Below, one piece after another: positions 1 to 64,000 of a DNA stretch of 64,000 nt. Below the pieces are notes generated by a model. That model was not told the origin of the DNA and did not search any database. It worked only from the letters and a program-made list of their open reading frames with translations. Position 1 is the stretch's first letter, and every line of letters starts with the position of its first letter. The DNA comes from Betaproteobacteria bacterium (GTDB lineage Bacteria > Pseudomonadota > Gammaproteobacteria > Burkholderiales > Rhodocyclaceae). The stretch spans positions 124,001-188,000 of the forward strand of contig WQZF01000001.1 in NCBI GenBank assembly GCA_009780885.1, read 5' to 3'. A program made the translations under genes and the position numbers.

Positions 1-1903
1 ACTTGATTCCGGCGAAGACCTGGCGCGGCTTGTTTTCGCCGATGTCCAGAAGCAGACGGATCAGTTTTTCCGCGCCTTCGACATGGCTGGCTTCGACGAT
101 CCGCGCGACGCGCAGCTCGACTTTGGCGAAGTCCTCGATGCTGATGAGGGCGTCTGTGGCTGGTTGGGTGGTGGTTTGAACGGCAGCCTGGCCGGCTTCC
201 TTCGCGGGTTCTTTCTTTACGGGCTCCACCGGGGCCAGGGATTCCTTGTTGGCTTCGACGAGCGCCGTGATTTGTTTCGGGTCGATGCGGGTCATCAAGT
301 GGCGGTATTCGTTGATTTTGTGGCCTTGCGGCAGCGGCTGCCATTCGCCGCTCCAGACAAGCGGCTCGATGGCGAGGAAGGATTCAACTTCCGCCGCAAG
401 CTGCGGCAGCACTGGCTTGAGGTAGCGCGTCAAATCGCGGAACAGCGTCAGCGCGGTGCTGCAGATGGTATGCAGTTCGGCTTCCCCGCCTTCGCGCCTG
501 GAGATTTCCCACGGCTTTTTTTCTGCCACGTAGAGGTTGGCAAGATCGGAGAGGCGCATGATTTCGCGCAGCGCGCGCGCATAATCGCGGCGCTCGAAAC
601 TCTGTGCGATTTCCCCTTCGCGCCATGCCAGCTCGAAGGCTTCGGTGGCCTTGCGGTTGACAGTGCCGAGTGCGCCGTTGAATTTCTTGCTGATGAAACC
701 GGCGCACCGGCTGGCAATATTGATGAATTTTCCGATCAGGTCGGAATTGACGCGGGCAACGAAGTCGTCGAGGTTGAGGTCGACATCCTCCATCGTGCCG
801 TTCAGTTTTGCTGCGTAGTAATAGCGCAGCCATTCCGGGTCGAGTCCCTGTTCGAGATAACTGCGCGCGGTGATGAAGGTGCCGCGCGATTTCGACATCT
901 TTGCGCCGTCGATGGTCAGGAAGCCGTGCGCAAAAATCGCGCTCGGCGTGCGGTAGCCGGCCATTTCGAGTTGCGCCGGCCAGAACAGGGCGTGGAAATA
1001 GAGAATATCCTTGCCGATGAAGTGATACAGCTCGGTTTCGGAACCCTTTTTCCACCACTCGTCGAAATCGAGTCCGGTCCGGGCGCAGAGATTCTTGAAC
1101 GACCCCATGTAGCCGATCGGGGCGTCCATCCAGACGTAGAAATATTTGCCCGGAGCCTCGGGAATCTCAAAACCGAAATAGGGCGCGTCGCGCGAGATGT
1201 CCCAGTCGGAGAGCTTGTTTTCTCCCGCGCTGCCGAGCCATTCCTGCATCTTGTTCGAGGCTTCCGCTTGCAGATGGCCCGGTTCGCGCGTCCAGCGGCG
1301 CAGGAATTCCTGGCAGCGCGGGTCGGAGAGCCTGAAAAAATAATGATCGGAGGCGCGCAGCACCGGCCTTGCGCCGGAAACTGCGGAATACGGATTCTTA
1401 AGCTCATTCGGCGTATAGGCCGCGCCGCAGCGCTCGCAATTGTCGCCGTATTGATCCGGCGCTCCGCATTTCGGACACTCGCCCTTGATGAAACGGTCGG
1501 GCAGGAACATTCCCTTTTGCGGATCGAAATATTGCTCGATGCCGCGTACCTCGATCAATCCGGCCTCTTGCAGACGCCGGTAGATATCTTCGGCGCACTG
1601 CCGGGTTTCATCGGAATGGGTCGAATAGTAATTGTCGAAGGCGACGTGGAACCCGGCGAAGTCGCGGGTATGCTCGCCATGCACGCGCGCGATCAGGGCT
1701 TGCGGCGCGACGCCTTCCTGTTCGGCGCGCAGCATCACCGGCGTGCCGTGGGTATCGTCGGCGCAGACGTAGTGGCAGAGGTTTCCGCGCATTTTCTGGA
1801 ACCGTACCCAGATGTCGGTCTGGATGTACTCGACGAGATGTCCGAGGTGAATATCCCCGTTGGCATAGGGCAGGGCAGAAGTAACAAGAATGCGGCGCTT
1901 CAT
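1..1903 (-). CDS. metG: Methionyl-tRNA synthetase (C-terminus cut by window edge)
   Basis: Charges tRNA-Met with methionine in the cytoplasm. The ATG at 1903 opens 634 visible codons that run off the left edge. In order: class I signature HLGH at residues 19-22, zinc-knuckle cysteines (CPKCG and CERCG) near residues 140-160, the KMSKS loop at 335-339, the helical anticodon-binding region, an Ala/Pro/Thr/Lys-rich linker, and the start of the EMAPII-like tRNA-binding domain ([16 protein letters not shown]). This is the long, dimerising form of the enzyme (about 690 residues in relatives). It diverges from apbC, a common proteobacterial pairing. A -10-like TATAGA lies about 32 bp upstream of the start. 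Confidence 0.97.
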
Positions 1904-1934
1904 GAGGAGTGGCTCAGGAGTAAAAGGGCCCAAT

Positions 1935-1949
1935 TCTATAGCGGTTCCC
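1935..1949 (-). promoter_or_regulatory. Putative metG promoter (-10 TATAGA, GGGAACCGC upstream)
   Basis: On the minus strand AGGGAACCGCTATAGAATTG places a TATAGA -10 candidate about 32 bp before the metG ATG. The GGGAA-(A/T/C)CGCTATA string recurs upstream of four other genes in the window (see finding). No good -35 is visible. Confidence 0.4.
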
Positions 1950-1996
1950 TTGCTGCTTACGAATCCGGAGTGGGCAGCAACACCCCGCATGGACAA

Positions 1997-2076
1997 AAAA
2001 TTCTAAATTACTGTATTAATTATTTCATATATATCACTACAGTAGTGATAGTAAATTTAAGTAAATTTAGAATTTT
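1997..2076 (-). repeat. AT-rich 76-80 bp intergenic element, copy 1 (divergent ends)
   Basis: Ends are AAAATTCTAAATT and its exact inverse AATTTAGAATTTT, a variant of the usual TTTTCTAAATT. The core here is a perfect 17-bp palindrome, ATCACTACAGTAGTGAT, at 2033-2049. The core is off-centre (44 bp from the left end, 35 from the right), as in the other copies. It lies between the divergent metG and apbC genes. Confidence 0.85.
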
Positions 2077-2080
2077 GATT

Positions 2081-2252
2081 GAACACCTGTCGAGCGCAAT
2101 CCCTGCCATTCATGGCGGGGTCAGCGAGACATGGCGTAACAGGCGCCGAAGGCGCCCCGCATTGTGTACGGGCGGGTGGTACGGGCGGGTTTCAAACCCG
2201 CCCCTACGCCGCCCGTACAGGAACCCCCAAGCTTCAGGTTGGGGTGACTCAA
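2081..2252 (+). repeat. GC-rich intergenic palindromic repeat, family B copy 1, with nested insertion
   Basis: Begins CACCTGTCGAGCGCAATCC and ends CCCCCAAGCTTCAGGTT-GGGGTGACTC. It matches 8122-8244 almost throughout. Relative to that copy it carries an extra segment at about 2165-2219, itself a nested palindrome (TGTACGGGCGG ... CCGCCCGTACA outside, GGGCGGGTTT-C-AAACCCGCCC inside). Several hairpins are possible. Together with element copy 1 it fills most of the 485-bp gap between metG and apbC; no gene is seen there. Confidence 0.8.
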
Positions 2253-2388
2253 TAACCAGGCTTTTTGTTTCTTGCTGAAATGAAGCGGAGATCATTTATT
2301 CGTATCAGGCTTCAAGTAGAATTTCGCCCTTGCGTGCGCACCCCGATGTGCCCCCTCAAGGTTTCTTACTCTTTCAAAAAGGAATTCC

Positions 2389-3480
2389 ATGGCGATCAGC
2401 GTTGAACAGATTCAGGCCGCCCTGAAGAAGCTGCCGGACCCGAACACCGGCAAGGATTTCGTCAGCACCAGGGCGGCGAAGAACATCAAGCTCGACGGCG
2501 GCGACATCGCGCTCGACATTGAACTCGGCTATCCGGCGAAAACCCAGATCGACGCGCTGCGCAAGAAAGTGATCGAAGCCCTGCGCGCGCTGCCCGGCGC
2601 CGGCAACGTCTCGGTCAACGTCTACAGCAAAATCGTCTCCCATGCCGTGCAGCGTGGGCTGAAGCCGCTGCCAGGGGTGAAGAACATCATCGCCGTCGCT
2701 TCCGGAAAGGGCGGCGTCGGAAAAAGCACGACCGCCGTCAACCTGGCGCTGGCGCTGGCGCAGGAAGGCGCAGTCGTCGGAATGCTCGACGCCGACATCT
2801 ACGGCCCCTCGCAGCCGCAACTGCTCGGGCTTTCGGGCGAACAGCCGGAATCGAAGGACGGCAAGACCATCGAGCCGCTCATCGCCTACGATGTGCAGAC
2901 GATGTCGATCGGTTTCCTGGTCGAAGCCGACACGCCGATGGTCTGGCGCGGCCCGATGGTGACGCAGGCGCTGGAGCAACTGCTGCGCGACACGCAATGG
3001 CGCGATGTCGACTACCTGATCGTCGACATGCCGCCGGGCACCGGCGACACCCAACTGACCCTGGCGCAGAAAGTCCCCGTGGCCGGCGCGGTGATCGTCA
3101 CCACCCCGCAGGACATCGCATTGATCGACGCGAAAAAGGGACTCAAGATGTTCGAGAAGGTTGGCATCCCGATCCTCGGCGTGATTGAAAACATGAGCAT
3201 TCATATTTGCAGCCAGTGCGGTCACGAGGAAGCGATTTTCGGCGCTGGCGGCGGCCAGAAGATGTGCGCCGACTACGAAACCGAATTCCTCGGCGCGCTG
3301 CCGCTCGAACTGGCGATCCGCGAACAGGCCGACATCGGCAGGCCCACCGTCGTCGGAGCGCCCGATTCGCGCACGGCGGAACTCTACCGCGACATCGCCC
3401 GCCGCATCGCGGTCAAGATCGGCGAGCAGGCCAGGGACATGACGAGCAAGTTTCCGTCGATCGTCGTCAGGAACGACTGA
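2389..3480 (+). CDS. apbC: Mrp/NBP35-type iron-sulfur cluster carrier ATPase
   Basis: A 363-residue P-loop NTPase that carries [4Fe-4S] clusters to apo-proteins. The N-terminal MIP18/DUF59 domain covers about residues 1-90. The deviant Walker [10 protein letters not shown] follows at about 106-114, then [10 protein letters not shown] and DMPPGTGD switch motifs. The cluster-binding CSQC pair is near residues 274-277. The start ATG at 2389 follows AAAAAGGAATTCC. It diverges from metG and lies 28 bp before dcd, so the two may be co-transcribed. Length and motifs are normal for the family. Confidence 0.96.
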
Positions 3481-3508
3481 CAAGCGATCTTTTTCCCGGA
3501 GTTTTTAT

Positions 3509-4075
3509 ATGAGCATCAAGTCCGACAAATGGATCCGCCGGATGGCCGAGGAACACGGCATGATCGAACCCTTCGAGCCGAGCCTGATCCGCGAGGCGAA
3601 CGGCCAGAAGATCGTCTCCTACGGCACTTCCAGCTATGGCTACGATATCCGCTGCGCGAACGAATTCCGCGTGTTTACGAACATCAACTCGACCATCGTC
3701 GATCCGAAGAATTTCGACCCCGCCTCCTTCGTCGAATTCTCCGGAAATTACTGCATCATCCCGCCCAACTCGTTCGCGCTGGCGCGCACCGTCGAATATT
3801 TCCGCATCCCGCGCAGCGTCCTCACGGTCTGCCTCGGCAAAAGCACCTACGCGCGCTGCGGCATCATCGTCAACGTGACCCCGTTCGAGCCGGAATGGGA
3901 AGGTTACGTCACGCTGGAATTCTCCAACACGACCCCGCTGCCGGCGAAAATCTACGCGGGCGAAGGCTGCGCCCAGGTCCTGTTTTTCGAGTCGGACGAA
4001 ATCTGCGAAACCTCATACAGGGATCGTGGCGGAAAATACCAGGGGCAAACGGGGGTGACGTTGCCGAAGATTTGA
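3509..4075 (+). CDS. dcd: dCTP deaminase
   Basis: Deaminates dCTP to dUTP, feeding dTMP synthesis. At 188 residues it is the usual size of the homotrimeric enzyme (E. coli 193). The conserved nucleotide-binding block [20 protein letters not shown] and the following TLEFSNT stretch are intact and include the catalytic glutamate region. The C-terminus carries the [15 protein letters not shown] tail that closes over the active site. The start ATG at 3509 is preceded by CCCGGAGTTTTTAT. It follows apbC closely. Confidence 0.96.
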
Positions 4076-4146
4076 TTGCGGCTTCCTGCGTCCTTTTGAA
4101 TGTTTTTTCCGCCTGTTCGGGCATAAAATACTTTGTTCAGGATTCA

Positions 4147-4172
4147 CGCCCCGCCGCAGCGGGGCGCTGTCT
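4147..4172 (+). terminator. Hairpin after dcd (CGCCCCGC/GCGGGGCG)
   Basis: A perfect 8-bp GC stem with a 4-nt loop (CGCCCCGC-CGCA-GCGGGGCG), followed by CTGTCTTTT. It is a plausible but imperfect intrinsic terminator between dcd and the DUF4124-like pair. Confidence 0.45.
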
Positions 4173-4189
4173 TTTCAGAGGTACTTGTG

Positions 4190-4798
4190 ATGGAAATGAA
4201 AACAAGGGGTATCGCCGGAATCGTCTGCCTGATGGCAGGGCTGATTCTTTCGGCAAACACCCATGCGGCGATCTATACCTGTGTCGACAAGGACGGCAAG
4301 AAAACGTTCCAGGAGCTGCCTTGCCCCGTCGCTCCGGGAACTGCGGTTGCGTCCGGAAAATCCGATTACCTCCCGGTTCTGGCCGATGCACCCTCGATGG
4401 AAAATGCGCTGGAAACGATACACCGTTTCGATCTTGCATCGAGCGCGAGAAATCCGGAGGCCTCGATGCGTTTTATTGCCGATTCGTTCAGGGCGGAACT
4501 TCACCGGCCGGCAAAGAAGGTGGTCACCTATGATGCGAAAGCTTTTGCCGTCATGCTGCATGAAGTGCTTCCCGCAGTCGAAAAATATCATGTGGAACAC
4601 TATTCCTGCACCCAGGGCGCCACGACGGGGAAGCAAGAACTCGTTCTCGTCTGCCGCGTCACCGAAAGGGGGAAAATTCCCGGGAAGAAAGAGAATTTGG
4701 TGAAGTCGACGGAAACGATACGGATCATCTCCAGGGGAGGAAAAATCCTGATCGACGGCATTGTGGCTAATGCCGAAAGCATGGAAGATCTGAATTAG
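4190..4798 (+). CDS. Secreted DUF4124-like protein, paralogue 1
   Basis: I chose the ATG at 4190 (MEMKTRG...) because AGAGGTACTTGTG precedes it and a signal peptide follows directly (hydrophobic GIAGIVCLMAGLILSANTHA). The mature N-terminus IYTCVDKDGKKTFQELPCP resembles the DUF4124 domain seen in many periplasmic proteins of this group. The remaining ~150 residues have no family I recognise. 202 residues. Cysteines in the head and in YSCTQG/VLVCRVT suggest disulfides. The next gene is a clear paralogue, so this is a tandem duplication. Function unknown. Confidence 0.85.
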   Translation: MEMKTRGIAGIVCLMAGLILSANTHAAIYTCVDKDGKKTFQELPCPVAPGTAVASGKSDYLPVLADAPSMENALETIHRFDLASSARNPEASMRFIADSFRAELHRPAKKVVTYDAKAFAVMLHEVLPAVEKYHVEHYSCTQGATTGKQELVLVCRVTERGKIPGKKENLVKSTETIRIISRGGKILIDGIVANAESMEDLN

Positions 4799-4819
4799 TA
4801 TTCGATGCAGGAGTTTGTT

Positions 4820-5476
4820 GTGAAAAGGAAAACAAACCGCATCGCCGGAATCGTCTGTTTGGCGGTGGAACTGATTTTTTCGGCAAACGCCTGTGCGACG
4901 GTACAGTATGAATGTACCGATGAGGATGGAAAGAAAATACATCAGGCGGGGCCTTGCCCAGGATCTCCGGCAATCAGCGCTCCGCCCTGCAAGTCCGACT
5001 TCCCGGTTCCGGTCAAATCTCATGGCGTATCGCTGGAAAACGCGCTGCTGACGATCCGCGAATTCAATCGCGCATTGAATCAAAGCCAAAGCCCGGGCAT
5101 CGCGATGCGCTTCATTGCCGACCCTTTCAAGGGGCAAATTTACTGGCCGACAGGGAAGGTAGAGATGTACGACTCGGCAAAATATTCCGGAATGCTGGAC
5201 AGTACCTTGCACGCAACCCGGAAATATCATGTGGAACGCTTCTGCACCCAAGCTTCCCCAGTGCAGGGAGACAAGGCATTTGCCCTTGTTTGCCGGACAA
5301 TCGAAATACAGGAAATCCCTGGAAAACTCCCGGGTTTAACGAAATCGAAAGAAACGATAAGGCTCATCTCCAGGGATTTCGAAATACTGATCGACAGCAT
5401 CATGACTCATGTCGAAAGCATCGAAGAACTGGATATTGGCGCCGCACCGAAAAACACAACGCCAGCCAGCCCCTGA
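4820..5476 (+). CDS. Secreted DUF4124-like protein, paralogue 2
   Basis: A paralogue of the preceding gene: both share the NRIAGIVCL-type signal peptide, a DUF4124-like head (YECTDEDGKKIHQAGPCP), the block AMRFIADPF, EKYHVE/RKYHVE, and the SKETIRLIS...ILID C-terminus. I prefer the GTG at 4820 over the ATG at 4805, because GCAGGAG at 4808-4814 then sits at proper ribosome-binding distance. 218 residues, exported, function unknown. Its stop lies 31 bp before the decarboxylase start. Confidence 0.83.
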   Translation: MKRKTNRIAGIVCLAVELIFSANACATVQYECTDEDGKKIHQAGPCPGSPAISAPPCKSDFPVPVKSHGVSLENALLTIREFNRALNQSQSPGIAMRFIADPFKGQIYWPTGKVEMYDSAKYSGMLDSTLHATRKYHVERFCTQASPVQGDKAFALVCRTIEIQEIPGKLPGLTKSKETIRLISRDFEILIDSIMTHVESIEELDIGAAPKNTTPASP

Positions 5477-5507
5477 ACCCCACATAGCCCCATTTGAAGG
5501 AACCGCG

Positions 5508-7763
5508 ATGCGCTTTCATTTTCCCATCATCATCATCGACGAGGATTTTCGTTCCGAGAACGCTTCCGGACTGGGCATCCGTGCCCTGAGCACGGCGCTC
5601 GAAAAGGAGGGCATGGAAGTGCTCGGCGTGACCAGCTACGGCGACCTGTCGTCCTTCGCGCAGCAGCAGTCGCGCGCCTCGTGCTTCATCCTCTCGGTCG
5701 ACGACGAGGAACTGGCGAACGAGGAAGAGGAAACGATTGCCGAACTGCGCGCTTTTGTGAGCGGCATCCGCAGCCGCAACACCGATGTTCCGATCTTCCT
5801 GCACGGCGAGACGCGCACTTCGCGCCACATTCCGAAGGAGGTGCTGCGCGAGCTGCACGGCTTCATCCACATGTTCGAGGACACGCCGGAATTCATCGCC
5901 CGCTACGTCGCGCGCGAAGCGCGCGCCTATCTTGACACGCTGCCGCCGCCTTTTTTCCGCGCCTTGACGCATTACGCCGCGGACAGTTCCTATTCGTGGC
6001 ATTGCCCCGGCCATTCCGGCGGCGTCGCCTTCCTGAAATCGCCGGTGGGAAGGATGTTCCACCAGTTCTTCGGCGAAAACATGCTGCGCGCCGATGTCTG
6101 CAACGCCGTCGAGGAACTTGGGCAACTGCTCGACCACACCGGCCCGGTGGCTGCCTCGGAGCGCAACGCGGCGCGCATCTTCAACTGCGATCACCTCTAT
6201 TTCGTCACCAACGGCACCTCGACCTCGAACAAGATTGTCTGGCATTCGACCGTCGCGCCGGGCGACATCGTCGTCGTCGACCGCAACTGCCACAAGTCGA
6301 TTCTTCACTCGATCATCATGACCGGCGCGATTCCGGTCTTCCTGATGCCGACCCGCAACAATTACGGCATCATCGGGCCGATCCCGAAGGAAGAATTCGC
6401 GTGGGAGAACATCCGCAAGAAAATCGCCGCGCATCCCTTTGCGCCGAAAGGAGCCAATGGCAAGGAAATCCAGCCGCGCGTACTGACGATCACGCAGTCG
6501 ACCTATGACGGGATTTCCTACAACGTCGAGGAAATCAAGGAAATGCTCGACGGCAGGATCGACACCCTGCATTTCGACGAAGCCTGGCTTCCGCATGCGG
6601 CTTTCCACGACTTCTACGGCGACTATCACGCCATCGGCGCGGATCGCCCGCGTTGCAAACAATCCATGGTGTTTTCGACGCAATCGACGCACAAGCTGCT
6701 CGCCGGCCTGAGCCAGGCTTCGCAAATCCTGGTGCAGAACTCGGAGGAACGCGCGCTCGACCGCAATGTGTTCAACGAAGCCTATCTGATGCACACGTCG
6801 ACCTCGCCGCAATACGCGATCATCGCCTCCTGCGATGTCGCCGCAGCGATGATGGAAGCGCCCGGCGGCAAGGCGCTGGTGGAAGAATCGATTGCCGAGG
6901 CGCTCGATTTCCGCCGCGCGATGCGCAAGCTTGGCGAGGAATGGGGCGCCGACGACTGGTGGTTCAAGGTCTGGGGGCCGGACGATCTGTCCGAAGAGGG
7001 GATCGAGGAACGCGCAAGCTGGATGCTCAAGCCCGGCGACCGCTGGCATGGCTTCGGCAAGCTCTCGGACGGCTTCAACCTGCTCGACCCGATCAAGGCC
7101 ACCGTCATCACACCGGGGCTGGACGTAGGCGGCGACTTTTCCGAATGGGGCATTCCGGCGGCGATCGTCACCAAATACCTCGCCGAACACGGCATCATCG
7201 TCGAAAAGACCGGCCTTTATTCCTTCTTCATCATGTTCACCATCGGCATCACCAAGGGCCGCTGGAACACGCTGGTCACGGAACTCCAGCAATTCAAGGA
7301 CGCCTGCGACAGCAACCAGCCGCTATGGAAGGTTCTGCCCGAGTTCTGCCAGAAATATCCGAATTACGAACGCATCGGCCTCAAGGAGCTTTGCCAGCAG
7401 ATCCACGACGTCTACAAGGCCAACGATGTGGCGCGGCTGACGACCGAGATGTATCTCTCCGACATGACCCCGGCCATGCGTCCGGCGGACGCCTTCGCAA
7501 AAATGGCGCACCGCGAAATCGAGCGCGTGCCGATCGACGCGCTCGAAGGCCGCATCACCAGCGTGCTACTGACGCCGTACCCGCCGGGGATTCCGCTCCT
7601 CATTCCGGGTGAGCGCTTCAACGCGGTGATTGTCCGTTATCTACGGTTTGCGCGCGATTTCAACGCCAGATTCCCGGGGTTCGAGACCGATATTCACGGA
7701 CTGGTGAAAGACACCGGCGAAAAGTATTACGTCGACTGTGTGCGCTCGCAGCCAGGTTTTTAG
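5508..7763 (+). CDS. PLP-dependent arginine/lysine/ornithine decarboxylase (group III, AdiA-like)
   Basis: A 751-residue fold-type I decarboxylase. Residues 1-125 form the receiver-like wing domain, followed by the PLP-binding core. The Schiff-base lysine is K396 in STQSTHKLLAGLSQ, and HFDEAWLPH holds the cofactor aspartate. Length and domain order match the inducible acid-resistance enzymes (E. coli AdiA 755, LdcI 715). The substrate (Arg, Lys or Orn) cannot be settled by eye; AdiA-like arginine decarboxylation is my best guess. The start at ATG 5508 follows TTGAAGGAACCGCG. No antiporter gene is adjacent. Confidence 0.9.
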   Translation: MRFHFPIIIIDEDFRSENASGLGIRALSTALEKEGMEVLGVTSYGDLSSFAQQQSRASCFILSVDDEELANEEEETIAELRAFVSGIRSRNTDVPIFLHGETRTSRHIPKEVLRELHGFIHMFEDTPEFIARYVAREARAYLDTLPPPFFRALTHYAADSSYSWHCPGHSGGVAFLKSPVGRMFHQFFGENMLRADVCNAVEELGQLLDHTGPVAASERNAARIFNCDHLYFVTNGTSTSNKIVWHSTVAPGDIVVVDRNCHKSILHSIIMTGAIPVFLMPTRNNYGIIGPIPKEEFAWENIRKKIAAHPFAPKGANGKEIQPRVLTITQSTYDGISYNVEEIKEMLDGRIDTLHFDEAWLPHAAFHDFYGDYHAIGADRPRCKQSMVFSTQSTHKLLAGLSQASQILVQNSEERALDRNVFNEAYLMHTSTSPQYAIIASCDVAAAMMEAPGGKALVEESIAEALDFRRAMRKLGEEWGADDWWFKVWGPDDLSEEGIEERASWMLKPGDRWHGFGKLSDGFNLLDPIKATVITPGLDVGGDFSEWGIPAAIVTKYLAEHGIIVEKTGLYSFFIMFTIGITKGRWNTLVTELQQFKDACDSNQPLWKVLPEFCQKYPNYERIGLKELCQQIHDVYKANDVARLTTEMYLSDMTPAMRPADAFAKMAHREIERVPIDALEGRITSVLLTPYPPGIPLLIPGERFNAVIVRYLRFARDFNARFPGFETDIHGLVKDTGEKYYVDCVRSQPGF

Positions 7764-8098
7764 CCCGGCACAAAACGTCCGGAAGCCCAGGAAGCGCCAA
7801 ACGCCACGGTTGCAGCGACAAGAATGAAATAAGCGAGGCGCGCGGCGCGGTAAAAACGCGGGCTATTCTGCCTGTCGGCCAAGGCCAGCATATGAAGCGA
7901 GGCCCAGGAAACCGCCGCCCCGGAGAGAATGGCAACGGCGAGAATCTTCATTTCTCCGCCGGAAGCGGGATTTCCTGCCTGGGGCGCCGGAGACGCGCCT
8001 TGCAGGAGAAGCGTCGATACCACCCCGGCAACCCAGAACAGGCCAAGTCCCCCGCCGGCGCACAGCGCGGCGCAAAAGCGGGTGATCCATTTCTCCAT
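7760..8098 (-). CDS. Small integral membrane protein of unknown function
   Basis: 112 residues from the ATG at 8098, which has a strong AGGAGG 6 bp upstream. Three hydrophobic stretches look membrane-spanning (FCAALCAGGGLGLFWVAGVV, ILAVAILSGAAVSWASLHML, AYFILVAATVAFGASWA). It ends GRFVPG and overlaps the decarboxylase stop by 4 bp on the other strand. I recognise no family. A promoter-like string lies about 165 bp upstream, with repeat family B between, so the leader would be long. Confidence 0.7.
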   Translation of the reverse strand: MEKWITRFCAALCAGGGLGLFWVAGVVSTLLLQGASPAPQAGNPASGGEMKILAVAILSGAAVSWASLHMLALADRQNSPRFYRAARLAYFILVAATVAFGASWASGRFVPG

Positions 8099-8121
8099 CG
8101 GAAGCCTCCTGTGACATGCTT

Positions 8122-8244
8122 GAACACCTGTCGAGCGCAATCCCCGCCATTCATGGCGGGGTCAGCGAGACATAGCCTAACAGGCGCCGAAGGCGCCCCA
8201 CACTGTGTCGAGAAATCCCCAAGCTTCAGCTTGGGGTGACTCAA
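8122..8244 (+). repeat. GC-rich intergenic palindromic repeat, family B copy 2
   Basis: The intact, uninterrupted form: CACCTGTCGAGCGCAATCC, then CCCGCCATTCATGGCGGGG (hairpin), GGCGCCGAAGGCGCC (hairpin), and a terminal perfect palindrome CCCCAAGCT-TC-AGCTTGGGG at 8217-8236, followed by TGACTC. It lacks the ~50-bp insert of copy 1. Confidence 0.8.
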
Positions 8245-8261
8245 AACGCGAAGCGGCGCAT

Positions 8262-8284
8262 TTTATAGCAATTTCCCGGAATCG
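8262..8284 (-). promoter_or_regulatory. Promoter-like motif (TATAAA with ATTCCGGGAAATTGC)
   Basis: On the minus strand ATTCCGGGAAATTGC leads into TATAAA. The same arrangement precedes dsbB, hupE and the gene at 52742. It would drive the small membrane protein at 7760-8098. Confidence 0.4.
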
Positions 8285-8352
8285 TTGTTCGTTTGCCGAG
8301 GCAGGAAACAGTGGGATCTCTTCGACAGGGAAGGCGCAGGAGCTGCGCCCTG

Positions 8353-8428
8353 TTTTCTAAATTACTTAAATAATACTCTGCTACAGTAGTGATTGATATA
8401 AGTGAATTGTTGATTCAAATTTAGAAAA
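8353..8428 (+). repeat. AT-rich 76-bp intergenic element, copy 2
   Basis: TTTTCTAAATT at 8353-8363 and AATTTAGAAAA at 8418-8428 form the ends. The core TGCTACAGTAGTGA is centred at 8385, 32 bp from the left and 43 bp from the right end. Located in the 630-bp gap before accA, between divergent genes. Confidence 0.9.
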
Positions 8429-8560
8429 TGGAGGCGCTTTTCGGCTTGGGCGCGCAGGCGCGATAGAGAAAATCCGCAACCGGCAACATCGAGCCCGGGC
8501 TGCACGAATGCCACACGGACTGCAAAGATGTCGCCAAAGGCGGCAGCAGTGGAGCTCAAG

Positions 8561-8566
8561 TATAAT
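8561..8566 (+). promoter_or_regulatory. Candidate -10 (TATAAT) upstream of accA
   Basis: A consensus TATAAT about 165 bp before the accA start, immediately upstream of a degenerate family B repeat. No convincing -35 hexamer is present, so this is only a candidate. Confidence 0.3.
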
Positions 8567-8570
8567 GAGC

Positions 8571-8650
8571 GCCGATCGAGCGCAAACTCCGCCGTTCATG
8601 GCAAGGCCCGCAAGACGGGTGTTGTGGGCGCGAAAGGCGCCTTGCGCCAA
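8571..8650 (+). repeat. Degenerate family B repeat, copy 3
   Basis: Starts GATCGAGCGCAAACTCCGCC and contains CGTTCATGGCAAGG and GCGCGAAAGGCGCC, recognisably related to 8122-8200 but diverged, without the terminal CCCCAAGCTT palindrome. It forms the leader region of accA. Apart from copies 2 and 3, the AT-rich element and the promoter candidates, the gap 8099-8728 shows nothing. Confidence 0.55.
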
Positions 8651-8728
8651 AATTCATTGCGAGTGGCCGCCAACGTTCAGATCTGGACGCCTCGCTTCTT
8701 TCTTCCCAGACTGTTTCCCCTCTCCTTC

Positions 8729-9697
8729 ATGAAACCCAGCTTTCTCGATTTTGAACAGCCGATTGCGGATCTTGAAACCAAGATCGAGGAATTGCGCCTC
8801 GTTCAGGATGATTCGGCTGTCGATATTTCCGAGGAAATCGACCGTCTCTCGAAAAAAAGCACGCAGTTGACCAAGGACATCTATGCCAGGCTCACTCCCT
8901 GGCAGACCGCAATGGTCGCGCGGCATTCATTGCGTCCGGGGGCGCTTGACTACATCAAGGGGATTTTTTCCGATTTCGAGGAACTGCATGGCGACCGCGC
9001 CTATGCCGACGATCACGCCATTGTCGGCGGCCTGGCGCGTTTCGGCGGTCAATCGGTGATGGTAATCGGGCATCAGAAAGGGCACGACACCAAGGAAAAA
9101 ATCTATCGCAACTTCGGAATGCCGCGTCCCGAGGGATACCGCAAGGCGTTGCGGCTGATGCGGCTGGCGGAAAAATTCCGGATTCCGGTGATCACGCTGG
9201 TCGACACTGCCGGCGCCTATCCCGGAATCGGCGCCGAGGAGCGCGGGCAATCCGAGGCCATCGGGCGCAATCTCTACGTCATGGCGGAGTTGCGCACGCC
9301 GGTCATCGTCACGATCATCGGCGAAGGCGGTTCCGGCGGCGCGCTGGCGATTGCCGTCGGGGACGTGGTGCAGATGTTGCAATACGCGACCTATGCCGTC
9401 ATTTCGCCGGAAGGCTGCGCTTCGATCCTGTGGAAAAGCGCCGAACGCGCCGCCGATGCCGCCGAAACCATGGGGATTACCGCGCAACGCCTGAAAACGC
9501 TTGGTTTGATCGACAAGATCGTCAACGAGCCGTGTGGCGGCGCGCACCGCGACCATGCCGCGATGATGCAGAACATGAAAAAAGCCTTGCAGGAGGCGCT
9601 GAAGAATACGGCCAGCCGCCCCATCGACGAATTGCTTGCCGCCCGTTTTGAGCGCCTGATGGCTTATGGCCGGAGCAAGGAACAGACGCTCGACTGA
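8729..9697 (+). CDS. accA: Acetyl-CoA carboxylase carboxyltransferase subunit alpha
   Basis: The alpha half of the carboxyltransferase that moves CO2 from biotin to acetyl-CoA, the committed step of fatty-acid synthesis. 322 residues (E. coli 319). It starts [19 protein letters not shown], the typical N-terminus, so the ATG at 8729 is chosen although the frame stays open further upstream into the repeat. Crotonase-fold motifs [20 protein letters not shown] and [11 protein letters not shown] (oxyanion-hole glycines) are intact. tilS follows 37 bp downstream, as is common in betaproteobacteria. Confidence 0.97.
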
Positions 9698-9734
9698 GCC
9701 GTCGAGCCGCGTTACGGAAGCGGTTTTCCTATCC

Positions 9735-11168
9735 ATGTCCGATGTTGATTCTTCTGCCGCCTCCGATCCGGTACGCGCAGCGCTGGAGGCTTTCTTCGCT
9801 CCACGCTTCGCTGCTGCGGAGTACTCCACCTTCTCCGTCCCGCGCCTTTGCGTTGCCTTCTCGGGCGGCTGCGATTCCGTTGTCCTGCTCGATGCGCTCT
9901 CGCGCCTGCCGCTGCTGAAAGAGCGCGGAATCCTTCTCTCGGCGCTGCATATCCACCACGGATTGTCCCCGCATGCTGACGATTGGGCCGCTTTTTGTTC
10001 CGGGTTCTGCGCGGCCCGTTCCATTGCCTTGAGCATCGTGGCGGTCAAGCCCGGAGATCGCGCGCGGCGCGGCCTCGAAGCGGCGGCGCGCGAGGCGCGT
10101 TATCGTGCTTTCAACGCGCATGACTGCGACTGGCTGGCGCTGGCGCACCATGCCGACGACCAGGCGGAAACCCTGCTGCTCAATCTCTTGCGCGGCGCCG
10201 GGGTACAAGGCGCGGCAGCGATGCCGGAGGAACGCGCCCTGAACCTTTCCTGCGCCTCGCCCGATTCCGGCACGCGCCTGCTGCGGCCCTTCCTGTCGCT
10301 GCCTCGCGCGACGCTCGAAACATACGCGAAGGCGCGAGGGCTTGATTGGGTCGATGACGAAAGCAATGCCGACGACCGGTTGACGCGCAATTATCTGCGC
10401 CGGGAAATCATCCCTCTCCTGAAGGCGCGTTTTCCTTCCGCGACGCGGACACTGACGCGGGCGGCGGCGCACTTTTCCGAAAGCGCCGAATTGCTGGCTG
10501 CGCTTGCCGGGGAAGATCTCGGATTGGTCGGCGCGGGGCCTGGATCTTCTGGCGGCGTCCTGGTTCGCGCTGCTTTTTTGAAGCTGCCGCCGATACGGGC
10601 GCGTAACCTGTTGCGCTACGAATTCCTGCGCCGTGGCCGCCGCGCGCCGCCTGCGCGCTGGCTGGACGAAGCCTTGCGCCAGTTGCGCGCCGTGGGGGCG
10701 GATGCGCAACTTCGGCTCAGTCATGACGCCATCGAAATCCGGCTTTATCGCGGCGAAATCCATTTCCTGCCCCTGCCGCAGCAAAGGCCCGTTCCCTGTG
10801 TTTGGCAGGGAGAAGCGGAGCTTGCCTGGGGGAACGGCGGGCGCATCCGTTTTGTCGCTACCGAGGGAACAGGGCTTTCGCGCGCCTTGCTGGAAAACGC
10901 TCCGGTACGTCTGGCGCTACGGCAGGGTGGGGAAAAATTGCGCCTCGGCCTTGCCGGTTCGCGCCGCAGTCTGAAGGATCTGTTGCGTGAGGCGGCGTTG
11001 CCGCCCTGGGAACGCGCAGCCTTGCCCTTTCTCTGGTGTGGCGGGCAACTTGCCTGGATCGGGGGAATCGGGAGCGATTGCGCGTTCCACTGCCCGCCGG
11101 GAGCGCCGGGGATCGAGCCGGTCTGGGAAAAAATGCAGGATTCATTCCTGCCGGGCGTGATCCAGTAG
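9735..11168 (+). CDS. tilS: tRNA(Ile)-lysidine synthetase
   Basis: Modifies C34 of the tRNA-Ile CAU anticodon to lysidine so that it reads AUA. 477 residues from the ATG at 9735 (MSDVDSSAAS). The PP-loop SGGCDS sits near residues 43-48. HIHHGLSPHADDW and the HHADDQAETLLLNLLRGAG block, both diagnostic of TilS, follow. The C-terminal half contains the TilS substrate-binding domains. It lies directly downstream of accA and probably shares its transcript. Confidence 0.95.
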   Translation: MSDVDSSAASDPVRAALEAFFAPRFAAAEYSTFSVPRLCVAFSGGCDSVVLLDALSRLPLLKERGILLSALHIHHGLSPHADDWAAFCSGFCAARSIALSIVAVKPGDRARRGLEAAAREARYRAFNAHDCDWLALAHHADDQAETLLLNLLRGAGVQGAAAMPEERALNLSCASPDSGTRLLRPFLSLPRATLETYAKARGLDWVDDESNADDRLTRNYLRREIIPLLKARFPSATRTLTRAAAHFSESAELLAALAGEDLGLVGAGPGSSGGVLVRAAFLKLPPIRARNLLRYEFLRRGRRAPPARWLDEALRQLRAVGADAQLRLSHDAIEIRLYRGEIHFLPLPQQRPVPCVWQGEAELAWGNGGRIRFVATEGTGLSRALLENAPVRLALRQGGEKLRLGLAGSRRSLKDLLREAALPPWERAALPFLWCGGQLAWIGGIGSDCAFHCPPGAPGIEPVWEKMQDSFLPGVIQ

Positions 11169-11624
11169 TCGCTGCAAGGCGTTGCGCAAGGACGAATCGG
11201 GAAGTGAATCCATACATGCGGTGATTTCGGCGCAGGCTTTTCTGGAGAGCATTCTCGCGGCGGGAACACTTGGGCCCGTTGATCCTTTCAGCATTCCCGG
11301 GGTGGGCGCTTGTGTCTCTATGCGTAAGCCGTTACACTGAATCCCCTCCGAAACAAAGGCTTCCGTCAGACGGGGCGCCATCTGCCGCAATTTTGCCGCG
11401 GTTGCGCCGTTGTCGGCATGAATGACGACGATCCCTCCCCGAAAATTGACGACGCGGCTGGTGCTTCCCAGGTAAGCGGGCGTCGCTCCGGTATAGATCT
11501 TCGCCAGCCGGACAAGAAGTTGCGCATGTGCCAGTAGTTTTCCCGCTCCGCTGCCGCCCTGAAGAAAATTTTCCAGGGGATGTGAGGAAAAGCCGGAGGA
11601 ATGAGCAGTGGGGTAGGCAGGCAT
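11142..11624 (-). CDS. dciA: DciA-like (DUF721) protein
   Basis: 160 residues with the DUF721 core (LLVRLAKIYTGATPAYLGSTSRVVNFRGGIVVIHADNGATAAKLRQ), here abbreviated by its ends LLVRLAKIY and AAKLRQ. Family members of this type act as DnaB helicase loaders in bacteria lacking DnaC; that role is from family knowledge. I chose ATG 11624; a TTG at 11651 would overlap the M23 gene's start. It overlaps the tilS stop on the opposite strand by 27 bp and diverges from the M23 peptidase. The dciA/M23/secA order is typical of betaproteobacteria. Confidence 0.8.
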   Translation of the reverse strand: MPAYPTAHSSGFSSHPLENFLQGGSGAGKLLAHAQLLVRLAKIYTGATPAYLGSTSRVVNFRGGIVVIHADNGATAAKLRQMAPRLTEAFVSEGIQCNGLRIETQAPTPGMLKGSTGPSVPAARMLSRKACAEITACMDSLPDSSLRNALQRLLDHARQE

Positions 11625-11650
11625 CTGGATTCCGAGTAAAGGGTTTCTCA

Positions 11651-12691
11651 ATGAATATTATTCTGCTATCCGGCCGCACGGCAAGCACCCGGACCTATAA
11701 CCTGTCCTCGCGCTCCCTGCTGGTGGCGGGAATCTTTCTGCTGCTGGCGCTGCTTGCGTTCGGTTACGCCCTTTCCTGGCTTTCGCTGTATGTTCATCTT
11801 CCTTTTATGCCCCAGTCCGCCATTTCGGCCCAGGAGGGCAAGGGAGGAGCGCAGGCGCAGTACAGCCTGGATGCGATGACGACCCGCCTGGGAGAAATGC
11901 AGGCGCATTTGTTGCGACTGGATTCGCTGGGCGAGCGGATCAGCACGATGTCCGGCGTCAACCTCCAGTCTCCTTCTCCTGCGAATTCGCCAGCAGGCGC
12001 AAAGGACGGGGCGGCGGCTCAAAAGACCGGAAACGAAAGAGAGGGCAATGGCGGAATTGGCGGCCCATTCGTGCGTGCCGCGCCCCAGTCGCCCGATGAT
12101 CTGCAACGCGAAATCGACCGTTTCGCGCATGAACTCGAACAGCGCTCCGACCGTTTGTTTGCGCTCGAATCGCGGCTGGTCGACCTGTACGCGATTTCCA
12201 GCCGTCTGCCGACGATGTTGCCGATTTCCAATCCGCGCGGCATCAGTTCCGGATTCGGCTGGCGTCTCGACCCCTATGCCCGGATGGGGGCGATGCACGA
12301 AGGCGTCGATTTCCCCACCGATATCGGCACCCGGGTCAAGGCGGCCGCCGGGGGTGTCGTCACGACGGCGCAGTACCACCCGGAATACGGAAACCTGATC
12401 GAGATCGACCACGGCAACGGCTATTCCACGCGCTATGCGCATCTATCCCGGATTGATGTCAAGGCAGGGCAAATCGTCAAGATCGGGCAGGCGATCGCTT
12501 TCAGCGGCAACAGTGGCCGCTCGACCGGCCCGCATCTGCACTTCGAGGTTCGTTTTCAGGGCGTTCCGCAAAATCCGGTCAACTTTTTGCAGCACCGTGC
12601 CCCGTCGCTCCAAGTGGCTACCCTTTCAGCCTCTCCTCCCCTGGAGTCGTTTTCTCCGAATCCGCCGGGTGCCGCTGCCCCGGCGCGATAA
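11651..12691 (+). CDS. M23-family (LytM) peptidase, membrane-anchored
   Basis: 346 residues from ATG 11651 (MNIILLSGRTASTRTYNL). One transmembrane segment at about residues 20-45 anchors the protein with the rest in the periplasm. A predicted coiled coil (residues 150-185) precedes the LytM domain, which keeps all zinc-ligand motifs: HEGVDF (H217) and HLHFE (H295, H297). It could cut peptidoglycan crosslinks. The C-terminal tail is Pro/Ser-rich. It stands upstream of secA, a conserved neighbour. Confidence 0.9.
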   Translation: MNIILLSGRTASTRTYNLSSRSLLVAGIFLLLALLAFGYALSWLSLYVHLPFMPQSAISAQEGKGGAQAQYSLDAMTTRLGEMQAHLLRLDSLGERISTMSGVNLQSPSPANSPAGAKDGAAAQKTGNEREGNGGIGGPFVRAAPQSPDDLQREIDRFAHELEQRSDRLFALESRLVDLYAISSRLPTMLPISNPRGISSGFGWRLDPYARMGAMHEGVDFPTDIGTRVKAAAGGVVTTAQYHPEYGNLIEIDHGNGYSTRYAHLSRIDVKAGQIVKIGQAIAFSGNSGRSTGPHLHFEVRFQGVPQNPVNFLQHRAPSLQVATLSASPPLESFSPNPPGAAAPAR

Positions 12692-12762
12692 TCGGCCACG
12701 GTTTGCTGCTGGGCCGCCGCCTTCGCGCGAAGCGGCGCCATGCTAAAATGCCCCGCCTTGTG

Positions 12763-12822
12763 CATCCCCCGAGCCTGAAGCCCGGGGTTTTCCCGTTGCG
12801 AACGACGGGAATTGCGCTCGAT
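12763..12822 (-). repeat. Family B-related repeat, copy 4 (reverse orientation)
   Basis: Read on the minus strand: TCGAGCGCAATTCCCGTCG, then TTCGCAACGGG, then CCCCGGGCTTCAGGCTCGGGG. This is the same layout as 8122-8244 but shortened. It is in the leader of secA; a TAAAAT -10 candidate (12743-12748) lies just upstream. Confidence 0.55.
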
Positions 12823-12896
12823 GGGCGTTCGTGTTGCTGCGACAGACCGGTTCCGGCGCGGCCTTTTTTCTCCTCTTTCTCATTCACGCAGGCATT

Positions 12897-15614
<2,718 letters not shown>

Positions 15615-15661
15615 TAAAACCTGCAATTCCGGCCAGCCGCGCGTTGGCGGCGAAGCCTGCA

Positions 15662-15738
15662 TTTTCTAAATTTGTTTAAAGAATTCTTTTCTGAAAATCA
15701 CTACTGTAGCGAAACATTATTTAATTAAATTTAGAAAA
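15662..15738 (-). repeat. AT-rich 76-bp intergenic element, copy 3
   Basis: Ends TTTTCTAAATT (15662-15672) and AATTTAGAAAA (15728-15738). The core CACTACTGTAGCG at 15699-15711 is inverted relative to copy 2, 43 bp from the left and 33 from the right. It lies between secA and argJ, both on the plus strand. Confidence 0.9.
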
Positions 15739-15782
15739 TTTAAATTCTCCGCCTTCCCCTCGATGACGAAAGGAAGCATCGT

Positions 15783-17021
15783 ATGCCGGTAAATTACTCT
15801 ACCCCCGCGCCCGAAGCGCTTCATCCGATTGCGGGCGTGCGTCTGGGAACCGCCGAGGCAGGCGTCCGCAAGGCGGGGCGCCGCGACTTGACCCTGATCG
15901 CGCTCGAACCCGGCTGCACCGTTGCCGGGGTCTTCACCCGGAACCGTTTCTGCGCCGCGCCGGTGTTCGTCTGTAAAAAACATCTGGCGGCGAAAAATGA
16001 AATTCGCGCGCTGCTCATCAACACCGGCAACGCCAATGCCGGCACTGGCGAAGCGGGGCTGCGCGCCGCCGAAACGAGCTGCGCCGCCGCTGCCGCGCTG
16101 CTCGGCGTCGAAGCGGCGCAGGTTTTGCCGTTCTCTACCGGCGTCATTCTCGAACCCTTGCCTGTCGAGCGCATTACTGCCGGCTTGCCGCGCGTGGCGG
16201 ACGACCTGGCCGAGAAGCACTGGTTCGAGGCCGCGCACGCGATCATGACCACCGACACGGTGGCCAAGGCAGCGTCGCGCCGGATCCTGATCGACGGAGA
16301 AATGATTCACATCACCGGCATCAGCAAGGGCGCCGGAATGATCCGCCCGAACATGGCGACCATGCTCGGCTTTATCGCCACCGATGCGGGAATCGCGCCG
16401 GAACTGCTGCAAACCCTGGCCGGGGAAGCGGCGGAAGAATCCTTCAACTGCATCACGGTCGACGGCGATACCTCCACCAACGACTCCTTCATCCTGATTG
16501 CCAGCGGAAAATCCGGCGCGCGTTTCGCCAACGCTGCCGCGCCGGGATTTGTGCTGCTGCGGGAGGCCATCGTCGATGTCGCGCGCGAACTGGCGCAGGC
16601 CATCGTGCGCGACGGCGAGGGCGCGACCAAATTCATCCGTGTTGCCGTCGAGGGCGGGAACGCGCGCGCCGAATGCCGCAAGGTGGCCTATGCGGTTGCG
16701 CATTCCCCGCTGGTCAAGACCGCCTTTTTCGCCTCCGATCCCAACCTGGGCCGCATCCTCGGCGCGATCGGCAACGCCGGGATCGACGACCTCGATGTCG
16801 CCCGGGTGCGCGTCTGGCTTGCCAGCCGGGGAGAAGAAATCCTGGTTGCCGAACAGGGCGGCCGCGCCGCCGCGTACCGCGAAGAAGACGGCGCCCGCAT
16901 CATGCAGGCAGCAGAAATCGACATCCGCATCGCGCTCGACCGTGGCGCTGCGGCGGCAACGGTCTATACCTGCGATTTCTCCTACGACTACGTGAAGATC
17001 AACGCCGATTACCGCAGTTAG
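15783..17021 (+). CDS. argJ: Bifunctional glutamate N-acetyltransferase / ornithine acetyltransferase
   Basis: Recycles acetyl groups in arginine synthesis, moving acetyl from N-acetylornithine to glutamate. 412 residues. The self-cleavage motif [16 protein letters not shown] is intact, with nucleophile Thr193 after Ala192, so the protein should split into alpha and beta chains. GNANAGTG and the C-terminal [18 protein letters not shown] match the family. Whether it also acetylates from acetyl-CoA cannot be read from sequence. A hairpin with a T run follows the stop. Confidence 0.96.
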
Positions 17022-17061
17022 GGCGGTTTCGATTTAATCCCGAGCATATTGGGATTCGTAG

Positions 17062-17086
17062 GGGCGACCTGTGGTCGCCCGTTTTC
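17062..17086 (+). terminator. Intrinsic terminator after argJ
   Basis: GGGCGACC-TGT-GGTCGCCC followed by GTTTTCGTTG, 40 bp after the argJ stop. Confidence 0.6.
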
Positions 17087-17159
17087 GTTGCATTCGGATG
17101 ATTGCGGGCGAAACCCCCGCCCTGGCGGGCACCCCCTTTGGAAAAGGGGGCTTGATAAG

Positions 17160-17256
17160 CCTCCCTCTTCGAGGGAGGTGGCGCTTTAGCGCCGGAGGGA
17201 GATTTGCCGCCCCTGCAAACCCAGGCATGCTGCCGCATGAATCGAAACCGCTACCC
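17160..17256 (-). repeat. Family C palindromic repeat, copy 1
   Basis: Contains CCTCCCTCTTCGAGGGAGG and GGCGCTTTAGCGCC palindromes, followed by a segment whose reverse complement also appears at 37540-37620. A further hairpin, CCCCCTTTGGAAAAGGGGG, sits just left at 17132-17150. With element copy 4 it fills the 358-bp argJ-nirH gap; no gene there. Confidence 0.75.
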
Positions 17257-17294
17257 CCGTCCTACGCTATTGTCATTCTTCGCGCAGGGCATGA

Positions 17295-17370
17295 TTTTCT
17301 AAATTTACTTAAAGAATGTTTCGCTACCGTAGTGATTTTCTGACAAAAATTATTATAGTAATTTAGAAAA
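17295..17370 (+). repeat. AT-rich 76-bp intergenic element, copy 4
   Basis: Ends TTTTCTAAATT (17295-17305) and AATTTAGAAAA (17360-17370). Core CGCTACCGTAGTG at 17322-17334. It lies between the convergent argJ and nirH genes, 9 bp from the nirH stop, and could help terminate both. Confidence 0.9.
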
Positions 17371-17379
17371 TTACACGAA

Positions 17380-17874
17380 TCATCCCGAAATCCGCAAACC
17401 GGTTTTTTTCAGGATCGCCGTCGAAAAGAGGATGTCGCGCGCGCGGCAGGCGTCGCCGAGGAGGGCGGCGATGATTTCCACCTTTTCGCGCGCTTCCTCG
17501 CGGGTGGGGGCGTGCACCATCGCGAAGAGGTTGTACGGCCATTCGGGGAGCTTGCGGGGGCGGCGGTAGCAGTGGGTGACGAATTCGAGCGCGCCGATCC
17601 GTTCGCCGAAGGCGTCGACGGACTCGTCGGCGACATCCCAGACGCTCATGCCGTTGGCCTTGTAGCCGATTGCGTAGTGATTCGGCACCGCGCCGATGCG
17701 GCGGATGCGGCCTGTGTCGAGCATGGCTTGCAGCCGCGCGATGACTTCGTCCGCGTCGATGCCCAGCGTCTTTGCCAATTCGTCGTAAGGGCGCGGGACG
17801 AGCGGCAGGCCGGCTTGCGTAGCCAGCATCAGGCGGCGGTCGAGGGGGTCGAAGGTTCCGGCGTTCTCGTTCAT
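17380..17874 (-). CDS. nirH: Heme d1 biosynthesis siroheme decarboxylase subunit NirH
   Basis: 164 residues of the Lrp/AsnC-like siroheme decarboxylase family (NirD/L/G/H), which convert siroheme to 12,18-didecarboxysiroheme on the way to heme d1. A winged-helix N-terminal part (DPLDRRLMLATQAGLPL) precedes a ferredoxin-like domain with the family motif FVTHCYRRPRKLPEWPYNLF. It has the NirH/NirL-type CYRRP sequence rather than the NirG/NirD-type HNY(E/R)R. It overlaps nirG by 4 bp and is the last gene of the operon. Confidence 0.88.
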   Translation of the reverse strand: MNENAGTFDPLDRRLMLATQAGLPLVPRPYDELAKTLGIDADEVIARLQAMLDTGRIRRIGAVPNHYAIGYKANGMSVWDVADESVDAFGERIGALEFVTHCYRRPRKLPEWPYNLFAMVHAPTREEAREKVEIIAALLGDACRARDILFSTAILKKTGLRISG

Positions 17875-18368
17875 AGACGCGCCTCCAGTTTCATTTCGAC
17901 GAAGTATTCGCGCTCCTTCGGGAAGGGATAGACCGGCAGCCCGGTTTCGGCTTCGATATGTTCAATGGCGGCAGCGATGCCTTGCGGGGTTTCGGTCGCC
18001 AGCACGAACCAGAGGTTGAATTCATGATCGCGCCGGTAGTTGTGCGCGACTTCGGAGAGGGCGTTGACGCTGGCGACGATTTCTTCCCAACGTTCTTCGG
18101 GCACGCGCATCGCCGCCAGCACGAAGGCGCCTCCGATCCGCTCGATCTGGAACATCGGGCCGAAGCGGGTGAGGATGCCTGCCTGGAGCATTGCACAGAG
18201 ACGGCGCAGCAGGATTTCCTCGCCGTCTTCGCCCAGGCCAAGCGTTGCGGCGGCGGCGGCGAAAGGACGCTCGCAGAGGGGAAAGCCGCCTTGCAGGCCG
18301 GCGATGATCTTGCGGTCGAGAGAATCGAGCGAAGGAGGAATGCCGGAAGCCTTGTTTGCCTCAGGCAT
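17871..18368 (-). CDS. nirG: Heme d1 biosynthesis siroheme decarboxylase subunit NirG
   Basis: 165 residues from ATG 18368 (MPEANKASG). Same family as nirH and nirDL: winged helix LDSLDRKIIAGLQGGFPLCERP, then the NirD/NirG-type motif EVAHNYRRDHEFNLWFVLAT. It overlaps nirDL by 8 bp and nirH by 4 bp, indicating translational coupling. NirG and NirH are thought to work as a pair, as do the two halves of NirDL; assignment of G versus D rests on gene order and the absence of fusion. Confidence 0.85.
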   Translation of the reverse strand: MPEANKASGIPPSLDSLDRKIIAGLQGGFPLCERPFAAAAATLGLGEDGEEILLRRLCAMLQAGILTRFGPMFQIERIGGAFVLAAMRVPEERWEEIVASVNALSEVAHNYRRDHEFNLWFVLATETPQGIAAAIEHIEAETGLPVYPFPKEREYFVEMKLEARL

Positions 18369-19377
18369 AGCGCGCACCGTTCTGCTTGAAGCAGGCGAGC
18401 GAGAAGAGGATGTCATGCGCGAAGCCGGAGAGTTCCAGCCTTTCGCGCAGCGCCGCGATGCCGGCGAGCACTTCCTCGCGCTCCTTGCCGTGGATCATGC
18501 AGAAGAGGTTGTAGCGCCATTGCGGCAGCACGCGAGGACGCAGGTAGCACAATGTGATTTCGGGTTCCCGCGCCAGCCGCCGCGCGATGAGTTCGACCTC
18601 GTCGTCGGGGATGTCCTGGACGAGCATCGCGTTGGCGGAATAGCCCAGTTCGCGGTGCCGGACGACGACGCCGAAACGCTTGATGACGCCTTCCTCGCAC
18701 CAGCGGCGAATCCGCGCGAGGACTTCGAATTCCTCGCAGCCGACGCGCTCGGCAAGCACGGCGAAGGGACGCATGAAGAGCGGCAAGCCTTCCTGCAAGG
18801 CCATGATCAGGCGGCGCTCCAGTTCTTCCAGCGGCGGAATCTTTATGTCCAGCGCGAAACTTCCAGCGGCTTCCGCAGCGGGGGCTCCCTGCTCCTCGCT
18901 GCGTTCGCCGCTTTTTTTGGAGAGATCGAAAGCGAGGTCGATATGAAATTCGCGCAGCATGGGCAGTTGCAGGACGGGATATCCGGCGTGTTTTTCGATG
19001 GAGGCAATCGCCGCCTGCAAACGTGCCTGCGAACCCGCCGTGGCGACGAACCAGAGGTTGTAATGGTGTTCGCGTTCGTAGTTGTGATTGACCTCGGGAA
19101 AACGGTTGACCATTTCGGCAACCTCGCCCAGTTTTTCCGGAGGGACGGCCATGGCAGCCAGGGTCGAGACGCCGATGCGCTTGGGCGCGAACACGGCGCC
19201 GACGCGCGAGATTTTTCCGCTTTTGCGCAGCGACTCCAGCCCGTTGATGATGGCTTCCTCGGCAACGCCAAGCCTGGCCGCCAGTTCGGCGAACGGGGCC
19301 GGACAGAGCGGAAAATCGCGTTGAAAATCGTTGAGCAAGTGGAATTCGATCGCTTCCAGGGTATGCGCCGCCGACAT
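18361..19377 (-). CDS. nirDL: Heme d1 biosynthesis siroheme decarboxylase NirDL fusion
   Basis: 338 residues holding two consecutive siroheme-decarboxylase modules. Residues 1-150 are NirD-type (winged helix plus EVNHNYEREHHYNLWFVATA). A charged linker with Glu/Ala repeats (about 155-175) leads to a NirL-type module (180-338, ITLCYLRPRVLPQWRYNLF). Such NirD-NirL fusions are known in several denitrifiers; Pseudomonas keeps them separate. It sits 18 bp downstream of nirF. Length is the expected sum of two subunits. Confidence 0.9.
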   Translation of the reverse strand: MSAAHTLEAIEFHLLNDFQRDFPLCPAPFAELAARLGVAEEAIINGLESLRKSGKISRVGAVFAPKRIGVSTLAAMAVPPEKLGEVAEMVNRFPEVNHNYEREHHYNLWFVATAGSQARLQAAIASIEKHAGYPVLQLPMLREFHIDLAFDLSKKSGERSEEQGAPAAEAAGSFALDIKIPPLEELERRLIMALQEGLPLFMRPFAVLAERVGCEEFEVLARIRRWCEEGVIKRFGVVVRHRELGYSANAMLVQDIPDDEVELIARRLAREPEITLCYLRPRVLPQWRYNLFCMIHGKEREEVLAGIAALRERLELSGFAHDILFSLACFKQNGARYA

Positions 19378-19395
19378 CGCTCAATTCCTTTTTAT

Positions 19396-20559
19396 CTACA
19401 AACCAATCCGCGCCGCGCGGCTGGTGAAAAAGATTCCGGAGGGCGCAGGCACCGTGAATCCGCCGATCCTGGCAAAGCTTTGGGTGTCGTAGATCACGAC
19501 CTGGTTGCTGTCGCGGGCCGATACCCAGACGGCTTCGCCGCGCGGAGTGAATTCCATGTGCAGGATCGCCTTGCCCGGACTCAGGTTCTGGATCACCTGG
19601 TTCGTCAGGGTGTCGATCACCTGGATTTCGGAGTAATCGGGAAACGCGAAATTCACCCAGATCTGCCGCCCGTCCGGACGCGCCATCACAAACACCGGCT
19701 GCCCCTTCACCGGAATCCGGCCCGCTTCCTTCCAGGTGTCGGTGTCGACGACCAGCACCTCGTGATGCCCGATCGCGGGCAGATAGGCGCGGTTTCCGGC
19801 CACCGTCCAGCCGCGCAGATGCGGCATCTTGTAGACCGGCAATTTTTCCTCGCCGCGCCCGTAGCCGGAAAGAATCTTGCGCGCGCCCTTTTCCGGTTGC
19901 CACAGGTCGAGCAGCGCGATGCCATCCTCGCCGTAAAGTCCGGCGAGGAAATAGCGTCCATCCGGAGTCACCATGCCGTCGTAGGGCTGGTTCCCGGCGG
20001 GAAAGCGCTGCGTTTTCGGGTTTTTCGGATCGGAAAAATCGCTGACCCAGATCTCGCCGCCGTCGAACAGGGCGTAGGCGAAGCGTTGTCCCGGAATATC
20101 GGCCAGCCCGACCACCTTGGAAAATTTCCCCGGCGCATATTCGGCGGGCACTTCGGAGAGCAATTCGAGCGTCTCCGCATCGAAAGCCTTGATCCCGCCG
20201 GGGGTGTAGTTCTGCGCGACGACGATTTTTCCATCCTGCGAAATCGAGCCGCCAATCGCGTTTCCGGACTGCTGCACGCGCTTGACCACGGTCGCGGTCA
20301 GCAAGTCGATCCTGGAAATCGCGCCATCGCGCCCAAAGACGAAGGCATAGCGCCCGTCGCGCGAATACACCGCCGAGGCGTGCGAGAGATCGCCCAGTCC
20401 GCTGATTTGCGCATACGGCGCGCGGGCGCTGGTATCGACCAGGGAAAGCCCGCCGCTGGCGCGCTCGATGACAATGCCGAGATCCCCGGTACCGCGCAAC
20501 GGCGGCGAGGAACAGGCAGCGAGGAAGAACAGCGGAACGAGGAAAAACAGGGTGCGCAT
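19396..20559 (-). CDS. nirF: Heme d1 biosynthesis protein NirF (lipoprotein)
   Basis: 387 residues with a lipoprotein signal (MRTLFFLVPLFFLAACSS, lipobox LAAC with Cys17), then an eight-bladed propeller related to the d1 domain of NirS. NirF acts late in heme d1 synthesis in the periplasm, at or near the dihydro-heme d1 stage. Repeated blade motifs such as GRYAFVFGRDGAISRIDL and GNAIGGSISQDGKIVVAQNY are visible. I chose ATG 20559, preceded by CCGGAGCC. First gene of the nirF-DL-G-H operon. nirS, nirE, nirJ and nirN are not in the window. Confidence 0.9.
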   Translation of the reverse strand: MRTLFFLVPLFFLAACSSPPLRGTGDLGIVIERASGGLSLVDTSARAPYAQISGLGDLSHASAVYSRDGRYAFVFGRDGAISRIDLLTATVVKRVQQSGNAIGGSISQDGKIVVAQNYTPGGIKAFDAETLELLSEVPAEYAPGKFSKVVGLADIPGQRFAYALFDGGEIWVSDFSDPKNPKTQRFPAGNQPYDGMVTPDGRYFLAGLYGEDGIALLDLWQPEKGARKILSGYGRGEEKLPVYKMPHLRGWTVAGNRAYLPAIGHHEVLVVDTDTWKEAGRIPVKGQPVFVMARPDGRQIWVNFAFPDYSEIQVIDTLTNQVIQNLSPGKAILHMEFTPRGEAVWVSARDSNQVVIYDTQSFARIGGFTVPAPSGIFFTSRAARIGL

Positions 20560-20600
20560 CGCGGCTCCGGAAGAAGTAAAGCCAATCGGGGACTGTAACA

Positions 20601-20606
20601 TTTATA
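20601..20606 (-). promoter_or_regulatory. Candidate -10 for the nir operon
   Basis: GCTGCTATAAATG on the minus strand gives TATAAA about 41 bp before the nirF ATG. I looked for an FNR/DNR box (TTGAT-N4-ATCAA) nearby and found none. Confidence 0.35.
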
Positions 20607-20621
20607 GCAGCGCGGCGAGGC

Positions 20622-21443
20622 TCATGGATTCCAATCCACCAGCCCCGTCCAGGCCGAAATGAGGACGAGGCTGCCGAACACGATGCGATACCAGGCAAAG
20701 CCGGCAAAGGTATGGCGCGAAATGAAATGGATCAGCCCCTTGACGGCAATCAGGCCGAAGACGAAGGAGGCGACGAAACCCGTTGCAAACACCGGAAAAT
20801 CTTCCAGGTGCAGGTGTTGCCAATTCTTTGCCAATTCGTAGAAAGTGGCGGCGAACAAGGTCGGGATCGCCAGATAGAACGAGAATTCGGTGGCGACCTG
20901 GCGGGGCAGGCCGAACAGCATTCCGCCCATGATGGTCGCGCCGGAACGCGAGACGCCCGGCCACATCGCAAGGCATTGCGCAAAACCGATCTTCAGCGCA
21001 TCCCGCCAATCCATGTCGTCGACACCGGCGACTTTCGGGGCAACCGGACGGCGCTCGATATACAGGATCAGCAGGCCGCCCGCGATGAGAGCGAAGGCGA
21101 CCGTATAGGCGTTGAACAGGTAGGCCTTGATGAGGCTGTGCAGCAACAGGCCGATGACGGCAGCAGGCAAAAAGGCCAGCGCAAGCAGCAAGGCGAAATG
21201 TTGCTCCTTCGGGGAATGGGCAACCCCTTTCACCGCCGCGCCCAGGCGGGCGCGAAAATGCCAGCAAACCGCCAGGATCGCGCCGAGCTGGATCACGATA
21301 TCGAATATCTTGCTCTGCTCGTTATCGTAATTCAGCAAACTGCCCGCGATGATCAGGTGCCCGGTCGAAGATACCGGCAGGAACTCCGTCAGGCCCTCGA
21401 CGATGCCGAGCAGAAGTGCCTTGAAGATGAGAATCAAATCCAT
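20622..21443 (-). CDS. uppP: Undecaprenyl-diphosphatase (BacA family)
   Basis: Removes a phosphate from undecaprenyl pyrophosphate to recycle the lipid carrier for peptidoglycan. 273 residues, polytopic. The catalytic motifs are present: [16 protein letters not shown] near the N-terminus and [15 protein letters not shown] in the middle, together holding the glutamates, His and Arg of the active site. Start ATG 21443. It lies just upstream of the nir operon on the same strand (62 bp), but a nir -10 candidate separates them. Confidence 0.96.
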
Positions 21444-21484
21444 GGAAAAATTTCCCGGCCCGCAAGGGGCGCAAAAAAAGGGGG

Positions 21485-21490
21485 AATTAT
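21485..21490 (-). promoter_or_regulatory. Candidate uppP -10 (TATAAT)
   Basis: GCATTCTATAATTCCCCC on the minus strand carries a perfect TATAAT about 42 bp before the uppP start. The -35 is weak. Confidence 0.45.
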
Positions 21491-21563
21491 AGAATGCCCC
21501 GAATCAGTACGCAGGATGACGGAGTGTGCGTACCGGTGGCCCTGACCCGCCTGGGCCCAGCCC

Positions 21564-21645
21564 GTAGGATGGGTAGAGCGCAGCGAAACCCATCGGAATT
21601 CCAGAGGGAGAGATGATGGGTTTCGCTGCGCTCTACCCATCCTAC
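21564..21645. repeat. Family D long inverted repeat, 30-bp perfect arms
   Basis: Arms 21564-21593 and 21616-21645 are exact reverse complements (they begin GTAGGATGGGTAGAGCGCAG) around a 22-bp loop. Related half or full copies occur at 33156-33212, 37772-37849 and 44800-44830. This type of GGTTTCGCTGCGCTC repeat is common in proteobacterial intergenic DNA. With element copy 5 it accounts for the 400-bp gap between uppP and dsbB. Confidence 0.85.
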
Positions 21646-21703
21646 ATAGTGCGCATATTGATGGGACGGATGAGCGCTGCGCGGGTTTGATCCAAGCAGC
21701 ATA

Positions 21704-21780
21704 TTTTCTAAATTTGATTAAATAATGTTTCGCTGCTGTAGTGCTTTTAATTAAAGAATTATTTAAACAAATTTAGAAAA
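21704..21780 (+). repeat. AT-rich 76-bp intergenic element, copy 5
   Basis: Ends TTTTCTAAATT (21704-21714) and AATTTAGAAAA (21770-21780), 77 bp. Core CGCTGCTGTAGTG at 21731-21743, the only copy with G instead of A in the left half-site. Located between dsbB and uppP, both minus strand. Confidence 0.9.
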
Positions 21781-21843
21781 TTTTCGGGGAATCGGGAGAT
21801 GGAGCGAGAAAGCAGGGAGGCGCAGTGCGCAGGGGATTCCGGA

Positions 21844-22365
21844 TTATCCGCGTCGTCCGCAACGGATCAGCGCGATGGCGGCGATGAAGAATGCCGCGAA
21901 ACACAGCGCCGACCACATTGCCATCGAAAGGCCGAGGAATACCCAGGCCTTGTCCTCGCAGAGGCCGGGAGCGAGAAACATGAATTCCCATTGCGCGGCA
22001 AGCCAGTCGACGATGCGCTCGACCAGATTCGGCTCTCCGATCCCGCAGCGCGGGAACGAGCCGGGCGCGATTTGCATCACGCTCTGATAGAGGGCGGTTG
22101 TCGCGCCGCCCAGCGCGGAGAGGCCGATCAGGGCGCTCCAGAGCAAGCGCAAACGCGGCAGGAGCGCGCCGGAGACGGCAAAAAGGAGAATCAACAAGTA
22201 AAACACGCGCTGGAAGACGCACAGCGAGCACGGAAAAATCCGTTCGATCCTTTCGATGATGAGGGCTGCCGCGATCAACGCCGCCGCTGCGATGGCGATC
22301 AGCGCGAAAACAAGACGGCGGGAGGCGAAGAGTCGGGAAAATGCAAAACGAAATGGAAGCGGCAT
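21844..22365 (-). CDS. dsbB: Disulfide bond formation protein B
   Basis: Inner-membrane oxidase that re-oxidises DsbA and passes electrons to quinone. 173 residues, four predicted membrane helices. The first periplasmic loop holds C46-x-x-C49 (PCSLC); the second holds C107 (PRCGIG) and C136 (GLCED). All four essential cysteines are therefore present. Start ATG 22365. A TATATC -10 candidate lies 38 bp upstream in a motif shared with hupE. Confidence 0.95.
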   Translation of the reverse strand: MPLPFRFAFSRLFASRRLVFALIAIAAAALIAAALIIERIERIFPCSLCVFQRVFYLLILLFAVSGALLPRLRLLWSALIGLSALGGATTALYQSVMQIAPGSFPRCGIGEPNLVERIVDWLAAQWEFMFLAPGLCEDKAWVFLGLSMAMWSALCFAAFFIAAIALIRCGRRG

Positions 22366-22403
22366 GGTGTCGAAAAATTTTCAGATAAAGAGTAAACTTC
22401 GAT

Positions 22404-22430
22404 GATATAGCGATTCCGAAAAATCCTCAT
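22404..22430 (-). promoter_or_regulatory. Putative dsbB promoter
   Basis: Minus strand: CATGAGGATTTTTCGGAATC, then GCTATATCAT. It closely parallels the sequence upstream of hupE (CATGAGAATTTCCGGGAATC, GCTATATCAT), including positions around the -10 TATATC. Confidence 0.5.
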
Positions 22431-22452
22431 GCCTTGCGTGTAGATTTTGTCT

Positions 22453-22467
22453 GAAGTTCGGAACTTC
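22453..22467. promoter_or_regulatory. 15-bp perfect palindrome GAAGTTC-G-GAACTTC
   Basis: A 7-1-7 inverted repeat 52 bp before the response-regulator start, in the divergent dsbB/rstA-like intergenic region. Its size and symmetry suit a dimeric regulator, possibly the RstA-like protein itself (inference). Confidence 0.5.
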
Positions 22468-22518
22468 CCTGTTACGGAATATGTCGGAATTCTTTTTCAC
22501 CCTTTTGATCATAACGGA

Positions 22519-23220
22519 ATGAATACTCACATCCTGCTTGTCGAAGACGACGAAAAACTGGCTGCGCTGACGGCTGAATATCTGCGCAAAAACGACTTTG
22601 AAGTCGCCATCGAGCATCGGGGCGACACTGCCGAGGCGCGTATTCTCAGCGAACGTCCGGCGCTGGTCGTACTCGATATCATGCTTCCTGGAAAGGACGG
22701 TTTCGAGATTTGCCGCAGTGTGCGTCCCAATTACTCCGGCGTGATCCTGATGCTGACTGCGCGCGACGAGGACTTCGATCAGATTCTCGGTCTTGAGCTG
22801 GGCGCCGACGATTACATCGCCAAGCCGGTGCAGCCGCGCGTGCTGCTGGCGCGCATTCGCGCCCTTCTGCGCCGCTCGCAGGCATCGCCGCCGGATAATG
22901 AAAATGACGAGATCATTTCGTTTGGGAATTTCCGGATCAGCCAATATACGCGCTCTGCGCATCTGGGCACGACGGAAATCGAACTGACCACTGCCGAATT
23001 CGATCTCCTCTGGCTGCTGGCGCAGCGTGCCGGAACCACGCTCTCCCGCGACGAGCTGCTGCATGAATTGCGCGGCATCGGCTTCGACGGCCTGGACCGT
23101 TCGATCGACGCCCGTATTTCGCGGCTGCGCAAGAAACTCGGCGACGATCCGGACAATCCAACGCGGATCAAGACGGTGCGCGGCAAGGGATATCTTTTCT
23201 CCAGGCATGACTGGCAGTAA
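22519..23220 (+). CDS. rstA: OmpR-family response regulator, RstA-like
   Basis: 233 residues. Receiver domain 1-120 with acidic pair D10-D11, phospho-acceptor D53 (VVLDIMLPGKDG) and K at ADDYIAKP. A winged-helix output domain follows (ELTTAEFDLLWLLAQRAG ... RSIDARISRLRKKLGDD ... RTVRGKGYL type). GKDGFEICRSVR and LGLELGADDYIAKP resemble E. coli RstA closely. Start at ATG 22519. Its stop overlaps the start of the sensor kinase by 14 bp. Signal unknown. Confidence 0.9.
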   Translation: MNTHILLVEDDEKLAALTAEYLRKNDFEVAIEHRGDTAEARILSERPALVVLDIMLPGKDGFEICRSVRPNYSGVILMLTARDEDFDQILGLELGADDYIAKPVQPRVLLARIRALLRRSQASPPDNENDEIISFGNFRISQYTRSAHLGTTEIELTTAEFDLLWLLAQRAGTTLSRDELLHELRGIGFDGLDRSIDARISRLRKKLGDDPDNPTRIKTVRGKGYLFSRHDWQ

Positions 23221-24634
23221 GGCCAGCACTTCCGGCAGCGGCGCCGCGACTGCCGCGCAACCCGTTGCCGCCGGGCCCGCCAGGAAAGGATTCGCGCTTC
23301 CTGCCGGGCCCTACCGCTTTGTGCGGATGTTCTTCAACTTCTACATCCTGGCCGCATGCGCTTTCGTCGGCATCGCGCTCATGGCCGACTTCATCGTCGC
23401 CAGAGGTCTGAAGGAAGTCACCGAAGACTATATCCGCCGCTCGATGTCCGGCACCGTTTTCCTGATCGAGGAAGATATCTTCAGTACTCCTCGCAGCAAG
23501 TGGCAGCAGACCATCGAGAGGATGAACGCCCAATTTGTCTATCCCCTGGCGATCGTCGAACGCTCCAGCCTCAGCCTGCCGCCGAAACAGGAAGTCCGGC
23601 TCGATTCCGGCCTGCTGGCCAGCGACGCAAGCGGCGATATCGTCTATAGCCGGCTGCGCAACACTTCGCAAGTGATTGTGCTTGGCCCTCTCTCCTCCGA
23701 GCGCAATCCGAAAAACCCGCAGCACGGCGTTCCGCTCGAATTGCGGATTCAACTCCTGGCCTGGGGGCTCAACGCGCTGGTTCTTGGCGTGGCGGTCTGG
23801 TTCTGGGCGCGTCCGATCTGGCGCGATATCGAAACCCTGCGCCGGACGGCGCGTTCGATTGCCGAAGGAAATTTTGGAGCGCGCGCGCCCAGCATACATA
23901 CCCCTGCCTTTGGACTCTTGACCTCCACCCTGAACGGCATGGCGGATCAGATACAGCGGCTTCTGACGACGCAGAAGGAAATGTCCAACGCGATTTCGCA
24001 CGAATTGCGCACGCCGATTGCGCGTATCCGCTTTGCGCTGGAGATGTTGACCGGAACCGACAGCATCGAGGAACGCCAGCGCTTGTGGCGCATGATGGAA
24101 AGCGACCTCGATGAACTCGACCAATTGATCGATACCAGCCTCACCTATGCCCGTTTCGAGCGCGAACAGCAGGAATTGCACCGTACCGGCATTCACTTCG
24201 TCTCCTGGCTGGAAAAGGAAGTCAACGCCCTGCGCTTTCTCGGACGCGAACTGAAAATCGAAGTCGACTGTTCGGCCATTGATCCCGGCCTTGAGCTCAA
24301 TGTCATCCTGCGGATGCTCAATTACGCGCTTCACAATCTCCTGCGCAACGCCATCAAATATGCCAGAACCGAAATCCTGGTCACCGCCCTGGTCGAGGAT
24401 GGGAAAGTCGTGATCCACATCGACGACGATGGCATCGGTATTCCGGAAGAGGCGCGCGAACACATCTTTACCGCCTTCGTCCGCCTCGACCGTTCCCGCG
24501 ATCGTGCGACCGGGGGCTATGGTCTCGGCCTGACGATTACCCGGCGCGCGATGGAACTGCACGGCGGCAGCGCCGCCGCGCACGACTCCCCGCTCGGCGG
24601 CGCGCGCTTCACGCTCGCCTGGCCGCTGGACTGA
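23207..24634 (+). CDS. rstB: Sensor histidine kinase, RstB-like
   Basis: 475 residues from ATG 23207, overlapping the response-regulator stop, so the pair is translationally coupled. Domains: Ser/Ala-rich cytoplasmic head, TM1 about 45-68, periplasmic sensor about 70-180, TM2 about 182-202, HAMP, HisKA with phosphorylated H265 (AISHELRTPIARI), HATPase with N box NLLRNAIKYA, G1 DDDGIGIPEE and G2 GGYGLGLTI. It should phosphorylate the RstA-like regulator. The periplasmic ligand is not predictable. Confidence 0.92.
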   Translation: MTGSKASTSGSGAATAAQPVAAGPARKGFALPAGPYRFVRMFFNFYILAACAFVGIALMADFIVARGLKEVTEDYIRRSMSGTVFLIEEDIFSTPRSKWQQTIERMNAQFVYPLAIVERSSLSLPPKQEVRLDSGLLASDASGDIVYSRLRNTSQVIVLGPLSSERNPKNPQHGVPLELRIQLLAWGLNALVLGVAVWFWARPIWRDIETLRRTARSIAEGNFGARAPSIHTPAFGLLTSTLNGMADQIQRLLTTQKEMSNAISHELRTPIARIRFALEMLTGTDSIEERQRLWRMMESDLDELDQLIDTSLTYARFEREQQELHRTGIHFVSWLEKEVNALRFLGRELKIEVDCSAIDPGLELNVILRMLNYALHNLLRNAIKYARTEILVTALVEDGKVVIHIDDDGIGIPEEAREHIFTAFVRLDRSRDRATGGYGLGLTITRRAMELHGGSAAAHDSPLGGARFTLAWPLD

Positions 24635-24664
24635 TCGGGTCCCCGTTTTTCCGAAGGCAGTCCC

Positions 24665-26725
24665 ATTTCTTCTCCTGTTTACCCTTCTCCAGGCGCTGCG
24701 CCATCCTCCGGTGCGGTCGTCCGCGTTGCGCTTGGCGTGCCGCTCCCGCGCCTCTTCGACTATCTGGCGCCGCAAGCCGGCCCCGGGGATGTCGGACGCC
24801 TTGTGCACGTGCCCTTCGGCAGCGGCTTGCGCGTGGGAATCCTCCTCGATGTCGGCGTCAAGAGCGAACTTCCCGAAGAACAACTCAAGCCGGTACAGGA
24901 AATCCTCACCGATCTTCCGCCGCTGCCTCCGGAGTGGATGCGCTTGTGCGAATTCTGTTCCGGGTATTACCACGCCCCGCTCGGAGAAGTCATGCTCGCT
25001 GCGCTGCCGGCGGGGGTCAAGCGTGCCGTGCCCACGAAAAGGCGGCAGATCAAGGCGCGCGCCCGCCGCGATTCTGTCGCGGAATCGCTGCCGGAACTCA
25101 CCGGGGAACAGGCGGCGGCGCTGGACTCGATCCGCGCGGCAGGGCCAGGCTTCCATCCCTTCCTGCTGTTCGGCGTCACCGGCAGCGGCAAAACCGAAAT
25201 CTACCTGCGCCTGATCGCCGACGCGCTGGAAGCGGGCGGGCAAGTACTGCTCCTGACGCCGGAAATCAACCTCACCCCGCAGATGGAAGCGCGTCTCGCG
25301 GCGCGTTTTCCGGAAACGCCGCCGGTCAGCCTGCACAGCGAACTTTCCGAAGCCATGCGCGCGCGCCATTGGCGTGCCGCGTTTACGGGCGAGGCGCGGA
25401 TCGTGCTCGGCACGCGGCTCTCTGTCTTCACGCCGATGCCCGATCTGGCGCTGATCATCATCGACGAGGAGCACGATCCTTCCCTCAAGCAGCAGGACGG
25501 CATCCGTTATTCGGCGCGCGACCTCGCCGTCTTTCGCGCCCGTCAGCGCGGGATTCCGATCGTTCTCGGTTCGGCAACGCCCTCGCTGGAAAGCTGGGGC
25601 AACGCGCACGGAAAACGCGCATCGGCCCGCAGCACAAGCCGCTACCGGCTGCTCACGCTGAACATGCGCGCCGCCGGCAATGCGCGCCTGCCCACGGTGC
25701 GCTGCCTCGATACCCGGCGCGAGACGATGCGCGAAGGCTTGTCCGCCGTCCTGCTCGATGCCCTGGCCGAACGCCTTGCGCGCGGCGAGCAGAGCCTTGT
25801 CTTCCTCAACCGGCGCGGATTCGCCCCGGTGCTGGCCTGTCCGGCGTGCGGCTGGATTTCGCGCTGCAATCGTTGCGCCGCCAACCTCGTCCTGCATCTG
25901 GCCGACCGCCGCCTGCGCTGCCACCATTGCGGCTCCGAGGCGCGGGTGCCGCGCGCCTGCCCGGGCTGCGGCAACCTCGACCTGCAACCCTTCGGGCGCG
26001 GCACACAACGCCTTGAAGCCTTTCTCGCCGAATGCTTCCCGCAAGCGCGCCTGCTGCGCGTCGACCGCGACGCGGCCAGAAGCCGCAAGCAGTGGGAGGC
26101 CATGCTCGCGCAAATTCACGGCGGAGAAGCCGATATCCTGATCGGCACCCAGATGCTCGCCAAGGGGCACGATTTCCCGCGCCTGACGCTGGTGGGGGCC
26201 GTCGGCGCCGATGCGGCGCTCTTTTCCGCAGACTGGCGCGCGCCGGAACGCCTCTTCGCGCTGTTGATGCAGGTGGCCGGACGCGCCGGACGCGCCGATC
26301 TCCCGGGCGAAGTGCTGATCCAGACGCAATACCCGGAGCATCCTCTCTACACGGCGCTGACCGCGCACGATTACCCCTCCTTCGCCTTCGCGCAGCTTGC
26401 CGAGCGCAAGGGCGCCGGTTTTCCTCCCTACAGCCATCAGGCCATGTTGCGCGCCGAAGCGCCGGAAATGGCGCAGTCCATCGCCTTTCTCGCCAGCGCG
26501 CGCGCCGGGGCGCGAAGCTCGGAGCATCCCGATGTTGCGCTCTACGATCCGGTGACGATGCGCCTCTCCCGCCGCGCCGACCGGGAACGGGCGCAGTTGC
26601 TGGTCGAATCCTTCTCGCGCCCGGCGCTTCAGGGCTTCCTGAAGGAATGGATGGCGACGCTGAGGCAAATCAAAATCCCGGCCCGCCTGCGCTGGCACCT
26701 GGAAGTCGATCCCTTGGAATTTTGA
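24665..26725 (+). CDS. priA: Primosomal helicase PriA, probable ATT start
   Basis: Replication-restart 3'-5' helicase. The conserved first strand VVRVALGVPLPRLFDYLAP begins upstream of the first canonical start (GTG 24737), yet the frame between the kinase stop (24634) and that GTG holds no ATG, GTG, TTG or CTG. The best candidate is ATT 24665, with GAAGG 7 bp upstream; it gives 686 residues. Motifs: 3'BD domain, Walker A GVTGSGKTE, DEEH box, zinc-binding cysteines (CPACGWISRCNRC, CHHCG, CPGCG), QMLAKGHDFP and QVAGRAGR. The function call is firm; the start is inferred. Confidence 0.93.
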   Translation: MSSPVYPSPGAAPSSGAVVRVALGVPLPRLFDYLAPQAGPGDVGRLVHVPFGSGLRVGILLDVGVKSELPEEQLKPVQEILTDLPPLPPEWMRLCEFCSGYYHAPLGEVMLAALPAGVKRAVPTKRRQIKARARRDSVAESLPELTGEQAAALDSIRAAGPGFHPFLLFGVTGSGKTEIYLRLIADALEAGGQVLLLTPEINLTPQMEARLAARFPETPPVSLHSELSEAMRARHWRAAFTGEARIVLGTRLSVFTPMPDLALIIIDEEHDPSLKQQDGIRYSARDLAVFRARQRGIPIVLGSATPSLESWGNAHGKRASARSTSRYRLLTLNMRAAGNARLPTVRCLDTRRETMREGLSAVLLDALAERLARGEQSLVFLNRRGFAPVLACPACGWISRCNRCAANLVLHLADRRLRCHHCGSEARVPRACPGCGNLDLQPFGRGTQRLEAFLAECFPQARLLRVDRDAARSRKQWEAMLAQIHGGEADILIGTQMLAKGHDFPRLTLVGAVGADAALFSADWRAPERLFALLMQVAGRAGRADLPGEVLIQTQYPEHPLYTALTAHDYPSFAFAQLAERKGAGFPPYSHQAMLRAEAPEMAQSIAFLASARAGARSSEHPDVALYDPVTMRLSRRADRERAQLLVESFSRPALQGFLKEWMATLRQIKIPARLRWHLEVDPLEF

Positions 26726-26732
26726 TGAGATA

Positions 26733-26808
26733 TTTTCTAAATTACTGTAATAATTATTTGTTAATATACAGTACGGTAGCGATTTGTTCTTTAAGTAAAT
26801 TTAGAAAA
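26733..26808 (-). repeat. AT-rich 76-bp intergenic element, copy 6
   Basis: Ends TTTTCTAAATT (26733-26743) and AATTTAGAAAA (26798-26808). Core CAGTACGGTAGCG at 26769-26781, with one change from CACTAC. It begins 8 bp after the priA stop and is flanked by TA on both sides. Confidence 0.9.
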
Positions 26809-26828
26809 TAAGGTGCGCAGAAGCGAGT

Positions 26829-26854
26829 GGATCCTGCGACTGCGCGCAGGATGA
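26829..26854. repeat. Family E short palindromic repeat, copy 1
   Basis: GGATCCTGCGACTGCGCGCA-GGATGA, a degenerate palindrome found again at 26987, 33241, 33410 and 37703. It feeds directly into the 16-bp tandem array. Confidence 0.65.
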
Positions 26855-26950
26855 CGGTCGAGCAAGATGATGGTCGCGCAAGATGACGGTCGAGCAGGAT
26901 GACGGTCGCGCAGGATGACGGTCGCGCAGGATGACGGTCGCGCAGGATGG
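26843..26950. repeat. 16-bp tandem repeat, about 6.7 units
   Basis: Six full units of CGCGCAGGATGACGGT and a partial seventh. Units 1, 5 and 6 are identical; units 2-4 differ by one to three bases (CGAGCAAGATGATGGT, CGCGCAAGATGACGGT, CGAGCAGGATGACGGT). It appears to have grown out of the family E repeat that overlaps its first unit. No protein is encoded. Confidence 0.9.
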
Positions 26951-26986
26951 AGTTGGCCTCTCGCTCGCCCCAACGGCCCCGCCTCG

Positions 26987-27023
26987 TCATCCTGCGCGGA
27001 GCGCAAGCGTAGTCGCAGGATCC
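26987..27023. repeat. Family E repeat, copy 2
   Basis: GTCATCCTGCGCGGAGCGCA, AGCGTAGTCGCAGGATCC. Inverse orientation to copy 1, closing the repeat block between priA and the HDOD gene (439-bp gap, no gene seen). Confidence 0.6.
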
Positions 27024-27164
27024 ATTCCGCAGGGGGCGATGGCAATCTGCCGGGCGGACATCTTCTGAAAAATCATTCCATTGGAACGACGTGAGGAAAA
27101 ATTTTCAGGACTGGATCGAAAATACTCTAATATCTCCCTATCTGTTCCAGGGAGTCTTGAACCC

Positions 27165-28040
27165 ATGAAACCCCTTGAGAGGCGATATCTTCAGGAAATA
27201 CTGAAAGGAATCCCGATTCCGTCGAGCCCCGCTGTCCTGTCCGAGTTGAGGGCGGAGCTGCAAAGTCCGGCGCCCAGCCACCAGAGCGTCGCGCGAATCG
27301 TCGGCAGGGATGTCGGGCTGTCGGCGGCCGTTCTCAAATCCGCGAATTCCCCGCCCTTCGGCAGCAACGGACAAATCAGTTCGGTGACGGCCGGGATCAA
27401 GTTGATCGGATTCGACACGCTCGCCAGCCTGATTCATGAACGCCTGTCGAGCGGAGGCGCGGGCGCTTCGGGAGGCGCTTCCCTGGAGCGTTTCTGGGAC
27501 AGTTCCTCCTATGTCGCTCTGGTCTGCGCCGACCTGGCGGAGGCACTGGGCGGAATTCCGCCCGATACGGCGCACGTTTTCGGACTCTTCCGCGATTGCG
27601 GCATCCCGCTCCTGGTGCAGCGGTTTCCGGATTACAAAAAGCTCCTGGGCCGGGCCAACGACAGCCCCAACCGCGATTTCACGGCGGTCGAGGACGATGC
27701 CATCTTCACCAACCACGCCGTCATGGGCTATCTGCTCACCCGTTCGTGGAAACTCCCGAAAACGCTGGCGGCCGGAATCCTGCACCACCACGATTACGAG
27801 CTCCTGCGCGACGAGGATCACGGACTCGCGGAACAAACCCGGTTGTTGATTGCGATCGGCGCGTTTGCCGACCATATCACCGGCCAGCATCTTCGGCTGA
27901 AACAGGATCAGGAATGGAAAAAGGCGGGACAGAAAGTCGCCGCCTATTTCAGCCGCACGGATCAGGAAATCAGCGACCTCGCCGACGATATGCTCTATCG
28001 CCTCGACAAGAAGGAGCAAGGGGAAAGGCGCGCGCAATAA
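27165..28040 (+). CDS. HDOD-domain signalling protein
   Basis: 291 residues from ATG 27165, preceded by CCAGGGAGTCTTGAACCC. The HDOD domain (an HD-like fold without the full metal-binding set) spans about residues 15-215: IPIPSSPAVLSELRAELQSP, IVGRDVGLSAAVLKSANSP, LFRDCGIPLLVQRFPDY, NHAVMGYLLTRSWKLPK and ILHHHDYE. Such proteins act in signal transduction or post-transcriptional control; the partner is unknown. A charged tail ends KKEQGERRAQ. Confidence 0.88.
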   Translation: MKPLERRYLQEILKGIPIPSSPAVLSELRAELQSPAPSHQSVARIVGRDVGLSAAVLKSANSPPFGSNGQISSVTAGIKLIGFDTLASLIHERLSSGGAGASGGASLERFWDSSSYVALVCADLAEALGGIPPDTAHVFGLFRDCGIPLLVQRFPDYKKLLGRANDSPNRDFTAVEDDAIFTNHAVMGYLLTRSWKLPKTLAAGILHHHDYELLRDEDHGLAEQTRLLIAIGAFADHITGQHLRLKQDQEWKKAGQKVAAYFSRTDQEISDLADDMLYRLDKKEQGERRAQ

Positions 28041-28047
28041 GGGCTGA

Positions 28048-28123
28048 TTTTCTAAATTTACTTAAATAATGATCCGCTACAGTAGTGGATTTCAATAAAG
28101 AATTATTACAGTAATTTAGAAAG
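28048..28123 (+). repeat. AT-rich 76-bp intergenic element, copy 7
   Basis: Ends TTTTCTAAATT (28048-28058) and AATTTAGAAAG (28113-28123). Core CGCTACAGTAGTG at 28075-28087, extended to CCGCTACAGTAGTGG. It lies between the convergent HDOD and aspS genes, beside the aspS terminator. Confidence 0.9.
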
Positions 28124-28131
28124 TTTATACC

Positions 28132-28177
28132 AAAAAAACATCGGTTGGGGTTCGCTGCGCGCGCCGCCAACCGATGT
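28132..28177 (-). terminator. Intrinsic terminator of aspS
   Basis: On the minus strand ACATCGGTTGG ... CCAACCGATGT form an 11-bp stem followed by TTTTTTTGG, just after the aspS stop. Confidence 0.8.
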
Positions 28178-28187
28178 GTTGGGTTAC

Positions 28188-29966
28188 TTACTCGCCCTTC
28201 CGGTCCAGCCGGATGTGCAGTTCGCGCAACTGCTTCGTGTCGACCATGGACGGGGCATCGGTCAGCAGGCACTGGGCGCGCTGGGTTTTCGGGAAGGCGA
28301 TGACATCGCGGATCGATTCGGCACCGGTCATCATCGTCACGATGCGATCCAGCCCGAAGGCCAGCCCGCCGTGCGGCGGAGCGCCGTAACGCAGCGCGTC
28401 GAGCAGGAAACCGAATTTCGCGCGCGCTTCTTCCTCGCCGATGGCGAGCGCCTCGAAAACCTGCTGCTGGATGTCGGCGCGGTGGATACGCACCGAGCCG
28501 CCGCCGATTTCCCATCCGTTCAGCGCCAGATCGTAGGCTTTCGCCAGACATTTGCCCGGATCGGTGGAGAGCAGTTCCAGATGCTCGTCCTTCGGGCTGG
28601 TAAAGGGATGGTGGCAGGCGGTCCAGCGTTTGGCCTCGGCGTCGTACTCAAACATCGGAAAATCGACGACCCATACCGGCGCCCAGGCTTCTCCGGTGAG
28701 GAAGCCCTTTTCGTGCCCGATTTTGGCGCGCAACGCGCCGAGCGCGTCGGCGACGATCTTGTTCTTGTCCGCGCCGAAGAAAATCAGATCGCCGTTCTGC
28801 GCGCCGGTGCGCTCGACGATGGCCTTCAGCGCCGCCTCGTGCAGATTCTTGACGATCGGCGATTGCAGGCCGGTTTCGTTGAGTTGGGAAACATCGTTGA
28901 CCTTGATGTAGGCCAGACCCTTCGCGCCGTAGATGCCGACGAACTGGGTGTAAGCGTCGATCTCGCCGCGCGTGAGCGCGCCGCCGTTGGGGATGCGCAG
29001 GGCCGCGACACGTCCGTCGGCGGCGTTGGCGACGCCGCTGAACACCTTGAACGCGACATCCTTCACCGCGTCGGTCACATCGGTGAGTTCGAGCGTGACG
29101 CGCAGATCCGGCTTGTCGGATCCGTAGCGCCGCATCGCCTCGGCGAAGGAGAGGCGCGGGAAGGGATTCGGCAGATCGACACCGATGCTTTCCTTGAAGA
29201 CATAACGGATCAGTTCCTCGATCAGCGCGGTGATTTCCGCCTCGTTCATGAACGAGGTTTCGATGTCGACCTGGGTGAATTCGGGCTGGCGGTCGGCGCG
29301 CAAATCCTCGTCACGGAAGCATTTGACGATCTGGTAATAACGGTCGAAGCCCGCGACCATCAAAAGCTGCTTGAAGAGCTGCGGCGACTGCGGCAGCGCG
29401 AAGAAAGCGCCGGGATGCACGCGGGAAGGCACCAGATAGTCGCGCGCGCCTTCCGGGGTGCTCTTGGTGAGCATCGGCGTTTCGATATCGAGAAAGCCGT
29501 GCTCGTCGAGAAAGCGGCGGAAGGCCCGCGCCACCTTGTAGCGCAGGATCATGTTGTGCTGCATCTGCGGGCGGCGCAGGTCGATGACGCGATGCGTCAG
29601 GCGCACCGTTTCGGAGAGGTTCTGGTCTTCAAGCTGGAAGGGCGGCGTTTGCGCGGCGTTGAGCACTTCGATTTCGCGGCACAAGACTTCGATTTCGCCG
29701 GAAGGAAGGTTGGGATTCGCCGTGCCTTCGGGACGCGCGCGCACCTTGCCGGTGATCCGCAGGCAGAATTCGTTGCGCACCGATTCGGCGAGCGCGAACA
29801 TTTGCGGAATGTCCGGATCGCAGACGATTTGCGCCATGCCGTCGCGGTCGCGCAGGTCGATGAAAATCACTCCGCCGTGGTCGCGCCGCCGGTGCGCCCA
29901 GCCGCAGAGGGAAATTTCCTGGCCGATGTGTTGGGAATTGAGCTGACCGCAATAATGAGTACGCAT
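28188..29966 (-). CDS. aspS: Aspartyl-tRNA synthetase
   Basis: 592 residues, bacterial-type class II enzyme. Start ATG 29966 ([16 protein letters not shown]), matching the usual N-terminus, although the frame stays open upstream. The OB-fold anticodon domain comes first, then motif 2 ([18 protein letters not shown]), the bacterial GAD insertion around residues 290-420, and motif 3 ([15 protein letters not shown]). It ends RLDRKGE. Third gene of the fmdB-DUF502-aspS operon, 2 bp after the DUF502 stop. Confidence 0.97.
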
Positions 29967-29968
29967 GA

Positions 29969-30616
29969 TTATTCGTCTGGAAAAAGGTTCCGGGTTTTGG
30001 AATGACGCTCCGGGGGCGTAACGACCCCCATGGAGATGATGTATTTCAGGGCTTCGTCGACGCTGATGTCGAGCTCGATCGCTTCGCTTTTGGGCAACAT
30101 CAGGAAAAATCCGGAAGTCGGGTTCGGCGTGGTCGGCACGAAGACGCTGATATGTTCTTCCGGCAGATGCGCGGCGACGGATTCTCCGGGTTTGCCCGTC
30201 AGGAACGCGATCGTCCAGAGTCCCTGGCGCGGATACTGCACCAGCAGCGCCTTGCGGAAGGCTTGCCCGTTCTGCGCGAACAGCGTATCGGAAACCTGCT
30301 TGACGCTGTTGTAAATCGAATTGACGACCGGAATCCGCGCCAGAAGGCGCTCCCACCAGATCACGAGCCGTTGCCCGAGAATATTGGCGCCGAGCACTCC
30401 GGTCACGAACAGCATCAACAGCGTCAGCACCGTGCCGACGCCCGGAATATCGAATCCGAAGAGATTCTTCGGATGAATCGCCTCCGGCAGCAGGCGCAGG
30501 GATTGATCCATCAGGCCGACCACCAGCGACAACACCCAGATGGTGATGACCAGCGGAACCCAGATCAGAAGCCCGGTAACGAAGTAGCGACGCATTGCGA
30601 TGGCTGGAGCGCCCAT
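29969..30616 (-). CDS. DUF502 membrane protein
   Basis: 215 residues; the ATG at 30616 directly abuts the fmdB stop. Two membrane helices ([20 protein letters not shown] and [20 protein letters not shown]) precede a soluble domain with the DUF502 signatures [25 protein letters not shown] and [15 protein letters not shown]. Function unknown; the fmdB/DUF502/aspS arrangement is conserved in betaproteobacteria. Confidence 0.9.
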
Positions 30617-30877
30617 TCAGCAGCACGAGCAGGCGCCGTGCCCGCCCTGGCAGGGCGGCGCGGAAGCGGCCTCGCCCGTTGGCGCAGGCGAGCCGCCGCC
30701 CTTGAAATCGGTCGCGTACCAGCCTTTTCCCTTCAACTGGAATCCCGCCGCCGAAACCTTCTTTATATAGGTTTCTGCATGGCAATTCGGGCAGGTGCTC
30801 AGAAGGGGATCGCTCAGTTTTTGCAGGTGTTCCCGCTCGAATCCGCAGGAAGTGCAGCGATATTCATAAATTGGCAT
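30617..30877 (-). CDS. FmdB-family zinc-ribbon regulatory protein
   Basis: 86 residues. Starts [20 protein letters not shown], with CxxC pairs at CTSC and CPNC forming the zinc ribbon typical of the FmdB/CxxC_CXXC_SSSS family. The tail is Gly/Ser/Ala-rich and ends in a cysteine/histidine cluster ([11 protein letters not shown]). First gene of the operon with DUF502 and aspS. Precise role unknown. Confidence 0.92.
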
Positions 30878-30919
30878 GAAAATACTCCGAAAAAACAGGA
30901 AATTATATAGTGAACTGCG

Positions 30920-31747
30920 CTATTGCGGCGCGGCGTCCTTGCCTTCCGGCGCTTTTTCCGGTGTGCGCTTTTCCGCGTTTTCCCCGGCCTTTTCCCCCTC
31001 CGGCTTCTTGAGCATCAGGGTTTTCTGTTTCGGTTCGATGGCGATATCGCGGATCAGCGCTCCGTTGGCGTCCCACGCCCGTTCGTGGATCAGGAGCCCA
31101 TCGTCGTCATAAACCTTTTCCGAGACTGGCTGCCCCTTCGTGTCGTAATCCTTGAAGGAACCCTGGCGGAGTGGGGTAGCAAAGCCGCGTTTCCTGAGGC
31201 TCATTCCGGTGGCGGCAAGCGCGCCGTTTTCATGGTAAAGGGTTTTGTGTATTTCCACCCCGACGAGAACCTGGCGGTATTCGGTCTTTTCCCGGAGTGT
31301 TCCTTCCGGGTCGAATTTCTCGTCGAGCAGCGGACGCCCATTGTCGTAATGAAAATCCCGGATGCGCTTGCCGGCCTCGTTGAAGCCCTGTTCGCGTCCG
31401 ATGAGCCAGGCCGGGGGCGTGCCGGCGAAATGGTAGAGGGTCTCCTTCTGCACCGCGCCCGAAGGAAAATAGCGCCGGTCGGTGCGCGTCGCGCCTTCCG
31501 TTTCGGTGATGAACACTGGCGTCCCGCTCTTGATTTCCATCTGGCGAATGATTTCGTCGCCCGCCGCAGCGCGGCATTCGATCGAGCCGCTTTTCTCCGC
31601 GAAATCCTGCGGCAAGGGCAGGGCCGGCCATTGTGCCGGCTTGCCGCCGAAGGTGCAGCGCAACGGCGCTTCTTCCTGCGCGGAGCAGGGGAGGGCGCCC
31701 AGGAAAAGGAAAAAGGCGGAGGCGGCGGCAATTCCGGATCGTTTCAT
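30920..31747 (-). CDS. Secreted YwqK/MORN-like repeat protein
   Basis: 275 residues with a signal peptide (IAAASAFFLFLGALPCSAQ, cleavage about residue 23). The middle holds several imperfect YDNGxxxxE-type repeats (RDFHYDNGRPLLDEKFDPEG, TLYHENGALAATGM, EKVYDDDGLLIHER) like those in YwqK-type proteins. The last 40 residues are a Lys/Glu/Ala-rich tail. YwqK-like proteins are often annotated as antitoxins; nothing here supports that role. Own leader, just upstream of fmdB on the same strand. Confidence 0.75.
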   Translation of the reverse strand: MKRSGIAAASAFFLFLGALPCSAQEEAPLRCTFGGKPAQWPALPLPQDFAEKSGSIECRAAAGDEIIRQMEIKSGTPVFITETEGATRTDRRYFPSGAVQKETLYHFAGTPPAWLIGREQGFNEAGKRIRDFHYDNGRPLLDEKFDPEGTLREKTEYRQVLVGVEIHKTLYHENGALAATGMSLRKRGFATPLRQGSFKDYDTKGQPVSEKVYDDDGLLIHERAWDANGALIRDIAIEPKQKTLMLKKPEGEKAGENAEKRTPEKAPEGKDAAPQ

Positions 31748-31770
31748 CGTTCAGGTTCTCCAGTGAGGGT

Positions 31771-32925
31771 TCAGGGAAGGGGAATTTCCGGCGGAAGATT
31801 TCCCGGAAGGTGCGTTTGGGCCAGGTAGCCGTGCGAGCGCATTTCGGCCAGGCGGCTGACGGTGCGGAAAAACTCCTGCGACTGCACGCCCTCGACGTAG
31901 ATTTCTTCCGGGGCGCAATCCGCGCTGGCGATCAACTGCACCTTGTGGTCGTAAAGAATGTCGATCAGCCAGGTAAAGCGCCGCGCCGCGTTGGCCTGCG
32001 CTGGCGAAAGGCGCGGGATGCCGGAAAGCAGCAGGGTGTGATATTCGCGCGCCAGTTCCAGATAATCGTTCTGCGAGCGTGGCCCCTCGCAGAGGGCGGC
32101 GAAATCGAACCAGATCACGCCCCGCGCGCGCCGGCGTACCGGAATCGGGCGTCCGAGCACTTCCACCGGGCCATCGGCGTTTTCCCGCACAGCGCCGGAA
32201 AGCGCGAGAAAAACGGATTCCATCCTCGCATCGTTTTCCCCGTTGGCGGGCACGAGAAAATGCTCGACTTCGGAGAGGGCGCGCAGCCGGTAATCGACCC
32301 CGGCGTCGATCTCGATCACATCGAGCATCCTTTCGATCAGCGCAATCGCCGGCAGGAAACGCTCGCGCTGCAAACCCCCCGGATACAAGCCCTTCGGCGG
32401 GTAATTTGAAGTCATCACCAGCACCACGCCGCGCGCAAGAAGCATCTCCAGGAGCCGTCCCAGGATCATCGCGTCGGCGATGTCGGAAACGTGGAATTCG
32501 TCGAAACACAGGAGCCGCAATTCCGTCGCGATCCGGCCGGCCAGCCGCTCCATCGCGTCGCCCCCGTTCGCATCCCGCTTGAAGGCGTCCAACGAAACAT
32601 GCACTTCCTGCATGAAGGCATGAAAATGCACGCGGCGCTTGCGCCGGTACGGCAGCGCGCCATAAAAGGCATCCATCAGGAAACTCTTGCCGCGCCCGAC
32701 CCCGCCCCAGAAATAAAGGCCGCGCGGCGGTTTTGCCCGGGAGAGCATCTTGCGCAAGGCCCCGCGCCGCGCCACCTTGAACGCGAGCAATTCCGAATAG
32801 AGCCGTTGCAGGCGCTGCACGGCGGCCCATTGCGCGGCATCGGCCTCGAACCCGCGCCCGGCGAGCGCCGCCGTATAGGCGTCGATCACGCCGTTGGGCG
32901 GAACCTTGAGGATGATATGGGGCAT
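31771..32925 (-). CDS. zapE: Cell division protein ZapE (AFG1-like ATPase)
   Basis: 384 residues from ATG 32925 (MPHIILKVPPNGVIDAY). AFG1 family: Walker A WGGVGRGKSFLMDAFY, Walker B LLCFDEFHVSDIADAMIL, sensor VMTSNYPPKGLYPGGLQRERF, arginine-containing C-terminal ATPase lobe. In E. coli ZapE destabilises Z-ring FtsZ polymers under stress. Length normal. Stands alone between the YwqK-like gene and the repeat-rich island. Confidence 0.93.
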   Translation of the reverse strand: MPHIILKVPPNGVIDAYTAALAGRGFEADAAQWAAVQRLQRLYSELLAFKVARRGALRKMLSRAKPPRGLYFWGGVGRGKSFLMDAFYGALPYRRKRRVHFHAFMQEVHVSLDAFKRDANGGDAMERLAGRIATELRLLCFDEFHVSDIADAMILGRLLEMLLARGVVLVMTSNYPPKGLYPGGLQRERFLPAIALIERMLDVIEIDAGVDYRLRALSEVEHFLVPANGENDARMESVFLALSGAVRENADGPVEVLGRPIPVRRRARGVIWFDFAALCEGPRSQNDYLELAREYHTLLLSGIPRLSPAQANAARRFTWLIDILYDHKVQLIASADCAPEEIYVEGVQSQEFFRTVSRLAEMRSHGYLAQTHLPGNLPPEIPLP

Positions 32926-33155
32926 AACTCGTCGGCAACGAAAAAGCCGCTGGATGCAGGCAAACAGCGCGCAAACGACGGCTTGGGGGAGATTGATTCC
33001 GGCGGGAAAGCACAGGCCGGTGCACGGACGCGAAGCGTACCACGAAGCCCGGATTTTTCTCAAGCCGATGGGCGGGCATTATTGATTCGGCCCTTAAATA
33101 CCCTCATTATGCAGGATGTGTATCTCAGACCGCGCAGGGTCGCATAGGTTGGGGT

Positions 33156-33212
33156 GAGCGCAGCGAAGCCCAACGGAACCGCCTTCGCCCAGGTGTTGGG
33201 CTTCGCTGCGCT
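33156..33212. repeat. Family D inverted repeat
   Basis: GAGCGCAGCGAAGCCCAAC and its exact inverse GTTGGGCTTCGCTGCGCTC (33194-33212) around a 19-bp loop. Variant of the 21564-21645 repeat. Confidence 0.8.
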
Positions 33213-33240
33213 CTCTCAAGAACCTCCCGTCCTGCATACT

Positions 33241-33311
33241 GGATCCTGCGCGCAGCGAAGCGGAGTCGCAGACGGTCATCCTGCGCGTAGCGAAGCGGAG
33301 TCGCAGGATCC
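33241..33311. repeat. Family E repeat, copy 3 (double)
   Basis: GGATCCTGCGCGCAGCGAAG, then GTCATCCTGCGCGTAGCGAA ending GTCGCAGGATCC: two partly overlapping family E units in opposite orientation. Confidence 0.65.
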
Positions 33312-33409
33312 AGGGGAAGATGCCCATCCCTGCTCCCGGGTTTCTTCGGCGCGATTTGCGGCGGCGGGCCGATGACGGCTCTCTCAAGAAACGGCCCATC
33401 CTGCATACT

Positions 33410-33435
33410 GGATCCTGCGACTTCGCGCAGGATGG
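33410..33435. repeat. Family E repeat, copy 4
   Basis: GGATCCTGCGACTTCGCGCA followed by GGATGG; near-perfect match to copies 1 and 5. Confidence 0.65.
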
Positions 33436-33478
33436 CGGGGTGTGCTCTCTCAAGAGAAACCGTTTCTCCAAAACCGGA

Positions 33479-33651
33479 TCGCCGCATCGCCCACTACAAA
33501 AAACATTGCATTTTTCCGCGCCGGAGCGCAGAATTTTTGGAATAGCCTGCACAAAAAATTCGATCCAATTTTGAAGAAACAGCACGCAAACCCTCTGGCG
33601 TTCCGAATCGAAAAACCCCCTCATCGAAAACCCTCCAAAAGGAGTTCCCTC
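33479..33651 (+). repeat. Duplicated leader, copy 1 (upstream of secreted protein A)
   Basis: From CGCCGCATCGC to the ATG this segment aligns with 36279-36431: both have CATTGC(A/G)TTTTTCCGCG, GAGCGCAGAATTTT, GGAATAG, AAAATTCGATCCA, GCGTTCCGAATCGAAAA and the ribosome-binding CCAAAAGGAGTTCCCTC. It probably carries the promoter, duplicated with the gene. The 173-bp copy 1 is slightly longer. Confidence 0.8.
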
Positions 33652-36033
33652 ATGAAACGATTCATTCCCCGCACCCTGGGCGGCCTCGCCCTTGGTGTTC
33701 TTCTGGCTGCGCCGGCCTGGGCGCAGGAAATCATCGAATGCCCGACGCCCGTGACGACCGGCGCCACATGCAACTACCCGCAAACGATCGGCACATTCAC
33801 CAACGTCCTGGCGCCGACGGACGACGGTTCGGGAACCAGCCTGAGCCTTTCCGGGAATTCGGTCAGCCTGACCGGCACGACCCCGACTCCGCAATACATT
33901 TTTGGCGGGCTCAACATAGCCACCGGCGTGAGCGGCAATGCCAGCAACAATACGGTGCTCATTGACGGAGCGAACCTCGGATCGTCGAACGAGCTTGCGG
34001 GCGGGGTAAACTACGGAACCGGCGACGCCGCCAACAATACCGTGACTCTCAAAGGCCCCGTCATTCTTTCGTCGACGGGCGACATTGCGGGCGGCACGGC
34101 GGCTTCCGGAGACCATTTCACTGGCAACACCCTCAAGCTGGACAACTACACCGGGACGGCGCCTGCTGGCAATGTTGCGGATTTCGCCTCCTACGAATTC
34201 CTGCTTTCGGATGCCTCGCAGCCGCTGAAAGTGAACGGCATGGTGAATTTCTCTGGCTCTGCCGGCGCGCGTGCCAGCGTCGGCTCGGTCGGGCTGGCCG
34301 CCAGCGTCAGCTCGCTGTCGGCGCCCAAGATTCCGCTGATCTGCCCGGGCACCTTTTACGGCACCATCGCCAACAACGGCCAGGCCGTCAGCGGCGGCGG
34401 GCGCAGCTTCCGGATCTGGCAAGAAAACGACGCCAGCCTTGCCGGCAATTGCGTCTACGCCACCAGTATCCCGACCCTTTCCCCGGGCACGACGCCTCCC
34501 GTTCCCACCTCCGACTCGGTGAAGTTTTATATCAAGAGCGATGCGCCAAGCGCTATCTATGCGGATCTCTGGTCGCAGGGAGCGTCTTGCCCTGCCGCCA
34601 GCGACATCCTCGCCCGTCAGCACTACCGCGGCACGGTGCAGGGAACCGGCAGCGATGAAGAACTCAACGAACTTGCGCTGCCAAGCGATTTCGCCTATAC
34701 GGATTGTATCGTCGCCGTCGCCCTGGACAATCTCGGCCACGAAATTCCGGGGGCGTACAGCGAGCCTCTGGCGGTCAATTTTCACACGCTGCCGCTGCTC
34801 CCCGGGCCTGTTCTTTCCAACGGCAAAATCACTTCGACCGGCCCCACCGGGGCGCAATTCACGATCAACAGCAATATCCCTGCCATCGCCCTCTGGGCCG
34901 CCGTTGCGCCGGGAGCGACTTGCGACTCTACGGAGATCATGGACCTCATTATCGCCGGCGATCCTTCGGCTGATATCGGATCTTCCTCCCTTGGCGTGGG
35001 CGGCGAAACTCTTTCAGGGAGCGTGGGGGGGCTGCAAGCCAATACCAGCTACAAGCTCTGTCTCTTCGCCTTCGGCACGAATACGAATACGTCTAGCACC
35101 GAATGGAGCGTGCCGTTCCATACCGGCCCCTTCCCGATGCCTCCACTGCCTCCGGCGCTGCCTGCCTTCTCCGACGGCGACACGCTGGCCCCGGGCAGCG
35201 GCTACACCGCGCCTTCGGGCAATGCCGGTTTCTGCCTCGGCGGAAACCCCGGCAGCGCCCCGATCACGCTGCGGATCGACAATGTGCCCTACACGATCCA
35301 GCCGCTGGCCCAGAACACCTGCCTCGAAATCTTCGCCGGCGGCGCGCATGCCCCGGCCCAGGAGAGCAGCGCCGTCCGCACCTTGCTCGACACCGCCGCC
35401 GGACGCGCGTTGATCCTCGACAGCGGCAGCGCCAACATCGGCACGATTGTTCCCGGAGCGCCGCTGCTCGAAGCCCGGAACGGCGAGCTCGTGCTGAATG
35501 CCTCGAACACCGGCGGAAACAGCACCACCACGATCCGCGCCACGGTCGATCCCGTCTGCACCAGCACCCGCATCGCAGTCCTCGAAGGACAGGTCAGCGC
35601 TCCCGACTGGATCACTTCTCCGATGCCCGCGACTGGCTGCCCGTCCGATGCGCTGACGCCGCCCAGGAGCAGCTTCATGCTCAGCGACGGAAAACTCTCC
35701 TGCCATCCTTCTGCGCTCACGATCCGGGGGAACTACGCAAGGCTGACGCTGAAACAAAGCCAAAGCCTGAGCGCCGGCCAGCAGTTCTACGCCGTCGCCG
35801 GGTATGCCCCCGCTGGCTGGTTCCAGAACACCTCCCTGGGCTGGGCGCCGCTCGGCAATCAATTCCTGCCGCTCTTCACCGCCACCGAATCCGGCCCGGC
35901 GACGGCCACGCTCGTCGACAATCTCGACATCCGCGCCATCTCCGGCGCCGAGCTGTATAGCGGCTTCGGAGCGAATGCGGAGGAAATGATGATGAATGGA
36001 CGGTATTGCGGGGTGTTCCGGGTCGCGCCTTGA
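33652..36033 (+). CDS. Large secreted protein of unknown function (paralogue A)
   Basis: 793 residues from ATG 33652, preceded by AAAAGGAGTTCCCTC. Signal peptide MKRFIPRTLGGLALGVLL...AWAQ, cleaved near residue 24. Residues 50-190 are Asn/Gly/Thr-rich (NNTVLIDGANLGSSNE, NNTVTLKGPVILSSTG), suggesting stacked beta structure. Residues 290-500 contain two related blocks with SDSVKFYIKSDAP and GAQFTINSNIPA, fibronectin-III-like by eye. The C-terminal ~290 residues, starting FSDGDTLAPGSGYTAPSGNA, are shared with the next gene and vaguely recall FecR-type folds (RIAVLEGQVSAP). Function unknown. Confidence 0.85.
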   Translation: MKRFIPRTLGGLALGVLLAAPAWAQEIIECPTPVTTGATCNYPQTIGTFTNVLAPTDDGSGTSLSLSGNSVSLTGTTPTPQYIFGGLNIATGVSGNASNNTVLIDGANLGSSNELAGGVNYGTGDAANNTVTLKGPVILSSTGDIAGGTAASGDHFTGNTLKLDNYTGTAPAGNVADFASYEFLLSDASQPLKVNGMVNFSGSAGARASVGSVGLAASVSSLSAPKIPLICPGTFYGTIANNGQAVSGGGRSFRIWQENDASLAGNCVYATSIPTLSPGTTPPVPTSDSVKFYIKSDAPSAIYADLWSQGASCPAASDILARQHYRGTVQGTGSDEELNELALPSDFAYTDCIVAVALDNLGHEIPGAYSEPLAVNFHTLPLLPGPVLSNGKITSTGPTGAQFTINSNIPAIALWAAVAPGATCDSTEIMDLIIAGDPSADIGSSSLGVGGETLSGSVGGLQANTSYKLCLFAFGTNTNTSSTEWSVPFHTGPFPMPPLPPALPAFSDGDTLAPGSGYTAPSGNAGFCLGGNPGSAPITLRIDNVPYTIQPLAQNTCLEIFAGGAHAPAQESSAVRTLLDTAAGRALILDSGSANIGTIVPGAPLLEARNGELVLNASNTGGNSTTTIRATVDPVCTSTRIAVLEGQVSAPDWITSPMPATGCPSDALTPPRSSFMLSDGKLSCHPSALTIRGNYARLTLKQSQSLSAGQQFYAVAGYAPAGWFQNTSLGWAPLGNQFLPLFTATESGPATATLVDNLDIRAISGAELYSGFGANAEEMMMNGRYCGVFRVAP

Positions 36034-36060
36034 AGTCCCCCTCTTCGAGGGGGAGTGCAC

Positions 36061-36102
36061 TCCCACCGGCGCTAAAGCGCCACCTCCCTCAAAGAGGGAG
36101 GC
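36061..36102 (+). repeat. Family C palindromic repeat, copy 2
   Basis: CACCGGCGCTAAAGCGCCAC then CTCCCTCAAAGAGGGAGG. Matches 17160-17200 (inverse) and 37499-37540. A related segment (GATTCATGCGACAAGATGCC) follows at about 36195. Confidence 0.75.
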
Positions 36103-36150
36103 TTGACCACCCCGCCCCTACGGGGCACCCCTCCACGGAGGGGAATTGAA

Positions 36151-36181
36151 AAGCGGCGCTCCCAGGGAGCGCCGCTTTTTT
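36151..36181 (+). terminator. Intrinsic terminator after secreted protein A
   Basis: AAGCGGCGCTCC-CAG-GGAGCGCCGCTT, a perfect 12-bp stem, with a run of six T from 36176. A short CCCCTCC-AC-GGAGGGG hairpin precedes it, as it does after the next gene. Confidence 0.9.
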
Positions 36182-36278
36182 GGGTGCGGTTTTGATTCAT
36201 GCGACAAGATGCCTGGATTCGTGGGGGCTTTCTGTCCCCGGTCGCCCGCAGGGCAGGCATCTCTCCGAAACCGGAGCG

Positions 36279-36431
36279 CCGCATCGCTCCCGGCAACAGG
36301 CATTGCGTTTTTCCGCGTCGAAGCGCAGAATTTTGGAATAGTCTGCACCGAAAAATTCGATCCAGGCTTGAAGAACCCGAACGCAAGCATCAGGCGTTCC
36401 GAATCGAAAATCCTCCAAAAGGAGTTCCCTC
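36279..36431 (+). repeat. Duplicated leader, copy 2 (upstream of secreted protein B)
   Basis: Same segment as 33479-33651, with scattered substitutions and small gaps, ending in an identical CCAAAAGGAGTTCCCTC ribosome-binding region. Shows that gene and control region were duplicated together. Confidence 0.8.
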
Positions 36432-37352
36432 ATGAAACGATTCCTCCCCCGCGCCCTGGGCGGCTTCGCTCTTGGCGTCTTCCTGGCTGCGCCGGTTTCG
36501 GCGCAGGAACTCTTCTCCGACGGCGACACGCTGAATCCGGGCAGCAGCTACACCGCGCCTTCGGGTAACGCCGCCTTCTGTCTCGGCGGAAACCCGGGCA
36601 GCGCCCCGGTCACGCTGCGGGTCGACAATGTGCCCTACACGATCCAGTCGCTTGCCGAAAACACCTGCCTTGAAGTCTTCGCTGGCGGCGCGCGCCCCCC
36701 GGCCCTGGAGAACCGCGCCGCACGCGCGTTGATCCTCGACAGCGGCAGCGCCAGAATCAGCACCACCGTTCCCGGAGCGCCCCTGCTCGAAGCCCGGAAC
36801 GGCGAGCTCGTGCTCGATGCCTCGAATACCGGCGGCAGAAGCGCCGCGACGATCCGCGCCACGGTCGATTCCGTTTGCACCAGCACCCGCATCGCGGTGC
36901 TCGAAGGACAGGTCAGCGCCCCGGACTGGATGAGTTCTCCAATGCCCGCGACCGGCTGCCCCGCCGATGCGCTGACCCCGCCCAGAGGCCGCTTCATGCT
37001 CAGCGACGGAAAACTCTCCTGCAATCCTTCCGCGCTGACGATCCGGGGGAACTACGCAAGGCTGACGGTGAAACAAACCCAAAACATGAGCGCCGGCCAG
37101 CCGTTCTACGCCGTCGCCGGGTATGCCCCCGCCGGCTGGTTCCAGAACACCTCTATGGGCTGGGCGCTGTTCGGCAATCAATTCCTGCTTCTCTTCAGCG
37201 CCACCGAATCCGGCCCGGCGACGGCCACGCTCGTCGACAATCTCGACATCCGGGCCTTCCCCAGCACCGAGCTATATGCCGGCTTCGGAGCGAATGAGGA
37301 GGAAATGATGATGAACAACCGCTATTGCGGAGTGTTCAAGGCAGCGCCTTGA
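36432..37352 (+). CDS. Secreted protein of unknown function (paralogue B, short form)
   Basis: 306 residues. Signal peptide MKRFLPRALGGFALGVFL...SAQ, almost identical to paralogue A. The mature chain begins ELFSDGDTLNPGSSYTAPSG and is co-linear with the last ~290 residues of A, including RNGELVLDASNTGG, STRIAVLEGQVSAPDW, ALTIRGNYARL and the end NNRYCGVFKAAP. It equals A with about 480 internal residues removed. A few short gaps, otherwise mostly identical by eye. Conserved cysteines suggest disulfides. No known family. Confidence 0.85.
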   Translation: MKRFLPRALGGFALGVFLAAPVSAQELFSDGDTLNPGSSYTAPSGNAAFCLGGNPGSAPVTLRVDNVPYTIQSLAENTCLEVFAGGARPPALENRAARALILDSGSARISTTVPGAPLLEARNGELVLDASNTGGRSAATIRATVDSVCTSTRIAVLEGQVSAPDWMSSPMPATGCPADALTPPRGRFMLSDGKLSCNPSALTIRGNYARLTVKQTQNMSAGQPFYAVAGYAPAGWFQNTSMGWALFGNQFLLLFSATESGPATATLVDNLDIRAFPSTELYAGFGANEEEMMMNNRYCGVFKAAP

Positions 37353-37409
37353 TTTCCACCACCCCGGCGGCTTCGCCGCCACCCCTCCACGGAGGGGAAT
37401 TGAAAGGAA

Positions 37410-37437
37410 CGGCGCTTTTTGAAAGCGCCGTTTTTTT
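37410..37437 (+). terminator. Intrinsic terminator after secreted protein B
   Basis: CGGCGCTTT-TTG-AAAGCGCCG followed by seven T. Preceded by CCCCTCC-AC-GGAGGGG as in the copy at 36123-36140. Confidence 0.9.
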
Positions 37438-37498
37438 GATTTCCGGCGCGCTGCGCCGCAGGATTGAATTCCTCTCCCGCAAGCGGGCGAGGGGAACT

Positions 37499-37620
37499 CC
37501 CACCGGCGCTAAAGCGCCACCTCCCTCGAAGAGGGAGGCTCATCAAGCCTTGGAGCGGTTTGGATTCATGCGGCGCCACGCCTGGGTTTGCAGGGGCGGC
37601 ATCCTGCCGCCCGCAACGGG
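37499..37620 (+). repeat. Family C palindromic repeat, copy 3 (long form)
   Basis: CACCGGCGCTAAAGCGCCAC, CTCCCTCGAAGAGGGAGG, then a segment with GGATTCATGCGGCGCCACGC and TGGGTTTGCAGGGGCGGCAT whose inverse is at 17200-17256. Confidence 0.75.
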
Positions 37621-37702
37621 CCGTTTGCAAGCACCGGGCGAGCACAGGATATTCATCGGGCGCAATACACCCTCGGGGCGCTCCCTTTGGGAAAGAGGGC
37701 TT

Positions 37703-37728
37703 TGATCCTGCGACTTCGCGCAGGATGA
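37703..37728. repeat. Family E repeat, copy 5
   Basis: TGATCCTGCGACTTCGCGCA, GGATGA; same as 33410-33435. Confidence 0.65.
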
Positions 37729-37771
37729 CAGATAGCACACGCGGGATGATGAATCACCACCGCGCAGTTCA

Positions 37772-37849
37772 ATAGGTTGGGGTGAGCGAAGCGAAGCCCA
37801 ACGAAATCACCTGAGCCCGAAATGTTGGGCTTCGCTCACCCCAACCTAT
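37772..37849. repeat. Family D inverted repeat (TAGGTTGGGGTGAGC type)
   Basis: ATAGGTTGGGGTGAGCGAAG ... GCCCAAC opposed by GTTGGGC ... CTCACCCCAACCTAT. The left arm has an extra GCGAA. With family C, E and element copy 8 it accounts for the 614-bp gap before aceK. Confidence 0.75.
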
Positions 37850-37884
37850 GCAACTGTATTGCCAGGATCCATCCCGCCGTTTTA

Positions 37885-37960
37885 TTTTCTAAATTAGAAT
37901 CAAGAATTCACACATGAAAATCACTACCGTAGCGAACCATTATTTAAGTAATTTAGAAAA
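37885..37960 (-). repeat. AT-rich 76-bp intergenic element, copy 8
   Basis: Ends TTTTCTAAATT (37885-37895) and AATTTAGAAAA (37950-37960). Core CACTACCGTAGCG at 37922-37934. It lies between the convergent paralogue B and aceK genes, 6 bp from the aceK stop. Confidence 0.9.
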
Positions 37961-37966
37961 TTTGTT

Positions 37967-39733
37967 CTATTTCTGTTTGAGCTGTTCCGGGTAGCGCATG
38001 CAGAAACGCAGCTCTTCCGGGTAGGGGTAGAAATCTTCGAGGCGGCCTTCCAGGATGTTTTCCCGCGTGCGTTGCCAGAATTCCGGGCTCAGGAGGTCGC
38101 GGTGATGCTTGAGGAAAGTCTGGCGCACCCTGGGCGAGCCGAGCAGGAAGTTGGCGAATTCTTCCGGGAAAACGTCGTTCGGCGCGACGGAATACCAGGG
38201 CTCGGCAGACATTTCCATTTCCGGGTAGGGGGCTTCCGGGATTGCGCGGAAGTTGCAGTCGCACATGTATTCGATTTCGTCGTAATCGTAGAAGACGACG
38301 CGGTTGTAGCGGGTGACGCCAAAATTCTTCCAGAGCATGTCGCCGGGAAAGATGTTGGCCAGCGCGAGTTCCCGGATGGCATTTCCGTATTCGATGACCG
38401 CGTGCTCGATCTGCTCTTCGCTGGCTTCGTCGAGATAGAGGTTCAGCGGCGTCATGCGCCGCTCGATATAGAGGTGCCGGATGACGATCTGCTCGTCGTC
38501 CTCTTCGATCATCGAAGGAGCAAGCGTGCGCAATTCGTGCAGGAGTTCTTCCGAGAAGCGTTTCCTGGGCAGCGCGACAAGGGAGAATTCGAGCGAGTCG
38601 GCCATCCGTCCGACGCGGTCGACCTGCTTGACCATCTGGTATTTGCGCATGACCGTTGCGCGATCCATGTTCTTGGATACGCCGAAAACGTCCTTGATGA
38701 GCTTGAAGACGTAAGGGAAGGAGGGCAGCGTGAAGACGAGCATGACGAGGCCGGGAATCCCCGGGGCGACAAGGAAGGGGTCTTCGGAATGCAGGAGGTG
38801 TTGCAGGAGGTCGCGGAAGAAGATCGTCTTGCCCTGCTTGCCCAGGCCAAGCATCGTGTACAGCTCGGAGCTGGGTTTGCCGGGCATGATCGAGCGCAGG
38901 AAGCTGACATAGCCGGAAGGGACTTCCATGTCGACCATGAAGTAGGCGCGGGAGAGCGAAAACAGGATCCCGATCCGCCAGGCGTCGAGCAGGATGGTGT
39001 CCAGCACCAGCTTGCCTTCCTTGTCGTGCAGGACAGGAATCGCAAAGGGCACTTCGATGTGTCCGTTGATGGCCTTGCCGATGATGTAGGCGCCCTTGTT
39101 GCGGTAAAACGCGGAATAGAGCACCTGGAACTGGCAATTGGCTTCTCGCCTGGGCCAGCCGCCGAGATATTCCCTGAGCGTGGCGAGGACGAAGCCGATG
39201 TCGCGCGAGAGATCGGCGAAGGGGCGTTTCCACTCGAAATCCTCGATGATTTTCCGGAAGGTCGCGCGCAGGCTGCCGTCCGCGCCGGGGTAATAGCTGG
39301 AATAGACCGGAGGGGAGGATTCGATGTATTCGGTGGATGCCGCAGGCCGCGCGAAGAGATAGGTGTTGTTGAAATAGGTGCGGTCGAGAATGTTCGTCGT
39401 GACCGAGTTGAAAAAGGTTTCCGCCAGTTCCGGCTGCTTGTGCCGGATCAGGAGCCCGATATAGAAGAGCTTGACCTGTTCCCAGGTTTCGTCGTCGAGC
39501 GCGCTGGCGTTGAATTCGGTGTGCAGGCGCTGTACCGCGTTGTTGACCTGGGTTTCATAGGAGCGAATCCGCTCGCCGACGGCATGCGCCACGGCCGGCC
39601 AGTCGGCAGCTTCAAACAGTTCCTTGGCGCGGCGTCCGTAGACGCGCATGTTCCGGTAATGGCAGTTGAAGCCTTCGATCATCGTCTGCGCGATCCGCAG
39701 CGCCAGAGGATTCTGGATATTGAGGATTTCCAT
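37967..39733 (-). CDS. aceK: Isocitrate dehydrogenase kinase/phosphatase
   Basis: Switches isocitrate dehydrogenase off by phosphorylation and on by dephosphorylation, steering carbon to the glyoxylate shunt. 588 residues from ATG 39733 (MEILNIQNPLALRIAQTMIEGF); an in-frame ATG at 39793 would add 20 residues. The regulatory N-terminal half is followed by the protein-kinase-like domain with PSFPYVFKLIKD (ATP lysine) and the YDYDEIEYMCDCNFR catalytic loop region. Target Icd is encoded two genes upstream; rnk lies between. No aceA is in the window. Confidence 0.96.
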   Translation of the reverse strand: MEILNIQNPLALRIAQTMIEGFNCHYRNMRVYGRRAKELFEAADWPAVAHAVGERIRSYETQVNNAVQRLHTEFNASALDDETWEQVKLFYIGLLIRHKQPELAETFFNSVTTNILDRTYFNNTYLFARPAASTEYIESSPPVYSSYYPGADGSLRATFRKIIEDFEWKRPFADLSRDIGFVLATLREYLGGWPRREANCQFQVLYSAFYRNKGAYIIGKAINGHIEVPFAIPVLHDKEGKLVLDTILLDAWRIGILFSLSRAYFMVDMEVPSGYVSFLRSIMPGKPSSELYTMLGLGKQGKTIFFRDLLQHLLHSEDPFLVAPGIPGLVMLVFTLPSFPYVFKLIKDVFGVSKNMDRATVMRKYQMVKQVDRVGRMADSLEFSLVALPRKRFSEELLHELRTLAPSMIEEDDEQIVIRHLYIERRMTPLNLYLDEASEEQIEHAVIEYGNAIRELALANIFPGDMLWKNFGVTRYNRVVFYDYDEIEYMCDCNFRAIPEAPYPEMEMSAEPWYSVAPNDVFPEEFANFLLGSPRVRQTFLKHHRDLLSPEFWQRTRENILEGRLEDFYPYPEELRFCMRYPEQLKQK

Positions 39734-39796
39734 GGGTTTTGTCTCGATGCCTTGTTTTTTTGATGGGCGAGGCGCAGGGTGCGCGGGCGCCATGAA

Positions 39797-40234
39797 TCAG
39801 AGCGACATCCAGCCGCGCGCTTCGGGCTGGAAAATGACGTTGTCGAGCCGCCAGCGCCGGCCTTCGGTCTTGGGCAGCGCCAGTTCGAGTTCGTCGCCGA
39901 CGCGCAGCGCGTAGAGCGCCGCGCCGACCGGGCCGAAGACCGACCAGCAGCCTTCGTCGGGGTCGTGGTCTTCCGGGTAGACGAGCGTCAGTTCGCGTTG
40001 TTCCTTGCCGTCGAGCGAACGGAGACTGAAGGTCGAATTCATCGTCACGACATCGCGCGGAACCTTTTCCGGCGGCAGTTCCTGGGCCGCGCGCAGGCGG
40101 CGCATGACCATCCCCGCTTCCGCGCCGGTGTGCTGGTTGCGTTGATAGGATTGCTCGATCAGCGCCAGCAGGCGCTGCTTGTCAACCGAGGTAACGATGA
40201 TGTTCCCGTCGCCCGCCGTCTTGTCCGAATTCAT
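39797..40234 (-). CDS. rnk: Rnk-like regulator of nucleoside diphosphate kinase
   Basis: 145 residues. The C-terminal half matches Rnk/GreA C-domain: PRDVVTMNSTFSLRSLDGKE, LVYPEDHDPDEGCWSVFGPV, GAALYALRVGDELELALP, EARGWMSL. The N-terminal half is a short helical stretch. Rnk binds RNA polymerase like Gre factors but lacks the cleavage coiled-coil tip acids. It sits between icd and aceK, separated from icd by a terminator. Confidence 0.9.
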   Translation of the reverse strand: MNSDKTAGDGNIIVTSVDKQRLLALIEQSYQRNQHTGAEAGMVMRRLRAAQELPPEKVPRDVVTMNSTFSLRSLDGKEQRELTLVYPEDHDPDEGCWSVFGPVGAALYALRVGDELELALPKTEGRRWRLDNVIFQPEARGWMSL

Positions 40235-40243
40235 GGAGCCTCC

Positions 40244-40279
40244 GAAAAAAACGAGGCCCCCTGGGAAGGAGGCCCCGTC
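40244..40279 (-). terminator. Intrinsic terminator of icd
   Basis: On the minus strand ACGGGGCCTCC-TTCCCA-GGGGGCCTCGT, stem with two G-U pairs, then TTTTTTT. It overlaps the start region of rnk, so rnk needs its own or read-through transcription. Confidence 0.8.
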
Positions 40280-40295
40280 TGGAATGAGCAGGTGT

Positions 40296-41525
40296 CTACA
40301 TCCGCTGGATCATCGCGTCGCCGAACTCGGAACAGGACACTTCCTTCGCGCCGTCCATCAGCCGCGCGAAATCGTAAGTCACCACCTTGTCGCCAATCGC
40401 CGCTTCCATCGAGGCGATGATGCGGTCGGCGGCTTCTACCCAGCCCATGTGGCGCAGCATCATTTCGGCGGAAAGGATCAGCGAGCCGGGATTGACCTTG
40501 TCCTTCCCCGCGTATTTGGGCGCGGTGCCATGCGTGGCCTCGAAGCAGGCGTAGACATCGGAGATGTTCGCGCCCGGAGCGATGCCGATGCCGCCTACCT
40601 GCGCGGCCAGCGCGTCGGAAATGTAATCTCCGTTCAGGTTCGTCGTGGCGATGACATCGTATTCGGCGGGGCGCAACAGGATCTGTTGCAGGAAGGCGTC
40701 GGCAATCGCATCCTTGATGACGATGCCGTCCGGCAGTTTCAGCCACGGGCCGCCATCGAGCTCGACGCCGCCGAATTCCTTTTTCGCCAGCGCATAGGCC
40801 CAGTCGCGGAACCCGCCTTCGGTGAATTTCATGATGTTGCCCTTATGCACGATCGTCACCGATTTGCGCTTGTTGACGATTGCGTATTTGATCGCGGCGC
40901 GCACCAGGCGCTCGGTGCCTTCCTTCGAGACCGGCTTGATGCCGATGCCGGAGCTTGCGGGGAAACGGATTTTCTTGACGCCCATTTCCTTTTGCAGGAA
41001 ATCGACGACCTTTTGGCAGCCGTCCGAATTCGCTTCCCATTCGATTCCGGCATAAATGTCTTCGGTATTTTCGCGGAAGATCACCATGTCGGTTTTGGTC
41101 GGATCCTTCAGCGGCGAGGGCACGCCCTTGAAGTAGCGCACCGGGCGTACGCATTGATAAAGATCGAGTTCCTGCCGCAGCGCGACGTTGAGCGAGCGGA
41201 TGCCGCCGCCGACCGGCGTTGTCATCGGGCCCTTGATCGAAACCGAATATTCCTTCAGCGCCGCCAGCGTTTCCGCAGGCAACCACACATCGGAACCATA
41301 GAGCCGGGTCGATTTTTCTCCGGCATAGACTTCCATCCAGTGAATCCTTTTCTTGCCGCCGTAGGCTTTTTGTACGGCAGCATCGACGACTTTCATCATC
41401 ACCGGAGTGATATCGATGCCGATCCCGTCGCCTTCGATGAACGGAATAATGGGATTGTCGGGCACCGGTTGTCCGGGAACGATTTTTTGTCCGCCATGCG
41501 GTACTTTGATCAGGTTCGTGCTCAT
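40296..41525 (-). CDS. icd: Isocitrate dehydrogenase, NADP-dependent
   Basis: Oxidises isocitrate to 2-oxoglutarate in the TCA cycle. 409 residues, E. coli-like dimeric type (416). The AceK phosphorylation site is intact: Ser111 in [14 protein letters not shown], matching E. coli Ser113. [15 protein letters not shown] and [19 protein letters not shown] (substrate and NADP sites) are present. Start ATG 41525. aceK lies two genes downstream, so the regulator and target are neighbours. Confidence 0.97.
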
Positions 41526-41796
41526 GCCTACTCCATTTGTGTGATTGGTTATCTGGTTACCGGGAAAACGCGGGAGTGACGCAGGAAAATTTCCAGGATT
41601 GCCGGAAATATGGGCAAAACGGGAAAACGATTATGAATCATTTTTTTCCCTGCCGCCACCCCGCCCCCTCAATTCCGCCGCCATTTTTCCGGCCGGGCCG
41701 GGAGGATGGTTTTTTTGGGGATCATCCATTTGATTTGCAAATTTACCCCTGCGATCGTGGCGAAACGATTCTTGCAAATACAAGGAGATGGTCTCC
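41526..41796. other. Intergenic region, nothing recognised
   Basis: Between icd and the Spy-like gene I see no gene, repeat or clear promoter; the sequence has several A/T and G runs. The icd promoter should lie at its left end, possibly near GGTTATCTGGTTACC. Confidence 0.5.
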
Positions 41797-41827
41797 AAAA
41801 AAAACCCGGCGGAGAAAATCCGCCGGG
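41797..41827 (-). terminator. Intrinsic terminator of the Spy-like gene
   Basis: On the minus strand CCCGGCGGA-TTTTC-TCCGCCGGG followed by TTTTTTTT. Confidence 0.85.
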
Positions 41828-41889
41828 GTGAGTACAGGAGCTTTCGGGGAAGGGTTGCCGAACATCCGGCCTCCATCGGGAAGAAGCTT

Positions 41890-42411
41890 TCAGCGCATGC
41901 CGCTCATGCCGCTTCCCATCCCTCCCGGCCGCTGCCCCTTGCCGGAAGGTCCGCGCTTGCCGTCCTTCTTGTCCCGGGGTTGGAAGAAATGGGTATCGAA
42001 GCTTTTCTTCTGCTCCGGCGTGAGTACCGCGTAAAACTCCTTGACCGCCGCCAGGTGCTCGCTCATGCGCTGTTGGCGCGCTGCCGCGAATTCCTGCATT
42101 TTTTCCATCCGTTCCGGGGTCGTGAGCTTGCTCCAGGCTTCCCGGTCGAAGGCGGGCGGCGCCGATGGCGGCTGCATTTTGCCGGTATAGGTCTTCCATG
42201 CCGGTTCCTGCTCCGGCGTCAGTTTCAGTGCGTCGTGCAAGCGGATCATCCGCGATTCCATGCGTTGCGCCATTTTTTTCTGGAAAGCAGCCGGGTCGCC
42301 CTGGCGATCCCACATCATCCCGCAATGCCCCTGGGCAAGCGCCGGAGCAGCCAGCGCAGTCAGGCTTGCAGCAAGCAATCCAGTGAAAATAAAGGAACGT
42401 GTCGTTTTCAT
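41890..42411 (-). CDS. Spy/CpxP-like periplasmic LTxxQ protein
   Basis: 173 residues from ATG 42411 (GACGGAGATTGAC upstream). Signal peptide FIFTGLLAASLTALAAPALA, cleaved about residue 27. The mature chain is helical and Met/Gln/Lys-rich with two LTPEQ motifs (ALKLTPEQEPAW and AVLTPEQKKSF), the mark of the Spy/CpxP fold: periplasmic chaperones or metal-responsive adaptors. The tail is Gly/Met-rich (RPGGMGSGMSGMR). No two-component partner adjacent. Confidence 0.85.
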   Translation of the reverse strand: MKTTRSFIFTGLLAASLTALAAPALAQGHCGMMWDRQGDPAAFQKKMAQRMESRMIRLHDALKLTPEQEPAWKTYTGKMQPPSAPPAFDREAWSKLTTPERMEKMQEFAAARQQRMSEHLAAVKEFYAVLTPEQKKSFDTHFFQPRDKKDGKRGPSGKGQRPGGMGSGMSGMR

Positions 42412-42646
42412 GTCAATCTCCGTCAAAGGGTTGGTTGGTGGTGCAATTGCATCAGAACACTCCCATGTCGCTTCCATTTGTCCGTTCCGCGCCATTTTGT
42501 CACTGAATGTAGGATTTCGCGCGATCCGCTACAAAAGGGCGTGGCGGCGCGGTATCTTTTTCTCCCTTGTATTTTTTTCCCAATGATTGCCAATTCCCGG
42601 GAGAACGGCTACGCTACACGCTGTTTTTTTCAACCAGAGGTATGCC

Positions 42647-42988
42647 ATGTCTACAACAGCCGAAAATATGAACCCTGTAAAGGAAACTGCAACCGCTTCA
42701 CGCGACAAGCTGGTGACGGATCTGAAAGCTGTCGTTGCCGACGCCGAGGAAATCCTGCGCGCCACTGCCAATCAGGCGGGCGAGAAAATGGGCGAATTGC
42801 GCGAGCGCATCCAGGATCGCCTGCGCGACGCCAAGGTTCGCCTGGCCGATGCCGAGGTGAAGATTCTCGACAGCACCAAGGCGGCAGCCCGCTGTACCGA
42901 TGACTTCGTCCATGAACACCCCTGGAAGGCCGTTGGCATTGCCGCCGCGCTGGGGCTTGCGCTCGGCGTCCTGATCGGCCGCCGCTGA
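42647..42988 (+). CDS. yqjD: YqjD/ElaB-like membrane-anchored ribosome-binding protein (DUF883)
   Basis: 113 residues from ATG 42647 (MSTTAENMNPVKETA). Long amphipathic helix (residues 15-90), then the DUF883 C-terminal anchor HEHPWKAVGIAAALGLALGV-LIGRR. E. coli YqjD tethers stationary-phase ribosomes to the inner membrane. First of a three-gene yqjDEK-like operon, as in E. coli. Confidence 0.9.
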   Translation: MSTTAENMNPVKETATASRDKLVTDLKAVVADAEEILRATANQAGEKMGELRERIQDRLRDAKVRLADAEVKILDSTKAAARCTDDFVHEHPWKAVGIAAALGLALGVLIGRR

Positions 42989-43017
42989 TCTGCCCTTGAA
43001 GTTTCCGGGAACCCCGA

Positions 43018-43452
43018 ATGAACAGGGAATCCGGTGAAAAAGGCCGTGCGGGAACAAATCGCGCCGGCCTTTTTTCCGCAGCCAGAGGAATCCTCGCAAC
43101 CTTGCTGGAGAGCGCGCGCACGCGGCTCGAACTGGCGCGCACGGAGCTGGAGGAAACCGGCATCCTGTTTGCGAGGATGCTGGCTTTCGCGCTGGTTTCC
43201 CTGGCCTGCTTCGGGCTGTTCGTCATTTTCGGCGTCGCGCTCTTGACGCTTGCCTTTTGGGAAAGCCGGCTTCTCGTGCTGGGTTTGTTCTCGGCGCTTT
43301 TCCTGGCGCTGGGCATCGTTTTTATCGTCGTTTGCCTGCGCCAGAAGAAGCCTGAACCGGCGCTTTCCGCGACGCTTTCCGCGCTGGAAGAGGACATCCG
43401 GCAGTTGAAGGCTGCCGCTGCGGAATCGTCCCGCCTGCACCCCGATGAATAA
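43018..43452 (+). CDS. yqjE: YqjE-like holin-superfamily membrane protein
   Basis: 144 residues. Amphipathic N-terminal helix (LLESARTRLELARTELEE) then two membrane helices (MLAFALVSLACFGLFVIFGV; LVLGLFSALFLALGIVFIVV), the layout of the YqjE / holin-X family. It overlaps the next gene by 8 bp. Function unknown; co-occurs with yqjD. Confidence 0.87.
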   Translation: MNRESGEKGRAGTNRAGLFSAARGILATLLESARTRLELARTELEETGILFARMLAFALVSLACFGLFVIFGVALLTLAFWESRLLVLGLFSALFLALGIVFIVVCLRQKKPEPALSATLSALEEDIRQLKAAAAESSRLHPDE

Positions 43453-43780
43453 CAAACGACTGCTTGAGCTGGCGCGGCGTCGCGGCCAGCTTGAAGAGCG
43501 AATCGTCGCGCAGAGAATGAGGCTGGCGGAAACCAGCCTGCCGCTGCAACAGGTGGCCGCTTACGCCGATCGCGTTGTCGGCGCGGCCCGGTCGGGACTT
43601 TCCTGTCTTCGCCGTTACCCCCTGCTTGCCGGTCTTGCCGTTGGCGCGGTCTTCGCAACGAAACCGCGCCGTATCGTGCGCTGGGCGCGTCGCGGATGGA
43701 TGACCTGGCAGCTTTATCGCAGCGCGCGGCGCTGGTTATACAACACGAAACTCGAATTTCCTTTTCAAACCAGGAATTGA
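43445..43780 (+). CDS. YqjK-like protein
   Basis: 111 residues, basic. N-terminal part MNNKRLLELARRRGQLEERI with further Arg-rich helix, a hydrophobic segment around PLLAGLAVGAVFATKP, and a Trp/Arg-rich tail. Position and composition match the third gene of yqjDEK operons. It overlaps yqjE. Confidence 0.75.
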   Translation: MNNKRLLELARRRGQLEERIVAQRMRLAETSLPLQQVAAYADRVVGAARSGLSCLRRYPLLAGLAVGAVFATKPRRIVRWARRGWMTWQLYRSARRWLYNTKLEFPFQTRN

Positions 43781-43801
43781 TTCCACTGAGGGGAAGCCGT
43801 C

Positions 43802-44770
43802 ATGAACCCGGAAGCCGATAAACGCGCACCCCACAGTACGGAATACGAGGCGTTTTGCCTGAACGGCTGGCTGGCGGTTCTTTTTTATCTTCTCATCGTT
43901 GCTGCCGTGGCCTGGTTCGTTTTTCATACCCTGGCCGTGCTGCCGGGCGCGTCCTCATCGTGCGCCGGGCCATTCTGCAAGGGCAGTGGAAACACGCTTG
44001 CCTGGGAAGCGCCGGTCGTTCTCGTGATTGCCGGTTTTGTCCTGGCTTTTGCCGCGCGCGGATTTGTCATTCTCGAACCGAATATCGCCGCCGTGCTCAC
44101 TTTCTTCGGCCGCTATGCCGGAAGTATCAGCCGCGCAGGATTTTCCTGGTACAACCCGTTCTGCCAGCGGCAGAAAATTTCGTTGCGCGTCTACAACCTG
44201 AACACCCCGACGCTGAAGGTCAACGATAAATCCGGCAACCCGGTCGAGGTCGCGGCGGTGATCGCCTGGCGTGTGCGCGATACCGCGCGCGCCGTGTTCG
44301 ATGTCGAGGATTACAAATCCTTCGTTGCGATCCAGGGCGAATCGGCGTTGCGCCAGGTCGTCAGTTCGCGCCAGTACGACGGGGATGAGGACAGCACGGA
44401 TTCGCTGCGCGGCGATCTCGATGCGGTGACGCAGTTGTTGTCCTCGACGATCCAGTCGCATGTCGAGTTGGCCGGAATCGAAATCATCGAAGCGAAAATC
44501 GCGCACCTTGCCTATGCGCCGGAAATTGCCAGCGCGATGCTGCGACGGCAGCAGGCTGCAGCGGTGATTGCGGCGCGCGCAAAGATCGTCGAAGGCGCCG
44601 TGACGATGGTGCAAATGGCGCTGAACCACCTGGAGGAAGGCAGGATCGTTTCCCTGGGCGCGGCGGACAAGGTGCAACTGGTCACCAACCTGATGACGGT
44701 GCTGGTTTCCGAGAGCGAGGCGCAACCGGTGTTGTCGATGTCCAGGCAGGGCGACGCAGATCGCGCATGA
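43802..44770 (+). CDS. SPFH/Band 7 domain membrane protein
   Basis: 322 residues from ATG 43802. Two N-terminal hydrophobic segments (LAVLFYLLIVAAVAWFVFHT; PVVLVIAGFVLAFAARGFVI) are followed by the Band 7 domain: EPNIAAVLTFFGRYAGSISR, NLNTPTLKVNDKSGNPVEVA, YKSFVAIQGESALRQVVSSR, GIEIIEAKIAHLAYAPEIAS. Stomatin-like scaffolds of this type organise membrane proteases or microdomains. 21 bp after the YqjK-like gene and possibly in the same transcript. Confidence 0.88.
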   Translation: MNPEADKRAPHSTEYEAFCLNGWLAVLFYLLIVAAVAWFVFHTLAVLPGASSSCAGPFCKGSGNTLAWEAPVVLVIAGFVLAFAARGFVILEPNIAAVLTFFGRYAGSISRAGFSWYNPFCQRQKISLRVYNLNTPTLKVNDKSGNPVEVAAVIAWRVRDTARAVFDVEDYKSFVAIQGESALRQVVSSRQYDGDEDSTDSLRGDLDAVTQLLSSTIQSHVELAGIEIIEAKIAHLAYAPEIASAMLRRQQAAAVIAARAKIVEGAVTMVQMALNHLEEGRIVSLGAADKVQLVTNLMTVLVSESEAQPVLSMSRQGDADRA

Positions 44771-44899
44771 CGGAGATCGCCGGCATCAAGGAATGCAGGA
44801 TGTGGTGAGCGCAGCGAAACCCATCCTGCGCACTGCGCACTATTTAGCGGTCTCCTCAGTAACTGCCGGTTCAATAAACAGGGGGCTCTTTTCGGCTAA

Positions 44900-44976
44900 T
44901 TTTCTAAATTTGGTTAAATAATAGTCCGCTACTGTAGTGATGTACATCAAATAATTATTTAAACAAATTTAGAAAA
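44900..44976 (+). repeat. AT-rich 76-bp intergenic element, copy 9
   Basis: Ends TTTTCTAAATT (44900-44910) and AATTTAGAAAA (44966-44976). Core CGCTACTGTAGTG at 44927-44939. Between convergent Band 7 and hupE genes, just before the hupE terminator. A half family D repeat (GAGCGCAGCGAAACCCATCC) lies left of it at about 44806. Confidence 0.9.
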
Positions 44977-44983
44977 TTATTCG

Positions 44984-45022
44984 GAAAAAAACGGCGTTTT
45001 TCGCGTTGCGCGAAAACGCCGT
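44984..45022 (-). terminator. Intrinsic terminator of hupE
   Basis: Minus strand: GACGGCGTTTTCGCG-CAA-CGCGAAAAACGCCGT followed by TTTTTTT. Confidence 0.85.
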
Positions 45023-45033
45023 CCGGGGGGAGA

Positions 45034-45630
45034 TCAGGCAAGCAGCGGGGCGGCGAGGAAGAAAATTCCGGCAGCGCCGACCGTGGCTCCTGCGGTGCGG
45101 AATCCTGCATGCCCGTAGTTGCGCAGCTTGCGGCCGATCAGGATGCCGCTGCAATGCAGGGCCACGGTGCAGGCGACGAAGCCGAGCGCGTACAGCGCGA
45201 AGCTGGCCTCGGGCGGAGTTTCCTGTCCGTGCGCAAGGCCATGAACGATGCCCATCAGCGCGATCAGCGCCAGCCCCAGGGAAGGCGTTCCGCGCGCCGT
45301 GACGACCAGCATGATGCCGCAGACGATCAGCGAGGCGGCGATCAGGGATTCCACGAACGGAAAATGGATTCCGGCCAGACCCGCTGCCGCGCCTGCGATC
45401 AGCGCGCAGACGAAGGCGAGCGGCCCTTGCCAGATGCGCTTGGAATCGCCGAGGCAGGCCCAGATCCCGACGGCGATCATTGCAAGCATGTGGTCGATTC
45501 CGGTCAGGGGATGCGCGATGCCATCCATGAATCCGTGCGTGTGCGAAAAAACACTGGAGTGCGCCTGGGCTGTGCCTGCGGCCAGCATCAGCAGGATGCT
45601 CAAAATCAGGGATCTTTGGGTTCCGTTCAT
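45034..45630 (-). CDS. hupE: HupE/UreJ family nickel/cobalt transporter
   Basis: 198 residues from ATG 45630 with GAGGAG upstream. Signal-like N-terminus (SLILSILLMLAAGTAQA) precedes the HupE/UreJ signature: HSSVFSHTHGFMDGIAHPLT followed by GIDHMLAMIAVG, rich in potential metal-binding His/Asp. Six further hydrophobic segments, with VHGLAHGQETP in the middle. Probably a Ni or Co permease; no hydrogenase or urease gene is in the window. Confidence 0.88.
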   Translation of the reverse strand: MNGTQRSLILSILLMLAAGTAQAHSSVFSHTHGFMDGIAHPLTGIDHMLAMIAVGIWACLGDSKRIWQGPLAFVCALIAGAAAGLAGIHFPFVESLIAASLIVCGIMLVVTARGTPSLGLALIALMGIVHGLAHGQETPPEASFALYALGFVACTVALHCSGILIGRKLRNYGHAGFRTAGATVGAAGIFFLAAPLLA

Positions 45631-45674
45631 GGTGATGAATCTCCTCTTCGTTTGGGGCGGGTGGTGGCAGCAAT

Positions 45675-45705
45675 GATATAGCGATTCCCGGAAATTCTCA
45701 TGCTT
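45675..45705 (-). promoter_or_regulatory. Putative hupE promoter
   Basis: Minus strand: CATGAGAATTTCCGGGAATC then GCTATATCAT; -10 TATATC 45 bp before the ATG. Nearly the same sequence stands upstream of dsbB. Confidence 0.5.
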
Positions 45706-45784
45706 CGACAACTCCGTCTTGCGGACTGCGGCGCATTTGCGCAAAAAGAATCCTCTGCTTTGCGAGGGAAGTCAACGCCGCCGG

Positions 45785-48586
45785 TCAATGAGCTTCTTCC
45801 CAGTTCGCGCCGACGCCGACCTCGGCCAGCAGCGGGACGCTCAGGCGGGCAACCTCCGCCATCAGGCGCGGCAACGCTTCCCGTACCTGTTCCGTTTCGC
45901 GTTCGGGGGCTTCCAGTACGAGTTCGTCATGCACTTGCAGGATCAGCCGCGTTTCCAGCTTTTCCGCGTCGAGCCAGTTCTGCACGTTGATCATCGCCAG
46001 CTTGACCAGATCCGCAGCGGTGCCTTGCATCGGAGCATTGATCGCGGCGCGTTCCGCGCCCTGGCGGCGCATCGCCTGGGCGGAGCGCAGTTCCGGCAGC
46101 CAGAGGCGGCGTCCGGACAGGGTTTCGACGTAGCCCCGCGCGTGCGCCTGGGAGCGGGTTTCTTCCATATAGCGCAATACCCCGGGGTAACGGGCGAAAT
46201 AGCGGTCGATATAAGCCTGCGCCGCGCCGCGTTCGAGATCGAGTTGGCGTGCCAGGCCGAATGCGCTCATCCCGTAGATCAGGCCGAAGTTGATGACCTT
46301 GGCAATGCGCCGTTCGCTGGAGCCGATTTCGGAGGGAGGGATTCCGAAAATTTCCGATGCGGTGGCGCGGTGCACATCCTCGCCCGCAGCGAATGCCTGC
46401 AGCAGCCGCTCGTCGCCGGAAAGGTGCGCCATGATGCGCAATTCGATTTGCGAATAATCGGCGGAAATGATCCGGCATCCCGGCGGCGCGGCGAACGCGG
46501 CGCGGATTTTCCGGCCTTCGGCGGTGCGCACCGGAATGTTTTGCAGATTCGGATCCGAGCTGGCCAGCCGCCCCGTGCCGACGACCGATTGCGCGAAACT
46601 GGTATGCACCCGCCCGGTTTCCGGCTGGATCATGCGCGGGAGTTTGTCGGTATAGGTATTCTTGAGTTTCGCCAGTTCCCGCGTTTCAAGAAGCAGCTTC
46701 GGCAACGGGTGATCGAGCGCGAGTTCGGAGAGGACTTCCTCATCGGTAGAGGGCGTGCCGCCCGGGGTCTTCTTGCGCGCCGGCAATTTCAGTCGGACAA
46801 ACAGGATTTCCGCCAGTTGTTTTGGCGAATTCAGGTTGAAGGGCTGCCCGGCAAGCCGGTAGGCTTCCTGTTCCAGGGCGAGCAGCCGTGTGCCGATTTC
46901 GTGGCTCTGCCGCGCGAGCAGGGCGCTGTCGACCAGCACGCCAGCGCGTTCCATCCGAAACAGGATTTCGCTCACCGGCATTTCGACTTCGGCATAAAGC
47001 CGGTTCAGGGCCGGTTCGTCCTTGAGCGCGCGTTGCAGCACCTCGTGCGCGCGCAGCGTGACATCGGCATCCTCGGCGCCATAGGCGCTGGCCTTCTCGA
47101 CATCGACTTCGTCGAAGCCGATCTGTTTCGCGCCCTTGCCGCAGAGTTCCTCGTAGGAGATCGTCGTCAGTCCCAGATGCCGGCTCGCCAGTTGTTCGAG
47201 GTTGTGCTTGCGGTCCGATTCGAGGACGTAGGATTCCAGCATGGTGTCGTGCGCAATGCCGGAAAGCGCGATTCCGTGGTTGGACAGCACATGCTGCTCG
47301 TATTTCAGGTGTTGCCCGATCTTGAGGTGCTGCGGCGATTCAAACCAGGGTTTGAGCGCCTGCAAGGCCCGTTTGCGGTCGAGTTGTTCCGGGGCGCCGG
47401 GGCCCCGGTGCGCGAGCGGTATATAGGCGGCCTCGCCCGGCGCGGTGGCAAACGAAATGCCGACGATGCGCGCATCGAATACATTGAGGCTGGTCGTTTC
47501 GGTATCGAAGGCCACCCATTCGGCAGCGGCGATTTTTTCCTGCCAGGCCGTGAATGTTTCCCAGTCGAGAACGGTGACGTAGTTGGCGCGGTGAAGGCCG
47601 GAAGAATCCTGGTGCGCCGCAGCCGGCAAAGGCTGCGCGAGCGGAAGGAAAGACCGGGGAGAAGCCGGAGGCGCCTCTTGGCGTTTTTCAGCGCCCGTCC
47701 CGCCGCTTTCGATGGTTTCGCTTTCTCCGGAGAGATCCTGGATTTCCCTGAGCAGGCTCCTGAATTCATAATGCGCAAACAGCGCTTGCAGGCGTTCGAT
47801 CCCGGGCGGGCGCGGCTTGAGTTCCGAGGGCTGGAACGGGATATCGAGATCGCAGCGTATCGTGACGAGTTTTTTCCCCAACGGCAGGAAGTCGAGCGCC
47901 CGGCGCAGGTTTTCCCCCGCCGCGCCGCCGATTTCGCTGGCATGGGCGACAACGCCGTCGAGCGAACCGTATTGGGAGAGCCATTTCTGCGCCGTCTTCG
48001 GGCCGACCTTGGCGACGCCGGGAACGTTGTCGGAGGTGTCGCCGACCAGCGCCAGATAATCGACGATCCGTTCCGGCGGCACCCCGAATTTCGCCTGGAC
48101 GCCGGCTTTGTCGAGCGTCTCGTTGCTCATCGTATTGACCAGGGTCACACGGGGGCCGACGAGTTGGGCCAGGTCCTTGTCGCCGGTGGAAATCACGACT
48201 TCGATCCCGGCGGCGGCGGCGCGTGTGGCCAGCGTGCCGATCACATCGTCGGCCTCGACGCCGGATTCCATCAGCAGCGGCCAGCCGAGCGCGGCGATAC
48301 ATTCGTGCAGGGGCCCGATCTGCGCCACCAGCGACTCGGGCATCGGCGGGCGGTTTGCCTTATACTCGGGATACCATTCGTTGCGAAATGTCTTGCCTTT
48401 GGCATCGAATACGACAGCCTTGTAGCCGACATTGCGCCCCTTCAGATCGTTTTCGAGACGGCGGAGCATGTTCAGCACCCCAAGCATCGCGCCGGTAGGC
48501 TCGCCGCGCGCAGTGGAGAGTTCCGGAAGGGCATGGAATGCGCGGTACAGATACGATGAACCGTCAACCAGCAGCAGTAGCGCCAT
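45785..48586 (-). CDS. polA: DNA polymerase I
   Basis: 933 residues (E. coli 928). The N-terminal 5'-nuclease domain (LLLVDGSSYLYRAFHALP, STGDKDLAQLV, GVAKVGPKTAQKWL) comes first. The 3'-5' exonuclease domain keeps its acidic residues (VAFDTETTSLN), so proofreading looks active. Polymerase motifs A (SADYSQIELRIMAHLS), B (RRIAKVINFGLIYGMSAFGL) and C (LQVHDELVLEAP) follow. Roles in Okazaki-fragment maturation and repair. It diverges from the LOG-family gene. Confidence 0.98.
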   Translation of the reverse strand: MALLLLVDGSSYLYRAFHALPELSTARGEPTGAMLGVLNMLRRLENDLKGRNVGYKAVVFDAKGKTFRNEWYPEYKANRPPMPESLVAQIGPLHECIAALGWPLLMESGVEADDVIGTLATRAAAAGIEVVISTGDKDLAQLVGPRVTLVNTMSNETLDKAGVQAKFGVPPERIVDYLALVGDTSDNVPGVAKVGPKTAQKWLSQYGSLDGVVAHASEIGGAAGENLRRALDFLPLGKKLVTIRCDLDIPFQPSELKPRPPGIERLQALFAHYEFRSLLREIQDLSGESETIESGGTGAEKRQEAPPASPRSFLPLAQPLPAAAHQDSSGLHRANYVTVLDWETFTAWQEKIAAAEWVAFDTETTSLNVFDARIVGISFATAPGEAAYIPLAHRGPGAPEQLDRKRALQALKPWFESPQHLKIGQHLKYEQHVLSNHGIALSGIAHDTMLESYVLESDRKHNLEQLASRHLGLTTISYEELCGKGAKQIGFDEVDVEKASAYGAEDADVTLRAHEVLQRALKDEPALNRLYAEVEMPVSEILFRMERAGVLVDSALLARQSHEIGTRLLALEQEAYRLAGQPFNLNSPKQLAEILFVRLKLPARKKTPGGTPSTDEEVLSELALDHPLPKLLLETRELAKLKNTYTDKLPRMIQPETGRVHTSFAQSVVGTGRLASSDPNLQNIPVRTAEGRKIRAAFAAPPGCRIISADYSQIELRIMAHLSGDERLLQAFAAGEDVHRATASEIFGIPPSEIGSSERRIAKVINFGLIYGMSAFGLARQLDLERGAAQAYIDRYFARYPGVLRYMEETRSQAHARGYVETLSGRRLWLPELRSAQAMRRQGAERAAINAPMQGTAADLVKLAMINVQNWLDAEKLETRLILQVHDELVLEAPERETEQVREALPRLMAEVARLSVPLLAEVGVGANWEEAH

Positions 48587-48642
48587 AAACGTCGCAGCTC
48601 CTCGATCCCGTTGGATCGGAAAGAACAGAAGGGATTCGGGCA

Positions 48643-49371
48643 GTGAGTGAAATGAAGAAATTGCCGCCGTCGGCAGATCCCGAGATCGATGCCCTGACGC
48701 ATTCTCCGCGCCAAGCCTGGCGCATCCTTGGCATTATGTCAGAGTTCGTCGAGGCAACCGATCGCCTGGCCAAGATCCGTCCGGCAGTCTCGATTTTCGG
48801 CAGCGCCCGGATTGCGCCCGAAGATCCGTATTACGAACTGACCGAAACCATCGCGCGGCGACTGTCCGATTCCGGTTTTTCGGTCATTTCCGGCGGCGGT
48901 CCCGGCGTCATGGAAGCGGCGAACAAGGGCGCCTATTTCGGCAAGAGCCCGTCGGTGGGCCTGAACATCCAGTTGCCGCACGAACAGAAAAGCAATCCGT
49001 ACCAGGATATTTCGCAGAGCTTCCGGCATTTCTTCGCGCGCAAATACATGTTCGTCAAGTTCGCCGCCGCCTACGTCGTCATGCCCGGCGGCTTCGGGAC
49101 GCTGGACGAACTGATGGAAGCCCTGACGCTGATCCAGACGGAAAAAAGCCGTAGAATTCCGATCATCCTTGTTCATCGCCCGTTCTGGAGCGGCCTGGTC
49201 GACTGGTTCCGCAACATTCTGGTCGCGGAGCGAATGATCGGCTCCGAAGATATGGATCTGATTCAACTCATCGACGAACCGGAAGCGATTGTCGAGGCCA
49301 TTTTCAAGCATTACGAAACGCGCGGTTTCGATTCCTTGCCGCACGAACGCGAAATGCTGCTCAACCTTTAG
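48643..49371 (+). CDS. LOG-family nucleotide 5'-monophosphate N-glycosidase (TIGR00730)
   Basis: 242 residues. Rossmann-fold LOG motifs: SISIFGSARI-like VSIFGSARI, SGGGPGVMEAANKGAYFG, and PGGFGTLDELMEALTLIQT (PGGxGTxxE). Family members hydrolyse AMP or other NMPs, or cytokinin nucleotides, to base and ribose phosphate. Start at ATG 48652 is an alternative to GTG 48643. Divergent from polA. Confidence 0.9.
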   Translation: MSEMKKLPPSADPEIDALTHSPRQAWRILGIMSEFVEATDRLAKIRPAVSIFGSARIAPEDPYYELTETIARRLSDSGFSVISGGGPGVMEAANKGAYFGKSPSVGLNIQLPHEQKSNPYQDISQSFRHFFARKYMFVKFAAAYVVMPGGFGTLDELMEALTLIQTEKSRRIPIILVHRPFWSGLVDWFRNILVAERMIGSEDMDLIQLIDEPEAIVEAIFKHYETRGFDSLPHEREMLLNL

Positions 49372-49380
49372 GGAGCGCCC

Positions 49381-49779
49381 ATGTTCCGTTTCAGATTTTC
49401 CCCTTTCCGTTTCCTGACGCCGCTCGCATTCCTGCTGCTTGCTGGCGCGGCCCATGCGCAAACGGCGCTGGACAAAACCGGCGCGGCGCAGCCAACTCCC
49501 GCCGCCGCGACGAAGCCGGTTGCTCCCGCCGAACCGCCGCCGCCGCCGGAAATCATTCCCTTCGATCCGGAACTCGAACCGCAGGTGACGATTCGGCGCA
49601 ACGACACCGAAACGGTCGAGGAATACCGCGTCAACGGGCAGCTTTATATGCTGAAAGTGACGCCTGCCGGCGGAATTCCGTATTACCTCGTCGATCCGAA
49701 CGGCAACGGTCAATTCACGCCGGTCGAACCGGTCGACAAGCCGATCAGCGTGCCGCGCTGGGTGATCTTCAGTTTCTAG
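49381..49779 (+). CDS. DUF2782 periplasmic protein
   Basis: 132 residues. Signal peptide FRFLTPLAFLLLAGAAHAQ, Ala/Pro-rich linker (KPVAPAEPPPPPEIIP), then the DUF2782 core: EPQVTIRRNDTETVEEYRVN, GQLYMLKVTPAGGIPYYLVD. 9 bp after the LOG-family gene. The polA / DUF2782 association is common in betaproteobacteria. Function unknown. Confidence 0.88.
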   Translation: MFRFRFSPFRFLTPLAFLLLAGAAHAQTALDKTGAAQPTPAAATKPVAPAEPPPPPEIIPFDPELEPQVTIRRNDTETVEEYRVNGQLYMLKVTPAGGIPYYLVDPNGNGQFTPVEPVDKPISVPRWVIFSF

Positions 49780-49793
49780 GGCGCTGCCCGAAA

Positions 49794-49873
49794 AATTCTA
49801 ATTTAAAGTGAAATTTACTTTGGCTACAGTAGTGTGTGTTATTTAAAAATTATTTTTTCTAAATTAGAAAATT
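49794..49873 (+). repeat. AT-rich intergenic element, copy 10 (divergent ends)
   Basis: Ends AATTCTAATTT and AAATTAGAAAATT are altered, and the arms match the consensus less well. The core GGCTACAGTAGTG (49822-49834) keeps the off-centre position (34 and 45 bp). It begins 14 bp after the DUF2782 stop. Confidence 0.75.
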
Positions 49874-49965
49874 GTTTCTCCCGCCGCGATAAGCTGGAAG
49901 GCAGGTTTCCGGAGCTTTGTTCCGATTCCCCGGCGGCCATGGCCTGAACCCCTCCACAACGCGCC

Positions 49966-50733
49966 ATGTCCTCCTTCCCGCTCGAACCGCCTGCCTTTTC
50001 CGGAACCTCCCGCGCTGCCCCTGCGGGCAACGCGCTCTCGTGGATCGAGGAAGGATGGGCGCTGTTCACCGCGCAGCCGAAAAACTGGCTGCTGCTGGCC
50101 TTGATCCTGCTCCTCATCCAGTTGGCGATGTCGGTCATTCCGTTCGGATCGTTGATCGGCGCGGTCATTGGGCCGATCCTTGCCGGCGGGCTGATGGGCG
50201 GATGCCGCCGCCAATCGGTCGAAGAGGCGATCGAAGTCAGCGATCTCTTTGCCGGATTCAAACATGAATCCAGGCCGCTCCTGCTGCTCGGCATCCTCAA
50301 TGCCGGCGTGGTGATGGCGGTTTCAATCGTCTTCCTGATGATCGTCGGCGTCGGCATTGCCGGCGCCCTGTTTTCACAGCCATTGCCGGATTCAAACAAT
50401 CTGCTTCCGTTCCTGGCTGAAATCGTTCCGGCAAGCCTGGGCGCCTTTTTCGTTGCCCTGTGTTTTGCGACCCTCGGCTTGGGCCTCTTGCTGATGGCGA
50501 TGCTTTTTTCCCCGGCGCTGGTCTGCCTTAACCGGATGCCGCCGCTGGCAGCGGCAAGGGCCAGTTTCGCCGCCTGCCTGAAAAACTGGCTGCCGCTGAC
50601 GCTCTACGGCCTGATCCTGCTGCCGCTGTTCCTGCTGGCGCTGCTCACGATCGGCCTTGGCCTGCTGATCGTGCTGCCGCTGACCTACGCTTCCATCTAC
50701 GCAGCCTACCGCGACATTTTCGTCGTTTCCTGA
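49966..50733 (+). CDS. BPSS1780-family membrane protein 1
   Basis: 255 residues, polytopic: six hydrophobic segments starting with WLLLALILLLIQLAMSVIPF and ending with LTIGLGLLIVLPLTYASIYA. SWIEEGWALFTAQPKNW is the family's N-terminal signature. No charged active-site motif is visible; function unknown. It stands 26 bp before a homologous gene. Confidence 0.85.
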   Translation: MSSFPLEPPAFSGTSRAAPAGNALSWIEEGWALFTAQPKNWLLLALILLLIQLAMSVIPFGSLIGAVIGPILAGGLMGGCRRQSVEEAIEVSDLFAGFKHESRPLLLLGILNAGVVMAVSIVFLMIVGVGIAGALFSQPLPDSNNLLPFLAEIVPASLGAFFVALCFATLGLGLLLMAMLFSPALVCLNRMPPLAAARASFAACLKNWLPLTLYGLILLPLFLLALLTIGLGLLIVLPLTYASIYAAYRDIFVVS

Positions 50734-50759
50734 ACACGCTTTTTCCTGGATCCGGCACG

Positions 50760-51599
50760 ATGCAAACTTTGATTCTGGACGCACATCAGGGATGGCGCTG
50801 GCTTGCAGAAGGTTTTCGGATCTACCGGAAAAATCCGCATTTTCTCGCCCTGTTGCTGCTTTCCTACTGGGGCGTTCTTCTGCTGTTCAGCCTCATTCCC
50901 CTGCTCGGCTATCTTGCTGCCGCCGTTTTCGGGCCTGTCTTCCTGGTCAGCCTGATGAACGCCTGCCGTGACGCCGATCATGGCGAAGGCGTGTTTTCCG
51001 GGCCGCCCAAATCGTCCGAATCGTCCAAAGGCGCGTCCTTTCCGCGTCGCCGTTCGGTGCTGCCTGTGCTTTTTTCCGGATTCAGCGTCGAGCGGAACCG
51101 GCTTTTGATGCTCGGCGCCGTCTACTGCGCCGTCGACCTCTTTCTCCTTGCCGGCACTGCCCTGTTCGACGATGGCCTTCTTTTCCAGACCCTGCTCGGA
51201 GTCGCGAAGATCGACAGCGAAACGCCTGTCGACGCCTCCCTGATCGAATCGCAGCTACTCTGGTTCCTGCTGCTGCGGCTGCCGATGATTCTTGCCTTGT
51301 GGTACGCGCCGCTCCTGACCGGCTGGCGCGGAGTGCCGCTGGCGAAAGCGCTCTTCTTCAGTTGCGTTGCCGTCTGGCGCAACCGGCAGGCGTTCCTGGC
51401 CTACGGCCTGTGCGCGTTTTTGTTTTGCGCGCTGCTTCCGGTTTCGATCTCTTCACTGCTGGTGCTGATCCTCCCCTTCGCGACCACCTTCATTACCTAT
51501 GTGCTGGTGCTCGTCTTCGTGCTGATCTTTCTTCCCGTGCTGATGGTCAGCCGCTACGTCAGTTACCGGGATGTTTTCCGCGTCGATACCAATGCCTGA
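50760..51599 (+). CDS. BPSS1780-family membrane protein 2
   Basis: 279 residues, homologous in layout to the preceding gene: GWRWLAEGFRIYRKNPHFLA at the N-terminus, then six hydrophobic segments, ending YVSYRDVFRVDTNA (compare YAAYRDIFVVS in the first). A hydrophilic loop with SESSKGASFPRRRS sits in the middle. Its stop overlaps the nadD start by 8 bp. Function unknown. Confidence 0.85.
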   Translation: MQTLILDAHQGWRWLAEGFRIYRKNPHFLALLLLSYWGVLLLFSLIPLLGYLAAAVFGPVFLVSLMNACRDADHGEGVFSGPPKSSESSKGASFPRRRSVLPVLFSGFSVERNRLLMLGAVYCAVDLFLLAGTALFDDGLLFQTLLGVAKIDSETPVDASLIESQLLWFLLLRLPMILALWYAPLLTGWRGVPLAKALFFSCVAVWRNRQAFLAYGLCAFLFCALLPVSISSLLVLILPFATTFITYVLVLVFVLIFLPVLMVSRYVSYRDVFRVDTNA

Positions 51600-52254
51600 G
51601 TCCATGGGCACGGCCGTGCTTGGCGGCACCTTCGACCCGGTGCATTACGCGCATCTGCGGCTGGCCGAAGAGGCGCTTCTGGCGCTTGGGCTCGCCGCCG
51701 TGCGCTGGATTCCCGCCGGACAACCGCCGCACCGCGCCACGCCGAAAGGCGCGGCGGCCCACCGGCTGGCGATGGTGCGCGCGGCGATTGCCGGAAATCC
51801 GCGTTTCATTCTCGATGCGGCGGAAGTGGAACGGCAGGAACCCAGCTATACCGTCGAGACCTTGCGCCGCCTGCGGATCGAGACCGGCGCGGAACATTCC
51901 ATTGTGCTTCTCGTTGGCGCGGATGCCTTCGCAGCGCTCGATACCTGGTATTGCTGGCGGGAATTGTTCGAGCTTGCCCATATTGCCGTTGCGCAGCGCC
52001 CCGGCGTTTCCCTTGACCCTGGCCGGCTCTCGCCGCCGCTGGCAGCCTGCTGGCGCGAACGCTTCGCGCCGGAGGCGCGGGTGCTCGAAGCGCGGCCTGC
52101 GGGCCATATCGTCGAATTTCCGACGACTCCGCTGGCGATTTCGGCGACCCAAATCCGCGCCCTGATCGCGGCGGGCCGAAGCCCCCGTTATTTGCTGCCG
52201 GAGAGTGTTCTCGATTATATTCAGGACAACGGGCTGTACCGTGCGCCCTGTTGA
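51592..52254 (+). CDS. nadD: Nicotinate-nucleotide adenylyltransferase
   Basis: Adenylates nicotinate mononucleotide in NAD synthesis. 220 residues from ATG 51592 (MPESMGTAVLGGTFDPVHYA); ATG 51604 is a possible alternative. Signatures: GGTFDPVHYAHL (nucleotidyltransferase HxGH variant, H-Y-A-H), VGADAFAALDTWYCWREL, ISATQIRALIAAGRSPRYLL (ISxTxxR). It overlaps the upstream membrane-protein gene and precedes rsfS by 21 bp, a conserved pair. Confidence 0.95.
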   Translation: MPESMGTAVLGGTFDPVHYAHLRLAEEALLALGLAAVRWIPAGQPPHRATPKGAAAHRLAMVRAAIAGNPRFILDAAEVERQEPSYTVETLRRLRIETGAEHSIVLLVGADAFAALDTWYCWRELFELAHIAVAQRPGVSLDPGRLSPPLAACWRERFAPEARVLEARPAGHIVEFPTTPLAISATQIRALIAAGRSPRYLLPESVLDYIQDNGLYRAPC

Positions 52255-52275
52255 CCCCTTTCAATCACGCAAAAC

Positions 52276-52644
52276 ATGAAAATTTCGCAACTGGAAAAAA
52301 TCGTCGTCGACGCCCTGGAAGACATCAAGGGGCGCGACATTCAGGTCATCGACACCCACAAACTCTCCGCGCTTTTCGAGCGCATCGTCATCGCCAGCGG
52401 AGATTCCAACCGCCAGGTGCGCGCGCTGGCGCGCAATGTGCAGGAAAAATCGGAAGCCGCCGGAATCAGGCCGCTTTCGGTCGAAGGCGAGGGAAACGGC
52501 GAATGGATCCTGGTCGACCTGGGCGACATCGTCGTCCACGTCATGCAGCCGGCGATCCGCGCCTATTACAACCTCGAAGAGCTGTGGACGCTTCGCCCGT
52601 CGAATTCGGCGCGCGTCAGGCCGGATCCTGCCGCGACCCGATAG
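52276..52644 (+). CDS. rsfS: Ribosome silencing factor RsfS
   Basis: Binds uL14 and blocks subunit joining when nutrients are low. 122 residues. Core motifs DIQVIDTHKLSALFERIVIA, SGDSNRQVRALARNV, EGEGNGEWILVDLGDIVVHV and MQPAIRAYYNLEELW are intact. The usual downstream neighbour rlmH is not here; the next gene is unrelated. Confidence 0.94.
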   Translation: MKISQLEKIVVDALEDIKGRDIQVIDTHKLSALFERIVIASGDSNRQVRALARNVQEKSEAAGIRPLSVEGEGNGEWILVDLGDIVVHVMQPAIRAYYNLEELWTLRPSNSARVRPDPAATR

Positions 52645-52674
52645 CCCTTCTCATGCCGCCCGGTTTTCCACGGC

Positions 52675-52701
52675 TTGAGATTTCCGGGAAATCGCTATAA
52701 T
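52675..52701 (+). promoter_or_regulatory. Putative promoter of the SprA-related gene
   Basis: TTGAGA (52675-52680), TTTCCGGGAAATCGC, TATAAT (52696-52701). The spacing of 15 bp is short, but the string matches those upstream of dsbB, hupE and the gene at 7760. Confidence 0.5.
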
Positions 52702-52741
52702 GAAATGAGGATCGACGCCAGTTATTTCACCGAGGTTAGCC

Positions 52742-53386
52742 GTGTTGATTTCGTCTTTCTCTTCGACAAACCCTGGCGGGTACAGCGGTCTCGATGCGCT
52801 CCAGCAATCCAGCGCGCAGGCCAGAAAAGAAGATCCCGCCGGAAAGACCGCCGCTTCCAGGTCAAGCGAGGAAGCTGCGGCGGCGAAGAATGAACTTACT
52901 CCCCAGGAAGAGTCGGCAATCGTTCAATTGCAGAGCCGCGACCGTGCGGTGCGCGCGCACGAGCAGGCGCATCTGTCCGTCGCGGGGGGATTGGCGGTCA
53001 GCGGCGCGAGTTTCGACTACCAGACCGGGCCGGACGGCCGGGATTATGCGATTGGCGGCGAGGTGCAGATCGACGTTTCTCCGGGGCGCGACCCCGAAGA
53101 AACGCTCTCCAAGGCAGAACATATCCGCGCTGCCGCGCTGGCCCCTGCCGATCCTTCCCCGCAGGATCTCGCGGTTGCCGCTTCTGCGGCGCAAATGGCC
53201 ACGGAAGCGCGCGCCGAGTTGGCGCGCGCGCAAACGGAACAGACTCCGCAGCCCAGCGAGTTGTCCTCGATGCTTTCTTCTTCCTCTGCCTCGGGGAGCG
53301 AGAGACGCTCCTGGTACGTTCCTCCGGCAGCGCAGAACCGCGCTGACGTTCCCGGACTGGGCGCCAGCGTCGATATCTACGCCTGA
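52742..53386 (+). CDS. SprA-related putative metalloprotease (CJM1_0395 family)
   Basis: 214 residues from GTG 52742. The family motif HEQAHLSVAGG (HExxH-like) is centred near residue 78, followed by ASFDYQTGPDGRDYAIGGEV and QIDVSPGRDPEETLSKAEHI. The N-terminal 50 residues are Ser/Ala/Lys-rich, and the C-terminal 60 are Ser/Pro/Gln-rich, both likely disordered. Substrate unknown. Own promoter candidate 40 bp upstream; converges with aceB. Confidence 0.85.
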   Translation: MLISSFSSTNPGGYSGLDALQQSSAQARKEDPAGKTAASRSSEEAAAAKNELTPQEESAIVQLQSRDRAVRAHEQAHLSVAGGLAVSGASFDYQTGPDGRDYAIGGEVQIDVSPGRDPEETLSKAEHIRAAALAPADPSPQDLAVAASAAQMATEARAELARAQTEQTPQPSELSSMLSSSSASGSERRSWYVPPAAQNRADVPGLGASVDIYA

Positions 53387-53403
53387 ATTTTCCTGAGACC
53401 TTC

Positions 53404-55002
53404 CTACTTCATTGCTTCATACAACGGCAGCGTCAGGAATTCGGGGTAATCCGCCGACAGGCTCATTTCCTCGAAAATCCTTGCTGCCTGATCGTAGGTG
53501 TCCGTGTTTTCGCCCTGCGCGGTGACGGTGGTCTTCACCTTTCCCAATTCTTCCGGAATCAGCGCGCGCACCATTGCCGCGTCGATCTTGCGTCCGTCGT
53601 CGAGAATGCCCTTGGGACTCACGACCCATTGCCAGACTTGCGAACGCGAGATTTCGGCAGTGGCGGCGTCTTCCATCAGATTGTGAATCGGCACGCAGCC
53701 ATTGCCGGCCAGCCATGAGCCGAGGTAGTGGATGCCGACGTTGATATTGCCGCGCAACCCTGCTTCGGTAATCGGCGCTTCGGGCCGGAAATCGAGCCAG
53801 TTGGCCGGGCCGAAGGCGCCTTCAACCTGTTTCTGCCACTGATTCGGCGCCTTGCCGAGCACCGCGACGAATTCTTCCATCGCGATCCCCACCAATCCCG
53901 GATGCGCAACCCACCCGCCGTCGAAGCCGTCCGTCGCGTCGCGCCGCTTGTCGTGGCGAACGCCCGAAAGCGCCTTTTCGTTGGCCTGCGGGTCGCCCTT
54001 GATCGGAATCAGCGCGCTCATCCCGCCCATCGCCGGGGCGCCGCGCTTGTGGCACGCCTGCACCAGCGCCAGCGCGTAGGCGCGCATGAATGGCACTTCC
54101 ATCGTAATCGCGGCGCGATTGGCCAGGCAGAAATTCTTGTTCTTCCGGAATTTCTTGATGCACGAAAAAATGTAATCCCAACGTCCTGCGTTCAATCCGG
54201 CAGAATGCTCGCGCAGTTCGTAGAGGATTTCTTCCATCTCGAAGGTAGCGAGAATCGTCTCGATCAGCACGGTGGCCTTGATCGTTCCGCGCGGGATGCC
54301 GAGCTCGTCCTGCGCCATCACAAAAATCTCGTTCCACAGCCTTGCTTCCAGATGGCTTTCGAGCTTCGGCAGGTAAAAGAACGGCCCCGCGCCGCGCGCG
54401 ATCTGCTCCTTTGCGTTGTGAAAGAAGACCAGCGCAAAATCGAAAATCCCGCCGGAAACGCGCTGTCCATCGACCGTCACATGTTTTTCGTCGAGATGCC
54501 AGCCGCGCGGGCGGATTTGCAAGGTCGCAATTTTTTCATTGAGCCGGTATTCCTTGCCCGCCTCGTTCGTGTAATGAATTTGCCGCCGGATCGCCTCGTG
54601 GAGATTGATCTGGCCCTGGATCTGGTTTTCCCAGTTCGGGCTGTTGGAATCCTCGAAGTCGCTCATGTACGAATCCGCGCCGGAATTGAAGGCGTTGATG
54701 ATCATCTTGCGCTCGACCGGGCCGGTAATCTCGACACGGCGGCATTCCAGCGCCCTGGGCAAGGGCGCGATCTTCCAGTCGCCGCTGCGGATCGCGGCAG
54801 TCTCTGCCAGGAAACCGGGCATTTCGCCGGCATCGAAGCGCGCCTGCCGCGCCGTCCGCGTGCGCAGCAATTCCTGCCGCCGCGCTTCAAAGGCGCGATG
54901 CAGTTTGGCGAGAAACGCCAGGGCGTCGTGGCTGAGAATGGTTTCGGAACCGGGCAGCAACGGTGCGTCGACCCTGACTCCGGAAGGTAATTGAAGGCTC
55001 AT
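53404..55002 (-). CDS. aceB: Malate synthase A
   Basis: Condenses glyoxylate with acetyl-CoA to malate in the glyoxylate shunt. 532 residues (E. coli AceB 533). Start ATG 55002 with AAGGAG upstream. Motifs: FNSGADSYMSDFEDSNSPNW, KATVLIETILATFEMEEILY, HSAGLNAGRWDYIFSCIKKF, GGWVAHPGLV, EDAATAEISRSQVWQW (catalytic Asp/Glu region). aceA is not beside it. Confidence 0.97.
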   Translation of the reverse strand: MSLQLPSGVRVDAPLLPGSETILSHDALAFLAKLHRAFEARRQELLRTRTARQARFDAGEMPGFLAETAAIRSGDWKIAPLPRALECRRVEITGPVERKMIINAFNSGADSYMSDFEDSNSPNWENQIQGQINLHEAIRRQIHYTNEAGKEYRLNEKIATLQIRPRGWHLDEKHVTVDGQRVSGGIFDFALVFFHNAKEQIARGAGPFFYLPKLESHLEARLWNEIFVMAQDELGIPRGTIKATVLIETILATFEMEEILYELREHSAGLNAGRWDYIFSCIKKFRKNKNFCLANRAAITMEVPFMRAYALALVQACHKRGAPAMGGMSALIPIKGDPQANEKALSGVRHDKRRDATDGFDGGWVAHPGLVGIAMEEFVAVLGKAPNQWQKQVEGAFGPANWLDFRPEAPITEAGLRGNINVGIHYLGSWLAGNGCVPIHNLMEDAATAEISRSQVWQWVVSPKGILDDGRKIDAAMVRALIPEELGKVKTTVTAQGENTDTYDQAARIFEEMSLSADYPEFLTLPLYEAMK

Positions 55003-55049
55003 GCTGATCTCCTTGATGAAGAGGGGTGGTTGAAAGGAAGAAATTTTAT

Positions 55050-55835
55050 TCAGAACAACGCGGCAAGGCGGGGATACAGCCAGAAACATATCGGCAGGAT
55101 CACTGCCAGCAATGCCCCGGTCATCGCCATGCCGAGCGCGGCGTAGGCGCCTGCTTCGGCATTGACCTGAAGCGCCCGGGCGGTGCCGATACCGTGCGAG
55201 GCGGTGCCGAGCGCGATGCCGACGATTCTCGGATCCTCGATCCGCATCCGGCGCAAGAGCGGCACCCCCAGGATGGCGCCGCTCATGCCCGTGACCATCA
55301 CCGTCGCGACCGTGAGCGAAGGCAGGCCACCCAGGCGTTCCGAGAGCGCGATGGCGATCGGCGTCGTCACCGATTTGGGCGCCAGGGAATGCAGCGTCGT
55401 CGCGTCTCCGCCGAACAGCCATGCCAGCGCCAGGACGCTGGCAGTAGATACCGTCATGCCGACGAAGATTCCCGCGCCGATCCGGACCAGATCCTTGCGC
55501 AGGGCAGGCGTGTGGCGGGCCAGCGGGATGGCCAGCGCCACCGTGGCCGTGCCGAGCAGGAAATGCAGGAATTTCGCACCCTCGAAATAGACGGGATAGG
55601 AAACATCGGCTGCGAGAAGCACTGCGCCGATAAAGACTGGCGCGAGCAACATCGGATTGGAAAGAGGATGTCCTCGACACAGGCGGGCGACGACCTGTCC
55701 CAGCGCGAACGCGCCGAGGGTCAGCGTAAAGCCGAAAAGCGGAGTCGGTTGCAGCCAATGCCAGAAGTTGAGCCAGGCAGAAGAAGGCAATGCTGCGGAA
55801 AAATCCCCGGAAAAAGCCGTCGAAAGCTCGTTCAT
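55050..55835 (-). CDS. cidB: CidB/LrgB-family membrane protein
   Basis: 261 residues from ATG 55835, overlapping the cidA stop by 4 bp (ATGA). Polytopic, with the LrgB signatures LAPKSVTTPIAIALSERLGG and GTASHGIGTARALQ. LrgB/CidB proteins with their LrgA/CidA partner affect murein hydrolase activity, cell death or pyruvate/overflow transport in other bacteria. The exact substrate here is unknown. Confidence 0.9.
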   Translation of the reverse strand: MNELSTAFSGDFSAALPSSAWLNFWHWLQPTPLFGFTLTLGAFALGQVVARLCRGHPLSNPMLLAPVFIGAVLLAADVSYPVYFEGAKFLHFLLGTATVALAIPLARHTPALRKDLVRIGAGIFVGMTVSTASVLALAWLFGGDATTLHSLAPKSVTTPIAIALSERLGGLPSLTVATVMVTGMSGAILGVPLLRRMRIEDPRIVGIALGTASHGIGTARALQVNAEAGAYAALGMAMTGALLAVILPICFWLYPRLAALF

Positions 55836-56206
55836 CGCGCGCTCTCCGTGCCGGCCTGCGTTTTGCGGGCATCCTTTCTTCCCAGCCACTTCATCGTCCA
55901 CGCCGCAGCGGCGATTCCTGCCAGGGTGCTGAGGACGATCAGCAGAAAAAGCCACCAGCCATCGCTGGCAATGCGCTGCCTCTGTTCAATGACCCCCACC
56001 GCAGCGGGAATGAAGAACACCGGCAGGTAATTGAAAATGCCCTGCGCCATCGCCTCAAGCTTTTTCGGCCTCGGCAAGCGGGCGATCAACCAGAACCACA
56101 GCAACAGCATTCCCAGCACCGTGCCGGGAACCGGCAAGGCCAGAAGACGCGCAAGGGTCTCGCCGAGCAATTGCAGCAATAGAAGAAAAAACAGACTCTC
56201 GACCAT
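55832..56206 (-). CDS. cidA: CidA/LrgA-family holin-like protein
   Basis: 124 residues, four predicted helices. Motifs LPVPGTVLGMLLLWFWL and LPVFFIPAAVGVIEQ define the CidA/LrgA family. Start ATG 56206. First gene of the cidA-cidB operon, with a LysR regulator divergently transcribed 103 bp away. Confidence 0.9.
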   Translation of the reverse strand: MVESLFFLLLLQLLGETLARLLALPVPGTVLGMLLLWFWLIARLPRPKKLEAMAQGIFNYLPVFFIPAAVGVIEQRQRIASDGWWLFLLIVLSTLAGIAAAAWTMKWLGRKDARKTQAGTESAR

Positions 56207-56309
56207 GATTTTTCCAATGAGGGCGCTAGTGTATTGTTGACGCCAGAAGAAAGAAACGGGCTTAAAATAAATTCATTTTGTACGAAAAGTAAAGGATGGA
56301 AAAACTGCC

Positions 56310-57239
56310 ATGCCTTCCTTCAAACAGATCTCGGCCTTTGTGCTCACCGCGACCAAAGGCAGCCTGTCCGCAGCGGCGAAAGCCGAGCAGGTCACGCCAG
56401 CGGTCATCAGCCGCCGGCTCGACGCGCTGGAAGCTCGCCTGGGCGTACGCCTGATCCTGCGCACCACACGCCGCCTGCAATTGACGCACGAGGGCCAGGC
56501 TTTTCTCGACGACTGCCAGCGCATCCTCAATGAACTTTCCAACGCCGAGGAAAGCGTTGCGCAAGGCGGGGCGCGGGCGCGCGGGCATCTGAAAATTTCG
56601 GCGCCGGCAGGTTTCGGGCGCCGGCACGTTGCGCCGCTGGTTGCCGAGTTCATGGAAACGAATCCGGAAATCAGCATTCACCTCGATCTGACGGATCGCC
56701 TGGTCGACCTCGTCAACGAAGGCGTCGATTGCGCCGTGCGCATCGGCGAGTTGAGCGATTCGAGCCTGATCTCGTTGCGGCTGGCAGAAAACCGCCGCCT
56801 TGTCGTCGCCAGCCCGGAATATCTGGCGCAGCATGGGTTGCCGCAGACGCCGGAGGATCTTGTCCTGCACGATTGTCTCCTGCTGGAGCCGCAGCGCGGC
56901 TGGACCTTCAGCGCCGCCAGCGCCAGCCGAAGCCGCAAGCAGGCGGCGGCCACCGTGATCCTCAAGGTCTCGGGCCGCCTGCAATGCAACGATGGCGCCG
57001 TCCTGCGCGAGTGGGCGCTGGCCGGACGCGGCCTGGCCTGGCGTTCGGAATGGGAAGTCGGCGACGACCTGCGCGCAGGCCGCCTGGTCAGCGTTCTCGA
57101 CGACTACGCGGCCCCGCCGGTCGGCATCCACGCGATTTTCCCGCAGCGCCGCCATTTGCCGCTGCGGGTTCGGCTTTTTGTCGACTTTCTCAGGGAATCC
57201 TGTGGGCAGACGGGGATTTGGGGGGATTTCGCGCCCTAA
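56310..57239 (+). CDS. LysR-family transcriptional regulator
   Basis: 309 residues. Winged helix-turn-helix at about 5-62 (FVLTATKGSLSAAAKAEQVT, PAVISRRLDALEARLGVRLI), then a periplasmic-binding-protein-like effector domain (89-295). Divergent from cidA-cidB, the layout of CidR-type regulators, so it probably controls that operon (inference). The intergenic AATAAATTCATTTTGTACG region may hold its site. The C-terminus is slightly extended (GQTGIWGDFAP). Confidence 0.9.
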   Translation: MPSFKQISAFVLTATKGSLSAAAKAEQVTPAVISRRLDALEARLGVRLILRTTRRLQLTHEGQAFLDDCQRILNELSNAEESVAQGGARARGHLKISAPAGFGRRHVAPLVAEFMETNPEISIHLDLTDRLVDLVNEGVDCAVRIGELSDSSLISLRLAENRRLVVASPEYLAQHGLPQTPEDLVLHDCLLLEPQRGWTFSAASASRSRKQAAATVILKVSGRLQCNDGAVLREWALAGRGLAWRSEWEVGDDLRAGRLVSVLDDYAAPPVGIHAIFPQRRHLPLRVRLFVDFLRESCGQTGIWGDFAP

Positions 57240-57276
57240 CCGGCGCCAGGCTTCGGCGGGCCAGATGCGCAGGCGC

Positions 57277-57825
57277 TCAGTTGGCCCTGCGGCAAGCCTC
57301 TATTCGCTCGAAAATATGCACAAGATTCCCCGGTTCCATGTCCGAGATATCTACCTCATACCTGAGAAGAATTCTCGCGCAATAGTCCTGCCACTCCTCG
57401 CCAAAATCCATCAGGCTCGATTCGTCGCTGACGAAGCACTCGCTGAACTCGTGCCCGAGAATCGGGGGGAAAAAGTCGGCCGCCAATGCTTCAAACCGCG
57501 AAATTCGATCGGTGCTTGCGAAGCTGATCGGAACCCTGGTTCCCGGGCGAGGGAGCGGGCAATCCTTCGCATGCCTTGCAAAAGCTTCGCGAAGATCATC
57601 GAGCGCTTCACTCCCCGTTTCCCCAAGACCGACCATAGGCGGCCAGTGGATGATGCGCGCCGCGTATTTGGGCAGTTCGGTATCGTCCGGGTTCATGCGC
57701 TGCATCCGGATCTCTATCGGATAGTCCTCGAAGTCCCACGCGGTCTTCGTAAACGAGCGAAGCCACTTCGACAGCGCCTTGAGGGAACGCCGGGTTTTCC
57801 GCATAAGCTGCCAGTTTCGTTGCAC
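57277..57825 (-). CDS. Unknown protein linked to vapBC
   Basis: 182 residues from GTG 57825, chosen because AGGAAGG lies 5 bp upstream; a TTG at 57852 that overlaps the vapC stop is possible too. Features: basic N-terminus (MRKTRRSLKALSKWLRSF), a middle with IHWPPMVGLGETGSEALDDLREAFARHAK, loosely like HicB-type or ParD-like small folds, and an acidic, aromatic C-terminus (GEEWQDYCARILLRYEVDI). No family recognised. Same strand as vapB-vapC and 23 bp after vapC. Confidence 0.6.
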   Translation of the reverse strand: MQRNWQLMRKTRRSLKALSKWLRSFTKTAWDFEDYPIEIRMQRMNPDDTELPKYAARIIHWPPMVGLGETGSEALDDLREAFARHAKDCPLPRPGTRVPISFASTDRISRFEALAADFFPPILGHEFSECFVSDESSLMDFGEEWQDYCARILLRYEVDISDMEPGNLVHIFERIEACRRAN

Positions 57826-57848
57826 CTTAGCCTTCCTGCGCGAGTCGG

Positions 57849-58250
57849 TCAAATAGCAGGGGTTTCATGAAGCCAGTTTTCAATTTTCAGTCCGTGGGGA
57901 ACGTATATTTTGAAATCATCCTCGTTATTTGTAACGAGGGCAGCGTCAAGGCTTATCGCGTGTGCCGCAATCATCCTGTCCAGATTCGCCTTCCTGTTCG
58001 GAAAGAGTTCCGTGAGTTTTCCATACATGCTGCCTTGCTCAATACCGAAAGAAGAAACATCCAATATGGACAAGAGTCGCTGGACAATCTCAATTCCATC
58101 TTTTGTGATGCCGCAGCAAAGTTCAGCCCATGTAATTGAACTGATGGTGATTTCACCTTTCCTGAATTGGTTGAATTTATCAACGACTGTCCGGGGCGGC
58201 TGCTTTCTGATCAGGTAGATGCAAATATTGGTGTCAAGCATGTATTTCAT
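57849..58250 (-). CDS. vapC: VapC-family PIN-domain toxin
   Basis: 133 residues. A PIN-domain RNase; relatives cleave tRNA or rRNA. The acidic active site is complete: D6 (MLDTNI), E43 (WAELCCG), D91 (NLDRMIAAHA) and D111/D112. The start ATG at 58250 overlaps the vapB stop (ATGA). Near its end, PHGLKIENWLHE is typical of VapC. Confidence 0.92.
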   Translation of the reverse strand: MKYMLDTNICIYLIRKQPPRTVVDKFNQFRKGEITISSITWAELCCGITKDGIEIVQRLLSILDVSSFGIEQGSMYGKLTELFPNRKANLDRMIAAHAISLDAALVTNNEDDFKIYVPHGLKIENWLHETPAI

Positions 58251-58507
58251 GACCAGTCTCTTTCCGTCTCTTCGAATTCCGGACGTTCCCCAATGAAATA
58301 ATCCTTCAGGGCGTGGAGGAGTTCAGGCACATCGCCAAGCCTCTTTTCTTTCGGTTCGACGATGATGCGATCTCCTTCCCGGATAACCACAAGTTCCGTT
58401 TTGGGAGGGAAGGCCATATTCGTCGGGATGCGTACAGCAGGCGAATTGCCGGCCATGAATTGACGGGTGATGAAGGTTTTTGTTCTGTCGGTGCTTGTTC
58501 GAGCCAT
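58247..58507 (-). CDS. vapB: VapB-family antitoxin (AbrB-type)
   Basis: 86 residues from ATG 58507 with AGGAGG upstream. The N-terminal SpoVT/AbrB swapped-hairpin domain (AGNSPAVRIPTNMAFPPKTE, GDRIIVEPKE) binds DNA; the C-terminal part (ERPEFEETERDWS) should neutralise VapC. Autoregulation of the vapBC promoter is typical. Confidence 0.9.
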   Translation of the reverse strand: MARTSTDRTKTFITRQFMAGNSPAVRIPTNMAFPPKTELVVIREGDRIIVEPKEKRLGDVPELLHALKDYFIGERPEFEETERDWS

Positions 58508-58564
58508 GATCTTGCCTCCTGCTTGTTGGAACAGGTTATCACAATAAGGGCATTGTGCAAGACA

Positions 58565-58640
58565 TTTTCTAAATTAGACTAAAAAATTCATTGTTCAATA
58601 CTACTACAGTAGCGAAGCATTATTTAAGTAATTTAGAAAA
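58565..58640 (-). repeat. AT-rich 76-bp intergenic element, copy 11
   Basis: Ends TTTTCTAAATT (58565-58575) and AATTTAGAAAA (58630-58640). Core TACTACAGTAGCG at 58602-58614. Located between vapB and the leuA remnant. Confidence 0.9.
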
Positions 58641-58665
58641 TATACCCCCCGGCTTCCCGCCAAAC

Positions 58666-58692
58666 GGAACGCGGGCAAGATGCCCGCGTTCC
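58666..58692. repeat. Perfect hairpin GGAACGCGGGCA-AGA-TGCCCGCGTTCC
   Basis: 12-bp stem, 3-nt loop, 27 bp after the leuA-remnant stop in its direction of reading. No T run, so terminator function is doubtful; it may be another palindromic repeat. Confidence 0.6.
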
Positions 58693-58718
58693 CGTGCAAT
58701 GCAAACCCGGTGTTTTGC

Positions 58719-58850
58719 TCAAACGCCGCCCTGCGGATTGATCCGCTCTTCCGGCAGGTGCAGCCGGTTGAGCGCGTTGAGGTAAGCCTTGGCGGAAGCG
58801 ATGATGATGTCGGTATCGGCGCCGTTGCCGATTTTGGAACAAACGCGCAG
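58719..58850 (-). pseudogene. leuA: 3'-end remnant of 2-isopropylmalate synthase (leuA)
   Basis: About 40 C-terminal residues end in a proper stop (TGA at 58719-58721): IGNGADTDIIIASAKAYLNA and LNRLHLPEERINPQGGV. This matches the C-terminal regulatory end of LeuA (GxGxxTDIxxxSAKAxxxxLN). The same frame stays open up to the hsdR stop, but the residues before it (about 58850-58904) do not look like LeuA. No start or ribosome-binding site. The rest of leuA is absent here, so it is either a truncated gene or a duplicated tail left when the neighbouring region was inserted. Confidence 0.65.
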
Positions 58851-58904
58851 ATACGCGAGTTTGTAGCGTTGGTGCACTGGCGGCGAATCATCGCGGGGAT
58901 CTGC

Positions 58905-61900
58905 TTACACCAGCCCCAGATACTTCTCGAAGAAAGCCGTCAGCCTTTCGATAACGCCCTGCTTTCTTGCTGCTCTGCCACCGCCGAACCGGGAAACAGG
59001 CGGCAGGATTCTGTCCAGATCGGTGCCGGTAGTTCTCATGGCGCCGTCCCGGAAAGAATTGTCGACATAGCGGCGAGTCTCCTCCGGCTTCAGGTTTTCT
59101 GCCGCGATCAGGGAGGACAAATCTCTTTCCTTTTGTTCCTGCACAAATTTTTGCCAGTCGTCGTCCACCTGGGTTGAGGTATTGACCCGCTCGATGAAGC
59201 CTTCGATAAGCGCCTTCTTGCTCCGAAGCTCCATGCTGGAACTGACCGCCTTTTCAATCGCCGCGAGTATGCTGATATCCGTGCAGTTCGTTTCGTGATA
59301 TTTGGCTACCAGCATGAGGATGTAATCAATGTTCACCTCGATCTGTTTGATCAGCTCGATCTCGAAAACAATATCGTCGTTGATGTTCTCCTTGTCTGCA
59401 TCCTTGCCTCGGGTGAAGGATTGGTACAGGTCGATATAGATGCTTTGGTAATCCTGAAAATCCCGTTCGGACAAAATTTCGTTGCCCGCGAATTCATCAA
59501 AGGAAGTCAGGATGTTTTTCATCCGCAGGATTGCGCCAAACAGGTTGATAAATTCTTTTTGCCTTGTTTCCCCGATGATACTGGCATTCAGGGGGAAGTC
59601 CGCAACAAGTCTTTCGATGAGTTCCTTGTATCCTGGCTTGTGCTTTCCTTTTTCCTCGTATCCGTTGTAATAGTCGCCATAGGTTTTGAGCAGGACGATC
59701 CCGCCCGCCTCGCGGTCGCCAAACAGGGCAATGGCGTCGTCGGTGGCCTGTTTCAGGTCGCGGAAGCAGATGATGTTGCCAAAGGTCTTGACGGAATTGA
59801 GGATGCGGTTGGTGCGGGAAAAAGCCTGAATCAGGCCGTGTTGCCTCAGATTCTTGTCTACCCAGAGCGTATTGAGTGTGGTCGCGTCAAAGCCAGTCAG
59901 GAACATGTTGACGACGATCAGCAAGTCGACCTCGCGCTTCTTTACTTTGTCTGACAGGTCTTTGTAGTAATTCTGGAACTTGTCCGCCGAGGTGTCGAAG
60001 TTTGTGTTGAATGCGGCGTTGTAGTCGGCGATGGCCTTTTCCAGAAAGTCTCGGGAGGTCTGATCCAGTCTGTCGTTCTCGAAGCCCTCATCCGGAAACC
60101 CATCTTCCGGATCATCCTCGTTGGCGCTGAAACTATAGATCGTGGCAATGCGCAGATTCCGCCCGCTCTCCGCAAGCTGCCGCCTGAATTCCTCGTAATA
60201 GGCCATTGCCATCGGAATGGAGGCGACGGCGAAGATGGAATTGAAGCCCATTAGCCGCTTGCCCTTGACGGTGTAGGAACTTTGACGCTTGGTTTTCTGG
60301 TCGAAGTGTTCGAGGGCGTATTTCACGATTTCCTGCACGCGCTCCAGCGCGGACAGAGCTTTTTCCGCGTCGATGGCGCGGACTTTTGCATCCTGCACGT
60401 CCGGCGACATCTTCACCGTGTTGACGTAGTCGATGCGGAAGGGCAGCACATTGCCGTCATTGATGGCGTCTACGATGGTGTAGGTGTGCAGCTTCCTGCC
60501 GAACGCCTGTTCGGTCGTGCGCAGGAGCGGGTTGCCGCCATATCCGGCGTTTTTCGGGAAGATCGGCGTGCCGGTAAAGCCGAAGAGGTGATAACGCTTG
60601 AACGCCTTGGTAATTGTCCGGTGCATTTCGCCGAACTGTGAGCGGTGGCACTCGTCGAAGATCAGCGCGATATGCTTGCTGAATACGAGGTGTCTTGGGT
60701 TTCTGCTGATGAAAATATCCAGCTTCTGGATCGTGGTGATGATGATCCGGGCGTTCTCGTCTTCCAGTTGGCGCTTGAGCACTGCCGTGGAGGTATTGGA
60801 ATTGGCCGCGCCTTTCTCGAAGCGGTCGTATTCCTTCATGGTTTGGTAGTCGAGGTCCTTGCGGTCGACCACGAACAGTACCTTGTCCATGCAGGGCAGG
60901 GCGCTTGCAAGCTGTGCCGTTTTGAAGCTCGTCAGGGTTTTGCCGCTGCCGGTGGTGTGCCAGATGTACCCGCCGCCTTCTACCGTGCCATAGTTTTTGT
61001 AGTTGGACGCAATCTGGATTCTGGAGAGAATCCGCTCGGTTGCCGCGATCTGGTACGGGCGCATGACGAGCAGCAATTGTTCCGTAGTGAATACGCAATA
61101 GCGGGTAAGAATATTCAGGACGGTGTGCCTGGCAAAGAAGGTTTTGGCGAAGTCCGTAAGGTCGGCGATGGTCTTGTTGGCGCCGTCCGCCCAATAGCTC
61201 GTGAATTCAAAGCTGTTGCTGGTTTTCTTGGAGCGGCCCGGGGCAGATTTTCCTGCGCTGCCGCCTGTTTCCCTGATGTGCTGGTCGCGGGTGGTGTTGC
61301 TGTAATACTTGGTGTGCGTGCCGTTGCTGATGACGAAGATTTGCACATACTCATACAGCCCTGAAGCGGCCCAGAAGCTCTCCCGATGGTAGCGTTTGAT
61401 CTGGTTGAACGCCTCGCGGATGGCAACGCCGCGCCGCTTCAGTTCGACGTGTACCAGCGGCAGGCCGTTAACCAGTATCGTCACGTCGTAGCGGTTCTCA
61501 CGCGCCCCGCCTGCCTCCTCGTACTGGTTGAGCACTTGCAGGCGGTTGTTGTGAATGTTCTTCTTGTCGATCAGGGAAATGTTTTTGCTGCTGCCATCGT
61601 CGCGCTTGAGGATTTGCACATGGTCGGCCTGTATCCGGCGGGTTTTTTCCGCGATGCCCTCGTTTTCGCCGGAGATGGATTTGCGAAAGAAGTCTTCCCA
61701 CTCGGCATCGGAAAATGCGTAATTGTTCAGGGCTTCCAACTGGCGGCGCAGGTTGGCGGTCAATCCTGCCTCGTTGGAGACTTTGATGTATTCGTATCCC
61801 TGGCCTTGCAGCAGCTTGATGAAGCTTTGCTCAAGCATGCTTTCGGACTGATAGGAGTCCTCCGCCCGCAGGCTTGGCGTGTATTCCGCGACCACCGTGG

Positions 61901-61933
61901 ATTCGTTGTCGGCGGCGACGATGTGGTATTGGC

Positions 61934-61937
<4 letters not shown>
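58905..61937 (-). CDS. hsdR: Type I restriction enzyme, R subunit (EcoR124-like)
   Basis: 1010 residues, the type IC length. N-terminal PD-ExK nuclease (VTILVNGLPLVHVELKRRGV, with QxxxY motif NQIKRY). Helicase motifs: Walker A TTGSGKTLTS, DEAD-like FDECHRSQFGE, FTGTPIF, and motif VI-like QAFSRTNRI. Together with HsdM and HsdS it would translocate and cut unmodified DNA. The start ATG overlaps the hsdS stop (ATGA). It ends AFFEKYLGLV. All catalytic motifs look intact. Confidence 0.95.
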
Positions 61938-63176
<1,239 letters not shown>

Positions 63177-63187
<11 letters not shown>

Positions 63188-64000
63188 CGCCCCCCTTGTC
63201 TGATTTGTCCGCTTCTTTTTTCTTTGTTAATTTCCGCAGAGACTTGTCAAAATCAGAAATGACTTTCTGCGTTTTATTGAAAATCTCATATTCCTCATCT
63301 GCTTTTGCATCGGCCTCTGCTTTGGATATTTTTCCTTTGTCCGATAAGATCTTGAACTTTCTAAACGCCAAAAACTCGTTCACGCTTTCTGCAAACTCAT
63401 TCATGGTGAATATGTTTTCACCTTCGATTAAATCTTCGATGTAATCGAAATACCCCGTTACCGCACGTTCCAGGCGCCTTATCTCTTTTTCGGACAAATA
63501 ATTTTTTGCAATGGTCACATCCGATTTCAAAATGCGGCCATCGGGGGCTTTTTTCCAGGTCGTCAATCCCATGTGCTCCCTGTTGCTGTCAGCACTTGCA
63601 TAAATTATTTCTGCGGCCGTTTGTCCCGCTATCGCGTAATGAAATTTGTTTTGTATGGTCGCATAAAATTCTTGTGTAACTGACGAACTCCTGTCGTAGT
63701 CTATACTGCATTCGGCAAAAATGTCGGTTATTTGCTGCCAAATCCTGCGCTCGCTTGCGCGGATTGAACGAACTCGCTCCAGTAATTCCCTGAAGTAATC
63801 CTTGCCAAAAAAGTTTTGCCCTTGTTTTAGCCGTTCATCATCCAGCACGAACCCCTTCTGAATGTATTCCTTTAAGGTTTTTGTCGCCCAAATCCTGAAT
63901 CGCGTTGCCTGCCCGGAATTCACGCGATAGCCTACGGAGATAATGGCGTCAAGGTTATAGAACTTCGTTGCGCTCGTTTGAGTCTTGTCCGCAATCGCGC
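63177..64000 (-). CDS. RhuM-family protein in the type I R-M operon (N-terminus cut by window edge)
   Basis: 274 codons are visible up to the right edge, where the frame is still open. KTQTSATKFYNLDAIISVGY and RVNSGQATRFRIWATKTLKE are the RhuM core (KilA-N/Fic-associated virulence RhuM family), followed by YIQKGFVLDDERLKQG. The C-terminus is Lys/Asp/Glu-rich (KKKEADKSDKGGDDE). RhuM-like genes often sit within type I R-M operons between hsdM and hsdS; role unknown. Base composition is clearly AT-richer than the rest of the window. Confidence 0.85.

Follow-up and report, generated by a model that had tools for sequence, protein, structure and literature searches.

A priA gene with no canonical start codon before its first conserved strand, and ATT as its candidate start

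A bacterium of the Rhodocyclaceae (assembly GCA_009780885.1) carries an intact priA gene that has lost its normal 5' end. In the 64,000-nucleotide stretch of contig WQZF01000001.1 that we analysed (the window), the first canonical start in the priA frame lies downstream of the codons for the conserved first strand of the protein, and priA is parted from hemE, its upstream neighbour in relatives. Provided that the assembly is correct here, initiation at an ATT at 24665 is the likeliest of the readings considered. From the sequence we would put the probability of this start at about 0.4; this figure, like the weights that we give to the other readings, is a judgement and not a computed posterior.

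Results

The priA frame and its 5' end

The priA product scores 930 bits against NCBIfam NF004067, above the cut-off of 763, and comprises the Pfam domains PF17764 (PriA_3primeBD), PF00270 (DEAD), PF18319 (Zn_ribbon_PriA), PF00271 (Helicase_C) and PF18074 (PriA_C); the defining features of a PriA protein (3'BD domain, DEAD helicase core, Cys-rich zinc region and C-terminal domain) are all present. The gene and its surroundings are laid out as follows, in window coordinates.

22447..23220, + strand: RstA-like response regulator; a TTG start at 22447 is listed, ATG 22519 is the start by codon score
23324..24634, + strand: RstB-like sensor histidine kinase; stop TGA 24632-24634, start uncertain
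24635..24712, + strand: rstB-priA junction, in the priA frame, without NTG codons and non-coding-like; new relative to the ancestral hemE-priA spacer
24653..24657, + strand: GAAGG, of which AAGG is a 4-nt anti-Shine-Dalgarno (anti-SD) match; 7 nt before ATT
24665..24667, + strand: ATT candidate start, the sole in-frame ATN codon; product (M)SSPVYPSPGAAPSSGAVVRVALG
24665..26725, + strand: priA, replication-restart helicase (primosomal protein N'), by NF004067 and Pfam; 686 codons if started at ATT
24710..24712, + strand: GGT, homologous in position to the PriA start codon of relatives (54/63)
24711..24713, + strand: GTG, off the priA frame by one base, where the ancestral start lay; a GTG start stands there in relatives L112, L113, L116 and L121
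24716..24736, + strand: codons of PriA strand 1 (VVRVALG), conserved
24737..24739, + strand: GTG, first in-frame canonical start, without SD; would delete strand 1

The frame is open from 24635, directly after the kinase stop, to the priA stop (TGA 26723-26725). Reading it codon by codon from the kinase TGA confirmed what a sequence-only reading of this DNA had reported: there is no ATG, GTG, TTG or CTG before GTG 24737, ATT 24665 is preceded seven bases upstream by GAAGG (its anti-SD match being AAGG alone), and the priA frame continues that of the kinase. The same reading had placed PriA's first strand upstream of GTG 24737, and this also holds. The VVRVALGVPLPRLFDYLAP segment is genuine PriA by the Pfam profile and by alignment with K. 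pneumoniae PriA, whose Met1 aligns with GGT 24710; position 1 of the PriA_3primeBD profile is Arg 24722; and 24716-24736 differs from relative L120 by synonymous changes only. The complete set of PriA domains, together with the profile start at Arg 24722, indicates that the priA frame is right and that a start at GTG 24737 would remove strand 1. Because this strand is conserved, translation should begin upstream of it.

Starts of priA in relatives

PriA is present in nearly all of the 399 family genomes, the best being ~71% identical. We scored the start in relatives as the nearest canonical codon at least 4 codons upstream of the PriA motif, and in all 63 family relatives read at the 5' end it was canonical (52 ATG, 8 GTG, 3 TTG); a comparison with relatives, which had been put forward as a check on the ATT, therefore reveals no conserved ATT. 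In 54 of the 63, the start falls at one homologous place (M-x-[VIL]-[VAL]-R), which here corresponds to GGT 24710. The seven genomes of the neighbouring genus g78, whose PriA identity to this one is among the highest, use GTG (4), TTG (1) and ATG (2), and each of its four GTG starts has an SD of at most 3 nt. In the present genome the letters around the out-of-frame GTG 24711 are assembled as GTGCGGTCGTC, with no extra base, and GTG CG GTC GTC CGC here aligns with GTG ACC ATC GTC CGC in L113 when a gap is placed there. Some relatives (L120, with a GTG preceded by GGGAGG, and L115, L119 and L123) carry N-terminal extensions, from which it follows that a tail on PriA is tolerated. The priA frame of L026 contains an ATG (MRIVRVALP).

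A separate observation concerns L069 (Proteobacteria bacterium casp15-mb.134, another MAG), in which priA (~2945-3001) has no ATG, GTG or TTG from an upstream in-frame TAG to strand 1, and the stretch before strand 1 offers only ATA/ATT codons as candidates.

Loss of the hemE linkage

We inspected the DNA upstream of priA in 18 relatives, and in all 18 hemE is the immediate upstream neighbour. Here the two genes lie 66 kb apart on the same contig, hemE on the minus strand (C1:81948-82967) and priA on the plus strand (C1:148665). After hemE the ancestral spacer with TTATCCACA persists, and in it the element reads AAAATTCACAAAGTTATCCACAG; in relatives the element (AATCCACAAAGTTATCCACAG) precedes the PriA motif by ~95-200 nt. 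Beyond it, downstream of hemE, stand pilC/pilD-like genes in the opposite direction (identified by eye). In place of hemE, priA follows a two-component pair that falls below the curated NCBIfam cut-offs (NF007977 RstA, E 1.1e-84; NF007898 RstB, E 7.2e-93), the kinase having HisKA and HATPase_c domains in Pfam. In nine other family genomes rstB orthologues lie elsewhere, and priA follows none of them; no junction-like sequence was seen by eye downstream of rstB in these nine, and we rejected such DNA as the source of the junction on that lack of similarity.

We regard the loss of hemE linkage as a more solid new fact than the ATT start. A rearrangement probably removed the native leader of priA, and perhaps the start itself; the arrangement is consistent with an inversion of ~66 kb that had a breakpoint within the spacer between hemE and priA, and other rearrangements are possible. 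No second copy of the junction, such as one at the other breakpoint near hemE, was found in the genome, the best other hits being chance matches of 14-30 nt.

The TTATCCACA-bearing element (AATCCACAAAGTTATCCACAG..TGTG) resembles paired DnaA boxes and is a conserved feature of the DNA before priA throughout the family. priA here is without it, and the copy of this genome (L139) remains by hemE, at C1 ~81.6-81.9 kb.

Coding character of the junction

With a codon model built from the window's own genes and applied to 15-codon segments, the 15 codons after ATT (24668-24712) score -13.3, lower than the first 15 codons of any of the 35 ATG-starting window genes (minimum -4.0, mean 3.4) and lower than each of 990 internal segments of window genes; intergenic segments average -4.5. 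GC content by codon position in these codons is 0.60/0.87/0.33, vs 0.64/0.44/0.77 in genes, and GC3 in the extensions of relatives is 0.60-1.0 (L120, L115, L119, L123, L031) or 0.44 (L024). The low codon score and the GC3 of 0.33 make the stretch that would be translated from ATT look like intergenic DNA. The sliding codon score turns positive as it reaches 24707-24713, placing the coding signal from ~24713. Since a tail recruited only recently would look non-coding too, composition weakens the ATT start without excluding it.

The other frames of the junction reach best coding scores of 1.1 and 1.4, which are not convincing; RNA structure is unexceptional (z -0.87); no promoter was found; and there is one weak terminator-like hairpin (24628-24642; 0.3 expected).

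Chance levels and assembly quality

We examined 22,068 stretches of 28 codons from the window that are free of NTG and stop codons; ATT, ATC or ATA occurs in 55% of them, and in 13% it is accompanied by an SD match of 4 nt or more. ATT 24665 and its SD are thus only mildly unusual; the missing canonical start is unusual. By chance, an NTG falls within one base of a specified place in 7% of cases, and it does so in 0 of 49 other called window genes. These two coincidences (ATT with its SD, and GTG 24711) are about equally strong, and each speaks for a different reading.

Completeness of the assembly is 99.17% and contamination 0.1%. A scan of twenty window genes against NCBIfam (16 with a family match at the thresholds used) revealed no frameshift, and on this ground we rejected a frameshift-prone assembly; the scan bounds the indel rate at ~1e-4 per base, which is too loose to exclude a single missing base.

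Weighing the candidate starts

In favour of ATT, it is the sole cognate-like start in the frame, and infC of this genome also appears to have a non-canonical start (ATC). Against it stand the non-coding-like codons that follow, the 4-nt SD, the 13% chance level and its absence from all 63 relatives. A tentative but serious competitor, to which we give less weight, is that the real start is GTG 24711, homologous to the GTG of g78, and that one base is missing from the assembled second codon (GTG CG- GTC GTC CGC), either because of an error in sequencing or assembly or because a real frameshift arose recently; an untranslated leader would then occupy 24635-24710. This would put the start where 54 of the 63 relatives have theirs, with the same codon and similarly weak SDs as in L112, L113, L116 and L121, and with the coding signal beginning at about that point and the required alignment gap right there. 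It needs, however, an error or mutation in a window in which 20 scanned genes show no frameshift, and we judge the prior of a single-base artefact or fresh frameshift here to be similar to or lower than that of a rare start; the 7% chance of an NTG so placed also tells against it. The anatomy of the proposed ATT start thus stands, and the proposal is weakened by the non-coding-like codons, by GTG 24711 and by an SD weaker than that of infC.

The remaining readings all carry less weight. GTG 24737 would be the choice of gene callers as the first canonical in-frame start, and its use would mean that this lineage makes a PriA of 662 residues without strand 1; we think this unlikely, because strand 1 follows the start in all relatives, VVRVALG is coding-like here as well as conserved, and initiation at this SD-less codon would truncate the beginning of the 3'BD domain. 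GTC starts are extremely rare. We are more sceptical still of some other non-canonical codon near the ancestral start, such as GTC 24719: the coding signal begins there, GGTG is suitably spaced 5 nt upstream and a GTC start is documented (PMC5472188), but strand 1 would be shortened. Read-through of the rstB TGA into a kinase-PriA fusion, for which the continuous frames would allow, had already been rated less likely than ATT in the sequence-only reading; we agree and hold it to be highly improbable, since the codons of 24635-24712 are non-coding-like and no recoding signal was identified. We know of no precedent for a membrane-tethered PriA.

Discussion

How priA might have come to depend on ATT can be sketched as follows. 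A rearrangement would have separated priA from both hemE and the ancestral spacer and brought it to lie behind rstAB; in the assembled sequence the ancestral start position is no longer an in-frame start. Initiation at ATT 24665 would then be guided by GAAGG, perhaps also by ribosomes that re-initiate 30 nt beyond the rstB stop, and would add a 17-residue Ser/Pro-rich tail. Its efficiency would be low, which may be tolerable for a low-abundance protein such as PriA. The absence of a canonical start, the conservation of strand 1 and the loss of hemE linkage are shown; the exact limits of the junction, like the inversion, are inferred. An ATT start predicts the N-terminal peptide SSPVYPSPGAAPSSGAVVR (Met removed before Ser). 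The sequence-only reading had further suggested that PriA level could be tied to initiation fidelity. That PriA output is set by IF3 initiation fidelity together with re-initiation behind RstAB, with AUU as the only start, strikes us as improbable, and IF3 control of priA is something that we purely infer.

Rare starts other than those of infC are of the order of at most 1 per thousand genes, going by PMC9410913, PMC13009471 and PMC5472188. infC, which encodes IF3 and is subject to IF3 feedback through its AUU/AUC start, resembles priA in that the candidate start is an ATN codon; unlike priA, it combines a documented rare start with a strong SD (AAGGAG, 8 nt upstream of the ATC in this genome), whereas the priA SD is weak and its tail non-coding-like and not conserved. 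E. coli pcnB, with an AUU start (Binns and Masters 2002, as cited in PMC9410913), is similar in having a proposed AUU start and a product that can be scarce, the priA start being predicted from sequence; pcnB of the present genome appears to start at ATG. In S. aureus, cvfC1 (AUU) and ccpN (AUA) have, like priA, ATN starts found in a genome; theirs are conserved, have extended SDs and were seen by Ribo-Ret (PMC13009471), whereas the ATT of priA comes from one genome and has a 4-nt SD. Streptomyces sigR is comparable in its non-canonical start, which is IF3-repressed and was missed by annotation; it differs in its codon (GTC, not ATT), and its start was shown by mutation and Western blot (PMC5472188), whereas that of priA is predicted.

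If ATT is the true start, priA would be added to the very few bacterial genes translated from AUU, and the case would show one route to such starts: loss of the native leader, by rearrangement, from a gene whose product is required in small amounts only. If instead GTG 24711 is the start, the case would illustrate how, in a lone assembly, an apparent start anomaly can be due to a one-base artefact that masks a conserved GTG. In both cases automatic annotation will probably place the start at GTG 24737 and deprive PriA of a conserved strand.

Other features of the window

Downstream of priA, an intergenic 16-bp tandem repeat (CGCGCAGGATGACGGT, 6.7 copies, 26843-26949) is followed by a partly inverted copy (ATCCTGCGCGGAGCGCAAG...), and may be a dispersed palindromic element. 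The aspS open frame (28188-30785, - strand) extends far upstream of the real start to give an 865-codon ORF, and it overlaps a neighbouring gene at 29969-30616 as a shadow frame, not as a fusion. A (TGTC)18 tetranucleotide array (62477-62548), read as DRQT repeats, lies inside an ORF on the - strand (61934-63187) that encodes HsdS, the specificity subunit of a type I restriction system (Pfam Methylase_S); as the number of repeats sets the frame of HsdS, this is a typical phase-variable arrangement.
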